Assembly: GCF_945873075.1 (NCBI RefSeq)
Contig: NZ_CAMCBS010000013.1
Coordinates: 1 to 61,485, forward strand
Reading direction: 5' to 3'
Source of the DNA: an uncultured Moraxella sp.
GTDB lineage: Bacteria; Pseudomonadota; Gammaproteobacteria; Pseudomonadales; Moraxellaceae
DNA: 61,485 nucleotides
Position 1 is the first letter of the stretch; every line of letters begins with the position of its first letter. The translations under genes were made by a program, and so were the position numbers. The notes beneath the pieces are model-generated. The model saw only the letters and a program-made list of their open reading frames with translations. It had not been told where the DNA came from and did no database searches. Below, piece by piece: positions 1 through 61,485 of the stretch.

Positions 1-4
1 TATT

Positions 5-1444
5 ATGTCAGAGCAAGAAAAACCCAAGAAAAAACCCCGCCCTGCGCCCGAAAAAATCATCCCAACTTCCAAAGACATGGATGCCACAAAAAAACGCGTG
101 CATCCACGATTCGTCACGGGTAAATATCAAAACATCCGCCTAGTGAGCATGTATGCCATTTTGATCGGCTTTTTGATTTTGCCGTGGATTCGTTGGAATG
201 GCCGCCAAGCAATTTTATTTAATGTCACCGAGCCGAAGTTTTATATCTTTGGGGCGACATTCATGCCGCAGGATTTTTATTTCTTTGCCTTTGTGTTCAT
301 CATCGCCGCCTTGATGCTATTTATGGTTACCGTTTATGCAGGTCGTGTATGGTGTGGCTACGCTTGTCCGCAGACTATCTATGTGCATCTGTATCAGCAA
401 GTAGAAAAATTGGTGCTTGGCGAGCGTAACAAGCGCATGAAGTTCGACCGTGAGCCGATGAGCGGAAGTAAATTTGCCAAACTTGCTCTGATTCATTTGA
501 TTTGGGGTGTGTTCTCTGTCATCACAGCATTGACCTTTATGTCGCTTGTCGTCGGTGTCGATACCTTGATCCTAAACGGCAATCCCCTATTCTTTATGGA
601 ATGGGGAAAGATGAGTTGGATTTTCTTTTTGATCATTACCTTTGTGACCCATATCAATGCAGGCTATATGCGTGAGCATATGTGCGTGTACATCTGCCCG
701 TATGGTCGTTTCCAATCGGTGATGTTCGATAAAGATACCTTGATCGTCTCTTATGACTATGAGCGTGGCGAACCCCGTGGTGCACGCAAAAAAGACAGTC
801 ATCCTGAAGGCTATGGCGACTGCGTGGACTGTACCATGTGTGTGCAAGTCTGTCCAACCGGTATCGATATTCGTGATGGCTTGCAAGTTGAATGTATTCA
901 ATGCGCTGCCTGTATCGATGCCTGTAACGAAATCATGGACAAGGTCGGCTATCCGCGTGGACTGATTCGCTATACCACCGAGCGTCAATTGGTTGAAAAA
1001 CAAAAGACCAAAATCATCGGCTGGCGTATCTTTGCTTATATCGCTGTGCTTGGTGCATGTATCGTCGCTGCGACATTGGTGCTAATGGGTCGTGAACCAC
1101 TAGAGATGGAAATTCGTCATAACCGCCAACAGCTATCTACCATCGGTCGTGATGGCATGGTCAAAAACAGCTATGTGCTTAAGCTAGTCAATAAAACTGA
1201 CGAACGCAATGTCTATAAGGTCAAGCTTGAAAATGCCAACGGTATGCATCTCAAAGCCCGCTTTGATGAACTGCCGCTAGATGCCAACGAGCCTTATGAT
1301 TTGCCGGTGAATATCACAGCTGACCCTGCGACCTTGCAAGCAGGTAGCACGCCAATCACCATCACTGTGTATAGTAAAGATGGTAAATACAGTGCATCAG
1401 CACAAGATGTGTTCATCTATGAGCCACCAAAAGGTAAAAAATAA
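5..1444 (+). CDS. ccoG: CcoG/FixG cytochrome c oxidase accessory protein
   Basis: CcoG is a membrane iron-sulfur protein that assists assembly of the cbb3-type cytochrome c oxidase; in studied species it reduces copper for the CuB site. The 479-residue product has hydrophobic segments near residues 48-66, 91-112, 160-185, 203-218 and 340-362. A CGYACP motif lies at 117-122 and CVYICP at 227-232. Two ferredoxin-type 4Fe-4S clusters are complete: Cys273, 276, 279, 283 and Cys297, 300, 303, 307. The last 110 residues form the Ig-like FixG C-terminal domain. Length is normal for the family. The ATG lies 5 bases from the window edge, so its ribosome site is not fully visible. fixH follows, and the ccoNOQP genes would be expected just outside the window. 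Confidence 0.95.
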   Translation: MSEQEKPKKKPRPAPEKIIPTSKDMDATKKRVHPRFVTGKYQNIRLVSMYAILIGFLILPWIRWNGRQAILFNVTEPKFYIFGATFMPQDFYFFAFVFIIAALMLFMVTVYAGRVWCGYACPQTIYVHLYQQVEKLVLGERNKRMKFDREPMSGSKFAKLALIHLIWGVFSVITALTFMSLVVGVDTLILNGNPLFFMEWGKMSWIFFLIITFVTHINAGYMREHMCVYICPYGRFQSVMFDKDTLIVSYDYERGEPRGARKKDSHPEGYGDCVDCTMCVQVCPTGIDIRDGLQVECIQCAACIDACNEIMDKVGYPRGLIRYTTERQLVEKQKTKIIGWRIFAYIAVLGACIVAATLVLMGREPLEMEIRHNRQQLSTIGRDGMVKNSYVLKLVNKTDERNVYKVKLENANGMHLKARFDELPLDANEPYDLPVNITADPATLQAGSTPITITVYSKDGKYSASAQDVFIYEPPKGKK

Positions 1445-1463
1445 CCTGCCTAGCCTTAAAAAC

Positions 1464-1500
1464 CAAGCCCTGTTGTGATACAATGGGGCTTGATTTTTGG
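1464..1500 (+). terminator. Hairpin with T-run between ccoG and fixH
   Basis: A 7-bp stem (1464-1470 with 1486-1492) and a 15-base loop are followed by ATTTTT. It overlaps the most upstream in-frame ATG (1475) of the next gene, which supports the later fixH start at 1526. It may terminate or attenuate transcription into fixH. Confidence 0.5.
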
Positions 1501-1525
1501 ATACTTACTTGGGAAAAATAACCAC

Positions 1526-2158
1526 ATGACCACCCAATCAAACAACAAGCCACAAGCCAATATTTGGTACAAAAACTACATGGTGCTGATTTTTGTCATC
1601 GGTCTGCCCGTGTTTGTCGTGATTGTTTGTTTGTATTTTATTTATTTTTCGATAAAAATCCAAGACTCTACCGTGCGTGATGACTGGTATATGGACGGCA
1701 AAACCCTATACCAAGACGCTTCTCGGGATAAGATGAGTTATGATTTGGGATTAGCTGGTGTGATGCGTCTCAATACTCAAGGCGATGAGACACAAGTCAG
1801 CTTTGAGCTTCGTTATCCTGATGACAGCCTATCTAGTGGCAAACTTCGTGATGGCTCACCGCTCACCTATCCTGATACTTTGGCGGTGCGTATCTCTCAC
1901 GCCACCGATGATAGCAAAGACCGTGATTTTACATTGACCCATACCCAAGCCAATCTGTATCAAGGCACAGTCAAGCTCGACCCAGATGCCGGTAAATATT
2001 ATCTACAGGTCAGCAATGATGGTACGCACAATTGGCGTTTGGTACAAACCGAGAAATTACCTACCCAAAATGTGGTTTTCTATCCCCTATCTAGCTTTAA
2101 AGAAAGCCAAACCACCCTGCCTGACCAACGGGATAAGCGGATAAATAAGACGCAATAG
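1526..2158 (+). CDS. fixH: FixH family protein
   Basis: FixH-type proteins are single-span membrane proteins of the cbb3 oxidase maturation set, normally encoded beside ccoG as here. From the chosen start the product has 210 residues: a short polar N-terminus, one hydrophobic segment near residues 15-38 containing the WYKN-YMVLIFVIG stretch, then a periplasmic beta-rich domain with the DDWYMDGK segment typical of the family. An upstream in-frame ATG at 1475 would add 17 residues, but it lies inside a terminator-like hairpin and lacks a ribosome site. The ATG at 1526 has GGGA about 11 bases upstream. The exact molecular role of FixH remains poorly defined even in model species. Confidence 0.85.
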   Translation: MTTQSNNKPQANIWYKNYMVLIFVIGLPVFVVIVCLYFIYFSIKIQDSTVRDDWYMDGKTLYQDASRDKMSYDLGLAGVMRLNTQGDETQVSFELRYPDDSLSSGKLRDGSPLTYPDTLAVRISHATDDSKDRDFTLTHTQANLYQGTVKLDPDAGKYYLQVSNDGTHNWRLVQTEKLPTQNVVFYPLSSFKESQTTLPDQRDKRINKTQ

Positions 2159-2193
2159 TTATTTTTCAATTAATTACTTTTAAAGGATGTTAC

Positions 2194-2406
2194 TTGTCAC
2201 AAACAACCAAATACATTCCACCAAGTGCTGTGGAAGCAATGGCTAGCACCGCTTTGTCATTCAGTGATGAAGTTGTCAAAAGTACCGACCCTTTACTGAT
2301 TGATATTTTTCACCGTATCTACATTGGTGAACTAACCCATGAAGAAGCTGAAGCAATGCTTATTCACAATTTTCTAACTTACGGCACGATTGATCCAAAA
2401 TTTTAA
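2194..2406 (+). CDS. Small VbhA-like (Fic-antitoxin-like) protein, orphan
   Basis: This 70-residue acidic protein begins at a TTG preceded by AAAGGA with 6-base spacing. Residues 22-27 read SFSDEV, close to the (S/T)xxxE(G/N) inhibitory motif of class I Fic antitoxins. About 19 residues later comes IGELTHEEAEAML, which resembles the helix found in VbhA-domain proteins (G-E-[IL]-T-x-E-E-A). The family assignment is inferred from this spacing and pattern, not from a search. No Fic toxin (HPFxxGNGR motif) is encoded anywhere in the window, so it is either an orphan antitoxin or a small regulator using the same fold. A strong hairpin follows directly. Confidence 0.5.
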   Translation: MSQTTKYIPPSAVEAMASTALSFSDEVVKSTDPLLIDIFHRIYIGELTHEEAEAMLIHNFLTYGTIDPKF

Positions 2407-2408
2407 AA

Positions 2409-2450
2409 AAATCCCATCACGGCAATCACCATGATGGGATTTTGTTTTTA
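2409..2450. terminator. Bidirectional terminator
   Basis: Stem AAATCCCATCA/TGATGGGATTT (2409-2419 with 2432-2442). T-rich sequence follows on the plus strand, and a T-run follows on the minus strand. It lies between the convergent small VbhA-like gene and the LysR gene. Confidence 0.8.
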
Positions 2451-2458
2451 TACATCAA

Positions 2459-3445
2459 TTAAGCAGTTTTGGTTTTTTGGGCTTTTTGGGCTTGCTCTTC
2501 TTCGGCGATGACTTGGCGAGCGACATGCAAAATCAACTGACGCAACCAGCGATGTGCAGGATGATGCTGAAGTAGTGGCGACCATGCCATAGTGAGCTCA
2601 AACTCTGGGATAAAAAACGGCGGTTCTTTGACGACGATTTGCGAATTATTATCCGCTTGCAGTTTTGCCACACGGGTCGGCAATGTCGCAATCAAATCCT
2701 TATTTGCCGCAAGCATCGCAGGCATCTGATAATGACGGGTAAAGACGCTGATTTGGCGTTTTTGTCCAAGTCGTTGTAGTGCTTGGTCGATTGAGCCTAG
2801 ACCGCCTGATTTTTCAGGATTTACCCCAAAGCCCACGCCCATACCTGTCTTTGAGACCCAGACATGCTGCGCTTTTAGGTAATTTTTGAGATTAAAGCGA
2901 TTGACATACGGACTTTCGGCGGATAGCAGACAGCTAAATGTATCTCGCCATACCAAGACCTGATGAAAACTTTGGGGGATTTCATTAAAGCGGTTAATCG
3001 CCAAATCCACTCGCCCCTGCTCCATATCACGGTACGATACATCCGACGGCGTCAAAAAGTCCAAAATGACATTCGGTGCTTCTGAGCGTAGTGCCTTAAC
3101 AAGGCGTGGCACAAGCGTTGCTTCGGCATAGTCGCTCGTCATAATGCGAAACACTCGAGATGTGCTATAAGGGCGAAACTCAGTGCGTGGCTCAAGCAAG
3201 GTTGTGATGTCTGACAGCACTTCACGCACTCGTGGCTGCAGCTCAAAGGCACGCTCGGTCGGCGTCATCCCTTCGGACGAACGCACAAGTAGCGGGTCAT
3301 TGAACAACGAGCGTAATCGACGCAGAATATTACTCATCGCAGGCTGTGTGATGCCAAGCTGTTCGGCGGCTCGGGTGACATTTTTTTCACGCAAAAGCAC
3401 ATCCAGATAAAACAGCAAATTCAGATCAACTTTTTGTAAATTCAT
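2459..3445 (-). CDS. LysR-family transcriptional regulator (NodD-like subgroup)
   Basis: A 328-residue LysR-type regulator. The N-terminal winged helix-turn-helix occupies residues 1-65 and contains DLNLLFYLDVLLREKNVTRAA and QPAMSNILRRLR. The first line of the substrate-binding domain, starting near residue 90, has the FRIMTSDYAEATLVP pattern seen in the NodD/LeuO-like subgroup. The ATG at 3445 has CAAGG about 8 bases upstream. It is the last gene of a minus-strand run with the lipoprotein and YkuD genes, 39 bases after the lipoprotein. The C-terminus is lysine/glutamine/alanine-rich. The effector and target genes cannot be deduced from the sequence. Confidence 0.85.
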   Translation of the reverse strand: MNLQKVDLNLLFYLDVLLREKNVTRAAEQLGITQPAMSNILRRLRSLFNDPLLVRSSEGMTPTERAFELQPRVREVLSDITTLLEPRTEFRPYSTSRVFRIMTSDYAEATLVPRLVKALRSEAPNVILDFLTPSDVSYRDMEQGRVDLAINRFNEIPQSFHQVLVWRDTFSCLLSAESPYVNRFNLKNYLKAQHVWVSKTGMGVGFGVNPEKSGGLGSIDQALQRLGQKRQISVFTRHYQMPAMLAANKDLIATLPTRVAKLQADNNSQIVVKEPPFFIPEFELTMAWSPLLQHHPAHRWLRQLILHVARQVIAEEEQAQKAQKTKTA

Positions 3446-3484
3446 AAAAACAACCTTGTAATTTTGATGCCATCACTGCAAAGA

Positions 3485-3910
3485 CTATGGCGTCGTATTT
3501 GGCGTTGGCAAGCCAATCTCATGCACGGTATCACGCTGTACGCTGAGTACGCCGGTTAGCTTTTGGTAAGCATTGATGGTATCATCAATGCGATGATAAG
3601 TTGGGCGAATGGCAATGCCATTAAAATTCTCATAGCTATAAATCAGCTCATCGCCACGGCGTTTGACCATCTCAAGCACGCCTGCTTTGGCGGACAGCTC
3701 AAAAAAGATAATTAGATTACCAGTTTCAGCGGCATTTTGGGCGACTTGTGGAGCATATTTGAGCGCATCATCCGCAGGCAAGCTATGCTTGGGTGCGGTC
3801 TTTGGCACGGCGGTTGTCATGCCGTCTTTTTTGGTGATTTTTAGTCCATCATAACTTTGGCAGGCACTGAGCGCCAAAGCTGTCGCCAAAACAATTGCTA
3901 ATTTTTTCAT
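3485..3910 (-). CDS. Small lipoprotein of unknown function
   Basis: A 141-residue protein with a clear lipoprotein signal: MKKLAIVLATALALSAC, with the lipobox cysteine at residue 17. The mature part has no familiar motif. It includes an IIFFELSAKAGVLEMVKRRGDELIYSYENF stretch that looks like an alternating strand/helix domain, followed by a short tail. A good ribosome site (AAGGAAACTCAG) precedes the ATG. It lies between the YkuD gene (15 bases upstream) and the LysR gene (39 bases downstream) and is probably co-transcribed with both. Outer- or inner-membrane sorting is not certain; Gln18 after the cysteine does not suggest inner-membrane retention. Confidence 0.7.
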   Translation of the reverse strand: MKKLAIVLATALALSACQSYDGLKITKKDGMTTAVPKTAPKHSLPADDALKYAPQVAQNAAETGNLIIFFELSAKAGVLEMVKRRGDELIYSYENFNGIAIRPTYHRIDDTINAYQKLTGVLSVQRDTVHEIGLPTPNTTP

Positions 3911-3925
3911 CTGAGTTTCCTTGAT

Positions 3926-4420
3926 TTATACAATCACAACATCACAGCCGATAGCGACTTGGTCATACAGCCACACCAGCTCATCATTACGCATTCGCAC
4001 ACAGCCGTGCGAGTGTGGCACGCCCATCGGCTCGCTATCAGGCGTACCGTGGATATAGATGTAGCGAGATTTGGTATCGACACAGACACCATCGGCATCA
4101 CAGCCTTTATTGATGCCATCTTCACAGCCATCTAGCCACAATATCCGACCCAAAATCCAATCTCGCTCGGGATACTCACAGGCAAGCTTATCATCATATA
4201 GCTCACCAGTGAATTGACGCGCGACAAAGACAGCGTTATTTGGCAAGTCATCACCAAATTTCTCGCTAATCTTATGCCTGCCAAGCGGTGTACAGCCCGT
4301 GCCTTCGGCTTGTCCTGTGCCATTTTTGGCGGTTGAAACCAAGAAACTTCGTAGCACTTGACCGTCTTGGATTAGGCTTAGGGTCTGTGTCTGGGTGTCG
4401 ATATGTAGCTGTGTCGTCAT
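3926..4420 (-). CDS. YkuD L,D-transpeptidase-fold protein without a signal peptide
   Basis: The product is a 164-residue single YkuD domain. His124-Gly125 and the catalytic SHGCVRM block (His138, Cys140, Arg142) match the active site of L,D-transpeptidases. From the chosen start (ATG at 4420, with GGAAA 6-7 bases upstream) there is no signal peptide or membrane span, so the enzyme should be cytoplasmic. An in-frame extension to 4564 exists but gives an atypical, cysteine-containing leader. Known signal-less YkuD proteins in Acinetobacter (ElsL) act as LD-carboxypeptidases in peptidoglycan recycling; a similar role here is inferred. It heads the run YkuD-lipoprotein-LysR. Confidence 0.8.
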   Translation of the reverse strand: MTTQLHIDTQTQTLSLIQDGQVLRSFLVSTAKNGTGQAEGTGCTPLGRHKISEKFGDDLPNNAVFVARQFTGELYDDKLACEYPERDWILGRILWLDGCEDGINKGCDADGVCVDTKSRYIYIHGTPDSEPMGVPHSHGCVRMRNDELVWLYDQVAIGCDVVIV

Positions 4421-4620
4421 GGCATTTTCCATGCTTGTTCCATGCTTGGTACAGTATTCAGCCGATACATGAACGCCATACCAAGAAATAATCATCATTT
4501 CTAAAATTGATAGTATAACAAAGCTTTGAGCCTTTTGGGTATAAATATCAAAGTTCACTGACAAAATTTATCATTTTTTTAAGAAATTTTCTGCAAAAGC
4601 CCCCACAACAACCGCCAAAA

Positions 4621-4629
4621 TGTTATAAT
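4621..4629 (+). promoter_or_regulatory. Extended -10 promoter for argG
   Basis: TGTTATAAT matches the extended -10 consensus TGnTATAAT perfectly. No good -35 box is seen 17 bp upstream. It lies about 45 bases before the argG start codon. Confidence 0.6.
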
Positions 4630-4659
4630 CAGCCATGACCTTATTTCTTTTTGTGATAA

Positions 4660-6018
<1,359 letters not shown>

Positions 6019-6039
6019 GCCAGTTTTTCTAAAACCATC

Positions 6040-6075
6040 AAATTCCCAATCGTTCTACGGTTGGGAATTTTTTTA
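6040..6075 (+). terminator. argG terminator
   Basis: A 13-bp stem (6040-6052 with 6058-6070, one G-T wobble) with a 5-base loop is followed by TTTTT. Confidence 0.85.
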
Positions 6076-6226
6076 CCTATTATTAGGCACTTTTTTAGGC
6101 ATACAGTATCAATTTGGTTTTTTCTGCCCTGCTTGAGAAATTTATCCTGCAAACAGCTTGACAAAACCGCCCCATGCTAGAATAATGGCAAGATATTGAT
6201 TTTAGCCATTTCATTGAGAAATATTG

Positions 6227-6232
6227 TATAAT
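6227..6232 (+). promoter_or_regulatory. Candidate -10 box for pyrC
   Basis: A perfect TATAAT lies 45 bases before the pyrC ATG. No convincing -35 element is visible at 16-18 bp, so the assignment is tentative. Confidence 0.35.
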
Positions 6233-6276
6233 TTATCAATCACTACTCAATAGACACTCAGCCAAGTGAGCCGATT

Positions 6277-7341
6277 ATGACCACTACTCTTACTCTCATT
6301 CAGCCTGATGACTGGCACATCCATCTGCGTGATGGCGATGCCCTAGCGACGACTGTGCCACACGCCGCAGGTAGCTTTAACCGTGTGATTTGTATGCCAA
6401 ATTTAGTACCACCTGTCAAAACTACAGAACAAGCCATCGCTTATCGTGAGCGCATCTTGGATGCATTGATGGCAAGCGATTTGGCGCAAGCACGCAAAGA
6501 TGTCTTTGACCCACGCATGGTACTGTATCTGACTGACCACACCACGAGCGATGACATCCGAGCCGCAGTCGCATCAGGGGTCGTGTCAGCGGTCAAGCTA
6601 TACCCAGCGGGCGCAACCACCAATTCAGCCGATGGCGTCACCGATATCAAAGGTCGCTACAGTGTCTTTGAAACCATGCAAGAGATTGGCCTGCCACTAC
6701 TGGTGCATGGTGAAGTGACGCACAGTGATATTGATATCTTTGACCGTGAAAAGCGATTCTTGGATGATGTATTAAGCGATATCATCAGCCACTTCCCATC
6801 GCTCAAAGTCGTCTGTGAGCATATCACCACGAGCGATGCAGCCGATTTTGTCCTAGCGCAAGCTGACAATGTCGCTGCCACCATCACACCGCAGCATTTA
6901 TTGTTCAATCGCAATCATCTCTTGGTCGGTGGTGTCAAACCGCATTATTACTGCCTACCAATCCTAAAACGCCAAAGCCATCAACAGCGTCTATTACAAG
7001 TCGCCACCAGTGGCAATCCAAAGTTTTTCTTGGGTACAGATTCTGCACCGCACGCCACCCACACCAAAGAATCCGCCTGTGGCTGTGCTGGCTGTTATAG
7101 CGCCGTGCACGCCCTACCGCTGTATGCCGCCGCCTTTGAACAGATGAATGCACTTGATAAGCTTGAAAACTTCGCATCAGTCTTTGGTGCGAACTTCTAT
7201 GGCTTGCCTGTCAATACCAGCACCATCACGCTTATCAAACAAGCCCAAACCATCCCAACTAGCTACACCTATCTTGGTGATAAGACACTGACGCCACTAC
7301 TGGCAGGCACAGATATCGACTGGCAAGTGGTGAGCCAATGA
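6277..7341 (+). CDS. pyrC: Dihydroorotase
   Basis: PyrC cyclises carbamoyl-aspartate to dihydroorotate, the third step of pyrimidine synthesis. The 354-residue protein has the metal-binding DWHIHLRDG motif (His14, His16), the carboxylated lysine in AVKLYPAG (Lys107), further metal-binding histidines His144 and His182, and catalytic Asp255 in LGTDSAPH. All key residues are present and the length matches the E. coli-type class II enzyme. The stop codon overlaps the start of rnt by 4 bases (ATGA), indicating coupled translation of the two genes. Confidence 0.97.
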
Positions 7342-8033
7342 GTGATGCTGTAACACCGACCATCGCCAATCGATTTCGTGGATTTTTGCCGGTGGTTGTC
7401 GATGTCGAGACCGCAGGGTTCAATGCTGCGACCGATGCGCTACTTGAGATTGCTTGCGTGCCGATTTTGATGGATGAGCATGGCAAGCTGTATCAAGGTG
7501 AAGCGCTCAATGCACATATTGAGCCTTTTGCGGGGGCGAATCTTGAGCCTGCTGCGCTCAAATTCACCGGCATCAATCCTGACAGCCCATTTCGCAAAGC
7601 CATCAGCGAAGACGAAAAAGTCGCTTTACGCCGTATTTTTAAGCAGCTTAAAGCACTTAAAAAAGAACACGGCTGTCGTCAGTGCATCCTAGTGGGTCAT
7701 AATGCGCATTTTGATTTGGGATTTTTGAATGCGGCGATTGCCCGCACCAATAGCAAAAATCATTCGCCATTTCATGCCTTTAGCGTGTTAGATACCGCAA
7801 GCTTTGCCGCCCTTGCCTATGGTCATACGGTGCTTGCTCGCACTTGTATCATGGCGGGGATTGAGTTTGATAATTCGCACGCCCATTCTGCCTTGTACGA
7901 CACCCAAAAAACCGCCGAACTGTTTTGCCACATCGTCAATCACACACCGCTACTTAGCCCTGTTTGCCCTGCTGATGATGCCGATACAACCGATGGGGAT
8001 GACAATGCTGATGATAATGGCGTAGAATGTTGA
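7338..8033 (+). CDS. rnt: Ribonuclease T
   Basis: RNase T is a DEDDh-family 3'-5' exoribonuclease that trims tRNA and other stable RNA ends. The 231-residue product has motif I with Asp22 and Glu24 (VVDVETAG), motif II HNAHFD (Asp126), and motif III with His183 and Asp188 (HSALYDT). The C-terminal 20 residues are a low-complexity run rich in Asp and Thr. It overlaps pyrC by 4 bases, the same linkage seen in other Moraxellaceae and Pseudomonas genomes. No separate promoter was seen. Confidence 0.95.
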
Positions 8034-8069
8034 TTTTAAAAGTTTTTATGAAAAAATTTGGAGTAAATT

Positions 8070-8558
8070 ATGCCGTCTTTTGATATCGTATCTGAATTGA
8101 ATGTCCAAGAAGTCCGCAACGCCATCGGCAATGCCGACAAAGAAATCGCCACTCGTTTTGACTTCAAAGGCAGTGACATCAGCATCGAGCTGAACGAAAA
8201 AGCCAAAACCGTCACCATCACCACAGACAATGAGCTACAGGCGGACAATGTCTATGCCATCTTTGAAAAACAGCTCATCAAGCGTGGCGTGGATTTGCAA
8301 TCACTTGACCCACAGGACAAGGCACAATCAGGCAAGCACACCAAACAAGTCATCAACCTAAAAGACGGTCTGGACGCCGACAGCGCCAAAAAAATCGCCA
8401 AAGCACTCAAAGAATCCGACCTAAAAGTCGCCGCCAGCATCCAAGGCGACAAGGTGCGTGTCACCGACAAGAAAAAGGACAATCTGCAAGCAGCCATGGC
8501 ATTTCTAAAAGAAAAATCCTTTGGCGTACCGCTACAATTCAATAATTTCAAAGATTGA
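8070..8558 (+). CDS. yajQ: YajQ family nucleotide-binding protein
   Basis: A complete 162-residue YajQ protein starting MPSFDIVSELN and containing the typical TRFDFKGSD segment and the C-terminal FNNFKD. Family members have two ferredoxin-like domains, bind nucleotides or RNA, and in some pathogens act as a cyclic-di-GMP effector; which function applies here is unknown. The start has GGAG with 6-base spacing. It is followed by a very strong terminator. Confidence 0.95.
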   Translation: MPSFDIVSELNVQEVRNAIGNADKEIATRFDFKGSDISIELNEKAKTVTITTDNELQADNVYAIFEKQLIKRGVDLQSLDPQDKAQSGKHTKQVINLKDGLDADSAKKIAKALKESDLKVAASIQGDKVRVTDKKKDNLQAAMAFLKEKSFGVPLQFNNFKD

Positions 8559-8574
8559 TTGACGCCAAGTTGTC

Positions 8575-8625
8575 AAACCGTTCGTTCTTTACCTTTTATA
8601 AATCACAGAACGAACGGTTTTTTTG
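8575..8625 (+). terminator. yajQ terminator
   Basis: A perfect 14-bp stem (8575-8588 with 8607-8620) is followed by a T-run. Confidence 0.92.
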
Positions 8626-8749
8626 TTAAAACAAATCGATGGCTTGGGCTGATTGCTGATTGTAGTGGGTAATTTGCAATTTAAAACTCATATAAATCAA
8701 TGAGTTATAAAAATATTGTGCATTTTGGCAAAATTTTTATAAAAATCGC

Positions 8750-8777
8750 TTGACCATCATCAAAACTATGCTATAAT
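8750..8777 (+). promoter_or_regulatory. tRNA-Glu promoter
   Basis: TTGACC (8750-8755) and TATAAT (8772-8777) are separated by 16 bp, followed by a GTGCCC discriminator. A GC-rich discriminator is typical of stable-RNA promoters under stringent control. A small hairpin (CTTTCGG/CCGAAAG) lies in the leader before the tRNA. Confidence 0.75.
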
Positions 8778-8855
8778 GTGCCCACTTTCGGAACAACGGT
8801 GAAAGCGCCGAAAGTTGGTAAAGCAGCCTGATACAGATTGACTTTACAACCTAGT

Positions 8856-8931
8856 GTCCCATTCGTCTAGAGGCCTAGGACACCGCCCTTTCACGGCGGT
8901 AACAGGGGTTCGAATCCCCTATGGGATGCCA
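8856..8931 (+). tRNA. tRNA-Glu (anticodon TTC)
   Basis: A 76-base cloverleaf: acceptor stem GTCCCAT/ATGGGAT, anticodon stem CCGCC/GGCGG with loop CTTTCAC (anticodon TTC at 8890-8892), T-arm AGGGGTTCGAATCCCCT, and an encoded CCA end. It is a single tRNA with its own promoter and terminator. No rRNA genes are nearby. Confidence 0.97.
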
Positions 8932-8938
8932 ATATTCT

Positions 8939-8976
8939 AAAACACGCTTGAGCGATTTGCTTAAGCGTGTTTTTCT
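8939..8976 (+). terminator. tRNA-Glu terminator
   Basis: A 15-bp stem (8939-8953 with 8959-8973, one wobble) with a 5-base loop ends in T-rich sequence. Confidence 0.85.
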
Positions 8977-8993
8977 TTATAGGGATTTATACG

Positions 8994-9057
8994 GTAAGCT
9001 ACACGGTGTGCACACCATCAAAACCATTCAATCAATGGTGCGTGGTATGCGCCCTGC
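8994..9057. repeat. 67-bp-family palindromic repeat, copy 1
   Basis: This copy contains the core CACCATCAAAACCATTCAATCAATGGTG flanked by GTGCAC/GTGTGC-rich imperfect inverted arms. Related copies lie at 9629, 58771 and 59444, with half copies near 58385 and 61153. This one sits 62 bases after the tRNA-Glu gene and 18 bases after the stop of the adjacent minus-strand orphan gene. Confidence 0.75.
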
Positions 9058-9075
9058 TGGACTATGCTTAAAAAC

Positions 9076-9603
9076 CTACAAAGCCCGCCTTACATAAGCA
9101 ACGATATACTCTGGATTAGCAGCGAATAAAAATAAGTTTTGTGAACTCGTCATCATGCAAAACTCGGTATGATTATCAGTAGCAAGAGCACCCATAAAAT
9201 CACCAAGCAACATGTAATAATATTCAGCATTACAAGGAGTTTCGGCAATCATCGGTGGAGTATACCATTCAAGTGTTTCAATGATGGCTGTGCCTTTTTT
9301 TTCAGAATCGGAAAAGAAGATAAGCGTATCGTCTATTGCACAATAGCTTTGTAGCAACATTGGAATTACCACTTCACAATAATTGGTTTCAAACTCCAAA
9401 TCATCATCGGTAAAATCAATAGCATAAGGAAATTCTAGCTTGCTATAACCAGCCCTAACAAATAATTCATCACGAATATCTCGATTATAAGTTTTTAAAA
9501 AATCATACAGCAGCTTGATCGATTGTTCTGTTGGATTAAACAGCGGCTTGATTTCATTCAAATTTAGATCAAAAAATGGCAGGTGGATTTCTTGGTTTGT
9601 CAT
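9076..9603 (-). CDS. Uncharacterised acidic protein between two palindromic repeats
   Basis: I do not recognise this 175-residue protein. It is acidic and soluble, with no signal peptide or membrane span. It contains the blocks FPYAIDFTDDDLEFE, LLQSYCAIDDTLIFFSDSEKKGTA and EYYYMLLGDFMGALA. The ATG has AAGGT upstream with 9-base spacing. The gene is more AT-rich than its neighbours. Copies of the same palindromic repeat lie 18 bases beyond its stop and 26 bases beyond its start. Because that repeat otherwise occurs only among toxin-immunity genes at the far end of the window, an immunity-like role is a reasonable guess, but the sequence itself gives no proof. Confidence 0.65.
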   Translation of the reverse strand: MTNQEIHLPFFDLNLNEIKPLFNPTEQSIKLLYDFLKTYNRDIRDELFVRAGYSKLEFPYAIDFTDDDLEFETNYCEVVIPMLLQSYCAIDDTLIFFSDSEKKGTAIIETLEWYTPPMIAETPCNAEYYYMLLGDFMGALATDNHTEFCMMTSSQNLFLFAANPEYIVAYVRRAL

Positions 9604-9628
9604 GATAATTTACCTTGTTGGATAGTGC

Positions 9629-9690
9629 GTAGGGTGCGCACGGCGCACCAGCAAAACCATTCAATCAGTGGTGCATAACATCCGCTCAAT
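9629..9690. repeat. 67-bp-family palindromic repeat, copy 2
   Basis: It begins GTAGGGTGCGCACGGCGCACC and continues through AAAACCATTCAATCAGTGGTGCAT. The right arm is more diverged than in copy 1. A further fragment of the left end, GTGCGTAGGCG, occurs near 9737. Confidence 0.65.
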
Positions 9691-10165
9691 GCACTTTTAT
9701 CGATATTATAAGCGGTATCGCCAAGTTTGCCTATAGTGCGTAGGCGTTTAAAACAATCTACACCGAACAGCTTGGCTTGAATAGACCCACCATTTGACTT
9801 GTTATATTATAATAAAAATAAACAAGCGTTCACTGATTATCAGTATTTGCCATCAATTCATAACTAATTATTAGTAAAAATGATTATCCGATAATAAATA
9901 GTATGCTATGATGGTGCTTCTATATATCTATACAAATAACACAGCGTATCTTTTTTTATCATTACCCACCCTATCAGCAAGCCAAGCAGTTTGACAAGCT
10001 AGCATGATAGATACAAGTGATGATTTGCCTGCAGGCTTAATTTGTTAGTTTTGTGGTCATTGATGGGCGTGTGTCGTTTGGTGGTGCTTAAATATCTACC
10101 AACTTGCACTTTTGTCCAATTGAGCGTTTGTTGTTTTTTTATTTGTCTGCATACAAGGAGCAGTT
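9691..10165. other. Non-coding stretch upstream of the citrate transporter
   Basis: No convincing gene is present. A 103-residue reading frame starting at 10042 runs into the transporter gene and has no ribosome site, so it was rejected. The stretch is AT-rich from about 9790 to 9960 and holds one candidate extended -10 promoter at 9904-9912. The leader from there to the transporter ATG would be about 250 bases; I see no known riboswitch in it. Confidence 0.5.
9884..9912 (+). promoter_or_regulatory. Candidate extended -10 promoter
   Basis: TTATCC (9884-9889), a 17-bp spacer, then TATGAT (9907-9912) preceded by TG one base upstream (TGCTATGAT). It is oriented toward the citrate transporter. 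Confidence 0.4.
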
Positions 10166-11527
10166 ATGCTTGCAAGCTTAGGTTTACTCATCGTATTTGG
10201 CTTTATGGTCTTGATTATGACCAAAAAAGCTTCGCCATTCATCGCACTGGTGCTCGTTCCGCTCATCGTCGCACTCGTCGCAGGTGCGATGCATTTGGGC
10301 GATATTGCCATCGCCGATATTCCAAAATTTGCCATCGCAGGTATCGTCAGTAACGAAGATTTGGGCATCAAAGGCGTGGCGGGCACAGCTGTCATGCTAC
10401 TATTTGCCATCTTGTATTTTGGCTTGATGCTCTCGGCAGGTCTATTTTCACCACTGAGCAACTGGATTATTAAGCGTGTCAAAGGCGACCCGCTAAAGGT
10501 GTTGGTTGGTACGGCGATTTTGGCATTGTTCGTCTCGGTCGATGGTGACGGCTCAACCACCACACTGGTGGTATGCTCGGCGATGATTCCAATTTATAAG
10601 CGTCTGAATATGAAGATGATGGATTTGGCGGTGCTAATCATTCTGGCTAACTCTATCATGAATCTACTGCCATGGGGCGGTCCGACAGCTCGTATCATCA
10701 CCGCGCTCAATGTCGATGAAGGTGAGCTACTGCGTGCTATCTTACCCGGTATGGTGATGGCATCGGTTTGGGTAGTTGTCGTCGCTATCATTCGTGGTGT
10801 CGCTGAGCGCAATCGCCTTGGCATCGTCAATCTGTCTGATGCCGATATCGCACAGATGCTGACCAAGCAAGACGAAGAAGAAAAGGCACTGTCTCGCCCG
10901 CATCTGCTTTGGGTGAACTTTGGTCTGACTGCGATTTTGATGACGCTGTTGATTTTTGGTGGTACTTGGGTGATTCCAAAGGTCAGCTCGGCACTGATTT
11001 TCTTGGTGGGTATTGCCATTGCCTTTGTGATTAACTATCCAAAACCTGCCGACCAACGCCTAATTATCGAAAAATACGGCTCATCAGCGGTACAAGTTAT
11101 CTTTATGGTGCTGGCTGCGGGCGTATTTATGGGTATCCTAGGCGGTACAGGCATGAGCAATGCTATGGGCGAAGCTTTGGCGACTTGGATTCCAGAACGC
11201 TTTGGCTCGCATTGGCCATTGATTGTAGCATTGGTATCTGTACCGGGGACATTTGTTCTGAGTAATGATGCGTTTTATTTGGGAGTGTTGCCTGTCTTGA
11301 ACCAAGTAGGCATCGAATATGGCTTTACCGCAATGGATATGGCGATTGCATCGACAGCAGGTCAAGCATTCCACTTGCTAAGTCCTTTGGTTGGCTTTAT
11401 TTATCTACTGCTACAAATCACTGGCGTGGATATGGGCAAATGGCAAATCCAATCTGCCAAATGGGGCATCGGTGTCTTTGTACTGTTCCTGCTTGGTATG
11501 TTTACCTTTGGTGGCGTGCCACTATAA
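10166..11527 (+). CDS. CitMHS-family citrate-metal transporter
   Basis: A 453-residue polytopic membrane protein of the CitMHS family, secondary transporters that take up citrate complexed with divalent metal ions together with protons. The family signature is visible as VSVDGDGSTTT at residues 124-133, and ILANSIMNLLPWGGPTAR follows. About 11-12 hydrophobic segments can be drawn, with a charged cytoplasmic loop near residues 220-245 (KQDEEEKALSR). The ATG has AAGGAG with good spacing. It stands alone between a long leader and a terminator. The substrate metal, and whether citrate is really the substrate, cannot be judged from the sequence. Confidence 0.85.
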   Translation: MLASLGLLIVFGFMVLIMTKKASPFIALVLVPLIVALVAGAMHLGDIAIADIPKFAIAGIVSNEDLGIKGVAGTAVMLLFAILYFGLMLSAGLFSPLSNWIIKRVKGDPLKVLVGTAILALFVSVDGDGSTTTLVVCSAMIPIYKRLNMKMMDLAVLIILANSIMNLLPWGGPTARIITALNVDEGELLRAILPGMVMASVWVVVVAIIRGVAERNRLGIVNLSDADIAQMLTKQDEEEKALSRPHLLWVNFGLTAILMTLLIFGGTWVIPKVSSALIFLVGIAIAFVINYPKPADQRLIIEKYGSSAVQVIFMVLAAGVFMGILGGTGMSNAMGEALATWIPERFGSHWPLIVALVSVPGTFVLSNDAFYLGVLPVLNQVGIEYGFTAMDMAIASTAGQAFHLLSPLVGFIYLLLQITGVDMGKWQIQSAKWGIGVFVLFLLGMFTFGGVPL

Positions 11528-11542
11528 ATCCGCCAAAACAAA

Positions 11543-11576
11543 AAAATTAGCATCCGATTGGGTGCTAATTTTTTTG
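11543..11576 (+). terminator. Terminator of the citrate transporter
   Basis: Stem AAATTAGCATCC/GGGTGCTAATTT (one wobble) with a 4-base loop is followed by TTTTT. It may act in both directions, because the converging dehydrogenase gene ends just beyond it. Confidence 0.75.
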
Positions 11577-11613
11577 TCACTATACTAATCACTATCTCGC
11601 TAAATGCTCAAGT

Positions 11614-12690
11614 CTAAGCACTCATCGCAATCTTGTGGCACATCTCAAGCAAGCGGTTGGCATAACCCCACTCATTATCATACCAAGCAAAGACCTTAAT
11701 CAGCTCGCCTGCTGCCATCAGCTGACCACCATCAATCACCAGCGAATGACTATCGCCAATAAAATCGCTCGACACCAGTGGCGCATCGGTATAGCCCATG
11801 ATGCCTACCATATCACCTGTGCTCTTGGCTTTCAGTGTGCGGCGAATCTCATCAATGGACACAGTTTGGCTAAGCTTGACCGTCACATCGATGGCAGCGA
11901 CATTGATGGTCGGCACTCGGATAGAATGACCGTTAATCTTGCCACGCATCGCAGGCAATACTCGCTCGGTGGCATTGATACTGCTTGATGTCGTCGGAAT
12001 GATATTATACCCACTGGCGCGCGCACGGCGAAAATCCCGATGTGCTTGGTCAAGCACGCTTTGGTCTGCGGTCACCGCATGAATCTCGGTCATCATCACC
12101 GAATGAATACCAAACGCATCATCAAGCACCGACAATAACGGCACAAGCGCCTGTGTGGTGCAGGACACACCAGAGATAATCGGCAATTGTCGATTTAGGA
12201 CGCTATCATTCACCCCAATCACCACGCTAGCATCCACTTCATCAAACGGCGCTGCCCCGACGATAACCTGCTTTGCCCCTGCTGTGCGATGGTGACTGGC
12301 ATCCTGATATGAGCGAAAATGCCCCGTGCACTCAAGCACCACATCAACACCGAGCGCTGACCAAGGCAAGTTTTCAGGCTTAGCTTCATTGACAAGCAAA
12401 ATCTGCTGCGTCTTTGTGCCATGCGTGATACACAGATAGCGCTTGTCATCTTGCACGGCAATCTTGGCAGTCGTCGTCACGCCATAGCACAGATTGGCAA
12501 GTCGCCCATGCACGCTGTCATACTCAAGCAAATGCAACAGCATCGACGCATCCGCCACATCATTAATCGCCACAATCTCAAGCGTGGCAAACGCATCAAA
12601 ATGCTTGAGATAGGCTCGCAATAAATTACGCCCAATACGCCCAAAGCCATTGATCGCCAAGCGTAGTTTTTGGTTATGATTCGCTGTCAT
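11614..12690 (-). CDS. Glyceraldehyde-3-phosphate / erythrose-4-phosphate dehydrogenase family protein
   Basis: A 358-residue member of the GapA/Epd family. The NAD-binding NGFGRIGR motif is near residues 14-21, the catalytic cysteine is Cys177 (SCTTQ), and the catalytic histidine is His204 (TEIHAVTADQ). RVPTINVAAIDVTV and AWYDNEWGYANR are conserved blocks, and the first resembles Epd more than GapA. The usual SCTTN is SCTTQ here, an unusual change beside the nucleophile. The chosen ATG (12690) overlaps the end of the helicase gene; a start at 12735 would add 15 residues without a ribosome site. The order tkt-helicase-dehydrogenase recalls the tkt-epd linkage of Pseudomonas, favouring a role in glycolysis/gluconeogenesis or in pyridoxal phosphate synthesis. 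Confidence 0.85.
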   Translation of the reverse strand: MTANHNQKLRLAINGFGRIGRNLLRAYLKHFDAFATLEIVAINDVADASMLLHLLEYDSVHGRLANLCYGVTTTAKIAVQDDKRYLCITHGTKTQQILLVNEAKPENLPWSALGVDVVLECTGHFRSYQDASHHRTAGAKQVIVGAAPFDEVDASVVIGVNDSVLNRQLPIISGVSCTTQALVPLLSVLDDAFGIHSVMMTEIHAVTADQSVLDQAHRDFRRARASGYNIIPTTSSSINATERVLPAMRGKINGHSIRVPTINVAAIDVTVKLSQTVSIDEIRRTLKAKSTGDMVGIMGYTDAPLVSSDFIGDSHSLVIDGGQLMAAGELIKVFAWYDNEWGYANRLLEMCHKIAMSA

Positions 12691-14587
12691 CAGTGGTTGC
12701 CTGTGTTGTGTTGGTATCGATGAATAGTAGCGCAAGACGCACTTGGTTGTAGCTATAAGATTCTCTAAGCTCTTCGACGATGGGTTTTAGGCGGATGCCA
12801 TCGGCAAATTCGCCTTGCGATTCAAGTAGCTCAAAAGCTTGTTCAACTTCTTGAATCATCTCATCATCTGGTCGATAGCTCATGATGGTTGGCAGTGCTT
12901 CAAGTAGCGATTTACCATCGGCACTTTTTGATAATTTTTCATCAGCTTGTGTAGTTTCAATACGCTTAAGCAAATCTTCTAAATGCCCGATGATGGTCGA
13001 TACTGCCAAATTTCGCTCGGCGGCGATATTCTCAAGCGACATACCCGTTTTCATTAAATCCAATGTCGCTGACAGGGTTGGGCTAAGTAGCACGCCTGCA
13101 TTATCTGCATCGGCTCGGGCTTTGGCTTGCGCTTTTTTGGTTTGTAGCGCTTGTTTTTTTAATGTCAAATGTTTCTCATTTTGGGCAATCTGCGCAGGAT
13201 TGGTAATACCACCACAAGCATCAATAAAGGCAGTATAGACAGTGGCAAGCATCTCATCATCAAGGATAGCAAATTTCTCGGCGTGCTCGGCAGACAGCTC
13301 AATCAATCGCTGATCCACTCGTTGTACCCATTCATCGAGCAATAGACTTTTTAGGTTAAATCCGAGTAGTTTCAAACCATCCAATGACCGTAATCTTGAT
13401 AGCGCCACATAGCCCTGCCCCATCTCAAAGGTCTTGGATAGATCAATCTCGGCAGCATCAAGCGTCATGCCCTGTGATTTGTGCACAGTAATTGCCCATG
13501 CTAGGCAAAGCGGTACTTGGCAAAAGCTTGCTAGCACTTCGCCGTCGCTACCTTCGACCGTCCATTCTTCGGGCTCGGCAAGCACTTCACCGCCATTATT
13601 GAGCCGTACAATCGGATATACCCGCTCATCGACATCATCAGTTTGATAAGTCTTGCCCGATTGCCCCTGCCATCCGACCACCTTGCCCATCGTGCCATTA
13701 TACACGCCAAGCAGGGGTAAGTTTTTGACAAACATCACTTTTGCGCCAAGCTTGAGTGTCAGCTCGCTTGGTGCTCGTACCGATTTTGCTAGGGCTTCTT
13801 GTAGCGGTTTTTCGCCCGAAATGGTCGCAGTAAACAGCTGCGGCTTGGTGTCTAGATTGGCAATTTCTTGTAAGTTAATCTTATCAACATCGGCATTATG
13901 CGTATATAGACGAGTGCGGTTGAGCTCAATGGTATGATGCAGGGTCTGTGTCAGTACATCAACCGCCTGCTGGGTGACTGTCTGCGAGCGGATTTGGTTC
14001 AAAATATCATTGAGCGACAGTCCGTATTGCTCTCTTTCGCCATGCCCTGCTTGACGGTGCTGTTCGGTCAGATAGCAGATTTGAAAATTACACTCAAGCC
14101 AAGCCTTTGACATAAAAGCATATTTTTCTTTGGAAGTTTCGCCTTTTTCGCCCACAGGTGGTAACTGAAAAAAATCACCCGAAAAAATCACCTGCACGCC
14201 ACCAAAGGGCATATCATTTTTGCGAAAATATTTCATCACCGCATCAATGGTATCCACCTGCTTAAGATGCAGCATCGAAATCTCATCAATAATCAGCACT
14301 TTGGCATTACGCAGGCGATCGACGAACTCTTCACGACTGGCAAGTTTTTGTAGATTTACGTTATCAAATTCATTTTGGATACCAATCCCCGACCACGAAT
14401 GAATGGTCATGCCATTCATGTGCGTGGCGGCAATACCTGTGCTGGCGGTGATTGCCACAGGTACGCCACGGACACGCAGATAGTCAATGTATTGGTTGAG
14501 CACATAGGTCTTACCTGCGCCTGCCTGCCCTGTCAAAAAGACATTTTGCCCTGTTTTTAGAATGGATAATGCGGTGGATTGTTTCAT
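12674..14587 (-). CDS. Pif1/RecD-like superfamily 1B DNA helicase
   Basis: A 637-residue helicase. Walker A is GQAGAGKT at residues 20-27 and Walker B LIIDEISM has Asp101-Glu102. Later motifs include VIFSGDFFQLPPV and the C-terminal TVHKSQGMTLDAAEIDL block. This is the arrangement of Pif1-type 5'-3' helicases, which process forks, G-quadruplexes and R-loops. The C-terminal part (about residues 480-560) carries a RecQ-like helix-turn-helix with STIIGHLEDLLKR. I chose the ATG at 14587 because it gives a normal N-terminus; an in-frame TTG six codons upstream is possible. The gene lies between tkt and the dehydrogenase on the same strand, about 115 bases and one terminator after tkt. Confidence 0.9.
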   Translation of the reverse strand: MKQSTALSILKTGQNVFLTGQAGAGKTYVLNQYIDYLRVRGVPVAITASTGIAATHMNGMTIHSWSGIGIQNEFDNVNLQKLASREEFVDRLRNAKVLIIDEISMLHLKQVDTIDAVMKYFRKNDMPFGGVQVIFSGDFFQLPPVGEKGETSKEKYAFMSKAWLECNFQICYLTEQHRQAGHGEREQYGLSLNDILNQIRSQTVTQQAVDVLTQTLHHTIELNRTRLYTHNADVDKINLQEIANLDTKPQLFTATISGEKPLQEALAKSVRAPSELTLKLGAKVMFVKNLPLLGVYNGTMGKVVGWQGQSGKTYQTDDVDERVYPIVRLNNGGEVLAEPEEWTVEGSDGEVLASFCQVPLCLAWAITVHKSQGMTLDAAEIDLSKTFEMGQGYVALSRLRSLDGLKLLGFNLKSLLLDEWVQRVDQRLIELSAEHAEKFAILDDEMLATVYTAFIDACGGITNPAQIAQNEKHLTLKKQALQTKKAQAKARADADNAGVLLSPTLSATLDLMKTGMSLENIAAERNLAVSTIIGHLEDLLKRIETTQADEKLSKSADGKSLLEALPTIMSYRPDDEMIQEVEQAFELLESQGEFADGIRLKPIVEELRESYSYNQVRLALLFIDTNTTQATTDDSES

Positions 14588-14652
14588 TGTGTGTCGATTT
14601 GGCAATCAAATAAATTGCTTAGGATAGCATATTTTTGGCAAGCTTTGAAAAT

Positions 14653-14686
14653 AAAATCGGGCATATCACACGATACGCCCGATTTT
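14653..14686 (-). terminator. tkt terminator
   Basis: A 10-bp stem, AAAATCGGGC (14653-14662) with GCCCGATTTT (14677-14686), lies just downstream of tkt, with a T-rich run (ATTTTC) on the minus strand. Confidence 0.75.
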
Positions 14687-14701
14687 TATTGGTTTAGCGG
14701 A

Positions 14702-16702
14702 TTAGACCAAAGATTTTACCGCATCTACCACAGCTTCGGTCGTGATACCAAAATGCTCGAACAAGTCCTTGGCAGGTGCTGACTCACCAAAGGTCGTCAT
14801 ACCGATGATTTTGCCATCTAGACCAACAAACTTATACCAATAATCAACGATACCCGCTTCAACAGCGACACGAGCACGCACCGCTGATGGCAGTACTGAT
14901 TCGATGTAGTCGCTTGATTGCTTAACAAAGATTTCAGCACATGGCATTGATACCACACGCACGCCCACGCCTGCGTCGGTCAGCTGTTTGTGTGCATTCA
15001 TCGCAAGCTCCACTTCTGAGCCTGTGGCAATGATGATGGCTTGTAGCGTGCCTTGCTCGCTTGCCAAAATATAGCCACCTTTTTCGATATTATTGATTTG
15101 CTCATCACTGCGTGCTTGGAACGCCAAGTTTTGACGAGATAGAATCAGTGATGATGGTGCATTGGCGGTTTGTAGGGCTTTTTTCCAGGCGACAGCGGTC
15201 TCAACCGTATCGCATGGACGCCATGTGAAGTGATTTGGCGTGTTGCGTAGGCTTGCCACTTGCTCAACTGGCTGATGCGTTGGGCCGTCTTCGCCGAGAC
15301 CGATAGAGTCGTGGGTATAGACATTAATCACACGCTGTTTCATCAGTGCTGACATACGCACCGCATTGCGTGCATATTCCATAAACATCAAGAAAGTCGC
15401 TGTATAAGGGATAAATCCGCCGTGCAATGCCACGCCATTAGCAATCGCTGTCATACCAAACTCACGCACGCCATAGTGGACATAGTTACCATCGGCGTGG
15501 TCTTGGACGCCTTTTGCGCCTGCCCATAGAGTTAGGTTCGAGCCTGCTAGGTCAGCTGAGCCGCCTAGGATTTCTGGTAGGTTTGGTGCAAGTGCTGCTA
15601 TGGCGTTTTGGCTGGCTTTACGAGTAGCGATGCTTTCGCCTTTGTCGTTACACGCTTTGATAAAGTCATTCGCCACTTGTTCAAAATCAGCAGGCAATTC
15701 ACCATTAAGACGGCGTAGCAATTCGGCTGCTTCTGCTGGATACGCCGATTGATACTTGGCAAATTGCTCATTCCAAGCAGCTTCACGAGCATTACCCGCT
15801 TCACGAGCATCCCACGCCTGATAAATCTCATCAGGGATGGCAAATGGCGTGCTATCCGCCCAGCCCATCGCTTCACGAGCCAATGCAATCTCATCAGCGC
15901 CAAGCGGTGCGCCGTGACAGTCTTCTTTGCCTTGCTTATTTGGTGAGCCTAGACCGATGATGGTCTTACAGATGATTAGGCTTGGCTTGGTGGTCTCGGC
16001 TTTGGCGTCGATGGTGGCTTGACGGATGGCGTCTTGGTCATGACCATCGACATGAAGCACCTGCCAGCCATAAGCTTCAAAACGCTTGGCGGTGTCATCA
16101 CTGAACCAGCCTTCGACCTCACCATCAATCGAGATACCATTGTCATCATAATAAGCAATCAGCTTGCCTAGACCCAAAGTCCCCGCCAATGAGCACGCTT
16201 CGTGGCTCACACCCTCCATCAGACAGCCATCGCCCAAGAATGCATAGGTGTAATGGTCGATAATGGCGTTATCCGCTTTGTTAAACTGCGCCGCCAAAGT
16301 CTTCTCGGCAAGTGCAAAACCCACCGCATTGGCGATACCTTGACCCAATGGACCTGTGGTGGTCTCAATACCATCGGCATAGCCATGCTCAGGGTGGCCT
16401 GCGGTTTTTGAGTGTAGCTTGCGGAAATTTTTGATGTCATCCAAGCTTAGGTTGTACCCTGATAGATGTAGCAAAGCATAAATCAGCATCGAGCCATGGC
16501 CATTTGACAGTACAAAGCGGTCACGGTTTGCCCAGTTGGCATTGTTTGGGTTGTGGCTTAGAAACTCACGCCAAAGCACTTCGGCGATGTCAGCCATGCC
16601 CATCGGCGCTCCCGGATGGCCTGAGTTGGCTTGTTGAACCGCATCCATCGCAAGAACACGGATAGCGTTGGCATTTGGTCGTTGATTCAGTTGGGTTGGC
16701 AT
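14702..16702 (-). CDS. tkt: Transketolase
   Basis: Transketolase moves two-carbon units between sugar phosphates in the non-oxidative pentose phosphate pathway, using thiamine diphosphate. The 666-residue product is full length. It begins with [20 protein letters not shown], followed by [13 protein letters not shown]. The TPP-binding region GDGCLMEG...[10 protein letters not shown] (seen as [11 protein letters not shown]) and the pyrimidine-domain segment [14 protein letters not shown] are intact. AGGTGGA lies upstream of the ATG with good spacing. A possible TATAAT sits at 16763-16768 on the minus strand, inside the terminal region of serS. Confidence 0.97.
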
Positions 16703-16774
16703 AAGTAATCCACCTAGTTTTTAAGAAATTTTTCTAATTAAAAAATTAAAATCGTACAAATAATTATACATTAA

Positions 16775-18133
<1,359 letters not shown>

Positions 18134-18324
18134 TTACATAATTTAATGAGTGTATTTATAGCGATAAATACTTGCCAATAATAGCAAATTTTCCCCAAAA
18201 TTTCAGCCAATTTCATCATTTCACGCCATTTTGCCCAAAAAATTTTTGCAAATTCTAAGTTTTGGTTTATTTTTTTGCATAAAATGGGTAATATAAGCAC
18301 AGTCTTTTTATGGAAATGAAAATT

Positions 18325-18984
18325 ATGTCAAAAGCGTTGTACCCTTATACCCTAAAGCCTGTCGCCCTAAACATGACCGAAGCGGAATTTCGTGCGGCAC
18401 AGCTTGCCTTGTTTGACAAAAGCTCAAGCCATTATTCCATCAAATCCATCAAGCCAAAAGAGTGGATTGTGATGGCGATTGCGGTGGCTGCTGCGATTGC
18501 TGGTCTTGTGTTTGTCAGTGGCTATTCGACCATTATTTTTTGGTTGATGCTTGTGCTTGTTGGCTTGTACCTGTTGGCACGCACTTTGGGTCTAAAATGG
18601 TATATGCAAAGAGAATACCAAAAACAAGTCGCTAGCACCGAGATGCCTGAGCAAATGAGCGGTGTACAGCTTGGTGTGCAATCGCATGGTCTGATTATGG
18701 CAATCCCTGCACCACAAGCCATCATGAACTCACCACAAATGCGTGGTATGCAGATGAAAGCTGCGCCAACCCAATCAGCGGTGATTGGCTGGGATACAGT
18801 GACCAGCTGGGATGAGACGGATGAATTTTTGTTTATGATGTTTGAAATGAAAGGTCAAAAAGGCTCACAAATCATCCCAAAACGCCTTGATAAACAAGGC
18901 TTGCCAATTGACACCATCAAAAAACACCTAAGCGAAGTCAAGCCAAAAGGTCTAGAAGCAGTGATGCAAACCGCCAATGGCTAA
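18325..18984 (+). CDS. YcxB-like two-span membrane protein
   Basis: A 219-residue protein with two adjacent hydrophobic segments (about residues 46-62 and 68-88) and a C-terminal soluble domain. The architecture (short N-terminus, TM pair, then a domain with VIGWDTVTSWDETDEFLFMMF and QIIPKR) fits the YcxB-like family of unknown function. I chose the ATG at 18325 over 18310 because GGAAATG precedes it at usable spacing. The soluble part contains a methionine-rich stretch (NSPQMRGMQMKAA). It is divergent from serS and closed by a strong terminator. Function unknown. Confidence 0.7.
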   Translation: MSKALYPYTLKPVALNMTEAEFRAAQLALFDKSSSHYSIKSIKPKEWIVMAIAVAAAIAGLVFVSGYSTIIFWLMLVLVGLYLLARTLGLKWYMQREYQKQVASTEMPEQMSGVQLGVQSHGLIMAIPAPQAIMNSPQMRGMQMKAAPTQSAVIGWDTVTSWDETDEFLFMMFEMKGQKGSQIIPKRLDKQGLPIDTIKKHLSEVKPKGLEAVMQTANG

Positions 18985-19001
18985 TTTGATAAGCTAAAGC
19001 A

Positions 19002-19034
19002 AAAAAGCGAGAATGAGCGTTCTCGCTTTTTGCT
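19002..19034 (+). terminator. Terminator of the YcxB-like gene
   Basis: A perfect 12-bp stem AAAAAGCGAGAA/TTCTCGCTTTTT with a 6-base loop. Confidence 0.88.
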
Positions 19035-19042
19035 TATCATAC

Positions 19043-19086
19043 TGATAAAAAAAACAGCGGTAATCATGACAATTACCGCTGTTTTT
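19043..19086. terminator. guaB terminator (bidirectional)
   Basis: A 14-bp stem (19051-19064 with 19072-19085). The minus strand, on which guaB is read, follows it with eight T residues. Confidence 0.88.
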
Positions 19087-19109
19087 CAAGCTATCGTAAG
19101 TATTTGGGA

Positions 19110-20582
19110 TTAATTCTGACGATAGTTCGGTGCTTCTTTGGTGATTTGGACATCGTGGACGTGCGATTCTTTCATGCCTGCTGATGTCACTTTAACAAAG
19201 GTGGTATTGTGGCGCATCTCTTCGATGGTACGGCAACCTGTGTAGCCCATTGATGATTTTAGACCACCGGCAAGCTGATTGATGATACCTGCCACTGGGC
19301 CTTTGTATGGTACACGACCTTCGATGCCTTCTGGGACAAGCTTTTCGACACCGTCTTTGGCATCTTGGAAATAGCGGTCTGATGAGCCGTTTTGACCACT
19401 CATCGCACCCAGCGAGCCCATGCCACGATACGCCTTATAGTAGCGACCTTGGAACAGCTCAACTTCGCCTGGGGCTTCTTCAGTACCTGCCAGCAGGCTA
19501 CCCACCATGATGCACGATGCACCTGCTGCGATGGCTTTTGCCATATCGCCTGAGAAGCGGATACCGCCGTCAGCGATGAGCGGAATACGGTCTTTGAGTG
19601 CGGTAGCGACATTATCAATGGCGCTGATTTGTGGCACGCCGATACCTGCGATGATACGAGTAGTACAGATAGAACCCGGGCCGATACCGACTTTGACAGC
19701 ATTAGCACCAGCATCCATCAAGGCAAGCGCCGCATCACCGGTGGCGATGTTACCGCCGATGACTTGGATGTTTGGATAGTTTTTCTTAATCCATGCCACA
19801 CGGTCAATCACGCCTTTTGAGTGGCCATGTGCTGTATCGACGATGATGACATCGACATTGGCATCAATCAGCGCTTCCACACGAGCTTCGGTATCTGCAC
19901 CTGTACCCACAGCGGCTCCGACACGCAGACGACCACGACTGTCTTTGGCGGCATTTGGGTTGTTTTCGGCTTTGGTGAAGTCATTGACAGTAATCAAACC
20001 TTTTAGGCGAAAATCATCATCAATCACCACGACTTTTTCGATGCGGTGCTTGTGTAGTAGCTCTTTGATACGCTCTTGTGATTCGCCTTCTTTGACCGTG
20101 ACCAGCTTATCTTTTGGGGTCATGACATTGGATACAGGCTGATTTAGGTTGGTTTCAAAGCGTAAATCACGGTGCGTCACGATACCCACAACCTTATTGC
20201 TACCTGCTTCTACGACAGGCACACCACTGATTTTGTGCTCACGAGTGATGCGTAGCAAATCACCCACAGTGGCATCAGGATTGACAGTAATAGGGTCAGC
20301 AACTGTACCTGCTTCGAACTTTTTGACATGGCGGACACGGCGGGCTTGGTGTGCGATGTCCATGTTTTTGTGAATAATGCCTAGACCGCCAAGCTGAGCC
20401 ATCGCAATCGCCATCTTGGATTCGGTGACGGTATCCATCGCTGCTGAGATGATTGGCAGATTTAGGTTGATGTCGGTGGTTAGGCGAGTGGTTAGGTTGG
20501 TTTCTTTTGGTAGGACTTCTGAGTAGGCAGGTAAGAGCAAGACATCGTCAAATGTCAAGGCATCGTAGGCAATGCGTAGCAT
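19110..20582 (-). CDS. guaB: Inosine-5'-monophosphate dehydrogenase
   Basis: IMPDH oxidises IMP to XMP, the committed step of guanine nucleotide synthesis. The 490-residue enzyme has the catalytic barrel interrupted by a CBS-domain pair at about residues 93-203. The catalytic loop [12 protein letters not shown] contains the nucleophile Cys306, and the mobile-flap region RYFQ follows. All functional residues look intact. A promoter with an extended -10 lies upstream, and guaA is not adjacent. Confidence 0.98.
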
Positions 20583-20650
20583 AGGTTATTTCCTTGTGGT
20601 GTGCCAAATTATCCAAAAATCAGATAATTAGGATGATGAAATAACGCCGT

Positions 20651-20680
20651 ATTGTACCAAAAATTTGGGGGTGTTGGCAA
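20651..20680 (-). promoter_or_regulatory. guaB promoter
   Basis: Read on the minus strand: TTGCCA (20680-20675), an 18-bp spacer, and TACAAT (20656-20651) preceded by TGG, an extended -10 form. It lies about 70 bases upstream of the guaB ATG. Confidence 0.55.
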
Positions 20681-20799
20681 GGTTTTTTCAAATTATCGAC
20701 ACCAGCCATGCTTTTTATTTGTATAGATTATTGTCAAAAAACTAGCATACAAGCAAAAACTTTGCCATAATACAAAAAAACCAATCAATGAGTTATCAT

Positions 20800-21597
20800 A
20801 TGAAATTTTCTACCAAATCCCTACTAGCTGGTGCTATTGCTAGCACCCTACTACTGACCGCCTGTGGTGATAAGGCTCAAGCCCAAAACCAAGCAAAAAC
20901 CGACACCAAAGCCACCGCCCAAACGACAAGCGGTGGTGATACCGCTGTCGTTAAGGCTCTGCAAGACAATCTGGATAAATCAGGCGTCACCATCAAAGTC
21001 ACCAATGCCATCGCCACACAGATGCCTGATATTTATTGGGTGAGCTTTGATAACGCCCCATCGATGTTCACTGACAAATCAGGCACCTATCTGATTCAAG
21101 GGCAGATTGCCAAACTGGGTGATGGCGAGCCTGTGGATATTGGTGCTGACCTATTATCCGCCATTGCCAAAGACGCACTTGCCAAAGTCCCAGAATCTGA
21201 GCAAATCATCTTCACCGCTCAAGGCAATAAAAAAGCCCACATCTATGTCTTCACCGATCCGACCTGTCATTACTGCCAAAAGCTGCACAGCGAGATCGAT
21301 GCCATCACTGCAGGCGGTGTTGAAGTTCGCTACTTGGCTTGGCCACGTGCCCAAAAAGATGTGCCGCTTGCCAAGGCCATCTGGTGTAGCAGCGACCGTA
21401 AAGATGCACTTACTCAAGCCAAACAAGGCAAAGCCATCAACGCACCTGACTGCGACAACCCTGTCGAGCAGCACATGGCATTGGGGCATACACTTGGCTT
21501 CAGTGGCACGCCAGCGATCTTTACCGCATCAGGTATGCAAATCGGCGGCTACGTACCTGCTGATGAACTCATTAAATTGGCGATTGATAATCAATAA
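20800..21597 (+). CDS. dsbC: DsbC-like thiol:disulfide interchange protein, lipoprotein form
   Basis: A 265-residue protein with an N-terminal DsbC-type dimerisation region (about residues 45-115, ending in GQIAKLGDGE) and a thioredoxin domain with the active site Cys156-His-Tyr-Cys159 (DPTCHYCQKLH). DsbC isomerises wrong disulfides in the periplasm and is kept reduced by DsbD, which is encoded about 9 kb away. Unlike E. coli DsbC, the leader ends in a lipobox (LLTAC, Cys22), so the protein should be membrane-anchored. The linker after the cysteine is Gln/Ala/Thr-rich. The ATG at 20800 fits the signal sequence better than the ATG four codons upstream. Confidence 0.88.
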   Translation: MKFSTKSLLAGAIASTLLLTACGDKAQAQNQAKTDTKATAQTTSGGDTAVVKALQDNLDKSGVTIKVTNAIATQMPDIYWVSFDNAPSMFTDKSGTYLIQGQIAKLGDGEPVDIGADLLSAIAKDALAKVPESEQIIFTAQGNKKAHIYVFTDPTCHYCQKLHSEIDAITAGGVEVRYLAWPRAQKDVPLAKAIWCSSDRKDALTQAKQGKAINAPDCDNPVEQHMALGHTLGFSGTPAIFTASGMQIGGYVPADELIKLAIDNQ

Positions 21598-21660
21598 GCC
21601 AATGCCTGATTAATCGCATAAATCAGCCAAAGCTCATCACTAACACTGGGCTTGATTTAG

Positions 21661-21697
21661 GGCTTTGTTTGGTGAGATGTCAAACAAAGCCTTTATT
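21661..21697 (+). terminator. dsbC terminator
   Basis: An 11-bp stem GGCTTTGTTTG/CAAACAAAGCC with a 9-base loop is followed by TTTATTT. Confidence 0.8.
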
Positions 21698-21911
21698 TGT
21701 ACTATTACAAATTCGGCAGTCAAAACGCTTATTCCAAAAGGCTTAAGCGATTCACACCAAATTTCATAAAAAATTAGTAGCACGAAACCATAAGATGTGG
21801 TAATTTAGGCAGTTTATTAGGCTTGTTAAGTTAAGCCGCTATTTTTTCGATTTTTGGCTACATTTGTAGCGATTTTACTTTATTTCAAAGATATATCCCA
21901 CGGGGCTTTTT
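21698..21911. other. Intergenic leader before hom
   Basis: No gene, leader peptide with threonine/isoleucine codon clusters or hairpin-rich attenuator was recognised. The stretch is AT-rich and presumably holds the hom promoter; no clear -35/-10 pair stands out. Confidence 0.4.
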
Positions 21912-23213
21912 GTGAATAACACGATTAATCTTGCCGTACTTGGTCTAGGCACTGTTGGCACAGGTGTGCTAAATCTACTCAAGGACAACGCCGACGAGCT
22001 GTCACGCCGTACAGGTCATCAGCTCAAAATCACCCATGCAGGTACTCGCCGTCAGCGTGATGACATTGACCCTACCATCAACCAAACTGCTGATTTGATG
22101 GCGATTGCTGCCGCTGATGATGTGGATATCGTCATCGAAGTGATTGGCGGTACGGATGTGGCTTATGAAGTCATCACCCACGCCATCCGCCACAAAAAAC
22201 ACGTCGTCACCGCCAACAAAGCACTGCTTGCTAAGCACGGTAACGAGATTTTTAAGCTTGCCGAAGAAAATGGCGTACAGGTACGCTATGAAGCAGCAGT
22301 CGCAGGCGGTATCCCAATCATCAAAATCGTGCGTGAAGCACTCGCTGCCAACAAAATCGACTGGCTAGCAGGTATCATCAACGGCACTGGCAACTTTATC
22401 ATGTCAGAGATGCAACAAAAGAACCGCAAATTTGGCGATGTCCTTGCCGAAGCACAAGCCTTAGGCTATGCCGAAGCCGACCCGACTTTTGATGTCGAAG
22501 GGATTGATGCAGCGCATAAGCTGTCGCTACTGGCGTCGATTGCGTTCGGTATTCCTGTGCAGTTTGATAAGGTGTACTGCGAAGGCATCACCAAAATCAG
22601 CCTACAAGATGTCGTCTATGCCAAAGAGCTTGGCTATACCATCAAGCACTTAGGCTTTGCTATCCGTCGTGATAATGGCGTCGAGCTGCGTGTACATCCG
22701 ACACTCATTCCAAATCAAGCCCTACTTGCCAATGTCAATGGCGTCAAAAATGCCGTGATGATTGATGCGCATCCTTTGGGTCAGTCGCTGTACTATGGCG
22801 ATGGTGCAGGCGCAGGCGCAACCGCATCGGCAGTGATGGCGGATGTGATGGACTTGGTGCGTGCGATGAGTTCGCACAATCACTTTGCCGTACCGCATTT
22901 GGCATTCAAATCTGACCAGCTATCTGATACACGCATTCTGCCAAGCGATGAGATGACTTCTGGCTACTATCTACGCCTGACGGTCAAAGATGAAGTGGGC
23001 GTGCTCGCTGACACCACTCGTATTCTCAGCGATAATGGTATCAATATCGATGCTATCCTACAGCGTGATGCACACAAATCAGGTCTAGTGCCTATCATCA
23101 TTCTCACCCTGCCTGTGGTTGAGAAACAAATGAACACTGCCATCGAGCAAATCGAAGCCTTAGGCGCAGTGGTCGAGCCTGTGGTGCGTATCCGCCTAGA
23201 GAGCTTGGAATAA
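21912..23213 (+). CDS. hom: Homoserine dehydrogenase
   Basis: This enzyme reduces aspartate semialdehyde to homoserine, the branch point to threonine and methionine. The 433-residue monofunctional form has the NAD(P)-binding GLGTVGTG at residues 10-17, the family signature AGGIPIIKIVREAL with the NGTGNFI block, and a C-terminal ACT domain (about residues 350-430, DEVGVLADTTRILSDNGINI), the usual site of threonine feedback. The start is GTG with GGGG upstream. thrC is not next to it; the following gene is unrelated. Confidence 0.96.
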   Translation: MNNTINLAVLGLGTVGTGVLNLLKDNADELSRRTGHQLKITHAGTRRQRDDIDPTINQTADLMAIAAADDVDIVIEVIGGTDVAYEVITHAIRHKKHVVTANKALLAKHGNEIFKLAEENGVQVRYEAAVAGGIPIIKIVREALAANKIDWLAGIINGTGNFIMSEMQQKNRKFGDVLAEAQALGYAEADPTFDVEGIDAAHKLSLLASIAFGIPVQFDKVYCEGITKISLQDVVYAKELGYTIKHLGFAIRRDNGVELRVHPTLIPNQALLANVNGVKNAVMIDAHPLGQSLYYGDGAGAGATASAVMADVMDLVRAMSSHNHFAVPHLAFKSDQLSDTRILPSDEMTSGYYLRLTVKDEVGVLADTTRILSDNGINIDAILQRDAHKSGLVPIIILTLPVVEKQMNTAIEQIEALGAVVEPVVRIRLESLE

Positions 23214-23241
23214 GTACTTAACCGCTTAACTGCAGCATAAA

Positions 23242-23274
23242 CAAAAAGACGGCCTGATGGTCGTCTTTTTGTTT
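23242..23274 (+). terminator. hom terminator
   Basis: Stem CAAAAAGACG/CGTCTTTTTG with an inner GGCC-like closure, followed by T-rich sequence. Confidence 0.78.
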
Positions 23275-23320
23275 GCCAATTTCTTGTTCTTGTCTTATTC
23301 CATTACAAATAACCATTCAT

Positions 23321-24862
23321 TTATGGCATATCACTCATATCATTATCAACCAAATATACGCCGTGCTGCTCATCAATGTAAATTGACACATTTTTCCCAT
23401 TTTTAATAGCGGGATAATGATATAGTGATATCGGCTCTAAAATTTCATCAAAGTTAAAATCCACAATAGTCCGCCCCAAAATATCAATCACGCCCCATTT
23501 GCCATCTCTCATTACTATAATTCGATCATCTTGAGCTGTGTACTCATTGCTTTTCAACTCTCTTTTTAGGTCATCATAAATAAAATCTAAGATGACATTA
23601 TTTGATTTATCAACAAATCCCCACTTACCATTCTTCTTAACAGCAATAACCCCATCTTGATAATTATGCACCACTTGATACTGTGGCTCGGATATAATTT
23701 TGCCATCAACATCCATCAATCCCCATAGGTCATTCATTCGATAGGCAACCACCCCATCCACAAAATAAAAATCCATTTTCTCTGCATCAAACCCACCTGA
23801 CCATACAAACTTTAAATCATCATAAGCAAAAGGGATAATGATGTTATTGGCACGAGTGATTGCACCGTATTTGCCATTTTGTTTGGCAATAAAGAAATCA
23901 ACACCATCAGCACCCCGTGACAATTCTTGGTAAGTTGGTGTAATTCTTTGGTTACTCCGATTAATTAGATAAAACCGCTCATTTGACTGAACAACCGCCA
24001 CACCCAAATCAAATTTATCTACAAAATCATATTCAGCTTTGATGATTTCTTTACCGTTACTGTCAACATATCCGTATCGTCCGTTTCTTTTGACAATAAT
24101 TGTATCGCCGCCACTGATAAAAACAAAGGCCAAACTAGGCGTATCTTCATCATAAATAATTTGGCTTAGCTGATTGTAATTTTTGTCCAAAAACACACAG
24201 CCAAAATCCTTACGGCAAAGCATTCCCATGCTATTACTAGCATCAACGGAAATGTTTTGCTCCGCCATTGGAATGATAATCTTGCCATATTTGTCATAAA
24301 TTGCCATCTTTAAGACATCGCCCCGATTATCAAAAATACTACGCAGATATTTTGTATCCCCATCACCAATTTGTGCTTTTGAAACACTTCCTTTGGACAC
24401 AGGAATAACTTCTCTGCCTGTCACATCAATAACACCAAAATAAAATTCATCAATCGTTCCGCCATTGACGATTGCTAAGCCATTTTCAAAATCAAAAATA
24501 GTGCTATATTTTGGCTTGAGTACCCATTCAGCTTTTGTGTTTACCAGACCTTTTTTGCCATCAGCAGATGCAGCAATTGCAACACCTTGATGAAACGACG
24601 ATGTAAAATTCATATCAGGATTGGCTTTAATTATCGTTTTACCAAATTTATCAATAAAACTTCTTTGATTATTATCATCAATATACAAAAACAGACCTTG
24701 CTCACAACTGTCGGTTTGTACATCACCATCGTCAAATCTATATAAATCCGATGCAACCTGAATAGCACCTTCACCCAAAAACTCACAAGACTTATCAGTA
24801 GGCTCGCTCGCCATCGACATCATTGGGATGCCCAAAGCCAGACATAAAAGATATTTTTTCAT
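23321..24862 (-). CDS. Exported WG-repeat protein
   Basis: A 513-residue protein with an N-terminal signal peptide (MKKYLLCLALGIPMMSMA, cleavage near AS-EP). The rest is made of tandem WG repeats, each about 45-60 residues, with the pattern NGK-[WY]-G-x-[IV]-D-x-x-G-[KR]-x-[IV]-[IV]. At least six units are readable, for example NGRYGYVDSNGKEII, NGKWGFVDKSNNVIL and DGKWGVIDILGRTIV. WG-repeat proteins form beta-propeller-like or extended structures; biochemical roles are mostly unknown. The ATG at 24862 has GAG 8 bases upstream. It is AT-richer than its neighbours and sits between hom and cysS on the minus strand. Confidence 0.8.
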   Translation of the reverse strand: MKKYLLCLALGIPMMSMASEPTDKSCEFLGEGAIQVASDLYRFDDGDVQTDSCEQGLFLYIDDNNQRSFIDKFGKTIIKANPDMNFTSSFHQGVAIAASADGKKGLVNTKAEWVLKPKYSTIFDFENGLAIVNGGTIDEFYFGVIDVTGREVIPVSKGSVSKAQIGDGDTKYLRSIFDNRGDVLKMAIYDKYGKIIIPMAEQNISVDASNSMGMLCRKDFGCVFLDKNYNQLSQIIYDEDTPSLAFVFISGGDTIIVKRNGRYGYVDSNGKEIIKAEYDFVDKFDLGVAVVQSNERFYLINRSNQRITPTYQELSRGADGVDFFIAKQNGKYGAITRANNIIIPFAYDDLKFVWSGGFDAEKMDFYFVDGVVAYRMNDLWGLMDVDGKIISEPQYQVVHNYQDGVIAVKKNGKWGFVDKSNNVILDFIYDDLKRELKSNEYTAQDDRIIVMRDGKWGVIDILGRTIVDFNFDEILEPISLYHYPAIKNGKNVSIYIDEQHGVYLVDNDMSDMP

Positions 24863-24927
24863 TATCATGACTCAACATTCAAAAAATGCTCGCCAAAAAA
24901 AGCGAGCATGAATTTAATACAGATACT

Positions 24928-26376
24928 TTAAACCCGACGCCAAGTCGTTCCTGCTCGACTATCTTCTAGCTCAATGCCCAATGCTTTAAGCTCTTCACGG
25001 ATGGCATCGGCTTTGGCGAAGTCTTTATTGGCTTTGGCATCGGCACGCTCGGTGATTTTAGCATTGATGGCATCATCACTAAGCCCATCTTCTGCGCCGA
25101 TTTTACTTTGTAAAAACTGCGTTGGATTGGTCTGAATGATATTAAGCACGCTTGCCAATGTCTTTAGAACAACTGCTTGATTCATCGCATCATCGGCATC
25201 ATCAGCTTTGATGGCACGGTTTAGTTTGCCTGCAACATCAAACAGCACGCTCACCGCTTTTGCTGTATTAAAATCATCATTCATCGCTGCTGCAAATGCC
25301 TGTCCTGACTCGCTTGCCCATGCCGTATCGCTGATATGGACATCGCCATAGTTTTCGGCGGATTTGAGCGCTTGGTATAGGCGAGTGAGCGCTGTATGGC
25401 TTTCTTTGAGCGCCGCATCTGAGAAATTGACAGGGCTACGATAATGGCTCGATAACAAGAAAAAACGCACCGTCTCGGCGTGGAATTTGGCAATCACATC
25501 ACGGATGGTAAAAAAGTTATTGAGCGATTTGCTCATTTTTTCGCCATCGATATTAATAAAGCCCATGTGCATCCAGTTGTTGGCATAGGTTTTGCCACTT
25601 GCGCCTTCGGATTGGGCGATTTCGTTTTCGTGATGTGGGAACTGCAAATCATGCCCGCCCCCATGAATATCAAAGGTCTCGCCAAGACAGCAGGTACTCA
25701 TCGCACTGCACTCAATATGCCAACCCGGGCGACCCAGACCCCACGGCGACTGCCAATGTGGTTCAGATGGCTTGGCGGATTTCCACAGCACAAAGTCAAA
25801 CGGATTGTGCTTATCATCCACCGCACCCACACGCTCGGATGCCCCTGCTTGCATCTCATCAAGCTTACGCTTGGATAGCTTGCCATAACCGCTAAATTTA
25901 TCCACCGCATAATACACATCACCGCCACTACCTTGATAGGCAAGATTTTTGGTCATCAAAGTATTAATAATCGCCTGCATATCGTCGATATGGTCGGTGG
26001 CTTTGGGCTCGCTATTGGGCGATGCACAGCCCAGCGCCTGCTCATCTTGATGCATGGCTGTGATAAAGCGTGCGGTCAGCTCGTTGATGGTTTCGCCGTT
26101 TTCGTTGGCACGATTGATAATCTTATCATCAATATCGGTGATATTACGCACATAATTGACATCATAGCCAAGCGCTCTAAGCCATCGCACAATCACATCA
26201 AAGCCCACCATGACTCGTGCATGACCCATATGGCAATAATCATAGACCGTCATACCGCAGACATAGATGCCGATTTTGCCCGCTTGAATGGGTGTAAATG
26301 GGCGTTTGGTAGCGCTTAGAGTATCATAAAGTACCAAGTTGTTTTGGGTGGCGGTCAAAGGATTGGTCGTGGTCAT
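24928..26376 (-). CDS. cysS: Cysteinyl-tRNA synthetase
   Basis: CysS charges tRNA-Cys. The 482-residue enzyme has the zinc-binding Cys40 ([10 protein letters not shown]), the HIGH-type motif HMGH at residues 49-52, the NITDIDDKI segment, the zinc-ligand region WHIECSAM, and the KMSKS loop within [10 protein letters not shown]. The ATG at 26376 has AAAAGG 7 bases upstream and gives a family-typical N-terminus; an open frame runs 61 codons further upstream but encodes an implausible leader. Confidence 0.97.
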
Positions 26377-26473
26377 GGCTTGCCTTTTGATTGGAATTTT
26401 TGGAAAAATAATAAAAGTGCCATCATACCAAAAATTCACAAAAATTGCCAAAAAAGCGATGAATTTATCCATG

Positions 26474-26513
26474 AAAAAACCGCCTACCCCATCATTATAG
26501 GATAAGCGGTTTG
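26474..26513 (-). terminator. clpB terminator
   Basis: Minus strand: AAACCGCTTATCC pairs with GGGTAGGCGGTTT (two G-T wobbles), followed by TTTTT. It lies 60-100 bases past the clpB stop. Confidence 0.8.
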
Positions 26514-26570
26514 GTTTGGTGTGCACTTTGTCATGCTTGATGCATGGTAGTGAATACACTTGTAGAAAAG

Positions 26571-29156
26571 TTAGCTATAACGCAACTTATTAAACGCAAA
26601 TTTATCATCCACCCACTCAACGCTGATGACATCGCCTGCGACAAATTCGCCTGATAGCAGTAGCTGTGCCAATGGGTTTTCGATCTCTTGCTGAATGGCT
26701 CGCTTAAGCGGTCGTGCGCCAAACACAGGATCATAGCCAATCTCAACCAAATGCGTCATCGCCTCATCACTTATCACCAGTCCTAGCTCACGCTCTTTTA
26801 GGCGAGCACGCAAGCGATCCAGCTGAATCTCGGCAATGCCTGCCATCTGTGCTTGACCTAGACTGTGGAACACCACGATCTCATCAATACGGTTGATAAA
26901 TTCAGGTCTAAAGTGGCTATTGACCGAGCTCATCACCGCTGATTTGATGGTGTCATAATCATCGCCTGCCATCTCTTGGATCGCATGACTACCAAGGTTA
27001 CTGGTCATGATGATGACAGTGTTTTTGAAATTCACCACACGGCCTTGGCTGTCGGTCAAGCGGCCATCATCGAGTACTTGCAGCAGGATGTTAAACACAT
27101 CAGGATGCGCCTTTTCAACTTCATCGAACAGCACCACACTGTATGGCTTACGGCGTACCGCTTCGGTCAAGACACCACCTTCTTCGTAGCCGACATAGCC
27201 CGGGGGCGCACCAACAAGGCGGCTGACGCTGTGTTTTTCCATAAATTCACTCATGTCGATACGCACGAGCGCATCTTCTGAGTCGAATAAGAAATTCGCC
27301 AAAGCCTTGGTCAGCTCGGTCTTGCCCACACCTGTTGGGCCAAGGAACAAGAATGAGCCACTTGGTTTATTTGGATCAGACAGCCCCGAACGGCTACGAC
27401 GCACGGCATTTGCCACAGCGGTGACGGCTTCGTTTTGGCTGATGACTCGCTCATGCAGGATGTCTTCCATCGCAAGCAATTTATTGCGTTCGCCTTGTAG
27501 CATCTTGGCGACAGGAATACCTGTGGCAGCTGAGACCACTTCGGCGATTTCGTTATCGGTCACCTTATTACGCAGCAGCTTCGGCGCACCTGATGCGTTG
27601 TCGCTCTCGTCAAGCTGTTCTTGCTCCAGTGCTTTTTCAAGCTCGATAATCTCGCCATATTGTAGCTGTGATGCTCGTGCATAATCACCTTCACGCAGTG
27701 CCTTGTCGAGTGCGATACGAGCATTGTCAAGCTTGGCTTGTAGCTGTTTGCTGTTCTCGACGCGTGCTTTTTCGGTTTTCCAAATTTGCTCAAGCTCGCT
27801 GTACTCTTTTTGGGCTTCATCGATTTGGGCGGTCAATGATTTAACTTGCGCTTTTGCACCGGCATCATCTTCATTTTTGACCGCTTCTAATTGCATCTTG
27901 AGCGCAATGATACGACGATCCAGCTTATCAAGGCTTTCAGGCTTAGAGTCTAATTCCATCTTGATACGGCTTGCCGCTTCATCAATCAAATCAATCGCCT
28001 TGTCAGGCAGCTGACGATCAGTGATGTAGCGATGGCTCATCTTGGCAGCAGCGATGATGGCTGAGTCCATGATTTTTACGCCGTGATGTAGCTCATAGCG
28101 TTCTTTGAGTCCACGCAAAATAGCGATGGTATCTTCGACGCTTGGCTCATCGACGAGCACTTTTTGGAAACGACGCTCAAGTGCAGGGTCTTTTTCGATA
28201 TATTGGCGATATTCATCCAAAGTCGTCGCCCCCACACAGCGCAGCTCACCACGAGCTAGGGCAGGTTTTAGCATATTGCCTGCATCCATCGCTCCGCTTG
28301 TCTTGCCTGCGCCAACCATCGTATGCAGCTCATCGATGAACAAAATCACATTGCCGTCTTGCTTGGCAAGCTCGTTCAGCACAGCTTTTAGACGCTCTTC
28401 AAATTCGCCATGATATTTCGCCCCTGCAATCAGCGAGCCCATATCCAGCGATAGCACGGTCTTATTGCGCAGGCTCTCGGGCACTTCGCCATTGACGATG
28501 CGCTGAGCCAGCCCTTCGACGATGGCAGTCTTACCCACGCCCGCTTCACCGATGAGCACAGGGTTATTTTTGGTACGGCGAGACAGCACCTGCACGGTAC
28601 GGCGGATCTCATCATCACGGCCAATGACAGGATCAAGCTTGCCTTGTAGTGCACGGTCGGTCAGATTGATGGTATATTTATCTAGAGCTTGTCGGTTTTG
28701 TTCGCTGTTTTGATTATTCACGGTTTCATCTCCTCGGATTTTTGTAATGATGTTTTGCAGGGTCTCAGCAGTGATGCCTGATGCCACCAATGCTTTGTGC
28801 GTGCTTTTTTCTTCAAATAACGCAAGCAATAGCCATTCGACGGCGACATACTCATCACCTGCTTTATTGGCAAATTGTTCGGTGGCCTGTAGCACTCGGG
28901 CGGCATCGGGACTAAGTCCAATTTGACCGGTTGGCGAGCTGATGATAGCTTGGTGCGATAGCAATGTGTTAATCTGCTCATCAAGCACATCAAGTCGTGC
29001 ACCGCTCGCCTGCAAAATCGAGATGGCAGCATCATTGGCAACGAGTGCAGACAAAAGATGCGCAGGTGCAATCGCCGTATGCTGACTGGCGATGGCAAGC
29101 TCGTTTGCCTTGCGGATGATGTCTTGTAAACTTCGGGTATATTTGTCAAAATTCAT
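26571..29156 (-). CDS. clpB: ClpB disaggregase (Hsp104 family)
   Basis: ClpB is a hexameric AAA+ chaperone that, with DnaK, rescues aggregated proteins. The 861-residue product has the N-terminal substrate domain (residues about 1-150), nucleotide-binding domain 1 with Walker A GEAGVGKT, the long coiled-coil middle domain (about 410-525), nucleotide-binding domain 2 with GPTGVGKT, and the C-terminal domain. The [21 protein letters not shown] block carries the pore loop. The ATG has AAGGATAATAAC upstream. A sigma-32-type promoter lies 34-62 bases upstream. All domains are intact and of normal size. Confidence 0.98.
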
Positions 29157-29189
29157 GTTATTATCCTTATCAATGTTTGGTTGATTATT

Positions 29190-29218
29190 ATATGGATAGC
29201 CTGTGGATAATTTTCAAG
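29190..29218 (-). promoter_or_regulatory. Sigma-32 (heat-shock) type promoter for clpB
   Basis: Read on the minus strand, CTTGAAA (29218-29212) is followed after 14 bp by ATCCATAT (29197-29190). This matches the RpoH consensus CTTGAAA-N13/15-CCCCATnT in 7/7 and 6/8 positions. Confidence 0.72.
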
Positions 29219-29304
29219 AATTTGGATTTGTGATCGTATAATAATTTTATAAGATATTGATTTTATTGTTTTTATTTAAATTTTCTAGGAAATATTGTAA
29301 AGAT

Positions 29305-29342
29305 AAAAATCATCCCCATCGGGGTGGCGATGGGGATTTTCA
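29305..29342 (-). terminator. dsbD terminator
   Basis: Stem ATCCCCATC/GATGGGGAT (29312-29320 with 29329-29337). On the minus strand it is followed by GATTTTTATC. It lies about 45 bases beyond the dsbD stop. Confidence 0.75.
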
Positions 29343-29384
29343 AGGGGTAGTTTTTTTGTGGAATTTTGACGGCATTTGGATAAT

Positions 29385-31313
29385 TTATTTACCCAAAGCC
29401 ATCTCAAAATCCGCACGCTTGACTTGTCCTAATAGCACTTGTTCAAGCTTGCCTTCTTGATAAATCAGCAAAGCCGGCGGCCCAAACAGCTGATAGCGAG
29501 CTAAGACAGCACGGCTCTCATCGGTCGTCTCGGTGATGTCAAGCTTGACCACTTGATAATCAGACAGCACAGCAGGACGATGGGTAAATAGCTCTCGCTC
29601 CATGATGCGACATTCGATACACCAGTCGGCGGTGAGATCGACGAGCACTTTTTGGCGAGTGGCGAGAATTTGATCCAGCTCATACAGCGTGGTGATTTTA
29701 ATATCTGGGTATTGCTCGGTGTAGCCTGTAGTGCTCTGAGTGGTGTTCAGCGGTCGCCAAGCATCGGTTGCGCCCATCGATGCACCCGCCACGAGACAGC
29801 CCGCCCAAATCGCCGATAGCACCGATAGCACACGAAAGCCCACTTTTGATAAGCGCCAAAACCATAGGCTCAATACCATAAACCACACCGCCCACAGCAC
29901 AAGCATCATCGAATTTAACAAAATCCGCTCAACAAGCAAGAGCGCCACACCAATCAGCATCAGACCGCCGAACTGACGCACTTTACCCATCCATGCGCCT
30001 GCTTTTGGCATCCATTTGCCCTGTGCTACACCCACCAATATCAATGGCACAGACAAGCCCAAACCCAGTGCAAACAATGCCACAAAGCCAAACACCGCAC
30101 TGCCACTGCCTGCCACTGCCGTCAATGCCCCTGCCATCGGTGCTGAGACACAAGGCGACACTACGAGCGCTGAGAGCATCCCTGCCAGATAGCTACCGGT
30201 GATACTACCAAGCTTGTCATCGGCACGCTGAGAGTTGTTCTGCAAGACATTGGCGATGGCTGATGGCAAGCGAATCTGCACCCAACCAAACATCATCATC
30301 GCATACAGCACAAACAGCCCTGCGACGATGGCGAGCACCCAAGTTTTTTGAAACCATGCAGCAATCCCAAGCGCCTGCCCAAACCATGCAATCAGTGCGC
30401 CCAAGACACCATAAGCACTCGCCACGCCCACGCCATAGGCGGTGGATAGCACAAAGCCACGCTTGGCGCTAGTTGATCGCTGCTTGGCGACGATATTGGC
30501 GACGATAGGTAGCATCGGATAGATACACGGCGTAAAGGCAAGTAGTAATCCTGCCAAAAACAACAAGCCAATCATCATCACAGGATTGCTGCTACTTGCT
30601 TGGCTTGGCGTGTAGCTATGATCTAGCGTATAACGCTCAGCCGATGACAGCGCCGTACCATCTGTACCAATGATATCAGCTGATAGATTGGCATTGTCTT
30701 GGCTTGTGGCTTGTGTGGCAGAATTGGCTGTATTTGGTGTATCTGCTTTGGTGTCGGCTTGGTTGTTGGTATTGGCTGTATCCGCCTGCATCGCCTTGAC
30801 GGCATCAGGATTGGCAGTAAGCGATATAGCTACATTGGTGGTCTCAGGTGGATAGCACAGCCCTGCTTTGGCACAGCCCTGCCACTTTAGTCCGATGGCG
30901 GTATCAGTTATCGCTTGGGTGCTAGCAAGGGTCGTTGTTGCGATGACATCACTTTCAAACACCGCCACACGCCCAAACTGCGGATCATCCACCCAGTTCG
31001 GCGACTGGTCAAACTGCCACTGCCCCGCTACCACGCCATCAGGTAGCTTGAGCGCAATTTTATCTTGATAAATATAATAACCATCAGTCACCCGAAACTG
31101 CACCGTCAGACGCTCGCCATCTTGGGTCGTAGTCACGCCAAATGCTTCATGCACAGGTAGGATGTCTTGGGACTTTGAGCCAAAAATACTGCTCAAACCG
31201 CCAAACGCCCCACTGCTAGAATTGGCATGGGTCACGCTAGGCACACCTGCCGAGATGCTCGCAATCATCAAGGCGGTCAAAATCAGGCGTCGTGGGCGGA
31301 TGGCTTTGTTCAT
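29385..31313 (-). CDS. dsbD: Thiol:disulfide interchange protein DsbD
   Basis: DsbD carries reducing power from cytoplasmic thioredoxin to periplasmic DsbC-type proteins. The 642-residue product has a signal peptide (about residues 1-30), a periplasmic N-terminal domain with the redox pair in GCAKAGLCYPP, a linker rich in Thr/Asn/Ala (residues about 190-230), an eight-span membrane domain with conserved cysteines in PCIYPMLP and VVSPCVSAPM, and a C-terminal thioredoxin domain with WCIEC. The lipoprotein DsbC-like protein encoded at 20800 is the obvious partner. No neighbouring operon partner is seen. Confidence 0.93.
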   Translation of the reverse strand: MNKAIRPRRLILTALMIASISAGVPSVTHANSSSGAFGGLSSIFGSKSQDILPVHEAFGVTTTQDGERLTVQFRVTDGYYIYQDKIALKLPDGVVAGQWQFDQSPNWVDDPQFGRVAVFESDVIATTTLASTQAITDTAIGLKWQGCAKAGLCYPPETTNVAISLTANPDAVKAMQADTANTNNQADTKADTPNTANSATQATSQDNANLSADIIGTDGTALSSAERYTLDHSYTPSQASSSNPVMMIGLLFLAGLLLAFTPCIYPMLPIVANIVAKQRSTSAKRGFVLSTAYGVGVASAYGVLGALIAWFGQALGIAAWFQKTWVLAIVAGLFVLYAMMMFGWVQIRLPSAIANVLQNNSQRADDKLGSITGSYLAGMLSALVVSPCVSAPMAGALTAVAGSGSAVFGFVALFALGLGLSVPLILVGVAQGKWMPKAGAWMGKVRQFGGLMLIGVALLLVERILLNSMMLVLWAVWFMVLSLWFWRLSKVGFRVLSVLSAIWAGCLVAGASMGATDAWRPLNTTQSTTGYTEQYPDIKITTLYELDQILATRQKVLVDLTADWCIECRIMERELFTHRPAVLSDYQVVKLDITETTDESRAVLARYQLFGPPALLIYQEGKLEQVLLGQVKRADFEMALGK

Positions 31314-31616
31314 TATTATTCTACGGCTAAAAAAATTGCTAATATTTTAGCATTATTTTGCCCAAATAGGCAGTCAGCCACGCATAAAAATTGGCACAAA
31401 TACCAATATTTGCAAGGCTTTGACCAGACTTTGCACGCTGATTTAGCCAATACAAATACAGTGCTAATCAGATGATAAAAATTGCAAAACTTCGGCAAAT
31501 CACTGGTAAGAATTTGGCAAAATTGGTTTTTTAAACATTTTGCCAAACACAAAAAAAGCACCTTGAGTTGCCCCAAAGTGCTTTTATGACTTTCAAATTA
31601 CGACTATCAAAATCGC
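31314..31616. other. Intergenic region between dsbD and cydX
   Basis: It holds the cydX terminator at 31551-31585 and AT-rich sequence that should contain the dsbD promoter. Nothing else was recognised. Confidence 0.45.
31551..31585 (-). terminator. cydABX operon terminator
   Basis: Minus strand: AAAAGCACTTTG pairs with CAAGGTGCTTTT (one wobble) and a run of T residues follows. It lies about 35 bases after the cydX stop. Confidence 0.8.
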
Positions 31617-31745
31617 TTAGGGTTTATCCGAATCTGATTCGCCAAACGACTCATTGCGTGACGCTTCAAATTCCACCCAAACTGCGCTCAGAATTGCAAG
31701 CAACACCGCAAATCCCAAGCCCAAAATCCATGCAAAATACCACAT
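31617..31745 (-). CDS. cydX: Cytochrome bd oxidase small subunit CydX
   Basis: A 42-residue single-span membrane protein beginning MWYFAWILGLGFAVLLAI and continuing LSAVWVEFEAS, the hallmark of CydX/YbgT. CydX is needed for stability and full activity of the bd quinol oxidase. The ATG has a strong AAGGAG with 6-base spacing and lies 10 bases after the cydB stop, so translation is clearly part of the cydAB operon. The C-terminal tail is acidic and serine-rich (ESFGESDSDKP). It is easily missed because of its size. Confidence 0.93.
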   Translation of the reverse strand: MWYFAWILGLGFAVLLAILSAVWVEFEASRNESFGESDSDKP

Positions 31746-31755
31746 GAGTTACTCC

Positions 31756-32901
31756 TTAGTATAGGGATTTTTCGTTTTGTTTGATGTAGGCTTTGGTCAC
31801 CTTGCCACGCATGATGGCATAGCCCCAGCTGGTATAAGTCACCACCACAGGCAATAGGAAAATCACCACAAGTAGCATGATAAACAAAGTCAAATGGCTA
31901 GAGCTTGAATCCCACACCGTCAAGCTTGAGCGTGGGTCGCTCGATGACGGCATATAAAATGGGAACAACGCCACGCCTGCCGTACCGATAATCCCAAGCA
32001 GGCTTAGGCTCGATGTGATAAATGCCAATAAGGTGCGACCAAGCTTTAGTAAAGCAACGGTAATCAGTGGCATCACAACGCCCAATGCAGGCACTGCCCA
32101 CAGTGCAGAATGTGCGTAGAAGTTGTTTAGCCATGCGCCTTGTTCGGTGCTGACAGTCTTACTGATTGGGTCAATCATGCCATTGGGATTGATGGTGCTT
32201 GTGATGACATAGCCATCCAAATTCACCACCCAAAAGCCCGCTGCCACAAACAGCACCGCAGTCACAATCGCCGCCATCTTGGCATAAGTCGATGCACGCG
32301 CTTGGATACCATCGACCGTACGATGTGCCAAATACACACCGCCATGCATGATGAGCATCAGCACACTAATCAGACCACACAGCAGTGCAAATGGGCTAAG
32401 CAGTCCAAAGAATGAGCCGGTATAAGTCGATACCAAATGGCTATCAAGATGGAACGGCACGCCAAGTAGTAGATTACCAAATGCCACACCAAAAATCAGC
32501 GCAGGCACAAACGAGCCGACAAACAATAGCCAATCCCAAATCTTACGCCATGTGTCATTATGAATCATACTGCGGTATTTAAAGCCCACAGGACGGAAAA
32601 ACATCGCCCACAGTGCCGCAATCAATGCCCAATAAAATCCGCTAAACGCCGTAGCATACACCAAAGGCAATGCCGCAAAAATCGCCCCGCCTGCGGTGAT
32701 GAACCACACTTGGTTACCTTCCCAATGCGGGCCAATGGTATTGACAATCACACGGCGTTCGGTGTCATCTTGACCGACAAACGGTAGCAATGAGCACACG
32801 CCAATATCATGACCATCCATGATGGCAAAGCCAATCAGTAGTACGCCGACCAGTAGCCACCAAATCAGTTTGAGCGTTTCATAATCTAAAGGTATCATCA
32901 T
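31756..32901 (-). CDS. cydB: Cytochrome bd ubiquinol oxidase subunit II
   Basis: CydB is the structural partner of CydA in the bd oxidase, which oxidises quinol and reduces oxygen at low oxygen tension. The 381-residue protein has eight or nine hydrophobic spans and the family N-terminus YETLKLIWWLLVGVLLIGFAIMDGHDIGV. AGGAG precedes the first of two adjacent ATG codons. Its start overlaps the cydA stop by 4 bases (ATGA), and cydX follows after 10 bases. Confidence 0.96.
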   Translation of the reverse strand: MMIPLDYETLKLIWWLLVGVLLIGFAIMDGHDIGVCSLLPFVGQDDTERRVIVNTIGPHWEGNQVWFITAGGAIFAALPLVYATAFSGFYWALIAALWAMFFRPVGFKYRSMIHNDTWRKIWDWLLFVGSFVPALIFGVAFGNLLLGVPFHLDSHLVSTYTGSFFGLLSPFALLCGLISVLMLIMHGGVYLAHRTVDGIQARASTYAKMAAIVTAVLFVAAGFWVVNLDGYVITSTINPNGMIDPISKTVSTEQGAWLNNFYAHSALWAVPALGVVMPLITVALLKLGRTLLAFITSSLSLLGIIGTAGVALFPFYMPSSSDPRSSLTVWDSSSSHLTLFIMLLVVIFLLPVVVTYTSWGYAIMRGKVTKAYIKQNEKSLY

Positions 32902-34523
32902 GGCGATACTCCTTTATTTTGTGAAGTATGAGCATCTGTTGGGTTGATTAGGTGCGGTGAAGTTTTTTCGCCATAATATTTACCTGTACCCAATGATGCT
33001 GGCCCAATTTTGACATATTTCACCATCAAATACATCTCAACAATAGCAAGGATGGTATAAAACGCCACAAACCCTGCCAATGACATCAGCACACTATTAA
33101 CATTAATATTCGATACCGATAAATGCGTCGGCAAGACGCCATATACCGTCCACGGCTGACGACCATATTCGGCGACGAACCAACCTGATTCAATCGCAAT
33201 CCACGGCGCAGGAATCATCAGCACGGCAAATTTAAGCAGCCATTTTTTCTGCATAAAGTTGCCTTTGATGGTGAAAAATAGGCATAAAGAAAACAGCAAT
33301 AGCATCAGCATACCCATACCCACCATCACACGGAATGTCCAAAACATCGGTGTCACTGCAGGCACACTGTCATCGACCGCTTGTGCAATCATTTCAGGCG
33401 TCGCCTTAGTGACATCATTGGTGTATTTTTTAATCAATAAACCAAAGCCCAAATCTTCTTTGTGTGCATCAAACTGTGCAATCATCGCAGGGTCAATGGT
33501 GATGCCTTGTTCTTTTTGGGCACGCATGGTATCAAGCAGACTGACAGCTGTGATGCCATTGCGGATTTTTTCTTCATTGATTTTTTTGATGTCATGAATG
33601 CCAAGAATCTGTTTGTCCAATGAACGAGTACCAATGATACCCATCACATACGGGATATGCACTGACCAGTCGTTCTTTTGTTCGGCTTCATTGATGCCAG
33701 CGATGATATTAAAGCTTGCTGGTGCAGGCTCAGTTTCCCACATCGCTTCGATGGCAGCCAGTTTGGTTTGCTGTGCATGACCAATCGAATAACCCGACTC
33801 ATCACCCAAGACAATGACAGAACAAATCGCCGCAAAGCCAAAGGCAGATGCCACATGAAAGCTACGCTTGGCAAATTCAATATCACGACCCTTAAGCAGA
33901 TACCATGCCGACACACCAAGCACGAACATCGCCCCTGTCACATAGCCTGCTGATACGGTGTGCAAGAATTTGTTTTGGGCATCTGGATTTAGGAAAATTT
34001 CTGCAAAGCTTGTCATCTCCATACGCATGGTTTCATAATTGAACTCAGCGCCGACAGGGTTTTGCATCCAGCCGTTCGCCACCAAAATCCATAGCGCAGA
34101 TAAGCTTGTGCCCAGCGCCATCAGTAGTGTGGTGGTGAAGTGCTGTAAGCGAGACATACGCTCCCAGCCAAAGAAGAACAGACCAACCATTGTCGATTCT
34201 AAGAAAAACGCCATCAAGCCTTCGATGGCAAGCGGCGCACCAAACACATCGCCGACATAGTGCGAATAATATGCCCAGTTGGTGCCGAATTGAAATTCCA
34301 TCGTGATACCAGTGGTAACACCCAGAACGAAGTTGATGCCGAACAGCTTACCCCAAAAACGGGTCATGTCTTTCCAAATCTCTTTGCCTGTTGTGAGATA
34401 GACTGCTTCCATGATGACAAGCATCCAAGTCATCCCAAGCGTCAAAGGCACAAATAAGAAGTGAAATAATGCAGTTACGGCAAATTGAAGCCGAGATATA
34501 TCGACCAGATGCTCGGTAATCAT
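32898..34523 (-). CDS. cydA: Cytochrome bd ubiquinol oxidase subunit I
   Basis: CydA carries the three hemes and the quinol site of the bd oxidase. The 541-residue protein has His21 (ALFHFLFVPLTLG), the probable axial ligand of the high-spin heme, the GWMQNPVG segment, and a long Q-loop between about residues 240 and 380 with ETEPAPASFNIIAG and DLGFGLLIKKYTN. That makes it the long-loop (E. coli-like) subtype. The ATG at 34523 (MITEHLVDISRLQFA) has AAGGGG upstream; the open frame extends 23 codons further without support. First gene of cydA-cydB-cydX. Confidence 0.97.
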   Translation of the reverse strand: MITEHLVDISRLQFAVTALFHFLFVPLTLGMTWMLVIMEAVYLTTGKEIWKDMTRFWGKLFGINFVLGVTTGITMEFQFGTNWAYYSHYVGDVFGAPLAIEGLMAFFLESTMVGLFFFGWERMSRLQHFTTTLLMALGTSLSALWILVANGWMQNPVGAEFNYETMRMEMTSFAEIFLNPDAQNKFLHTVSAGYVTGAMFVLGVSAWYLLKGRDIEFAKRSFHVASAFGFAAICSVIVLGDESGYSIGHAQQTKLAAIEAMWETEPAPASFNIIAGINEAEQKNDWSVHIPYVMGIIGTRSLDKQILGIHDIKKINEEKIRNGITAVSLLDTMRAQKEQGITIDPAMIAQFDAHKEDLGFGLLIKKYTNDVTKATPEMIAQAVDDSVPAVTPMFWTFRVMVGMGMLMLLLFSLCLFFTIKGNFMQKKWLLKFAVLMIPAPWIAIESGWFVAEYGRQPWTVYGVLPTHLSVSNINVNSVLMSLAGFVAFYTILAIVEMYLMVKYVKIGPASLGTGKYYGEKTSPHLINPTDAHTSQNKGVSP

Positions 34524-34943
34524 ACCAAACCCCTTTTTGATAAAATTGAATGAATATTCGATGCGACCGATCAACAGGCAAAAATGTATCAATCAATGAA
34601 TGGGGCGAGATGTCCCAAAGACTTGCCTATCCTTGAGAACAGTCGATATGAACTTCGCCATCATAGCAAAGTATTTACCAAAAACCAACAGATATTTATT
34701 GACCGATTCATTCATTATTTTGATGATAAACTTTGGATAATATCGTTTTATTAATATGGCAATTTATGATAAACCAAATTAACTTTTTATATAAGATTTA
34801 ATGATTAAGATACGGGTTTTTCTTATGAATTGGGTGAAAACTAGCAAATTATCTGGTATATGGGATGATGCTAAATAATAAAACCCAACTTATCACACCT
34901 TAAATGGCTAACTCGTTGGGTTTTGTGTGGATTTCAGCACCGA
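34524..34943. other. Intergenic region upstream of cydA
   Basis: AT-rich, containing the cydA promoter region and, at its far end, the terminator of the minus-strand gene at 34944. I looked for an FNR/ANR site (TTGAT-N4-ATCAA) and found none convincing. No open reading frame of interest. Confidence 0.4.
34880..34924 (-). terminator. Terminator of the periplasmic-protein gene
   Basis: Minus strand: AAAACCCAAC pairs with GTTGGGTTT, followed by TATTATTT; the loop is about 25 bases. Located just past the stop codon at 34944. Confidence 0.6.
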
Positions 34944-35639
34944 TTAATCAGAAGTTCCATTGACCTCTTCATCATACGCACCAAAATATCGGGTTTGACA
35001 TCGAATTATTTTTTGATTTTCATCAAAATTCATAAAATACCCATATGCAGCCGCACCAGTATTGGATAAATAACCATTCTTTTTCGTGAAATGAAAACTA
35101 TAATGATAACTTAGCACGGGGTAAAATAGCATCTGATAATATCCTCCCAAATCTGGTATTGATTCTGTTGGAAACTCAATATGTTTAGCTAGCGAATATG
35201 CATTTAAACCGCCACTATGACTCTTTTCAGGATTCAATGATGCCCAAAATCTCTCCGTTCCAGCATGCATAATCAAACCATTCTGGTCTTTGACATAAAA
35301 CTGTGGTAATGCTTGCATAAAACGTGTATCTGAAAAATAAATGGTCGTAATACTATCCGCTGCCGATTCATCACGAAACTCAATACGTGTAAATGGCGAA
35401 CCAAACAAGGTAGCATTTTTAAATCGATAATTGGTTACTGTGCCACGCTCAGCTTCTGATTCCTTTGATGAAATGATATCTTTTTTTAATGATTTTGGTG
35501 CAGAATCAATTAATTCCCAAATCTCACTCGGTGAACAATTTTCTTTGATAGCGCTAAAGTGATTTGTCCAATCACCTGCTGATGCACTTGCACACAAAGT
35601 CAAACCAAAAATCCAGTTGCGACTTTTTTCAACATACAA
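34944..35639 (-). CDS. Putative exported protein of unknown function, start region frameshifted
   Basis: About 230 residues with a signal-like end (LTLCASASAGDW) followed by a globular domain with no motif I know. The body contains EIWELIDSAPKSLKKDI, SPFTRIEFRDESA and GGYYQMLFYPVLSYHYSF. The in-frame start is a TTG at 35639. However, the well-placed ATG at 35635, with GGAG 7 bases upstream, opens a different frame (MLKKVATGFLV, then stop) that looks like the true start of a signal peptide. A one-base change within the first 40 bases would fuse the two. The gene is therefore either damaged, phase-variable or affected by a sequencing error. Confidence 0.6.
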   Translation of the reverse strand: MYVEKSRNWIFGLTLCASASAGDWTNHFSAIKENCSPSEIWELIDSAPKSLKKDIISSKESEAERGTVTNYRFKNATLFGSPFTRIEFRDESAADSITTIYFSDTRFMQALPQFYVKDQNGLIMHAGTERFWASLNPEKSHSGGLNAYSLAKHIEFPTESIPDLGGYYQMLFYPVLSYHYSFHFTKKNGYLSNTGAAAYGYFMNFDENQKIIRCQTRYFGAYDEEVNGTSD

Positions 35640-35732
35640 AACTCCATTACTGTTAATAAATCAGTTTCAATCCTAAAATATATCTTAATCAATTCAATAA
35701 GTCAATTAGCGCCATTGCTTGATAAAACCATG

Positions 35733-36455
35733 CTACAACCTTGCTACCACTTCACCTTGTAGCACCCACCAAAAGCCCATAAAGCCAAGCGCAAGCAGCA
35801 TCGCCGTCGCCCAAAAATACGGAAAATGCCCCAGTCGATGCGTCAGCCGACGCTCCGCACTCAACGCCACGCCAAGCACCGCCCCTGTCAGCATTCCACC
35901 GATATGCCCTGCATTATCAATCCCTGCGATGGCAAAGCCCATGATGATATTAAGCCCCATGACGATGGCTAGGCTTTTGGTATTTAGCTGAATGCCGATG
36001 GGCGCTTTCGTTAGTGCAAGCACAAGCAAAAACGCCCCCATACCCATAATACCACCCGACGCCCCTGCCGAGATGGTGGGTAGCTCGCCTGCTAGGATGG
36101 CTTGCCATGATTGATAATTGGACAACAGATTGCCACCCACCACCGACAAGCCAAACAGCACCAAAAATCGCACCGAGCCTGTGATGACTTCGACCACTTG
36201 CCCAAAAAAGTACATCGCAAAGCTATTGAACAACAAATGCATCAGCCCAATGTGCAAAAACGCACTCGTCAGCAGTCGCCACGGCTCATCATTCATGCTA
36301 AGTAGCACAAAATCCGCCCCAAAGCGTATCAAATCAGCATTCGTCTGCGCATCGATACTCACGCCTGCCATCATCTGATATAGCGTCATCAGCACAAAGC
36401 TTGCAATCAGTACAATGGTCATCGGCGCATATCGCCAAAGCTGTTGTAGTGTCAT
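35733..36455 (-). CDS. Rhomboid-family intramembrane serine protease
   Basis: A 240-residue membrane protein with six or seven spans. It contains LMHLLFNSFAMYFFG (the H-x-x-x-N region), the catalytic serine in GASGGIMGMG, and the catalytic histidine in NAGHIGGMLTG. Rhomboids cut transmembrane substrates within the bilayer; the substrate here is unknown. The ATG at 36455 (MTLQQLWRYAPMT) has GGAT upstream and removes a 23-residue implausible extension. It is divergent from the TonB-dependent receptor gene. Confidence 0.9.
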   Translation of the reverse strand: MTLQQLWRYAPMTIVLIASFVLMTLYQMMAGVSIDAQTNADLIRFGADFVLLSMNDEPWRLLTSAFLHIGLMHLLFNSFAMYFFGQVVEVITGSVRFLVLFGLSVVGGNLLSNYQSWQAILAGELPTISAGASGGIMGMGAFLLVLALTKAPIGIQLNTKSLAIVMGLNIIMGFAIAGIDNAGHIGGMLTGAVLGVALSAERRLTHRLGHFPYFWATAMLLALGFMGFWWVLQGEVVARL

Positions 36456-36568
36456 AATTATCCAAATCCATCTCAAGATTTCTTGACAAATTGTATCATA
36501 AATTGACCCAAACGCCATGTTCATGGCAAATGCTATTGTTTAATCGATAATCATTCAATAATACAAAT

Positions 36569-36617
36569 AGTAATGATAGTGATTCTTATTTACAAAATAA
36601 CTGGACTGATTTATAAT
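36569..36617 (+). promoter_or_regulatory. Fur box and sigma-70 promoter of the TonB receptor
   Basis: Positions 36569-36587 match the 19-bp Fur consensus at about 13-14 bases (core AATGATAGTGATT). Immediately downstream lie TTTACA (36589-36594), a 17-bp spacer and TATAAT (36612-36617). A second, weaker GATAATCATT lies at 36546-36555. A repressor bound here would cover the -35 region, giving iron repression. Confidence 0.75.
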
Positions 36618-36669
36618 AGCGCAACATTTGCATGATTTGTTTGTTTATGAACCAATAAGGATGATGACC

Positions 36670-39327
36670 ATGACAATCCATACCCATCCATCAGCATTAT
36701 CGGTACTTAGCTTATCCGTACTGCTTGCCATGTCCACACAGGCAGTTGCCAATGATGGCGAACAAGCCGAAACCCAAAGCGCCACACCAACCGTCGTGCT
36801 TGAGAGCGACGAAATTATCATCAACCGCACCGCCCCTGCCCAAGTTGGGCAAGCGGTGGTCAATCGAGATATGCTTGATGGCCAAAACATCCAAGACGCC
36901 AAAGATTTGGTACGCTACAATACCGAAGTAGATGTCGCCGAAGTAGGTCGCTATGGCAATAAGGGCTTTGCCATTCGTGGTGTCGATGGCAACCGTGTTG
37001 CGATGAATATTGATGGCGTGCCTTTGCCTGATGTGGAGAGCAATGAGATTTTTTCGCCATATGGCTATATGTACGAAGGTCGCTTTAGCCCTGACCTTGA
37101 GATGATGAATAGCGTGCGTATCACCGCAGGTGCTGACAGCTTGGCATCAGGCTCAGGCGCAGTCGGTGGCTCGGTGGCTTATCTGACCAAAGAGCCAAGC
37201 GACATACTCCAAGGCGATGATACCGCTGGTGGCTATGCCAAAATCGGCTACAACAGCAAAAATAGCGAAAAGCTGATTGCCACAGGCTTGGCATTTGACC
37301 ACGGCCGTGCACAGGGTCTGCTCAACTACAGCTATCGTCAAGGTAGCGAAACCAAGAACCACGCCATGCGCCGTGCTGACTATGCTCGCATCAACCCTGA
37401 ATATCTATTTAGCGAAGAAGAGATGCCATCAGCTTATGATACCGCATCACTGATTTATCCCAATCCGATGGCGTTCGACCGTGAAAGTGTGCTTGCCAAG
37501 CTGTATTTCTCACCAACCGACGAACACCGCTTTGGCGTACATGGTATGTACCAACGCACCGAAAATGACATCAATGTCGAAAGCATCAACAGCACAGGCT
37601 CACGCACAGGTAACACCACTCGCCGCGCTCACGATGTCGAAGAGCTCAAAAGCTATGGCGCAAACTATCGCTACCAACCTGATAACAGCTCTGCACTGGA
37701 TACGCTAAGCGTGGATTATACACACAGTGATGTGCTAGGTCTTGCAGATACTTGGGTGTATCGTCGTGAATTTACTTGCTCTGACCCGAGCGTCTCGCAG
37801 TATCTGTGTGATTATTATGGCAAAGAACTTGTCCTAAACAAAGACAATGTCACCCTATCCAACCGTGAATATCGCCCCACTCAGACAGTGACTGACCAAG
37901 TCAGCCTAAGCCTAAAATCCGTGCCGTTTGACCTTGGTAAATTTGGTGAACATAAGCTTAGCCTAGATGCCAAATACGCCAAGCACGACTACACAAGCTC
38001 AGCGACTTATCTATCTAATAGCTCATACATCAAGGACCATCTATCGTATGCCTTCCCTGATGCCGACAAGACCAACTACAGCATCACGCTGACCGACAGT
38101 GTACGCCTAAATGACCGCCTGCGTGCTTTGGCGGGGCTTCGATATGATAATTTTAATTATTCACCGTATTTCCAAGATGATGTCAATGGGCTTAGCGAAA
38201 TCACTCGTAATAATGACGTCTGCAATAACAGCTCAAACACCACCATCTACTGCCAACTGTATCGCTCAGGCAATGGCTTGGCACAAAGCAAATTTCATCA
38301 TCTGACTTGGAATGCTGGCTTTGATTATGAAGTCATCGCTGATAAGCTTGATGCTCGTTATAAGATTGGCACGGGATTTTTAGCGCCGACGGTATCGCAG
38401 ATTTATAGTAACTTTGAAGGCATGGGCATTCGCCAAGTGCCAAACTATGCACTCAAACCCGAAAAATCACTCAACCAAGAGCTTGAACTCAAATGGACGG
38501 TGAATGATGATGTCAGCCTAAGCGCATCCGGTTATTTGACGCAGTATGATGATTTTATCCATACTCGTTTTTGGCAAGGTGATACCAACGGCTGTGATAG
38601 TCGCAGCACTTGCCTACAGTCCACCAATCTTGACACCGCCAAAATCTATGGCGTACGCTTAGGCGCAAAAGCCGACCTGTCTAATTGGCTCAACACCAAA
38701 GGTCGCTTGAGCGTCTCAGCAGATTATCATACCGCTCGTGACAGTGCCAAAGTCACGCTCGATGATGGCTCGGTGGCGACCATTAATACATTGGCATCCG
38801 TGCCTGCGACGCTGATTGTCGGTGCTGATTATATTTCACCCAATGAAGACTGGTCACTGCACGCTCGTGTGCGTGGTATCGCCGCCAAAAAAGCCAAAGA
38901 CACCAAATCCATTGAAGTTACACCTATCGAAACCGTCACCACAACCACTTGCCCAAGTGATATTGCCGCTTATGGCTATTGTGACTATTATGGTTATCGT
39001 TATGACAGCGCCACAGGCAGTTATACCAAAACCGCCACCGCCATCACAGGCTATGATGAGTATGTAGATACCTACAAATACGCCGATAAGAGCAAAGGTG
39101 CGATGGTTGTGGATATTTATGGCACCAAAAAATTTGGTCAAAACAAACAATTCATCGTCAATGCTGGTGTCTATAACCTAACCAACACCAAATATATCCC
39201 ATGGGAAACCCTAAGAATGTTCAATACCACCAACACCAATCAGATGGTGGGTGCTGATGGTTATGGCTTTGCTCGCTATACCGCCCCTGGTCGCAACTTT
39301 GGTATCTCAGCGACTTATCAGTTCTAA
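36670..39327 (+). CDS. TonB-dependent receptor, hemoglobin/transferrin/lactoferrin family
   Basis: An 885-residue outer-membrane receptor. A signal peptide ends at AQAVA-like MSTQAVA (residue 27). The plug domain contains GFAIRGVDGNRVAMNIDGVPLPD and GSGAVGGSVAYLTKEP. The 22-strand barrel ends in a terminal aromatic (TYQF). The stretch GFLAPTVSQIYSNFEG with VPNYALKPEKS corresponds to the FRAP/NPNL region of heme and transferrin receptors. Four cysteine pairs lie in predicted outer loops, two of them sharing CDYYG. The ATG at 36670 follows AAGGA by 8 bases, the best of four nearby ATGs. The Fur-box promoter indicates expression under iron limitation. The ligand (heme, hemoglobin or transferrin) cannot be settled from the sequence. 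Confidence 0.9.
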   Translation: MTIHTHPSALSVLSLSVLLAMSTQAVANDGEQAETQSATPTVVLESDEIIINRTAPAQVGQAVVNRDMLDGQNIQDAKDLVRYNTEVDVAEVGRYGNKGFAIRGVDGNRVAMNIDGVPLPDVESNEIFSPYGYMYEGRFSPDLEMMNSVRITAGADSLASGSGAVGGSVAYLTKEPSDILQGDDTAGGYAKIGYNSKNSEKLIATGLAFDHGRAQGLLNYSYRQGSETKNHAMRRADYARINPEYLFSEEEMPSAYDTASLIYPNPMAFDRESVLAKLYFSPTDEHRFGVHGMYQRTENDINVESINSTGSRTGNTTRRAHDVEELKSYGANYRYQPDNSSALDTLSVDYTHSDVLGLADTWVYRREFTCSDPSVSQYLCDYYGKELVLNKDNVTLSNREYRPTQTVTDQVSLSLKSVPFDLGKFGEHKLSLDAKYAKHDYTSSATYLSNSSYIKDHLSYAFPDADKTNYSITLTDSVRLNDRLRALAGLRYDNFNYSPYFQDDVNGLSEITRNNDVCNNSSNTTIYCQLYRSGNGLAQSKFHHLTWNAGFDYEVIADKLDARYKIGTGFLAPTVSQIYSNFEGMGIRQVPNYALKPEKSLNQELELKWTVNDDVSLSASGYLTQYDDFIHTRFWQGDTNGCDSRSTCLQSTNLDTAKIYGVRLGAKADLSNWLNTKGRLSVSADYHTARDSAKVTLDDGSVATINTLASVPATLIVGADYISPNEDWSLHARVRGIAAKKAKDTKSIEVTPIETVTTTTCPSDIAAYGYCDYYGYRYDSATGSYTKTATAITGYDEYVDTYKYADKSKGAMVVDIYGTKKFGQNKQFIVNAGVYNLTNTKYIPWETLRMFNTTNTNQMVGADGYGFARYTAPGRNFGISATYQF

Positions 39328-39346
39328 GTCTGCTGCTTACCCAAAC

Positions 39347-39382
39347 AAATTGCCCCAAGTGTGCGCTTGGGGCAATTTTATC
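39347..39382. terminator. Terminator of the TonB receptor gene
   Basis: A perfect 13-bp stem AAATTGCCCCAAG/CTTGGGGCAATTT with a 6-base loop followed by TTA. It probably also ends transcription of the converging channel gene. Confidence 0.88.
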
Positions 39383-39402
39383 TATCACTAATTTATACGT
39401 GT

Positions 39403-40230
39403 TTATACGTGCAAATCATGACCGCAGCGGTCGCAGTATTTGGCATTGGTCGCATGGCCAAATTTACCACAGTTGGGACAAGAGACTGGCTGTAGCTGTG
39501 GGCGCATGGTGCGGGTCAGCTCAGCGGTAAAAATCCCCGTCGGCACGGCAATGATGGCATAACCGGTAATCATCACCATACTTGCAATCGCCTGACCAAG
39601 CGGTGTCTTGGGCGAAATATCGCCATAGCCGACAGTGGTGAGCGTCACGACCGCCCAATAGATGGACTTAGGGATACTTGTAAAGCCATGCTTTGGGCCT
39701 TCGACCACATACAGCACCGCCCCAAAGATGGTGACAAGTAGCAATAAAGATAAGAAAAATACGGTAATCTTGTGCTGACTGGTCTTGAACGCCGCCGCCA
39801 AAAACCCCGCCTGCTGCATATACGATTTTAGGCGAAATACCCGAAAAATCCGCAAAATCCGCAAAATACGCACCACCAGCAGATAATGCGTACCCACAAA
39901 AAACAGGCTCAAATAAGTCGGCAATAGCGCAAGCAAATCCACCACCCCAAAAAAGCTAAACGCATAGGCGCGGCGATTGGGCGATGAATACAGACGTAAG
40001 GCGTATTCGATGGTGAATAAAATGGTAAATAGCCATTCTGTCACCGCAAAATAGCGACCATAAGCAATGCGTAGCTCAAGCACGCTATCGAGCATCACCA
40101 CAAAGACACTGGTAATAATCGCCACCAAAATACAGACATCAAACAGCTTGCCCGCAGGCGTGTCTGTGCCCTCGATGATGACATGAATCCGTTCTTTGAG
40201 CGAATGGGTTTTGTGGTGAGTTGGTTGCAT
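39403..40230 (-). CDS. Voltage-gated potassium channel with C-terminal zinc ribbon
   Basis: A 275-residue Kv-type ion channel. S1-S3 spans lie at about residues 30-110. S4 has five arginines at every third position (Arg121, 124, 127, 130, 133). The pore helix and selectivity filter TVGYGD are at 199-204 and S6 at about 212-236. After S6 the protein ends with a four-cysteine zinc ribbon: Cys251, Cys254, Cys266, Cys269 (CPNC...CDRCG). This cytoplasmic ribbon could sense metal or redox state or help tetramerisation; that is inference. The gene is convergent with the TonB receptor gene. Confidence 0.9.
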   Translation of the reverse strand: MQPTHHKTHSLKERIHVIIEGTDTPAGKLFDVCILVAIITSVFVVMLDSVLELRIAYGRYFAVTEWLFTILFTIEYALRLYSSPNRRAYAFSFFGVVDLLALLPTYLSLFFVGTHYLLVVRILRILRIFRVFRLKSYMQQAGFLAAAFKTSQHKITVFFLSLLLLVTIFGAVLYVVEGPKHGFTSIPKSIYWAVVTLTTVGYGDISPKTPLGQAIASMVMITGYAIIAVPTGIFTAELTRTMRPQLQPVSCPNCGKFGHATNAKYCDRCGHDLHV

Positions 40231-40304
40231 AAATCGAGCAAAGTAACAAAAGATGCTATATTTTAGCCTAAATCATCACGAATGAATAGCAACAGTTGCG
40301 CAAA

Positions 40305-40333
40305 AAAACCATCCATAATTCATGGATGGTTTA
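40305..40333 (-). terminator. Terminator of the FMN reductase gene
   Basis: A 10-bp stem AACCATCCAT/ATGGATGGTT with a 5-base loop; seven T residues follow on the minus strand. Confidence 0.85.
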
Positions 40334-40373
40334 GGTCTGTCAGACACTTTGGTGTTGCGTTGTATCGAGCCAA

Positions 40374-40919
40374 TTAGAATTTTGCAACAAATTCAGCAAA
40401 GCTATTGATAAAGCCTTGTAGCGTGCCTTTGGCTTGTTCAGAAACCAGTTCGCCTTGTTCATTGAACGCACCGGCAAAGATACCACCGACCGCCGCTGCA
40501 AATGGCGCAACAGGCATACTGATATAAGCACTCGCCGCCACTGTACGCAGCGCATCTACGGCACGGTTGCTACCACCTGCATTGACACTCACCAGACCTA
40601 GCGGCTTACCAATCCATAGGCTTTGACCTGCTGGGCGTGATACCACATCGATGGCGTTTTTTAGCATCGCAGAATAGCTACCATTATGCTCAGGTGTCAC
40701 CCAAATCACCGCATCAGCCGCTTTTACCGCTTCACGCACACGAGTGTACTGTGGCACATCTTGGCTGTCTAGGTCACGGTCATATAGGGGCAAATCGCCA
40801 ATTTCTACGATATTTAGCTGAATTGACGCAGGGGCGATTTGTTGTAGATGTTTCACCGCTAGGTGGTTGAATGATGTTGTGCTAGCACTACCAATCAATA
40901 CGGCAACTTGTTTGGTCAT
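40374..40919 (-). CDS. NADPH-dependent FMN reductase / quinone reductase family
   Basis: A 181-residue flavodoxin-fold protein. GSASTTSFNHLAVKHL forms the phosphate-binding loop, and TPEHNGSYSAMLKNAIDVVSRP is the conserved flavin-contacting segment of the NADPH_dep_FMN_red family (ChrR/YieF/azoreductase type). Members reduce quinones, azo compounds or chromate by two electrons, protecting against redox cycling. The ATG at 40919 has AAGGA upstream; 16 extra codons to 40967 are unlikely. Its promoter is a near copy of the pirin promoter (see operators at 41056 and 41908), so both should respond to the same regulator. Confidence 0.9.
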   Translation of the reverse strand: MTKQVAVLIGSASTTSFNHLAVKHLQQIAPASIQLNIVEIGDLPLYDRDLDSQDVPQYTRVREAVKAADAVIWVTPEHNGSYSAMLKNAIDVVSRPAGQSLWIGKPLGLVSVNAGGSNRAVDALRTVAASAYISMPVAPFAAAVGGIFAGAFNEQGELVSEQAKGTLQGFINSFAEFVAKF

Positions 40920-41005
40920 AAGAATTTTCCTTCTTTTTTGACTTGAATTTGTCATGGTTGGATTCATCGGCGTTGATCTGTCGATACTTGCCTTGTCATG
41001 GGTTT

Positions 41006-41071
41006 ATTATCCATGAATTTGTCTGCCACAACAAGCCGAGTTTAAACAATTTAATTTTGCAAATTTGCAAA
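41006..41071 (-). promoter_or_regulatory. Operator and promoter of the FMN reductase gene
   Basis: Minus-strand order: the perfect palindrome TTTGCAAATTTGCAAA (41071-41056), a 21-bp gap, TTGTTG (41034-41029), a 17-bp spacer, and GATAAT (41011-41006). The palindrome centre falls near -65 relative to the expected start site, the usual position for a LysR-type activator. The pirin promoter at 41858-41923 has the identical layout. Confidence 0.75.
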
Positions 41072-41093
41072 GATGGCTTGCTACACAGCTCAA

Positions 41094-41825
41094 TTATTGA
41101 TTGGTGGCACTGTGTAAATCCATCGGCACATCCATCAGCAGAATCTGACTATCGCCAATCGCAGTCACATCAAAGCCATCGGTATCCCACACGCCCAAGC
41201 CGTCTCGCTCATTGAGTACAATTTCACCGATTTTGGCACTGCCTTTGATGACAAATACATACACGCCATTACCATCACGCTTAACATCATAACGCTTAGC
41301 CGTACCATCGGTAAACTCTGCTAGGCTAAACCACGCATCTTGATGAATCCACACGCCTGCATCATCAGGATTTGGCGATAGGATTTGTTGAAAGTCATTT
41401 GGCATGGCACTGTCGGCGATGCGGATTTGTTGATAACGGGGTTCTACGCCATTTTTACGAGTTAAGACCCAAATTTGTAAAAACTTCACCGCACGGTCAG
41501 CATTGGCATTCATCTCACTGTGGCGAATGCCTGTCCCTGCGCTCATCACCTGAATGTCGCCTTGACGAATCACACCGCCATTGCCCATGCTATCACGGTG
41601 CGCCAAATCACCTTCAAGCGGAATAGAGATAATCTCCATATCATTATGCGGATGCGTGCCAAAGCCCTGACCACCTGCAACCGTGTCATCATTAATCACA
41701 CGAAGTACACCAAAGTGCATCCGCTCAGGATTATAATACTCAGCAAAGCTAAAAGTATGGCGACTGTTTAGCCAGCCATGATTGGCAATGCCACGGCTAT
41801 CGGAGGCATGATAAATGGTTTTCAT
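41094..41825 (-). CDS. Pirin-family (YhhW-like) cupin protein
   Basis: A 243-residue bicupin protein. The N-terminal cupin carries the metal-binding residues in FGTHPHNDMEII and SGTGIRHSEMN, giving the His-His-His-Glu set of pirins. E. coli YhhW has quercetin 2,3-dioxygenase activity in vitro; the natural role of bacterial pirins is often linked to redox or electrophile stress. ATG 41825 has TGAG upstream; the alternative GTG four codons earlier lacks a ribosome site. Together with the FMN reductase it is controlled by matching promoters. Confidence 0.92.
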   Translation of the reverse strand: MKTIYHASDSRGIANHGWLNSRHTFSFAEYYNPERMHFGVLRVINDDTVAGGQGFGTHPHNDMEIISIPLEGDLAHRDSMGNGGVIRQGDIQVMSAGTGIRHSEMNANADRAVKFLQIWVLTRKNGVEPRYQQIRIADSAMPNDFQQILSPNPDDAGVWIHQDAWFSLAEFTDGTAKRYDVKRDGNGVYVFVIKGSAKIGEIVLNERDGLGVWDTDGFDVTAIGDSQILLMDVPMDLHSATNQ

Positions 41826-41857
41826 AATTTTACTCACTGTATTAAGTTGATGAGCAT

Positions 41858-41923
41858 ATTATCCATGATTACCATTTTTGCAACAAGATGGGATTTAACA
41901 ATGATATTTTGCAAATTTGCAAA
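41858..41923 (-). promoter_or_regulatory. Operator and promoter of the pirin gene
   Basis: Minus-strand order: the palindrome TTTGCAAATTTGCAAA (41923-41908), a 21-bp gap, TTGTTG (41886-41881), a 17-bp spacer, and GATAAT (41863-41858). Flanking bases are also similar to the FMN reductase promoter (for example CATGGATAAT and ATTTTGCAAATTTGCAAA), which points to duplication. Confidence 0.75.
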
Positions 41924-42143
41924 TATAGCCTAAGACAGTCCCCGGCTTGCCGATGCCATTTAGCTTAGCATCTCATGGCAGATGCTTCATAAAAATCACC
42001 ACAATCCCGTTTTTACGATGACTGTGTGAGGGTTATGCCAAGGATAATAATAACAACTGCGATGATAGCCAAATGCCACAGCTTTTGCCACGCCTACTTA
42101 GATGACGCCAAATGCCAATTATAAAGCGGCATAAACATTCGGT
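41924..42143. other. Intergenic stretch between pirin promoter and dehydrogenase gene
   Basis: No intact gene. On the minus strand, about 42095 down to 42025, the frame AWQKLWHLAIIAVVIIILG ends in a stop after TLTQSS. This resembles the last membrane helix of a lost protein; a stop codon directly precedes it. Confidence 0.3.
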
Positions 42144-43034
42144 TTAGTCATCCAAGATGGCATTGCCATTGGCATCATAATCATAAAAGCCTTGACCGGA
42201 CTCCTTGCCTGTTTTGCCTTGATCGATGTATTCGGCTTTGAGTTTTTGGGTGAATTGTCGCTCAAGTGCATCGCCGGTGCGTTCGGCATTGGCAGAGTGG
42301 ATGGCATAGACGGTACGCAGACCCACGATGTCCATGATCTCAAACGGGCCCTTAGGCGAGCGAGTCGCTTTTTTCCAAACCTTGTCAATTTGATGCGGTG
42401 ACGCTACTTCATTGGCATACAGACGGCTGGCTGCATCAAGCAATGGCACCAGCAGGCTATTCATGATATAGCGTGGCTGCTCTTTATTGAGCACCACAGG
42501 ATCCATGCCCATATCTTTGGCAAACTGCTCAGTTAAGCTGACATACTTGGCATCAGTTTGGGTAGTACCCATGACTTCCACGATGTTCTGCACCCAGATA
42601 TTATTGGCAAAATGCAGTGCCAAAAATCGCTCAGGCGCACCCGTACTGTCCGCAAAGCTACTTGGCAGCAGCGTTGATGTGTTGGTCAAAAAGATAGTAT
42701 GATCAGGCGCTGCCGCACCCACCTGCGCCCAGATTTGCTTTTTGAGATCGAGATTCTCAGGCACCGCTTCGATGATCAGATCGGCAGCACCGACTGCGTC
42801 AATCAGATCACTACTTTGGCTTAGGCGTGCCATCGTCTGTGACAGCTGATCGGTGGTTGCGCCGACTTGCTCTTGGTACACGCCTTGCAAGGTCTCAAAT
42901 CGCTTGGCAGCAGCGGCAAGCGCATCATCATTGATGTCATAGCTGACCACTTCAAAGCCTGCATACGCCGCCTGAAAAGCGATCTGTGCACCAAGTACGC
43001 CTGCGCCGAGTATGGTGACTTTTTTGATTGTCAT
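42144..43034 (-). CDS. 3-hydroxyacyl-CoA dehydrogenase (short form)
   Basis: A 296-residue NAD-dependent 3-hydroxyacyl-CoA dehydrogenase without a fused crotonase domain. The dinucleotide motif VTILGAGVLGAQIA lies at residues 6-19. The catalytic region has NTSTLLPSSFA, then HFANNIW (catalytic His), and the conserved C-terminal domain has PRYIMNSLLVPLLDAA and GPFEIMDIVGL. It acts on 3-hydroxybutyryl-CoA or longer substrates in beta-oxidation or polyhydroxyalkanoate-related metabolism; which one is not clear. AGGGAGAAAGCT precedes the ATG. It stands alone between pirin and DoxX on the same strand. Confidence 0.9.
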   Translation of the reverse strand: MTIKKVTILGAGVLGAQIAFQAAYAGFEVVSYDINDDALAAAAKRFETLQGVYQEQVGATTDQLSQTMARLSQSSDLIDAVGAADLIIEAVPENLDLKKQIWAQVGAAAPDHTIFLTNTSTLLPSSFADSTGAPERFLALHFANNIWVQNIVEVMGTTQTDAKYVSLTEQFAKDMGMDPVVLNKEQPRYIMNSLLVPLLDAASRLYANEVASPHQIDKVWKKATRSPKGPFEIMDIVGLRTVYAIHSANAERTGDALERQFTQKLKAEYIDQGKTGKESGQGFYDYDANGNAILDD

Positions 43035-43155
43035 AGCTTTCTCCCTGTTTGTATTATGGTTGGATAATTTTTATCATGAACTCATTATGATGAACTTTTT
43101 GGATCAGTGCAAGTGATGCTGCCATCAAATCATACATTAAATATAGAATGGTGAG

Positions 43156-43186
43156 TCAAAAAAATCGCCAGTCAATACCGGCGATT
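43156..43186 (-). terminator. doxX terminator
   Basis: Stem AATCGCC/GGCGATT (43163-43169 with 43180-43186); on the minus strand a TTTTTTTGA run follows. Confidence 0.75.
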
Positions 43187-43191
43187 CAGCG

Positions 43192-43608
43192 TTATTTAAA
43201 CAATTTGGCATCCAATGAATATTTACCAGCACCAATCACCCAATAAATCAAAAACACCATGCAGTACAGTGCCGCCGCTTCGCCTTTATTGACAATGGGG
43301 TTTAGGATCAAATCAAATCCTGAATGGAAATAAAAATACGCCACCGCCATCATGCCCGCCATAATAAAAGCATTGATACGGGTAAATAACCCCAAAATTA
43401 GCAACACACCACCGATCAACTCAAGCGCACCACCAAGCCCCATCAAAGACAGCCACTCAACAGCAGGCTTGCCATTGGTCATCGACAGCGGAAAAGCGAA
43501 TAATTTGACGGTACCATGAACCAAAAACATATAACCGACAATCACCCGAGTGAATAACAAGACCAAATCCTGCATCGGATGTGCGCTGTGTTGTACTGAC
43601 TTGTTCAT
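43192..43608 (-). CDS. DoxX family membrane protein
   Basis: A 138-residue protein with four hydrophobic segments and the family pattern: LLFTRVIVGYMFLVHGTVKLF early, then GLGGALELIGGVLLILGLFTR. DoxX proteins are small membrane partners of thiol/quinone oxidoreductases in several bacteria; the exact role is unresolved. The ATG at 43608 has AGAGG with 5-base spacing and is preferred over a GTG two codons upstream. It lies divergently from the CrgA-like LysR gene, 231 bases away, so the LysR protein may control it. Confidence 0.88.
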   Translation of the reverse strand: MNKSVQHSAHPMQDLVLLFTRVIVGYMFLVHGTVKLFAFPLSMTNGKPAVEWLSLMGLGGALELIGGVLLILGLFTRINAFIMAGMMAVAYFYFHSGFDLILNPIVNKGEAAALYCMVFLIYWVIGAGKYSLDAKLFK

Positions 43609-43839
43609 GATCACCTCTACAATAATTTAACTTTTGATGGATAATGCAGATTACCAAATGCGGTTTGATAATTGCTTTTGGCTTTATTTTAATTGATTTT
43701 GATCATTGAACAAGGTACACTTTTAGAAGTCATCTTTTCAATTTTAGAAAGATGACTATTTGCATTGTACATACTATTACTATCTTATATAATAGTTTAT
43801 GACAGTTTTATCAAATTTTTATCAAAAGAAGTCATCGCC

Positions 43840-44709
43840 ATGAGCCATATTAGCCTTGATGATATCCGCCTGTTTGTTTCTGTTGTCCAAGCAGGTAGCC
43901 TAAGTGCCGCTTCTGATTTGACGGGTGTGCCTGTTTCTCGGCTCAGTCGCCGCTTGACGCAGCTTGAGAGCGCACTTGGCACACAGCTGATCAACCGTGG
44001 CAAAAAAGGCGTGAGTCTCAATGAGCTTGGTGATCAGTTTTTTATCCACGCCCAAAATATGCTCGAAGAAGCCGATGCCGCCATCCAAAGCATCCAAAAT
44101 GGACTTGAAAAACCCAGCGGGCTGCTGCGCATCTCCGCCCCTGTCGATATCGCCCATCGCTATGTCATTCCGTATCTCAATGACTATCTGACCGAGTACC
44201 CTGATGTGATGATTGACATCAATCTTAGCCAACAAAAAGTCAATATGATCCAAGATGGCATCGACATCGCCATTCGTGTTGGCTCAATCGATAATGACAA
44301 TGTCGTCGCCAAACGCTGGCTTAAGATGCGATTTGGCATCTTCGCTACACGCAGTTATATCGAAAAATTTGGCGCGCCCAAAACCCCAAATGACCTATAC
44401 GATCATCGAGTCATCGCTCAGACGCTCAGCCTGCCTTGGCAATTTTATCAAGGCGATCAAGAAATTAAAATCAACCCCCATCCGTTCATCGGCTGTAATG
44501 ACTTTACCGCTGTCGATCCACTGATTTTTCAAGGACTTGGCATCGGCAAGATGACCATCGAAAGCGCACAGCGCCACCCAGAGCTGGTGCACGTGCTTGA
44601 AGATTGGGAAATGGAAAGCAAAACTGTCTCGATGCTCTATTACAAAAATCGTGGCGCCATTCCTGCGGTGCGCAGCTTTATTGATTGGTATTCTGGGTTG
44701 TTTGATTAA
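43840..44709 (+). CDS. LysR-family regulator (CrgA-like)
   Basis: A 289-residue LysR-type regulator with the winged helix-turn-helix at residues about 5-62 (DIRLFVSVVQAGSLSAAS, PVSRLSRRLTQLE) and the substrate-binding domain from about 88. LLRISAPVDIAHRYVIPYLNDYL and DGIDIAIRVG place it in the CrgA/DsdC-like subgroup. In Neisseria, CrgA activates a quinone reductase gene and binds T-N11-A palindromes. The ATG at 43840 fits family N-termini; 25 further codons upstream are open but unlikely. Neighbours (doxX, pirin, FMN reductase, emrAB) make it the best candidate regulator of the palindrome-bearing promoters. Confidence 0.88.
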   Translation: MSHISLDDIRLFVSVVQAGSLSAASDLTGVPVSRLSRRLTQLESALGTQLINRGKKGVSLNELGDQFFIHAQNMLEEADAAIQSIQNGLEKPSGLLRISAPVDIAHRYVIPYLNDYLTEYPDVMIDINLSQQKVNMIQDGIDIAIRVGSIDNDNVVAKRWLKMRFGIFATRSYIEKFGAPKTPNDLYDHRVIAQTLSLPWQFYQGDQEIKINPHPFIGCNDFTAVDPLIFQGLGIGKMTIESAQRHPELVHVLEDWEMESKTVSMLYYKNRGAIPAVRSFIDWYSGLFD

Positions 44710-44823
44710 ATCCTTCAACTTGCTGGTAGACATCATAGCTGCACGCCCAAGTCATCAATTCAACTTGACCAGCCAAGATGGCGGTCGTATAGTTTGGCGA
44801 TACTCAAATAATAATAACAACCA

Positions 44824-46473
44824 ATGCAAACACCAAATTATCTTGAAAAGCCGCCTAACTGGACCGCCGATGAGCGGCCTGCGCTGCCAGGCTCACCTGC
44901 TAGCATCGCCCACGCTCGTCCGATCGCCATATTGTATTTTATCATCGGGATGTTCGTGACCATCGCAGGCGGTATGGGCAATGGCTTTACTACCGCCAAT
45001 TTGCCTTATATACAAGGGGAATACGGGCTGACGACGACGCAAGCCGCTTGGTTTCCTGCCGCCTATGTCATCGGCAGTATGAGCTCAAGCATTCTTGCGT
45101 ACAAGGCACGGCAGCAGCAAGGTATTCGCTGGTTTACTGAAGTGTCGTTGTTTGCATTTTTGGTGGTGACAGGTCTGCATCTACTCACTCACAGCTATGA
45201 GCTAGCACTACTGGTGCGTGGCTTGAGCGGCTTTGCCGGTGGGACGCTCTCGACGCTTGGACTGTTTTATATCATGCAAGGCGTCAAAAAGCAGTATAAG
45301 CTACACTCATTGTACTTTGCGATGGCGGCAGGTCAGCTTGGCGTACCGCTCGCTTGGGTCATCTCACCGTATCTGCTGTCAGCGGATAACTGGGGTCGGC
45401 TGTATAGCTTTGAGTTTGGATTGACGCTGTGTTGTTTTGCGATGGTGATGATGCTAAAGCTGCCTCGCGGCGTGCGCATACAAGTGTTTAATCAAGGCGA
45501 CATCGTGGCTTTTGTCCTGCTGACGGCAGGTTTTGGTGCTTTGGCAGGTGTGCTAGTACAAGGCCCTATCGTCTGGTGGCAAAATGACCCAATGCTTGCT
45601 TATTGGCTCATCTTTGGCTTTGGTGCGTTGATGTTGGCATTTTTTATTGAGCATCATCGCCGCCTACCACTGGTGGATACACGCTGGCTGACCACGATTG
45701 GCTTATTGCGATTTTTGATGGCATCGATTCTGCTACGATTTTTGATGGCGGAGCAGTCTTGGGCGACGGTGAACTTCCTTAGAAATATGGGCATGGGTAG
45801 CGATCAGTTTGTCGGCTTATACGCCATCATCGTCGCTGGGACTTTTGTCGGTGGCATGGTCAGTGCGATGACTTTTTCGCCAAAGACGGTGTTCATACAG
45901 CTGCTGAGCGCAGGTGCACTCATTGCCATTGCCAGTTATGTTGATGCCAATTTGACCAGTGATGTCCGTCCGCAGAATTTTTATCTTAGTCAATTTCTCA
46001 TCGGCTGTGCTGGCGGTATGTTTATCGGTCCGATGCTATTGGTCGGCTTCGTCAAAGCGATGCTTAAAAGCCCCAATCATATTGCCATGCTAATTATCTT
46101 ATTTACCGCCAGCCAAAATTTCGGCGGTTTGCTTGGTTCATCGTTTTATTCAACTTATCAGCAGCAGCAATTTCAGGTGCATCGTCAAGCAATACTAAAT
46201 GATATGCCATCAAATGATCCACAGTCCACGCTCAGACTTGCTCAGTATCAAGCCAGCTATCGCCCTACACTCACCGACAGCAACTTGACCAGTCAGCAAG
46301 CCACCACGACGCTCAATCAAGTCATCAACCGTGAAGCGACAGTACTCGCCTTTAGTGATGTAATTCGCTTTAATTTTTATTTGGCGTTGGCAGGCATCAT
46401 TTGGGGCTTTGCTCAGATGATCATTGTCAAGCGATATTTAAAGAAAAATCCACTACCCATCGGTCAAAAATAA
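44824..46473 (+). CDS. MFS drug efflux permease, EmrB/DHA2-like
   Basis: A 549-residue major facilitator with about 14 spans, an N-terminal proline-rich cytoplasmic start and a C-terminal periplasmic loop of about 90 residues before the last span. The segment NLPYIQGEYGLTTTQAAWFPAAYVIG corresponds to the DHA2-family motif around TM1-TM2. It lies 21 bases before an EmrA-type adaptor gene, so the pair should form an export system with an outer-membrane channel encoded elsewhere. The substrate is unknown; fusaric acid, hydrophobic weak acids and aromatic compounds are typical of the family. It lies 114 bases downstream of the LysR gene. Confidence 0.88.
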   Translation: MQTPNYLEKPPNWTADERPALPGSPASIAHARPIAILYFIIGMFVTIAGGMGNGFTTANLPYIQGEYGLTTTQAAWFPAAYVIGSMSSSILAYKARQQQGIRWFTEVSLFAFLVVTGLHLLTHSYELALLVRGLSGFAGGTLSTLGLFYIMQGVKKQYKLHSLYFAMAAGQLGVPLAWVISPYLLSADNWGRLYSFEFGLTLCCFAMVMMLKLPRGVRIQVFNQGDIVAFVLLTAGFGALAGVLVQGPIVWWQNDPMLAYWLIFGFGALMLAFFIEHHRRLPLVDTRWLTTIGLLRFLMASILLRFLMAEQSWATVNFLRNMGMGSDQFVGLYAIIVAGTFVGGMVSAMTFSPKTVFIQLLSAGALIAIASYVDANLTSDVRPQNFYLSQFLIGCAGGMFIGPMLLVGFVKAMLKSPNHIAMLIILFTASQNFGGLLGSSFYSTYQQQQFQVHRQAILNDMPSNDPQSTLRLAQYQASYRPTLTDSNLTSQQATTTLNQVINREATVLAFSDVIRFNFYLALAGIIWGFAQMIIVKRYLKKNPLPIGQK

Positions 46474-46494
46474 CAATAATTTTCGGAGAAATAC

Positions 46495-47646
46495 ATGAGT
46501 CAAGATCAGCAAAATACCGATACTACCACCGATGCCACAGGTAAGGAAGCATCCATCCAAAAACCTACTGCCGAGACACCCAAGCTCATCGCCGCCAAAA
46601 AATCGACGATTTTTATCATGTCATTGGTATTTTTGGTGGGTGTGGCAGTCATTTTATGGGTATGGGAAATCCCACCTTTCGTCTCAAACAGCGAGCAAAC
46701 GGATAACGCCTATGTGCGGGGTAATTCCACCATTTTATCATCTCAGATCAATGGCTATGTCAATGAAGTGCTTGTCAAGGATTTTGACACTGTCAAAGCC
46801 GGTCAAGTGCTGATGCGTATCAACACCGCCAATTATGACCAGCAGGTTGTACAGGCCGAGTCTGGTATCACCCAAGCACAGACCAATCTGAACAATCAGC
46901 AACAAGTTATCGAGCAGCGTAAAGCCGACATCAAAGTCGCCAATGCACAGATAAAACAAGCGCAAACGCAGTACGAGCTTGCCAAATCGCAGCTAAATCG
47001 CTTGCTAAAACTGGTCGATATCGGCGCCGTCTCACAAGCTGAAATCGATAACGCTCGTGCCAATCTTAAGTCCAGCGAAGCCGCCATCAATCAAGCCAAA
47101 GCATCTGCTGATGCCGCCACGCAAGCGCTTAAAACCGCCGAAGTTGCTCGCACTGGGCTTGAAGCACAGGTCAAAAGCGCTACCGCATCCGCTCAACAGG
47201 CCAAGACCTATCGTCAGTATAGTGAAGTGGTGGCGCCGATCTCAGGACAGCTTGGTCAAGTTAGCGTACGCAGCGGGCAATTTGTCAGCACTGGCACACA
47301 GCTTATGTACATCATCCCAAAAGACACTTGGGTGATCGCCAATTTTAAAGAAACACAACTTAATCGTATACACATCGGTCAGCCTGCGACCTTTAGCGTG
47401 GACGCTTTGGGCGGCGAAACCTTTACAGGCGTGGTGAATAGCATCTCACCTGCTACAGGCTCAGAGTTTAGCGTCATCAAGACGGACAACGCCACAGGCA
47501 ACTTTACCAAAGTCGTCCAGCGCATCTCAGTACGCATCGACATTAGGCCCAATCAGCCCAAGCTTGATCAGCTGCGGCCTGGAATGTCGGTCATCGCAAA
47601 AGTCGATACCACGCCCCAAAATTCAGAAAAACCAACTTCAAAATAG
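46495..47646 (+). CDS. EmrA/HlyD-family efflux periplasmic adaptor
   Basis: A 383-residue membrane-fusion protein. A polar N-terminus, one membrane span at about residues 38-57, the biotinyl-lipoyl-like domain (TDNAYVRGNSTILSSQINGYV), a long Gln/Ala-rich coiled-coil hairpin (about residues 120-240) and a C-terminal beta-barrel with APISGQLGQVSVRSGQFVSTG and LRPGMSVIAKVDT are all visible. It connects the inner-membrane pump encoded just upstream to an outer-membrane channel. The ATG has CGGAG upstream, and the gene is the distal member of the pump operon. Confidence 0.93.
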   Translation: MSQDQQNTDTTTDATGKEASIQKPTAETPKLIAAKKSTIFIMSLVFLVGVAVILWVWEIPPFVSNSEQTDNAYVRGNSTILSSQINGYVNEVLVKDFDTVKAGQVLMRINTANYDQQVVQAESGITQAQTNLNNQQQVIEQRKADIKVANAQIKQAQTQYELAKSQLNRLLKLVDIGAVSQAEIDNARANLKSSEAAINQAKASADAATQALKTAEVARTGLEAQVKSATASAQQAKTYRQYSEVVAPISGQLGQVSVRSGQFVSTGTQLMYIIPKDTWVIANFKETQLNRIHIGQPATFSVDALGGETFTGVVNSISPATGSEFSVIKTDNATGNFTKVVQRISVRIDIRPNQPKLDQLRPGMSVIAKVDTTPQNSEKPTSK

Positions 47647-47753
47647 CAAAGCAGTAGAAAATACGCCCAAGATTGCGTATAATACACAGTTATTTTTCTT
47701 AATTTTGTTCAATTTTTATCCCAAATGCTTGGGTTATTGTTAAAAGGTGCATT

Positions 47754-48503
47754 ATGGCAGGTCATAGTAAATGGGCGAACATCAAACATCGTAAAGCCAA
47801 ACAAGACGCCGCAAAAGGCAAGATTTTCACCAAAATCATCCGTGAAATCGTCTCAGCGTCAAAAGGCGGTGACCCTGATCCTGCCAACAACCCACGCCTG
47901 CGCGCGGTACTTGAAAAAGCCAACGCCGCCAACATGACCAAAGATGTCATCAAGCGTGCCATTGAACGTGGTCAAGGCGGCGGCGAAGGCGACAATGTCC
48001 AAGAAATCACCTACGAAGGCTATGGCGTCGGCGGTGTGGCAGTCATCGTTGAGACCATGACGGATAATGTCAATCGCACGGTCGGTGAAGTGCGTCATGC
48101 CTTTAGCAAACACGGTGGCAACCTTGGTACATCAGGCTCGGTCGCTTATCTATTTAGCAAGCGTGGCGAGATTGTGTTCAATGATATCTCACTAGAAGAC
48201 AGCGTGATGGAAGTCGCCCTAGAAGCAGGTGCTGACGACATCGAAAACGATGGCGAGAGCCTACTTGTCATCACAAGCCCTACTGCCTTTGGTGCGGTGG
48301 TCGATGCACTACTAGCAGCAGAGTTAAAGCCAGATAACATGGAAGTCACCATGTCACCAAGTACCACAGCGGATATTGACAACATCGATGACGCCCAAAA
48401 AGTGCTGAAGATGATTGATATGCTCGAAGATTTGGACGATGTCCAAGAAGTTTATACCAATGTCAATTTTAGCGATGATGTGATGGCACAGTTGGATGCT
48501 TGA
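47754..48503 (+). CDS. yebC: YebC/PmpR-family DNA-binding protein / translation factor
   Basis: A complete 249-residue YebC protein with the N-terminal signature [20 protein letters not shown], followed by the [12 protein letters not shown] segment. Family members were described as transcription regulators and more recently as translation factors relieving polyproline stalling. AAAAGG lies 7 bases upstream of the ATG. A TATAAT at 47678-47683 with a poor -35 is a possible promoter. Not linked to ruvC as in many other species. Confidence 0.95.
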
Positions 48504-48587
48504 TTTGTCATAGTATTAAGATGATTAATAATCGGCTATGATGAATAGATTTGTCATAGCCGATTATTGTTTCAAAAAGGAATTATC

Positions 48588-48779
48588 ATGGCGACAAAAA
48601 CCCACAATCAATTGACTGATATTAAGTTTTTAAGAGCATTTGCACGAGCAAATAACGCTATTGAAGGTGTTGTTTTGTCAGAAAAAGATAAGTCTTTTAT
48701 GGATAATATTGATCCAAAAATTGACAAACAAGCATTCAAAGAATTGGCGCTTAATCATATCAGATCAAAAAGAAGCTAA
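48588..48779 (+). CDS. Small protein with a Fic-antitoxin-like NAIEG motif
   Basis: A 63-residue protein with ATG at 48588 preceded by AAAAAGG (7-base spacing). It contains ARANNAIEGVVLSEKDKSF. The NAIEG core recalls the (S/T)xxxE(G/N) motif of Fic antitoxins, with Asn in place of Ser/Thr. It is followed at once by remnants of a second small frame. No Fic toxin is present nearby. Family assignment is a guess from the motif. Confidence 0.45.
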   Translation: MATKTHNQLTDIKFLRAFARANNAIEGVVLSEKDKSFMDNIDPKIDKQAFKELALNHIRSKRS

Positions 48780-48782
48780 ATC

Positions 48783-48885
48783 ATGGGCTCGTCAAATTCT
48801 GATGAAGACATTGCCAAACGCTATTTTTATGGTGAAATCGGCAAAAAAACACCCCGCCATTGAACAATTGAAGAAATATTATTGA
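48783..48885 (+). pseudogene. Decayed small ORF with VbhA-like tail
   Basis: From ATG 48783 the frame reads MGSSNSDEDIAKRYFYGEI and stops after 26 codons. Removing one A from the A7 run at 48843-48849 would continue it as KKHPAIEQLKKYY. The pattern IAKR-Y-x-GEI...AIEQLKKYY resembles the C-terminal helices of VbhA-type antitoxins. An in-frame TAA at 48777 separates it from the upstream ORF, and coding-like residues (EAKSWARQIL) also appear in another frame just before it. Likely a remnant. Confidence 0.35.
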
Positions 48886-48898
48886 TTAGGAAAACCCC

Positions 48899-50443
48899 AT
48901 GCTCACCCCTTATGTTCGTGCCATCCTACAAGCCACCGTCTATGATGTCGCTGTCCGCACACCGCTAGAGCCTGCCGTTAAGCTCTCCAAACGCTTTCAT
49001 AACGATATTCGTATCAAGCGTGAAGACTTACAGCCTGTATTTAGCTTTAAATTGCGTGGTGCGTATAACAAAATCAGCCAATTATCCGACGACGAAAAAG
49101 CCAAAGGCGTCATCTGTGCATCCGCAGGTAACCACGCACAAGGCGTCGCCTATTCTGCCGCCCGACTTGGGATTAATAATCTCATCGTCATGCCAACTAC
49201 CACGCCTGATATCAAAGTCCAAGCGGTCAAGGCACTTGGTGGTGCGGTACATCTGCATGGCGATAGCTTTGATGAAGCCAACCGCTTTGCCATCAACAAA
49301 TCCCAAACCGACGGACTAACCTACATCGCCCCTTATGATGATGAGCTGGTTATCGCAGGTCAAGGCACGATTGGGCTTGAGCTGACTTCACAATGGCGTG
49401 AGATTGATTATGTCTTTGTCGCTGTCGGTGGTGGTGGTTTGGTCGCAGGCGTGGCGGCATTTTTGGGTGAAGTCGCCCCACACATCAAGGTCGTCGCCGT
49501 CGAGCCTGAAGGCGCAGCCTGCCTAAAAGCCGCTCTAGAAGCAGGCGAACGAGTTCGCTTACCACAGGTCTCACTCTTTGCCGATGGCGTGGCAGTCGCT
49601 CAAATCGGCGAAAAGCCCTTTGAAGTCGCCAAAATGATGAAATCAGACGGCTCAGGCACGGTCGTTGAGCCCGATATCATCACCTGTACCAATGACGAAA
49701 TCTGTGCCGCCATCAAAGATGTCTTTGAAGAAAATCGTGCCATCGTCGAGACCGCAGGGGCATTGTCTGTGGCAGGGATGAAAAAATACCTAAGCACGCA
49801 CGGCATCACGGGCAAAAACTGCGTCGCCATCGTCTCAGGGGCGAACATGAACTTTGACCGCCTACGCTACATCGCCGAGCGTACCGAGATTGGCGAACAA
49901 AAAGAAGCGATTTTTGCGGTGGCATTACCCGAAAAAACAGGGGCGTTTTTGGATTTTTGTCGTGTGCTACAAGGTCGCAACATCACCGAGTTTAACTATC
50001 GTGTCGATGCTTTGAACCCCACCGCCCCCGCTCATGTGTTCGTCGGTATCGGGCTTAAAGAAGGTCAAAAAGAGCGTGCCATCATCAGCGATATCCTGGC
50101 CAAAGGTGGCTACACCGCTCATGACTTGACCGATGATGAAACATCAAAAACCCATATCCGCTATCTGATTGGCGGTCATGCCAATCTCGACGATGAGCAG
50201 TTGTTCCGTGTGATTTTCCCAGAACGCCCAGGGGCATTGCTTAATTTCCTTGAAAAACTGGGTCAAGATTTTAACATCACCCTATTTCACTATCGCAATC
50301 ACGGTGCCGCCGAAGGTCGTATCATGGTTGGCTTACAAGCATCCAAAGGCAGCAGCCGCCAAATCCTAGACGCACTCACCGAGATTGGTTATGAATGTGA
50401 TAATTTGACGGACAATGTGGGCTATCAGCTGTTTTTGAAGTAA
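48899..50443 (+). CDS. ilvA: Threonine ammonia-lyase, biosynthetic
   Basis: IlvA deaminates threonine to 2-oxobutanoate, the first step of isoleucine synthesis. The 514-residue protein has the PLP lysine in FSFKLRGAYN (about residues 47-56), the phosphate-binding glycine loop VGGGGLVAG, and two C-terminal ACT-like regulatory domains (about residues 330-410 and 425-505) with FPERPGALLNFL. Two regulatory domains mark the isoleucine-inhibited biosynthetic form. GTG-like and ATG options exist; the ATG at 48899 is preceded by TTAGGAAAACCCC, a good ribosome site. Confidence 0.97.
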   Translation: MLTPYVRAILQATVYDVAVRTPLEPAVKLSKRFHNDIRIKREDLQPVFSFKLRGAYNKISQLSDDEKAKGVICASAGNHAQGVAYSAARLGINNLIVMPTTTPDIKVQAVKALGGAVHLHGDSFDEANRFAINKSQTDGLTYIAPYDDELVIAGQGTIGLELTSQWREIDYVFVAVGGGGLVAGVAAFLGEVAPHIKVVAVEPEGAACLKAALEAGERVRLPQVSLFADGVAVAQIGEKPFEVAKMMKSDGSGTVVEPDIITCTNDEICAAIKDVFEENRAIVETAGALSVAGMKKYLSTHGITGKNCVAIVSGANMNFDRLRYIAERTEIGEQKEAIFAVALPEKTGAFLDFCRVLQGRNITEFNYRVDALNPTAPAHVFVGIGLKEGQKERAIISDILAKGGYTAHDLTDDETSKTHIRYLIGGHANLDDEQLFRVIFPERPGALLNFLEKLGQDFNITLFHYRNHGAAEGRIMVGLQASKGSSRQILDALTEIGYECDNLTDNVGYQLFLK

Positions 50444-50468
50444 GATGATAATCATCACCAAAGCTAAA

Positions 50469-50500
50469 TTGGCGGTCAAACCCTGATGTTAGACCGCCAA
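50469..50500 (+). other. 9-bp hairpin enclosing a start codon
   Basis: TTGGCGGTC (50469-50477) pairs perfectly with GACCGCCAA (50492-50500). The ATG at 50486 of the next gene lies in the 14-base loop, and no Shine-Dalgarno sequence precedes it. It could be a weak ilvA terminator without a T-run or a structure limiting translation. Confidence 0.5.
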
Positions 50501-51025
50501 CTGTTAAGACAACGCGGTGCCAAAAATATCGCCGTGGATTCTACTGCTTTGTCAAAATCCTTATCCATCTATCTGATGCCAATTATTTTTTGTATTTTCT
50601 TGGCGATTGGTTGGTATAAAGGTGATATTGGCTTTATTGTTTTTCTTATCATAGTCATGATTGGTAATTTATATTGGCATTTTCAAATTAGAAATCATCA
50701 TGCCGATGAAGTATGGGAAACGCCTGACAGCTTTATCATTATCATCAACAATGATTATGAAGAAATTCGCTTTTGTGATATTAAAAAAGTTGAATACAAA
50801 TTCCGATATTTGATAGATAACAAAAATTATATCGTTGAATTTTATTTTAAACAGCCTAATAAATTTGGCGATAGAATCTTTTTTGTGACCTAGGAAGATG
50901 CGTGCAATTACAATCAAGAATCACAAATCTTTCGGATAAAAAACCAAACCACTCTTGATTATATCAGTCGCTTGCAAGAGAAAATCAAGCAAGCAAACGA
51001 CAATCAATCCATAAGCAAGGAATGA
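50486..51025 (+). pseudogene. Two-span membrane protein gene interrupted by an amber codon
   Basis: The first 135 codons encode a protein with two hydrophobic segments (about residues 28-43 and 49-64) and a soluble end. A TAG at 50891-50893 stops it. The same frame continues for 43 sense codons (EDACNYNQESQIFRIKN and ISRLQEKIKQAND) to a TGA at 51023. The continuation has coding character and ends exactly where the next gene begins (ATGA overlap), so the original gene was about 179 codons. Function unknown. A substitution to TAG, or a one-codon difference, best explains it. Confidence 0.6.
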
Positions 51026-51406
51026 ACATCCATACCCTACCCCATTGGTCATTTGGCGATAATCCACAAATGGCGGATGAACTCGTACAGCTCGTGCTAA
51101 GTGGCAAAAAGACAGCCACTTGCACGGCTTTGGCATGGCATTTGGCTGAGCCACTCCCGCCTGTGGGCAGCCTACAGGTTATCACCGATGGACAAAATGT
51201 TCCTGCCTGCGTTATCCAAAAACACCGCCCAATTCATCATCCGCTTTGATGAAGTAGATGAAACACTTGCCAAAAAAGAAGGCGAAGGCGATTTATCCTT
51301 AGCATATTGGCGGACAGTTTATCAAGAATTTTTTGAAAAGTTTGGCGTATTTGATGATAAAATGTGGCTAATTTTTGAAGAATTTACAGTGATTGAAGTT
51401 TTATGA
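51022..51406 (+). pseudogene. ASCH-domain protein, frameshifted
   Basis: Two overlapping frames together make one ASCH-domain protein: MADELVQLVLSGKKTATCTAL and PVGSLQVITDGQ in the first, then FDEVDETLAKKEGEGDLSLAYW in the second. ASCH domains bind RNA or modified nucleotides; some members deaminate or hydrolyse N4-acetylcytidine. Deleting one A from the A5 run at 51218-51222 restores a single frame through VIQNTAQFIIRFDEVD. The repaired product would have about 127 residues, normal for the family. The second frame ends 4 bases inside hslR, as expected for a translationally coupled gene. Confidence 0.75.
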
Positions 51407-51804
51407 ACCCAAACGAACTCACCAAAGTACGAGCCGATAAATGGCTATGGGCAGCACGATTTTTCCGCACTCGTAGTCTAGCCAAAGAAGCCATCGAGTC
51501 TGGCAAAGTCCATATGAACGGTGCTAAAATCAAGGTAAGTAAAGAACTGCAAGTCGGCGATACGCTCACCATCCGCCAAGGACACGCCACCCGCCTAGAA
51601 GAAAAAACTGTGGTCATCAAAGCCCTATCCGAAAATCGTGGCAATGCCACCATCGCAGCGACACTGTATGATGAGACCGAAGAGAGCGTGGTACAGCGAG
51701 AGTTTTTTGCCGAACAGCGAAAGCTTATGAACCTTGCCCGTCCCGACACCAAACCTGACAAAAAACAGCGCCGAGAGCTGAATAAATTCAAGCATCAATG
51801 GTGA
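51403..51804 (+). CDS. hslR: Heat-shock protein 15 (S4-domain RNA-binding)
   Basis: A 133-residue protein with an N-terminal S4 domain: RADKWLWAARFFRTRSLAKEAI followed by GKVHMNGAKIKVSKELQVGD. Hsp15 binds stalled 50S subunits that carry a nascent chain-tRNA and helps recycle them. The C-terminus is basic (KPDKKQRRELNKFKHQW), as usual. It overlaps the preceding ASCH gene by 4 bases (ATGA) and is closed by a strong terminator. Confidence 0.93.
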   Translation: MNPNELTKVRADKWLWAARFFRTRSLAKEAIESGKVHMNGAKIKVSKELQVGDTLTIRQGHATRLEEKTVVIKALSENRGNATIAATLYDETEESVVQREFFAEQRKLMNLARPDTKPDKKQRRELNKFKHQW

Positions 51805-51849
51805 TACCGCCCAGCACTACTATTGATACAAATAAGATAACACCCAATA

Positions 51850-51885
51850 CAAAACCCCTTGATGATATCACCAAGGGGTTTTGCT
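51850..51885. terminator. Bidirectional terminator between hslR and pit
   Basis: A perfect 12-bp stem CAAAACCCCTTG/CAAGGGGTTTTG with a 10-base loop, placed between converging genes. Confidence 0.82.
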
Positions 51886-51900
51886 TACTATAGCAGATGA

Positions 51901-53490
51901 TTATAGCACTGCATTTAGTGTAACAAAAGCAATCGCACTGATAGCAGCGGCGGCAGGTAGTGTCACCACCCAAGCCAAGCCAATCGGACGCATTAGCTTC
52001 CAGTTGGTGCTCTTATTGACGATACCGATACCCAATACCGCACCGACTAGGATATGCGTACTTGAGACAGGGATACCTAGACTTGATGCACCCATCACAA
52101 CCGCAGCGGCAGCAAGCTCCGCCGAGAAACCTGATGCAGGATGCATTTCGGTTAGGTTAGTACCGACAGTTTGGATAACTTCTTTGCCGATAAACCACAG
52201 ACCGACGATCAATGCCACACCAAAGGTCACCATCACAGGACCCGGTACCATACTTTTGGCTTCGATAGCATTAGTTCTGATGACTTCCATGATAGCGACG
52301 AATGGGCCAACAGCGTTAGCGATGTCGTTTGAGCCATGACTAAAGGCGAACGCACACGCAGTAAATACCTGCATCCAGCTAAATAGGATAAATGTCGCTT
52401 TGCCCAAGTCTTCTTTGTGCTTACCACGAATGGTCTTGGTGTAGATGAACGCCGCAAGCCATACAATCGCACCCAGCATACCCATGATCAGTACCGCTTG
52501 TAATGAGCTTAGCTTCAGACCAGTGTTTGATAGACCCTTGAACACAACCATCGCTGTCATGATGACCGCACCAAAAGCAGCAATCAATGGCACCCAAGTT
52601 TTCAGTGCTTTTAGCGTGTCGATACTGTCACGCTCACGCTCAAGATCATACAGCGAACGATAATAATCCGTTTCTAGATCTTCACGCGCGCAGTCTGCAT
52701 CTTTATAGACTTCTTGGTCACGCAACATTGCGTTGGTGTATGGTAGCTTGTCTTCTTCGCTTAGGCTATCAAAGTGCTCTTTTTGTTCACGTTTTAGTGT
52801 CTTTTTGTTGACTTTGATCACTTTGACACGCGCTTCAGCTTGATCATTATATGCCAAGATGTTCTTTTTGATGATGCTATAAATGATGTATGACAAGATA
52901 GCACCCAGCACTGGCGACACCACCCATGAGATGGCGATTTCACCAATCTTAGACCATTTGACGGTTGAGAATGCCAAATCAGTACCGCCATGGCTGATAC
53001 CAAGCACGATCGAACTACCGACGATGCCACCGATGATGGCGTGCGTGGTTGAGACTGGTAGACCTTTTTTGGTGGCAAATAGTAGCCAAAACGCCGCCGC
53101 AATCAGTGCTGATAGCATTAGATAAATGAACTGATCAGGCGATACGCCAAGCTTACCGATATCAACGATACCACTACGGATGGTGTCTGTCACCGCAGCA
53201 CCAGCGAGCACCGCACCTGACACTTCAAAAATCGCCGCCACCGCCAATGCTTGAGTGACGGTCAAAGTACCGGCACCGACTGATGTACCAAATGAGTTGG
53301 CGACATCGTTACCACCGATGTTGAACGCCATAAAGATACCAAAAAAGCTTGCAATCAAAAATAGCAACACTTGTTGGTGCATGGTGTAGCCTAGACCCCA
53401 CCAAATAAAATAGATACTGACCACCGCCATCATCAAACCAAATAGCAAGTTACCTGCCATTGGCGTGGTTTGTTTTGCTGGATTTACCAT
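51901..53490 (-). CDS. pit: Inorganic phosphate transporter, PiT family
   Basis: A 529-residue PiT-family transporter, which moves phosphate with protons or sodium. The two signature sequences FNIGGNDVANSFG (about residues 56-68) and GSNDIANAVGP (C-terminal half) are present. About ten spans flank a large charged cytoplasmic loop (about residues 220-300, rich in Lys/Asp/Glu) with the LKREQKEHFDSLSEEDK stretch. A PhoB-type box and -10 lie about 85-120 bases upstream, and the leader holds a terminator-like hairpin. No phoU-like gene is adjacent. Confidence 0.93.
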   Translation of the reverse strand: MVNPAKQTTPMAGNLLFGLMMAVVSIYFIWWGLGYTMHQQVLLFLIASFFGIFMAFNIGGNDVANSFGTSVGAGTLTVTQALAVAAIFEVSGAVLAGAAVTDTIRSGIVDIGKLGVSPDQFIYLMLSALIAAAFWLLFATKKGLPVSTTHAIIGGIVGSSIVLGISHGGTDLAFSTVKWSKIGEIAISWVVSPVLGAILSYIIYSIIKKNILAYNDQAEARVKVIKVNKKTLKREQKEHFDSLSEEDKLPYTNAMLRDQEVYKDADCAREDLETDYYRSLYDLERERDSIDTLKALKTWVPLIAAFGAVIMTAMVVFKGLSNTGLKLSSLQAVLIMGMLGAIVWLAAFIYTKTIRGKHKEDLGKATFILFSWMQVFTACAFAFSHGSNDIANAVGPFVAIMEVIRTNAIEAKSMVPGPVMVTFGVALIVGLWFIGKEVIQTVGTNLTEMHPASGFSAELAAAAVVMGASSLGIPVSSTHILVGAVLGIGIVNKSTNWKLMRPIGLAWVVTLPAAAAISAIAFVTLNAVL

Positions 53491-53510
53491 AAATTAAGCC
53501 AAAATATAAT

Positions 53511-53555
53511 AACAAAAAACCGCCCAAGGCTGGCACAATCGCATCCTTGTTGGGC
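53511..53555 (-). promoter_or_regulatory. Terminator-like hairpin in the pit leader
   Basis: Minus strand: GCC-CAA-CAAGG pairs with CCTTGGGC (8 bp with a 3-base bulge), followed by GGTTTTTT. It lies between the predicted pit start site (about 53568) and the pit ATG (53490), where it could act as an attenuator. Confidence 0.4.
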
Positions 53556-53574
53556 AGTCACTCAATATTGTCAT

Positions 53575-53608
53575 ATTATAAGTGCCAAATATGACAGTTT
53601 TATGACAA
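53575..53608 (-). promoter_or_regulatory. PhoB box and -10 of pit
   Basis: Read on the minus strand, TTGTCATAAAACTGTCAT (53608-53591) is two 7-mers matching CTGTCAT with a 4-bp AAAA spacer, one mismatch in 14. TATAAT (53580-53575) follows after exactly 10 bp, the usual arrangement in PhoB-activated promoters. Confidence 0.75.
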
Positions 53609-53762
53609 TTTTATCACATTTACCCAAAGGTAATCATTTATTTTACAAAATTACTGAATGTAAAGTTATGTAAACAGACCGCAAGCCAACCCAGTAAGCT
53701 TTTTGGCGTGTGTGGTAATTTTATGCTAAGATGATAAGCCATTCATCACTATGGAAATCATC

Positions 53763-54482
53763 ATGTCACTCATCACTGATATGGTGCAGATGCTCGAGCG
53801 GTATTTTGCCCTGCCCCACCACCAAGACCCAACACTTGCCGATGCCCTACGCCAAATCCAAGCATGGCAACGCACCCGCATTCACCGTGCCAATCATGCA
53901 CTATTTGCCAATCCAAAAACCGCACCGCTGGCGCACTATATCATTGACCGCATTTATAGCGATACAGCGTTTGATGTACTAGCCGAGCAGCTACTCACCG
54001 CAGGCAACAATGCCCAAGCAGGCTCAGGCAAGCTTGAAAAACTTATCCCAAAAAACACCCTAGCCACAGGGCTAATGGGCGTCCAAGCCACTTGCGATGC
54101 CATCGAGCTTGATTTGGCACTTGCCAAAGTCTATGCAGCGCATCATCAAGGCACACCGATTGATGATGCACTGATGATAAGGCTATATCAAGCAGGCAAT
54201 GACAAGGCCGAACGCATTCGCCAAATTCGCCATATCAGCGATGTCTGCCATGCGTCGTATCAGCAGTTTAATTCATTTTTATTACAAAAAGCCTTTAAGC
54301 TTGCCAAATCCACCGCCTATAGTAACGGCTATCAGCCGCTGTATGACTTCATCCACGATGGGCTACAGGCCATCGCTGCGATTGATAAGATTGACAGCTT
54401 TAGCGTACCGTTTGTCGCGACCGAGCTTGGTATCATTGAGCGGATTTATGATGGCAAGCCGATTTATGACACACCCACCTGA
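53763..54482 (+). CDS. FFLEELY-motif family protein
   Basis: A 239-residue helical protein with no membrane span. The WQRTRIHRANHALFANP stretch followed by HYIIDRIYSDTAF (residues 58-70) corresponds to the region that gives the FFLEELY-motif family its name, here as YIIDRIY. The family is found in Moraxellaceae and related gammaproteobacteria; its function is unknown. ATG 53763 has GGAAA 5 bases upstream and is preferred to an ATG four codons earlier. It lies divergently from pit and upstream of the ubi genes. Confidence 0.65.
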   Translation: MSLITDMVQMLERYFALPHHQDPTLADALRQIQAWQRTRIHRANHALFANPKTAPLAHYIIDRIYSDTAFDVLAEQLLTAGNNAQAGSGKLEKLIPKNTLATGLMGVQATCDAIELDLALAKVYAAHHQGTPIDDALMIRLYQAGNDKAERIRQIRHISDVCHASYQQFNSFLLQKAFKLAKSTAYSNGYQPLYDFIHDGLQAIAAIDKIDSFSVPFVATELGIIERIYDGKPIYDTPT

Positions 54483-54628
54483 TGGCGTGCGATGACTGTG
54501 TTATTTGCGGCTTTGATTGACGCTTTGATTGACAATTTTATGACAGAATTTGGCAAATTTTCCCAAAATGATGGCAAAATAGTGTATTATTAAAGGTTGA
54601 AAATTTTATTCAAAATTAGGCTTTAATT

Positions 54629-55486
54629 ATGACAAGCGAAAACAACACCGACACCCAATTCACCAACCCAAATATCTTGCCAACGGGCACACCCCAAGGT
54701 CAAAGCGAACTGCAACGCCCACAAGGTAGCGAGCCTATCTCTGAAGAAACCACGCACTTTGGCTATCAGACGGTGCGCAAGTCAGAAAAACAAGCCAAAG
54801 TCGCCGAAGTATTCACTTCTGTGGCTCGCAAATACGATGTGATGAACGACTTGATGAGCTTTGGTATCCATCGCCTGTGGAAACGCTATGCCATCAGCCT
54901 AACTGGTGTACGCAGTGGTCAGCACGTGCTTGACATCGCAGGCGGTACGGGTGATTTGGCAAAGGTATTTAGCCGTGAAGTCGGTCGCTCTGGTCGTGTC
55001 GTGCTGTCTGACATTAACGAAGCGATGCTTGAAGTGGGTCGTACGCGACTAATCAATGCTGGCTGTAATAATGTGGATTTTGTGCTTGCCAATGCCGAGA
55101 CGCTTGAGCCATTTGCCGATAATTCGTTTGACCTAGTGACCATCAGCTTTGGTCTGCGTAATGTCACGGACAAGGACAAAGCACTGGCCGCCATGCACCG
55201 TGTGCTAAAGCCGGGCGGACGCCTATTGGTGCTTGAATTTAGTAAGCCTGTGTTTGAACCATTATCAAAAGCATATGACCTATATTCATTCACCGCCCTG
55301 CCAATCATGGGTAAAATCGTCGCCAATGACGCCGAAAGCTATCAATATCTGGCCGAATCTATCCGTATGCACCCTGACCAAGCCACACTCAAAGGCATGA
55401 TGGAAAATGCAGGATTTGTCAACTGCGATTATCACAACCTAACCGGCGGTATCGTCGCTGTGCATCGTGGATTTAAGGCACGCTAA
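54629..55486 (+). CDS. ubiE: Ubiquinone/menaquinone biosynthesis C-methyltransferase
   Basis: UbiE adds the C-methyl group to the quinone ring in ubiquinone (and menaquinone) synthesis using SAM. The 285-residue product has an unusually long polar N-terminal extension (about 40 residues rich in Thr/Asn/Gln) before the core [19 protein letters not shown]. The SAM-binding motif [15 protein letters not shown], the post-I DINEAML and the motif [14 protein letters not shown] are intact. It starts a three-gene cluster ubiE-ubiJ-ubiB; its stop overlaps the ubiJ start by one base (TAATG). Confidence 0.96.
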
Positions 55487-56145
55487 TGAGTATGCTTGGT
55501 GTACTCAGCCTAGCGATGTGCGAAAAACTACTCAATAGCGCCATCGCTACGGACAACTTCACCCAAGATGGGCTGTCTGCACTGTCGGGCAAGACCTTGC
55601 GTATCGTCATGCACGCCCCTGCCATCAGCGTCGATGTGCTGTTTGGTGATGGGCGTGTGCGATTTGAGCCTGTACCCCAAGCGATTTTTGAGCCGCAAGG
55701 CGGTATCAGCACGACACCTGACTGCACCTTGAGCGTGGATAATCCGGCACATCTATTTAGCCTAATCCAAAACCCTGTGGGTAACCTGCCCATTCGTGGC
55801 GACCATCAGGTGCTACTACAAGCCAAAGCCCTGTTCGAAGGCTTTGAGCCTGATATTTGGTATCAGCTTGAGCAAGTCATCGGCACCGATGCCACAAGCC
55901 ATCTGTATCTACTAGGCAAAGAGCTTGGCCCTGTGTTATCACCGATTGCACAGATGCTTAAAGAGTCCGCCACGCAGCTATTGACACCGCACAGTCCATC
56001 GGCGCACGCCATCGATGATGAATTATTAGCCCTACAAATCCAAGACAAAAAGCAAGAACTGCTACGCCTACAAGCCGACATCGAACGCAGTCAGGCACGC
56101 TTAGCACAGCTACAAAGCGCACTTGACGACCAACACAACGCCTAA
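55486..56145 (+). CDS. ubiJ: Ubiquinone biosynthesis accessory factor UbiJ
   Basis: A 219-residue protein with an SCP2-type lipid-binding domain (residues about 15-110) and a coiled-coil C-terminus (about 175-215, LALQIQDKKQELLRLQADIERSQARL-type heptads). UbiJ binds hydrophobic ubiquinone intermediates and organises the cytosolic Ubi complex. Its place between ubiE and ubiB, with translational coupling to ubiE, makes the assignment firm even though sequence conservation in this family is low. Confidence 0.9.
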   Translation: MSMLGVLSLAMCEKLLNSAIATDNFTQDGLSALSGKTLRIVMHAPAISVDVLFGDGRVRFEPVPQAIFEPQGGISTTPDCTLSVDNPAHLFSLIQNPVGNLPIRGDHQVLLQAKALFEGFEPDIWYQLEQVIGTDATSHLYLLGKELGPVLSPIAQMLKESATQLLTPHSPSAHAIDDELLALQIQDKKQELLRLQADIERSQARLAQLQSALDDQHNA

Positions 56146-56160
56146 CTCAAGCAGACCAAT

Positions 56161-57801
56161 ATGCTCATCACTCATCGCAAACGCCTATTGACACTGTATC
56201 GTATCGCTGCCAAATATCGCTTGGATACGCATTTTGCTGATGTGCCCGAACTTGCGCCCATTGCTCGGCTCATTCGTCTGCACCCTGCTGCGCTTGGCAA
56301 ATCACACCAAGAACTCGGTGTCAAGCTGGCACTCGAAGAGATGGGCACGCTATTTCTAAAGCTAGGTCAGCTACTCTCCACCCGTGCTGACTTGCTCCCG
56401 CCTGCGATTATCGCTCAGTTATCCTTGCTCCAAGATAAGGTTGCGCCCTTTGATGTCGCCATCGCCAAATCCATCATCGAAGATACCAAAGTCGGTCTGG
56501 GTCAGCCGATTGATACGCTATTTGCTCGCTTTGATGAGACGCCACTGGCAGCTGCTAGTATCGCACAGGTACACACCGCTGCCTTGCTTGATGGTCGTGA
56601 AGTGGTGGTCAAGGTGGTACGCCCTGATATTCGCACAGGCATCATTGATGACTTTGAATTACTACGCCAAATGGCATCATGGGCATCGGCTCGTATCGAA
56701 GCGGCTCGTGCCATTCATCTGATTGACATCGTCGAAGACTATCGCCAAATCATGCTCAATGAGCTGGATTTGACACTCGAAGCTGCCAACAGCACCAAGA
56801 TGCGCAACAATTTCACCGGCTCACGACTCATCTATGTGCCACAGGTCTATGCAGCCACCAAGCAGGTGATGGTCGCTGAGCGTGTGTTTGGCGTGCCGAT
56901 TTCGCAGACCCAAGTATTTGACAAGCTCAATTATGACCGTGCGACACTTGCCGAAAAAGGCTTGACCATCTTTTTTACCCAAGTCTTTCGAGATAACTTT
57001 TTCCACGCGGATATGCACCCTGGCAATATCTTTGTGGAGACCATGCCTGATGGCAGTGCAGTCGCTGAGCCACGCTATATCGGGCTTGACTGTGCCATCA
57101 TGGGTGAGCTGTCCAAAGCAGATCAGCTGATTGTCGCTCGCCTGCTCTTATCGGTGATGAATGGCAATTATACCGCACTCGTCGATATCATCGCTGCCGC
57201 TGGCTGGATACCGCCATCTGCCGATAAGCACGCCTTGATCCGTGATATGAGCCGTACGGTCAGCCCAATGGTGACCAAGCCCATTGATGAGATTGACTTT
57301 GCCGGTGTGCTGTTTGAGATTTTATCCATCGCACGACGCCACCGCATGAGTATCCCGCCACAGCTGATGCTACTGCTCAAGACTTTGGTTCATGTCGAAG
57401 GGCTTGGGCGTGAGCTGTATCCTGAGCTCGACATTTGGTCGCTTGCCAAGCCGATTTTGACCGCTTGGGTCAAAGATCAGCTTGACCCTGTCAAAAACTT
57501 ACAAGACATCAAAGGCGAGCTGCCTGAGATTTTATTATCCACCACCGATTTGCCCAAGCTACTTAGCCAAAGCATCCAAAGCCTAGCTACACTTGGCGCA
57601 AGCCAAGACACTACCATCCGTGAGCTACAAGCCATGCGTGCCGATATGCTCAATGAGCGACGCCATGACTGGATTGCAGGTGGTGGCTTTGTGCTGATGA
57701 TGGCGTTGGCGTGGTGGTCGGCAGTTGCTATTCATTTGTATCTTGCCCCTGTGTTTTTTGTGCTTGCCATTGGCTTTGTCATTTGGCGAGTATTGTTGTA
57801 A
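56161..57801 (+). CDS. ubiB: Ubiquinone biosynthesis protein UbiB
   Basis: UbiB is an atypical kinase/ATPase of the ABC1/ADCK family required for ubiquinone synthesis. The 546-residue protein has the KxGQ motif in FLKLGQLLSTRADLLP, the alanine-rich nucleotide loop AAASIAQVHTA, the VVVKVVRP lysine strand, the metal-binding FHADMHPGNIF, and two C-terminal membrane spans (about residues 500-518 and 524-545). It lies 15 bases after ubiJ. Confidence 0.96.
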   Translation: MLITHRKRLLTLYRIAAKYRLDTHFADVPELAPIARLIRLHPAALGKSHQELGVKLALEEMGTLFLKLGQLLSTRADLLPPAIIAQLSLLQDKVAPFDVAIAKSIIEDTKVGLGQPIDTLFARFDETPLAAASIAQVHTAALLDGREVVVKVVRPDIRTGIIDDFELLRQMASWASARIEAARAIHLIDIVEDYRQIMLNELDLTLEAANSTKMRNNFTGSRLIYVPQVYAATKQVMVAERVFGVPISQTQVFDKLNYDRATLAEKGLTIFFTQVFRDNFFHADMHPGNIFVETMPDGSAVAEPRYIGLDCAIMGELSKADQLIVARLLLSVMNGNYTALVDIIAAAGWIPPSADKHALIRDMSRTVSPMVTKPIDEIDFAGVLFEILSIARRHRMSIPPQLMLLLKTLVHVEGLGRELYPELDIWSLAKPILTAWVKDQLDPVKNLQDIKGELPEILLSTTDLPKLLSQSIQSLATLGASQDTTIRELQAMRADMLNERRHDWIAGGGFVLMMALAWWSAVAIHLYLAPVFFVLAIGFVIWRVLL

Positions 57802-57834
57802 TTATCATCCAAGTTATCAAAGGAAGTTCATCCA

Positions 57835-58341
57835 ATGACACATCCACTATGGGAACATATCCGCATTGCGCCCGATTTCCCAAAATCAGGCATCGAATTT
57901 TATGACATCACCCCACTTCTGAACGGTCATCATGACAAGCTCATCGATGCCATGATTGCCGCTGTGCCTACTGATGTGATGGCTGATACGGATGCCATCG
58001 TCGGTATCGAGTCGCGTGGCTTTGTGCTGGCAAGCCTGCTCGCTGTCCGCCTAAACAAAAAACTCATCCTAGTGCGTAAAGCAGGCAAACTACCGCCACC
58101 TGTGCACGCCCAAAGCTATGGGCTAGAATACGGGCAAGACACCCTAGAAATCAGCGCCGAGCTTGAGCCCGCCAAAGTGCTGATCATTGATGATGTGCTT
58201 GCCACCGGTGGCACACTCAAGGCCGCTCATTCGCTGTGTGTCAAGGCGAACTTAACACCGCTTGGCTCATTGGTATTGCTTGATTTGCCGGCATTGCATG
58301 GGGATTTGGGTCTAACCTATTGGACAGTGCTCGAAAAATAA
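57835..58341 (+). CDS. apt: Adenine phosphoribosyltransferase
   Basis: Apt salvages adenine to AMP with PRPP. The 168-residue enzyme has the N-terminal FPKSGIEFYDITPLL segment, the hood residues in GIESRGFVLA, the flexible loop RKAGKLPPPVHAQSYGLEYG and the PRPP-binding motif VLIIDDVLATGGTL. AAAGGAAG precedes the ATG. It is the last core gene before the accessory island and is followed by a terminator. Confidence 0.96.
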   Translation: MTHPLWEHIRIAPDFPKSGIEFYDITPLLNGHHDKLIDAMIAAVPTDVMADTDAIVGIESRGFVLASLLAVRLNKKLILVRKAGKLPPPVHAQSYGLEYGQDTLEISAELEPAKVLIIDDVLATGGTLKAAHSLCVKANLTPLGSLVLLDLPALHGDLGLTYWTVLEK

Positions 58342-58348
58342 ACCCACC

Positions 58349-58382
58349 AAAAAGCGTCTGCAACTCTGCAAACGCTTTTTTA
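58349..58382 (+). terminator. apt terminator
   Basis: Stem AAAAAGCGT/ACGCTTTTT enclosing a second short stem TGCA/TGCA, then T-rich sequence. Confidence 0.8.
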
Positions 58383-58384
58383 TT

Positions 58385-58411
58385 GGTTTTGATGGTGCGT
58401 TATGCCATACC
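58385..58411. repeat. Half copy of the palindromic repeat
   Basis: GGTTTTGATGGTGCGTTATG and the following CCATACC match one arm of the 67-bp palindrome. It marks the left edge of the accessory island, directly after the apt terminator. Confidence 0.5.
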
Positions 58412-58472
58412 ACTAAAAAAAATAAGTGTTGTTTCTTGCAATCCCAAAGGTCATTATTAATAAATATTTACT

Positions 58473-58771
58473 ATGTTACATATTGCCTATCAAGGGCTTG
58501 CTTGGGTGAAATTAGTGAGAATTTTTCCAGAATTTATTGGTCTTTTGATAAATATAAAAATATTACTGTTTATTTTTATTTAATTTCTGAAATAGAAGAA
58601 GATGTGGATATAATTTTGGAAGAAATACTGCCTATGTTAGAATTTTATATTAAAGAAGATTTAAAAATGATAGGGGAATACAGTTTGAATCATAAAATAT
58701 TTTACGATGATTGCTATATCAATTGTGATGATTATTATTTCTGTATGGAATTTTTTAGGAAAAAGAAATAG
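58473..58771 (+). pseudogene. Immunity-like small protein, start frameshifted
   Basis: The body LGEISENFSRIYWSFDKYKN followed by ITVYFYLISEIEEDVD resembles a family of small immunity-associated proteins that begin with an 'AYxxLLGxIS-N' pattern. The downstream frame has no good start (only a TTG at 58436 without a ribosome site). A plausible N-terminus, MLHIAYQ from ATG 58473, is in another frame; one extra A at 58492-58493 would give MLHIAYQRACLGEISENF. The repaired protein would have about 100 residues. It is AT-rich and ends exactly at the edge of a palindromic repeat. Family assignment is from memory of patterns only. Confidence 0.5.
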
Positions 58772-58837
58772 TACGCAGGATGCACACCGTGCACCATTGA
58801 TTGAGTGGAATTTGATGGTGTGTGGTACGCACGCTAC
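58771..58837. repeat. 67-bp palindromic repeat, copy 3
   Basis: Arms GTACGCAGGATGCACACCGT and ACCACACACCATCAAA-type sequence (right arm reversed) flank a core ATTGATTGAGTGGAATTTGA. It starts where the preceding gene ends, and its right end abuts a toxin-tail remnant. Confidence 0.75.
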
Positions 58838-58890
58838 TCCTAATTGAAGACCTTAAAAAAGCAGGTATTAAAGTTAAATTTAAAAAATAG
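58834..58890 (+). pseudogene. C-terminal remnant of a toxin
   Basis: Directly after the repeat the frame reads LLLIEDLKKAGIKVKFKK and stops at 58888. No start codon is present. Endings of the type ...DLKKAGIKVxFKK are common at the tips of secreted polymorphic nuclease toxins, and the stop lies 8 bases before the ATG of a presumed immunity gene, the normal toxin-immunity order. Interpretation as a toxin tail is inferred. Confidence 0.5.
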
Positions 58891-58898
58891 GTAAATAT

Positions 58899-59363
58899 AT
58901 GAAACTTCGTAAAAACCGCCAACCATTAACTCCAGAGCAAAGAACTGAACATCTGGAATTATTTGAAGCGTGGCTTTGGGATATGCCAAATGCTTTAGAG
59001 CGTTTTAAAAATAGAATGCCAAAAGAGATTCAAGATAAATTGGATTTTTCAATACAATCATTAGATATAGTTGAAAAACATCTTTTGGATAATTATGAAA
59101 CCATTGAACAAATTAAAAATGAACCATCATACATTTTAGATGGTTATGCGGTTTATGTGGGTGAAACATTTAGGAATGTTCTACAGGATAGGATTCCAAA
59201 TCAATGGGAGTTGATGTTAGAAGAGGATAATGTATTTTATTTACTTCCAGTAATCAAAGTAAGAGGCTATACTACTTGCCCACTTAAATTATGCACAGCT
59301 TGTATAGACAGACGATGGGGTAATTACTGGTCTTGGATATTGAATAATTGTTTGGAAGATTAA
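58899..59363 (+). CDS. Putative immunity protein
   Basis: A 154-residue soluble protein, AT-rich, with LDGYAVYVGETFRNVLQDR in the middle and four cysteines near the C-terminus (CPLKLCTACIDRRWGNYW). The segment with DGYAVYVGETFR is typical of a family of small proteins found after polymorphic-toxin tips. It is preceded by a toxin-tail remnant and followed by a HINT-domain remnant. AGGTAAATAT precedes the ATG. No enzymatic motif is seen; the immunity role is inferred from context. Confidence 0.6.
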   Translation: MKLRKNRQPLTPEQRTEHLELFEAWLWDMPNALERFKNRMPKEIQDKLDFSIQSLDIVEKHLLDNYETIEQIKNEPSYILDGYAVYVGETFRNVLQDRIPNQWELMLEEDNVFYLLPVIKVRGYTTCPLKLCTACIDRRWGNYWSWILNNCLED

Positions 59364-59382
59364 TTTCTTAATTTTTATCTCA

Positions 59383-59451
59383 AACCACACCGACACCGTC
59401 TACAACATAGAAACAGACAACTTCCACACCTACCATGTAGGCAGTGCTTAG
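59383..59451 (+). pseudogene. HINT-domain C-terminal remnant of a polymorphic toxin
   Basis: An open stretch of about 35 codons without a start ends NHTDTVYNIETDNFHTYHVG and then Ser-Ala-stop. The pattern VYNIE-x(4)-HTYHVG is the characteristic end of pre-toxin HINT peptidase domains in secreted polymorphic toxins, where it normally continues into the toxin tip. Here the palindromic repeat begins inside the last codons and the frame stops. Confidence 0.7.
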
Positions 59452-59510
59452 GGTGTATATCATGCACCATTGATTAAATGGAATTTGATGGTGTGTGGTA
59501 CGCACGCTAC
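59444..59510. repeat. 67-bp palindromic repeat, copy 4
   Basis: Same core and right arm as copy 3 (GAATTTGATGGTGTGTGGTA followed by CGCACGCTAC is identical), with a more diverged left arm. It replaces the sequence expected after the HINT motif. Confidence 0.75.
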
Positions 59511-59541
59511 GAACTTATAAGGTTTTTTAAAAAAAATTAAC

Positions 59542-59567
59542 GGGTACATTCTAAATTGAATGCACCC
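59542..59567 (-). terminator. Terminator of the beta-helix gene
   Basis: Minus strand: GGGTGCATTC pairs with GAATGTACCC (one wobble) over a 6-base loop; GTTAATTTTTTTT follows. Confidence 0.78.
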
Positions 59568-59612
59568 CTTGTATAAGCGTAATACAATCCGCAGTCCATT
59601 TCGCTTTGATAC

Positions 59613-60904
59613 TTAACGAATGGGTGAAACGCCTTGTTCATGAACTACGATGGCACTGCCAGCCTTGGCATGAATCTGCCCACCGACATGCATTGCATGG
59701 ACAATACCACCTGCGTCCACTTGGTAAGCAGCGACATCTTTGCCTTCGGTGCTGATATTGCCTTGAACCGTGATATTATCCACTTCGCCACCCTCTTTGA
59801 TGCTCAAGGCGATGGCAGGCAACATCACATTTTTGCCTTTGACTAGTGAATTGCCAATACCGCCTTGGGTGCTGATACTGCCTTTGACGGTGAGCGTACC
59901 GATTTTTTTGGAAATTTGCACGCCAACTGAGCCATCGCCATAAGTAGCAATATCATTAAATTCAATATTGTCCACTGTACCATCATATTGATTATAGCCG
60001 CGCGCACCAAGTCCATAGGTTTTGACTGCACCTTTGACCACAAAATTTTTGACATAGCCAAAATTCACAAAACCAACACCGCTTGGACCATAAGAAATCA
60101 CATCACTGTGCGATAACCAGTCATCCACTTGCCCCCAAGTGTCAAGCACCATGTCATTGACACCATAAGTCACAATTTCATCAGTATGCTCAAGACGCTC
60201 CACATGAGCACCATACACCACAAACACGGCAGCCGTGATGAGATTGGCAACACCAAAAGGTAGCTTGCCGTTACTATAGATGGCTTTGGTTTCAATCAAA
60301 TCAGCATGTAAGCGACCGCCTTCATCACCAAATCCTGAAACAAATAAGCCTGAGCCGCTTACAGGTGCGTTTTTGCGACCGATGCGAATGCCTGTGGCGT
60401 GTAATTTCAGCAAGCTTTTGGCATCGCTGTTAAAATTATACACGGTGAAAGCGCCTTGCAAAACATTGACGCCGTATTTTTGCGGCTGTTCAAAATAATG
60501 GCGACTATCGCAGGCGATGATGTCTAAATTTTCCACCCAAACGCTTGCTGATTCAATACCTGCACGCATAATAAATGAAAACTGCCCTGTCAAGCTAAGA
60601 TTGGCAAATTTGAACTCGCCCAAATCCGCCATCTCATTACCCATCTGAGTATGAAAGATGGCTTTATGATTGCTTGGCGCACTGATATTCAGATTCTCAA
60701 TGCGATTATTTTTACTAACACTCACGCCATCACCCAAAAATGACAGCAATGGCAAACTGCCATCTTCTTGTGCAAGCCCTTCTAAAACCACCCCTTGGGG
60801 TAACAAAATTGGGGTCAATGCCAAAAACTGCGTGCAATACCAATATGGGTTGCACCTTCATAAAGCGCTTGTTGCAACTCATTAAAATTGTATACTTTTA
60901 ACAT
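59613..60904 (-). pseudogene. Beta-helix-like protein, frameshifted near the N-terminus
   Basis: The main frame (403 residues) encodes short repeated strands such as VDNITVQGNISTEGKD and IGTLTVKGSISTQGG, consistent with a right-handed parallel beta-helix; no signal peptide is present. It lacks a proper start (TTG at 60824). A good start, ATG 60904 with AAGGA 8 bases upstream, opens MLKVYNFNELQQALYEGATH in another frame; inserting one base in the A5/T5 run at 60823-60827 joins them through ARSFLALTPILLPQGV. The repaired product would have about 430 residues. Function unknown; its place in a toxin-immunity island suggests an accessory or surface-related role. Confidence 0.6.
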
Positions 60905-61183
60905 TTATTTTTCCTTAAAATATCAACATGGTTGAAATGGTTAAATAGATCTTACCTTTGATGATTATACGCCTGTATTGTCAATTTTTTCACAGTTATT
61001 TTGGTGTTTTTTGTTACCAAAGTATAAGTAAGCGTTGCTCGTTAATTGTCTTGGGCTGAACCAATGCCATCAAATACAGCGGTTTTTTGTGCGACATGCT
61101 AAAATGTAAATCAAGTCATGGGGGGCAGCATGACGCGTTATTAATCTATTTTAGTGGTGCATGGTGTATGCCCTGTCACTAAA
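60905..61183. other. Intergenic stretch with a half repeat
   Basis: No gene was recognised. It contains the half copy of the palindrome at 61153-61177 and AT-rich sequence presumably carrying the promoter of the beta-helix gene. Confidence 0.4.
61153..61177. repeat. Half copy of the palindromic repeat
   Basis: AGTGGTGCATGGTGTATGCC followed by CTGT matches the right arm of copies 1 and 4. Confidence 0.45.
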
Positions 61184-61485
61184 CTAACTAATAAATGCTT
61201 TGTCATCAAATAAACGCTTTACAAAGCCAAAGCCGCTTAATCCCGCATCAACTACTCGTTGCTTAAATTGTTCTGTCACATAAATAATTGCTGGTTCATC
61301 AGGAAGGACAAACATTAAATTATCGCCAATTTCATCTTCTCGAAAAACCCATTCATAAATGCAGTCAAAATATCCCTGTCGTTCGTCACCCTCAAATTCA
61401 TTGACCGTCCCAACGGATTTCTCACGGTCGATACAATCAATCACAGTATGAACGACGACCATATAATAAGGCTCATCAGGTCTAT
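61184..61485 (-). CDS. Imm11-like (DUF1629) immunity protein, 5' end outside the window
   Basis: The frame is open to the window edge, so the gene is partial. DEPYYMVVVHTVIDCIDREKS, then MFVLPDEPAIIYVTEQFKQR and the end VDAGLSGFGFVKRLF follow the pattern of the Imm11/DUF1629 family, in which DC-[LI]-DREKS and a late I-[FY]-V-[ST]-E-x-[FL]-K are typical. Members neutralise polymorphic toxin tips. The internal ATG at 61462 is probably not the start because the preceding in-frame codons (RPDEPYY) continue the domain. It lies at the right end of the island, after a half copy of the palindrome. Confidence 0.65.
   Translation of the reverse strand, partial: RPDEPYYMVVVHTVIDCIDREKSVGTVNEFEGDERQGYFDCIYEWVFREDEIGDNLMFVLPDEPAIIYVTEQFKQRVVDAGLSGFGFVKRLFDDKAFIS

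Follow-up and report, generated by a model that had tools for sequence, protein, structure and literature searches.

Three described LysR-type regulators come closest to the locus analysed here. Escherichia coli YhaJ controls yqjF (DoxX), yhaK and yhhW (both pirin-type) and other genes through a 16-bp box and responds to hydroquinone and DNT products, with evidence from EMSA and mutants (PMC5031710, PMC11739112). Pseudomonas aeruginosa BexR (PA2432) activates an operon with the NADPH-dependent FMN reductase PA1204 and the pirin PA1205 (PMC2796861). For Neisseria meningitidis CrgA, a later paper cites action via a T-N11-A motif in the promoter region of crgA and mdaB (PMC6422896). The physiological roles of DoxX, pirin and flavin-reductase genes are poorly understood.

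The window, by which we mean the whole stretch of 61,485 nucleotides that was analysed, from an uncultured Moraxella sp., carries genes of these kinds together with a LysR gene:

40374–40919, minus strand: 181-aa protein of the NADPH-dependent FMN reductase family, predicted target (PF03358, E 1.9e-32)
41094–41825, minus strand: pirin, 243 aa, with a quercetinase-type C-terminal cupin, predicted target (PF02678, PF17954; 44% identical to E. coli YhhW)
43192–43608, minus strand: DoxX family membrane protein, 138 aa, predicted target (PF07681; 25% identical to E. coli YqjF)
43840–44709, plus strand: LysR-type regulator of 289 aa, which is proposed to bind the three sites described below (PF00126, E 2.7e-14; PF03466, E 1.5e-28)
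44824–46473, plus strand: EmrB-like MFS transporter downstream of the LysR gene (TIGR00711, E 2.5e-9, 36.4 bits, below the 230-bit cut-off)
46495–47646, plus strand: EmrA-like periplasmic adaptor (TIGR00998, E 1.3e-72, 244.6 bits, below the 390.8-bit cut-off)

A first-pass annotation had named the FMN reductase and pirin genes and had placed the LysR gene between doxX and an emrAB-like pump; these names agree with the Pfam matches and, for the neighbours of the LysR gene, with Pfam and NCBIfam. For doxX, a GTG at 43614 is a possible alternative start. A terminator-like stem-loop (43162–43187, minus strand, 11 pairs and then a T-run) lies directly 3' of doxX, which suggests that doxX is transcribed alone and that the 3-hydroxyacyl-CoA dehydrogenase gene at 42144–43034 lies outside its operon.

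The locus resembles the YhaJ system in that DoxX and pirin genes are preceded by a T-N11-A box and would answer to a LysR-type regulator, as predicted here from the sites. The likeness extends to the targets: the window pirin and that of the related genome G101 are 44 and 57% identical to YhhW, respectively, and an extra predicted target in the related genome G071 is 52% identical to YqjF. The two systems differ in that the yqjF box reads TCAAATTTTTTGAAGA (PMC11739112), whereas the window site reads TTTGCAAATTTGCAAA, and in that the window targets cluster round their regulator and include an FMN reductase. The BexR system, in turn, differs in being a bistable switch that acts on many more genes, among them aprA and those of efflux pumps (PMC2796861). 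What BexR has in common with the predicted system is a LysR-type activator with FMN reductase and pirin targets. CrgA shares the LysR type and the T-N11-A site but is described as an octamer and has a different target gene, mdaB being a gene of the quinone-reductase type.

The protein encoded at 43840–44709 has an N-terminal LysR helix-turn-helix (HTH) domain and a C-terminal LysR substrate-binding domain (PF00126 and PF03466). Its earlier label, "CrgA-like," is loose: 3HHG, given as the CrgA structure in PMC6422896, matches the protein with an E value of 6e-28 but is only the fourth PDB match. All 25 NCBIfam models listed for this protein score below their cut-offs, and assignment as an equivalog of YafC or PRK14997 was rejected on scores of 163.2 versus 470 bits and 144.8 versus 380 bits. 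Orthology with YhaJ was likewise rejected, the two proteins being 18% identical overall with a weak 20% match in the HTH region; searches with YhaJ gave no match at E<=1e-15 in six genomes, and none better than E 7.7e-9 among the proteins of the window's own genome. The window LysR may therefore work like YhaJ without being YhaJ.

The starting observation was the sequence TTTGCAAATTTGCAAA, reported to precede two promoters of the window. Exact copies, 852 bp apart, are present at both places:

41056–41071, minus strand: palindrome TTTGCAAATTTGCAAA, putative LysR recognition half, FMN-reductase promoter (exact match)
41908–41923, minus strand: palindrome TTTGCAAATTTGCAAA, putative LysR recognition half, pirin promoter (exact match)

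Script checks bore out that each copy is its own reverse complement and that each is followed on the minus strand by 21 bp, TTGTTG, 17 bp and GATAAT. With a start site assumed ∼7 nt after GATAAT, simple arithmetic places the palindrome centre near -65, as proposed, and the T-N11-A motif also fits, at letters 2 and 14 and again at 3 and 15, which is weak evidence in such A+T-rich DNA. The distance from palindrome to ATG is 136 bp for the FMN reductase (ATG at 40919) and 82 bp for the pirin (ATG at 41825). The promoter hexamers are poor (8/12 positions), and a promoter scan of the window did not pick up the predicted hexamers of these promoters.

A genome-wide search for the palindrome, named beforehand as a check, covered 2,087,468 bp in 60 contigs (93.6% complete) and returned exactly two exact 16-mers, both in the window, so that the sequence is not abundant; 0.0009 to 0.016 copies would be expected in 2.09 Mb under Markov orders 0–3 trained on the window. 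Nine further places match at two mismatches, eight of which were examined (loci L003–L010; C52 was left out). Five of these lie inside ORFs (L004, L006, L007, L008, whose ORF is just 98 aa, and L009) and three between ORFs (L003, L005 and L010), and no common theme was seen among the eight. The 16-mer was not found in the literature searched, which leaves out most subscription journals.

Side-by-side comparison of the upstream regions revealed gapless similarity over ∼70 bp, and the palindrome is the upstream part of an element that reads, roughly, ATCTTTnnnAnnnTTGCAAAAT-N4-TTGnnAAA-N6-CTTGTT-N16/17-TATAAT. The earlier description of two promoters was right about the pair but overlooked a copy before doxX, so that the window holds three sites. 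They are listed with their scores in two profiles, R1, a sequence-only profile trained on six promoters taken from other genomes, each in a cluster that includes a relative of this LysR, and R2, built from all 13 sites:

41003–41074, minus strand: full 70-bp element of the FMN-reductase promoter, comprising the recognition site, the middle TTGTTTAAA, CTTGTT and the -10 hexamer GATAAT (R1 31.2 bits; R2 50.8 bits, an R2 training site)
41857–41926, minus strand: full 70-bp element of the pirin promoter (R1 39.1 bits)
43683–43753, minus strand: diverged third copy, lying upstream of doxX between this gene and the divergent LysR gene (R1 37.8 bits genome-wide, 40.4 bits with filters off)
43728–43757, no strand assigned: 30-bp inverted repeat with 10-bp arms, whose dyad axis is that of the doxX recognition site (script check)

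The last of these was also labelled terminator-like by a pattern scan. The doxX recognition site has diverged yet is still a dyad within the same element arrangement. In four doxX sites (those of the window, G071, G025 and G101) and in the site of Bibersteinia trehalosi, CTTTC replaces the CTTTG half, and the perfect 16-bp palindrome is thus one version of the site and not the rule. Columns conserved in at least 12 of the 13 sites are A2, C4, T5–T7, A10, T15, G16, A18–A20, T27, T28, A32, T42, T43, T45 and A68; the element of G067 seems to be one base short before CTTGTG.

When the genome was ranked with R1 (with 150 of 1317 first-look candidates scored), the top three places were the pirin (39.1 bits), doxX (37.8 bits) and FMN-reductase (31.2 bits) promoters, and the fourth reached 16.8 bits. 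The training stretches of both profiles were picked by eye after the window sites, the doxX copy included, had been noticed, and the window scores are therefore a ranking test that is not fully blind; the informative parts of the profile tests are the genome-wide ranking and the count of 0/143 given below. No R1 match at E<=1 was found between 43754 and 51313, and the emrAB-like pump was rejected as an element-bearing target; lacking an element of its own, the EmrB-like gene is at most co-transcribed with the LysR gene. Elsewhere in the genome, a weak R1 match (C10:42599-42669, equivalent to L067:6600-6670; 13.5 bits) lies directly before another pirin gene and may be a fourth site that has decayed or has low affinity, or else a chance match.

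In a scan that scored up to 16 candidates per genome and may have missed some, six of 149 family genomes proved to carry a relative of the window LysR (at least 55% identical, E<=1e-85), namely the window's own, G067, G071, G086, G025 and G101. The exact 16-mer is present in four of the 149 (own, G067, G071 and G086), all among the six with the LysR protein; the hypergeometric probability of this co-occurrence is 7.6e-7 over the 149 genomes and 6.8e-4 over the 22 genomes of the genus, values that overstate independence because five of the six positive genomes share one genus. The long element (R2, E<=0.001) occurs in the same 6 genomes, which include R2 training sites, and in 0 of the 143 others. 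Consistent with the earlier proposal, the joint presence of element and LysR protein in the same 6/149 genomes supports one regulator for the FMN reductase and pirin genes.

The arrangement of the sites in these genomes also supports the LysR gene at 43840, the candidate originally put forward, because in other genomes the element recurs in the space between a divergent LysR relative and its target. The gap between the FMN reductase gene and the divergent LysR gene of G067 holds the exact palindrome; G025, G101 and G071 each have a copy of the element between doxX and the divergent LysR gene, and G101 has its doxX, pirin and FMN reductase genes in a single run divergent from LysR. In G086 (M. 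catarrhalis), the exact palindrome stands 82 bp before a pirin ATG, which is also the spacing in the window, and persists with a LysR reading frame that is broken in the stored sequence; the FMN-reductase site of this genome is weak (27.4 bits). In G071, two sites precede a different pirin gene (ORF at L066:4686), an exact copy at 292 bp from its ATG and one with two mismatches at 90 bp. The FMN reductase gene of G071 (ATG at L059:6496) has a copy with one mismatch at a distance of 140 bp, compared with 136 bp in the window. Across genomes, the element-bearing genes comprise two kinds of DoxX, three kinds of pirin and one FMN reductase. In B. trehalosi, a member of the Pasteurellaceae and so of another family, a 54% identical LysR gene is divergent from a pirin–FMN reductase pair with the element in the intergenic region (41.5 bits with R2, for which it is a training site).

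The SRLSRRL stretch in the HTH region is invariant in five aligned relatives with the element and reads SKLSRRL in B. trehalosi, whereas LysR paralogues 42–44% identical to the window protein read SHISRHL or SHLSRHL. Among 369 gammaproteobacterial genomes searched at E<=1e-80, with at most six candidates scored per genome, the LysR protein was found in the window's own genome alone; the subfamily therefore looks rare, with misses possible. Plasmid records gave LysR matches of at most 33% identity (14 records at E<=1e-40).

The family scan with R2 (up to 32 candidates per genome, with stricter filters over 40 genomes, so that sites may be lost) returned 15 matches, 12 of them training sites. 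Of the three new ones, L109:1501-1567 in G071 (24.4 bits) stands before the gene of a DoxX protein that shares 52% identity with E. coli YqjF, and L104:1501-1565 in G067 (21.8 bits) precedes a pirin gene; judged by these matches, both genes are candidate unlinked targets in relatives. The third, L107 in G067 (21.0 bits), lies inside an unrelated ORF, presumably hisC, and indicates that R2 false positives occur near 21 bits. A scan of upstream regions covered 41 loci. No R2 match at E<=1 was found in the 27 pirin loci of genus g9 (L017–L043; pirins 61–64% identical), which we take to be Psychrobacter and in which the family scan found no LysR relative, and the FMN-reductase and pirin regions of the LysR-free genus members G045, G058 and G094 did not exceed 11.5 bits. 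The element does not precede every target homologue: the region upstream of the G025 pirin (L015:1395) scores just 19.0 bits and is doubtful, and the first G086 pirin (74% identical) has no upstream R2 match at E<=1. Two further sites, L066:5597 (16.6 bits) and L068:4126 (15.8 bits), are doubtful as well.

Given that the switch and the LysR gene are found in the same related genomes, the LysR protein very probably controls the FMN reductase, pirin and doxX genes, the last being the third predicted target. In textbook LysR control, a dyad lies near -65, a second contact extends to -35, the -35 hexamers are poor and regulator and target are divergent. The sites described here have a T-N11-A dyad near -65 (start sites assumed) and stand in a divergent region in five other genomes, a layout that fits this pattern. 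Inducer-dependent activation of three transcription units is the most likely mode of action. We consider it likely that the LysR protein encoded at 43840 binds the shared operator and, with an inducer, activates the three promoters as a YhaJ-like redox/quinone set. The repeated palindrome would be the recognition half of the operator, which the protein would bind as a tetramer, one dimer sitting on the dyad centred near -65 and a second dimer further downstream, on the half with TTGnnAAA...CTTGTT, which ends over the weak -35. Binding of a small-molecule inducer would then let LysR assist RNA polymerase at the promoters of all three genes, and the protein probably controls its own divergent promoter via the copy in the doxX/LysR region. 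The three products would form a redox or quinone-detoxification set like that of E. coli YhaJ, and the signal is perhaps a quinone-like compound. From the sites and their layout we infer binding, the tetramer arrangement, activation over repression, autoregulation and the quinone-like inducer; the result is a testable regulon prediction and not a new kind of system.

By the rules for LysR proteins, a site centred near -65 with a weak -35 hexamer is the activator pattern, and the layout of the sites described here agrees with it. The downstream part of the element does, however, cover the -35 region, as would suit an inducer-released repressor, and N. meningitidis CrgA is reported both to repress and to activate, CrgA of P. 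aeruginosa SJTD-1 being a repressor (PMC6422896). YhaJ and BexR, with similar targets, are activators (PMC5031710, PMC2796861), and on balance it is unlikely that the window LysR is such a repressor, or mainly an autoregulator, without activating the three genes.

It is also improbable that a regulator encoded elsewhere binds the element and that the LysR gene is merely a neighbour. The genome does encode further LysR proteins, among them a paralogue of 42% identity whose gene stands beside two pirin-like genes on contig 10, but the element occurs in the same 6/149 genomes as the LysR protein encoded at 43840 and lies in the LysR divergent region of the window, G071, G025, G067, G101 and B. 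trehalosi. Further, the paralogue was found in G000 and G071 alone among the 22 genus genomes (E<=1e-70) and hence does not explain the element in G067, G025 and G086.

The first-pass annotation had further suggested promoter duplication, and the FMN-reductase and pirin promoters do share the identical 16-mer and an 11-mer, TCATGGATAAT, over the -10. A recent duplication is not needed to account for this, however: the two promoters are identical at 52/75 positions, which is only the fifth highest of 78 pairs, the identity of their operator flanks ranks about twelfth of 78, conservation falls on the operator columns, and other genomes have the element before pirin, DoxX and FMN-reductase genes of various kinds. 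That duplication made the identical palindromes, with no common regulation implied, is very improbable, and as the main cause it was rejected on the pair ranks and the cross-genome pattern. Chance, or an abundant DNA-uptake or architectural repeat, to which the A+T-rich words might point, was rejected on copy number and family-genome counts (two copies versus 0.001–0.016 expected; the exact 16-mer in 4/149 genomes) and has a negligible probability.

With regulation by the LysR protein encoded at 43840 as the favoured reading, a rare LysR subfamily gains a concrete predicted operator and target set, one protein acting on three promoters. We suggest tentatively, at somewhat less than even chances, that a LysR protein of a different subfamily took over the job of YhaJ, with its own 70-bp operator and a gene set that is functionally constant but genetically changing. 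If true, the control of DoxX and pirin by one quinol-sensing LysR would be a logic that arose more than once. DoxX, pirin and flavin-reductase genes seem to have been gathered time and again by LysR proteins unrelated to each other, which suggests that these genes act jointly against quinone-type stress.

A second LysR protein gathers the same gene kinds around itself. The 42–44% identical paralogue on contig 10 of the window's own genome (L067:3854-7581) stands beside two pirin-like genes, and the paralogue in G071 (L068) stands beside FMN-reductase-like and pirin-like genes and a further gene that is presumably isochorismatase-like.
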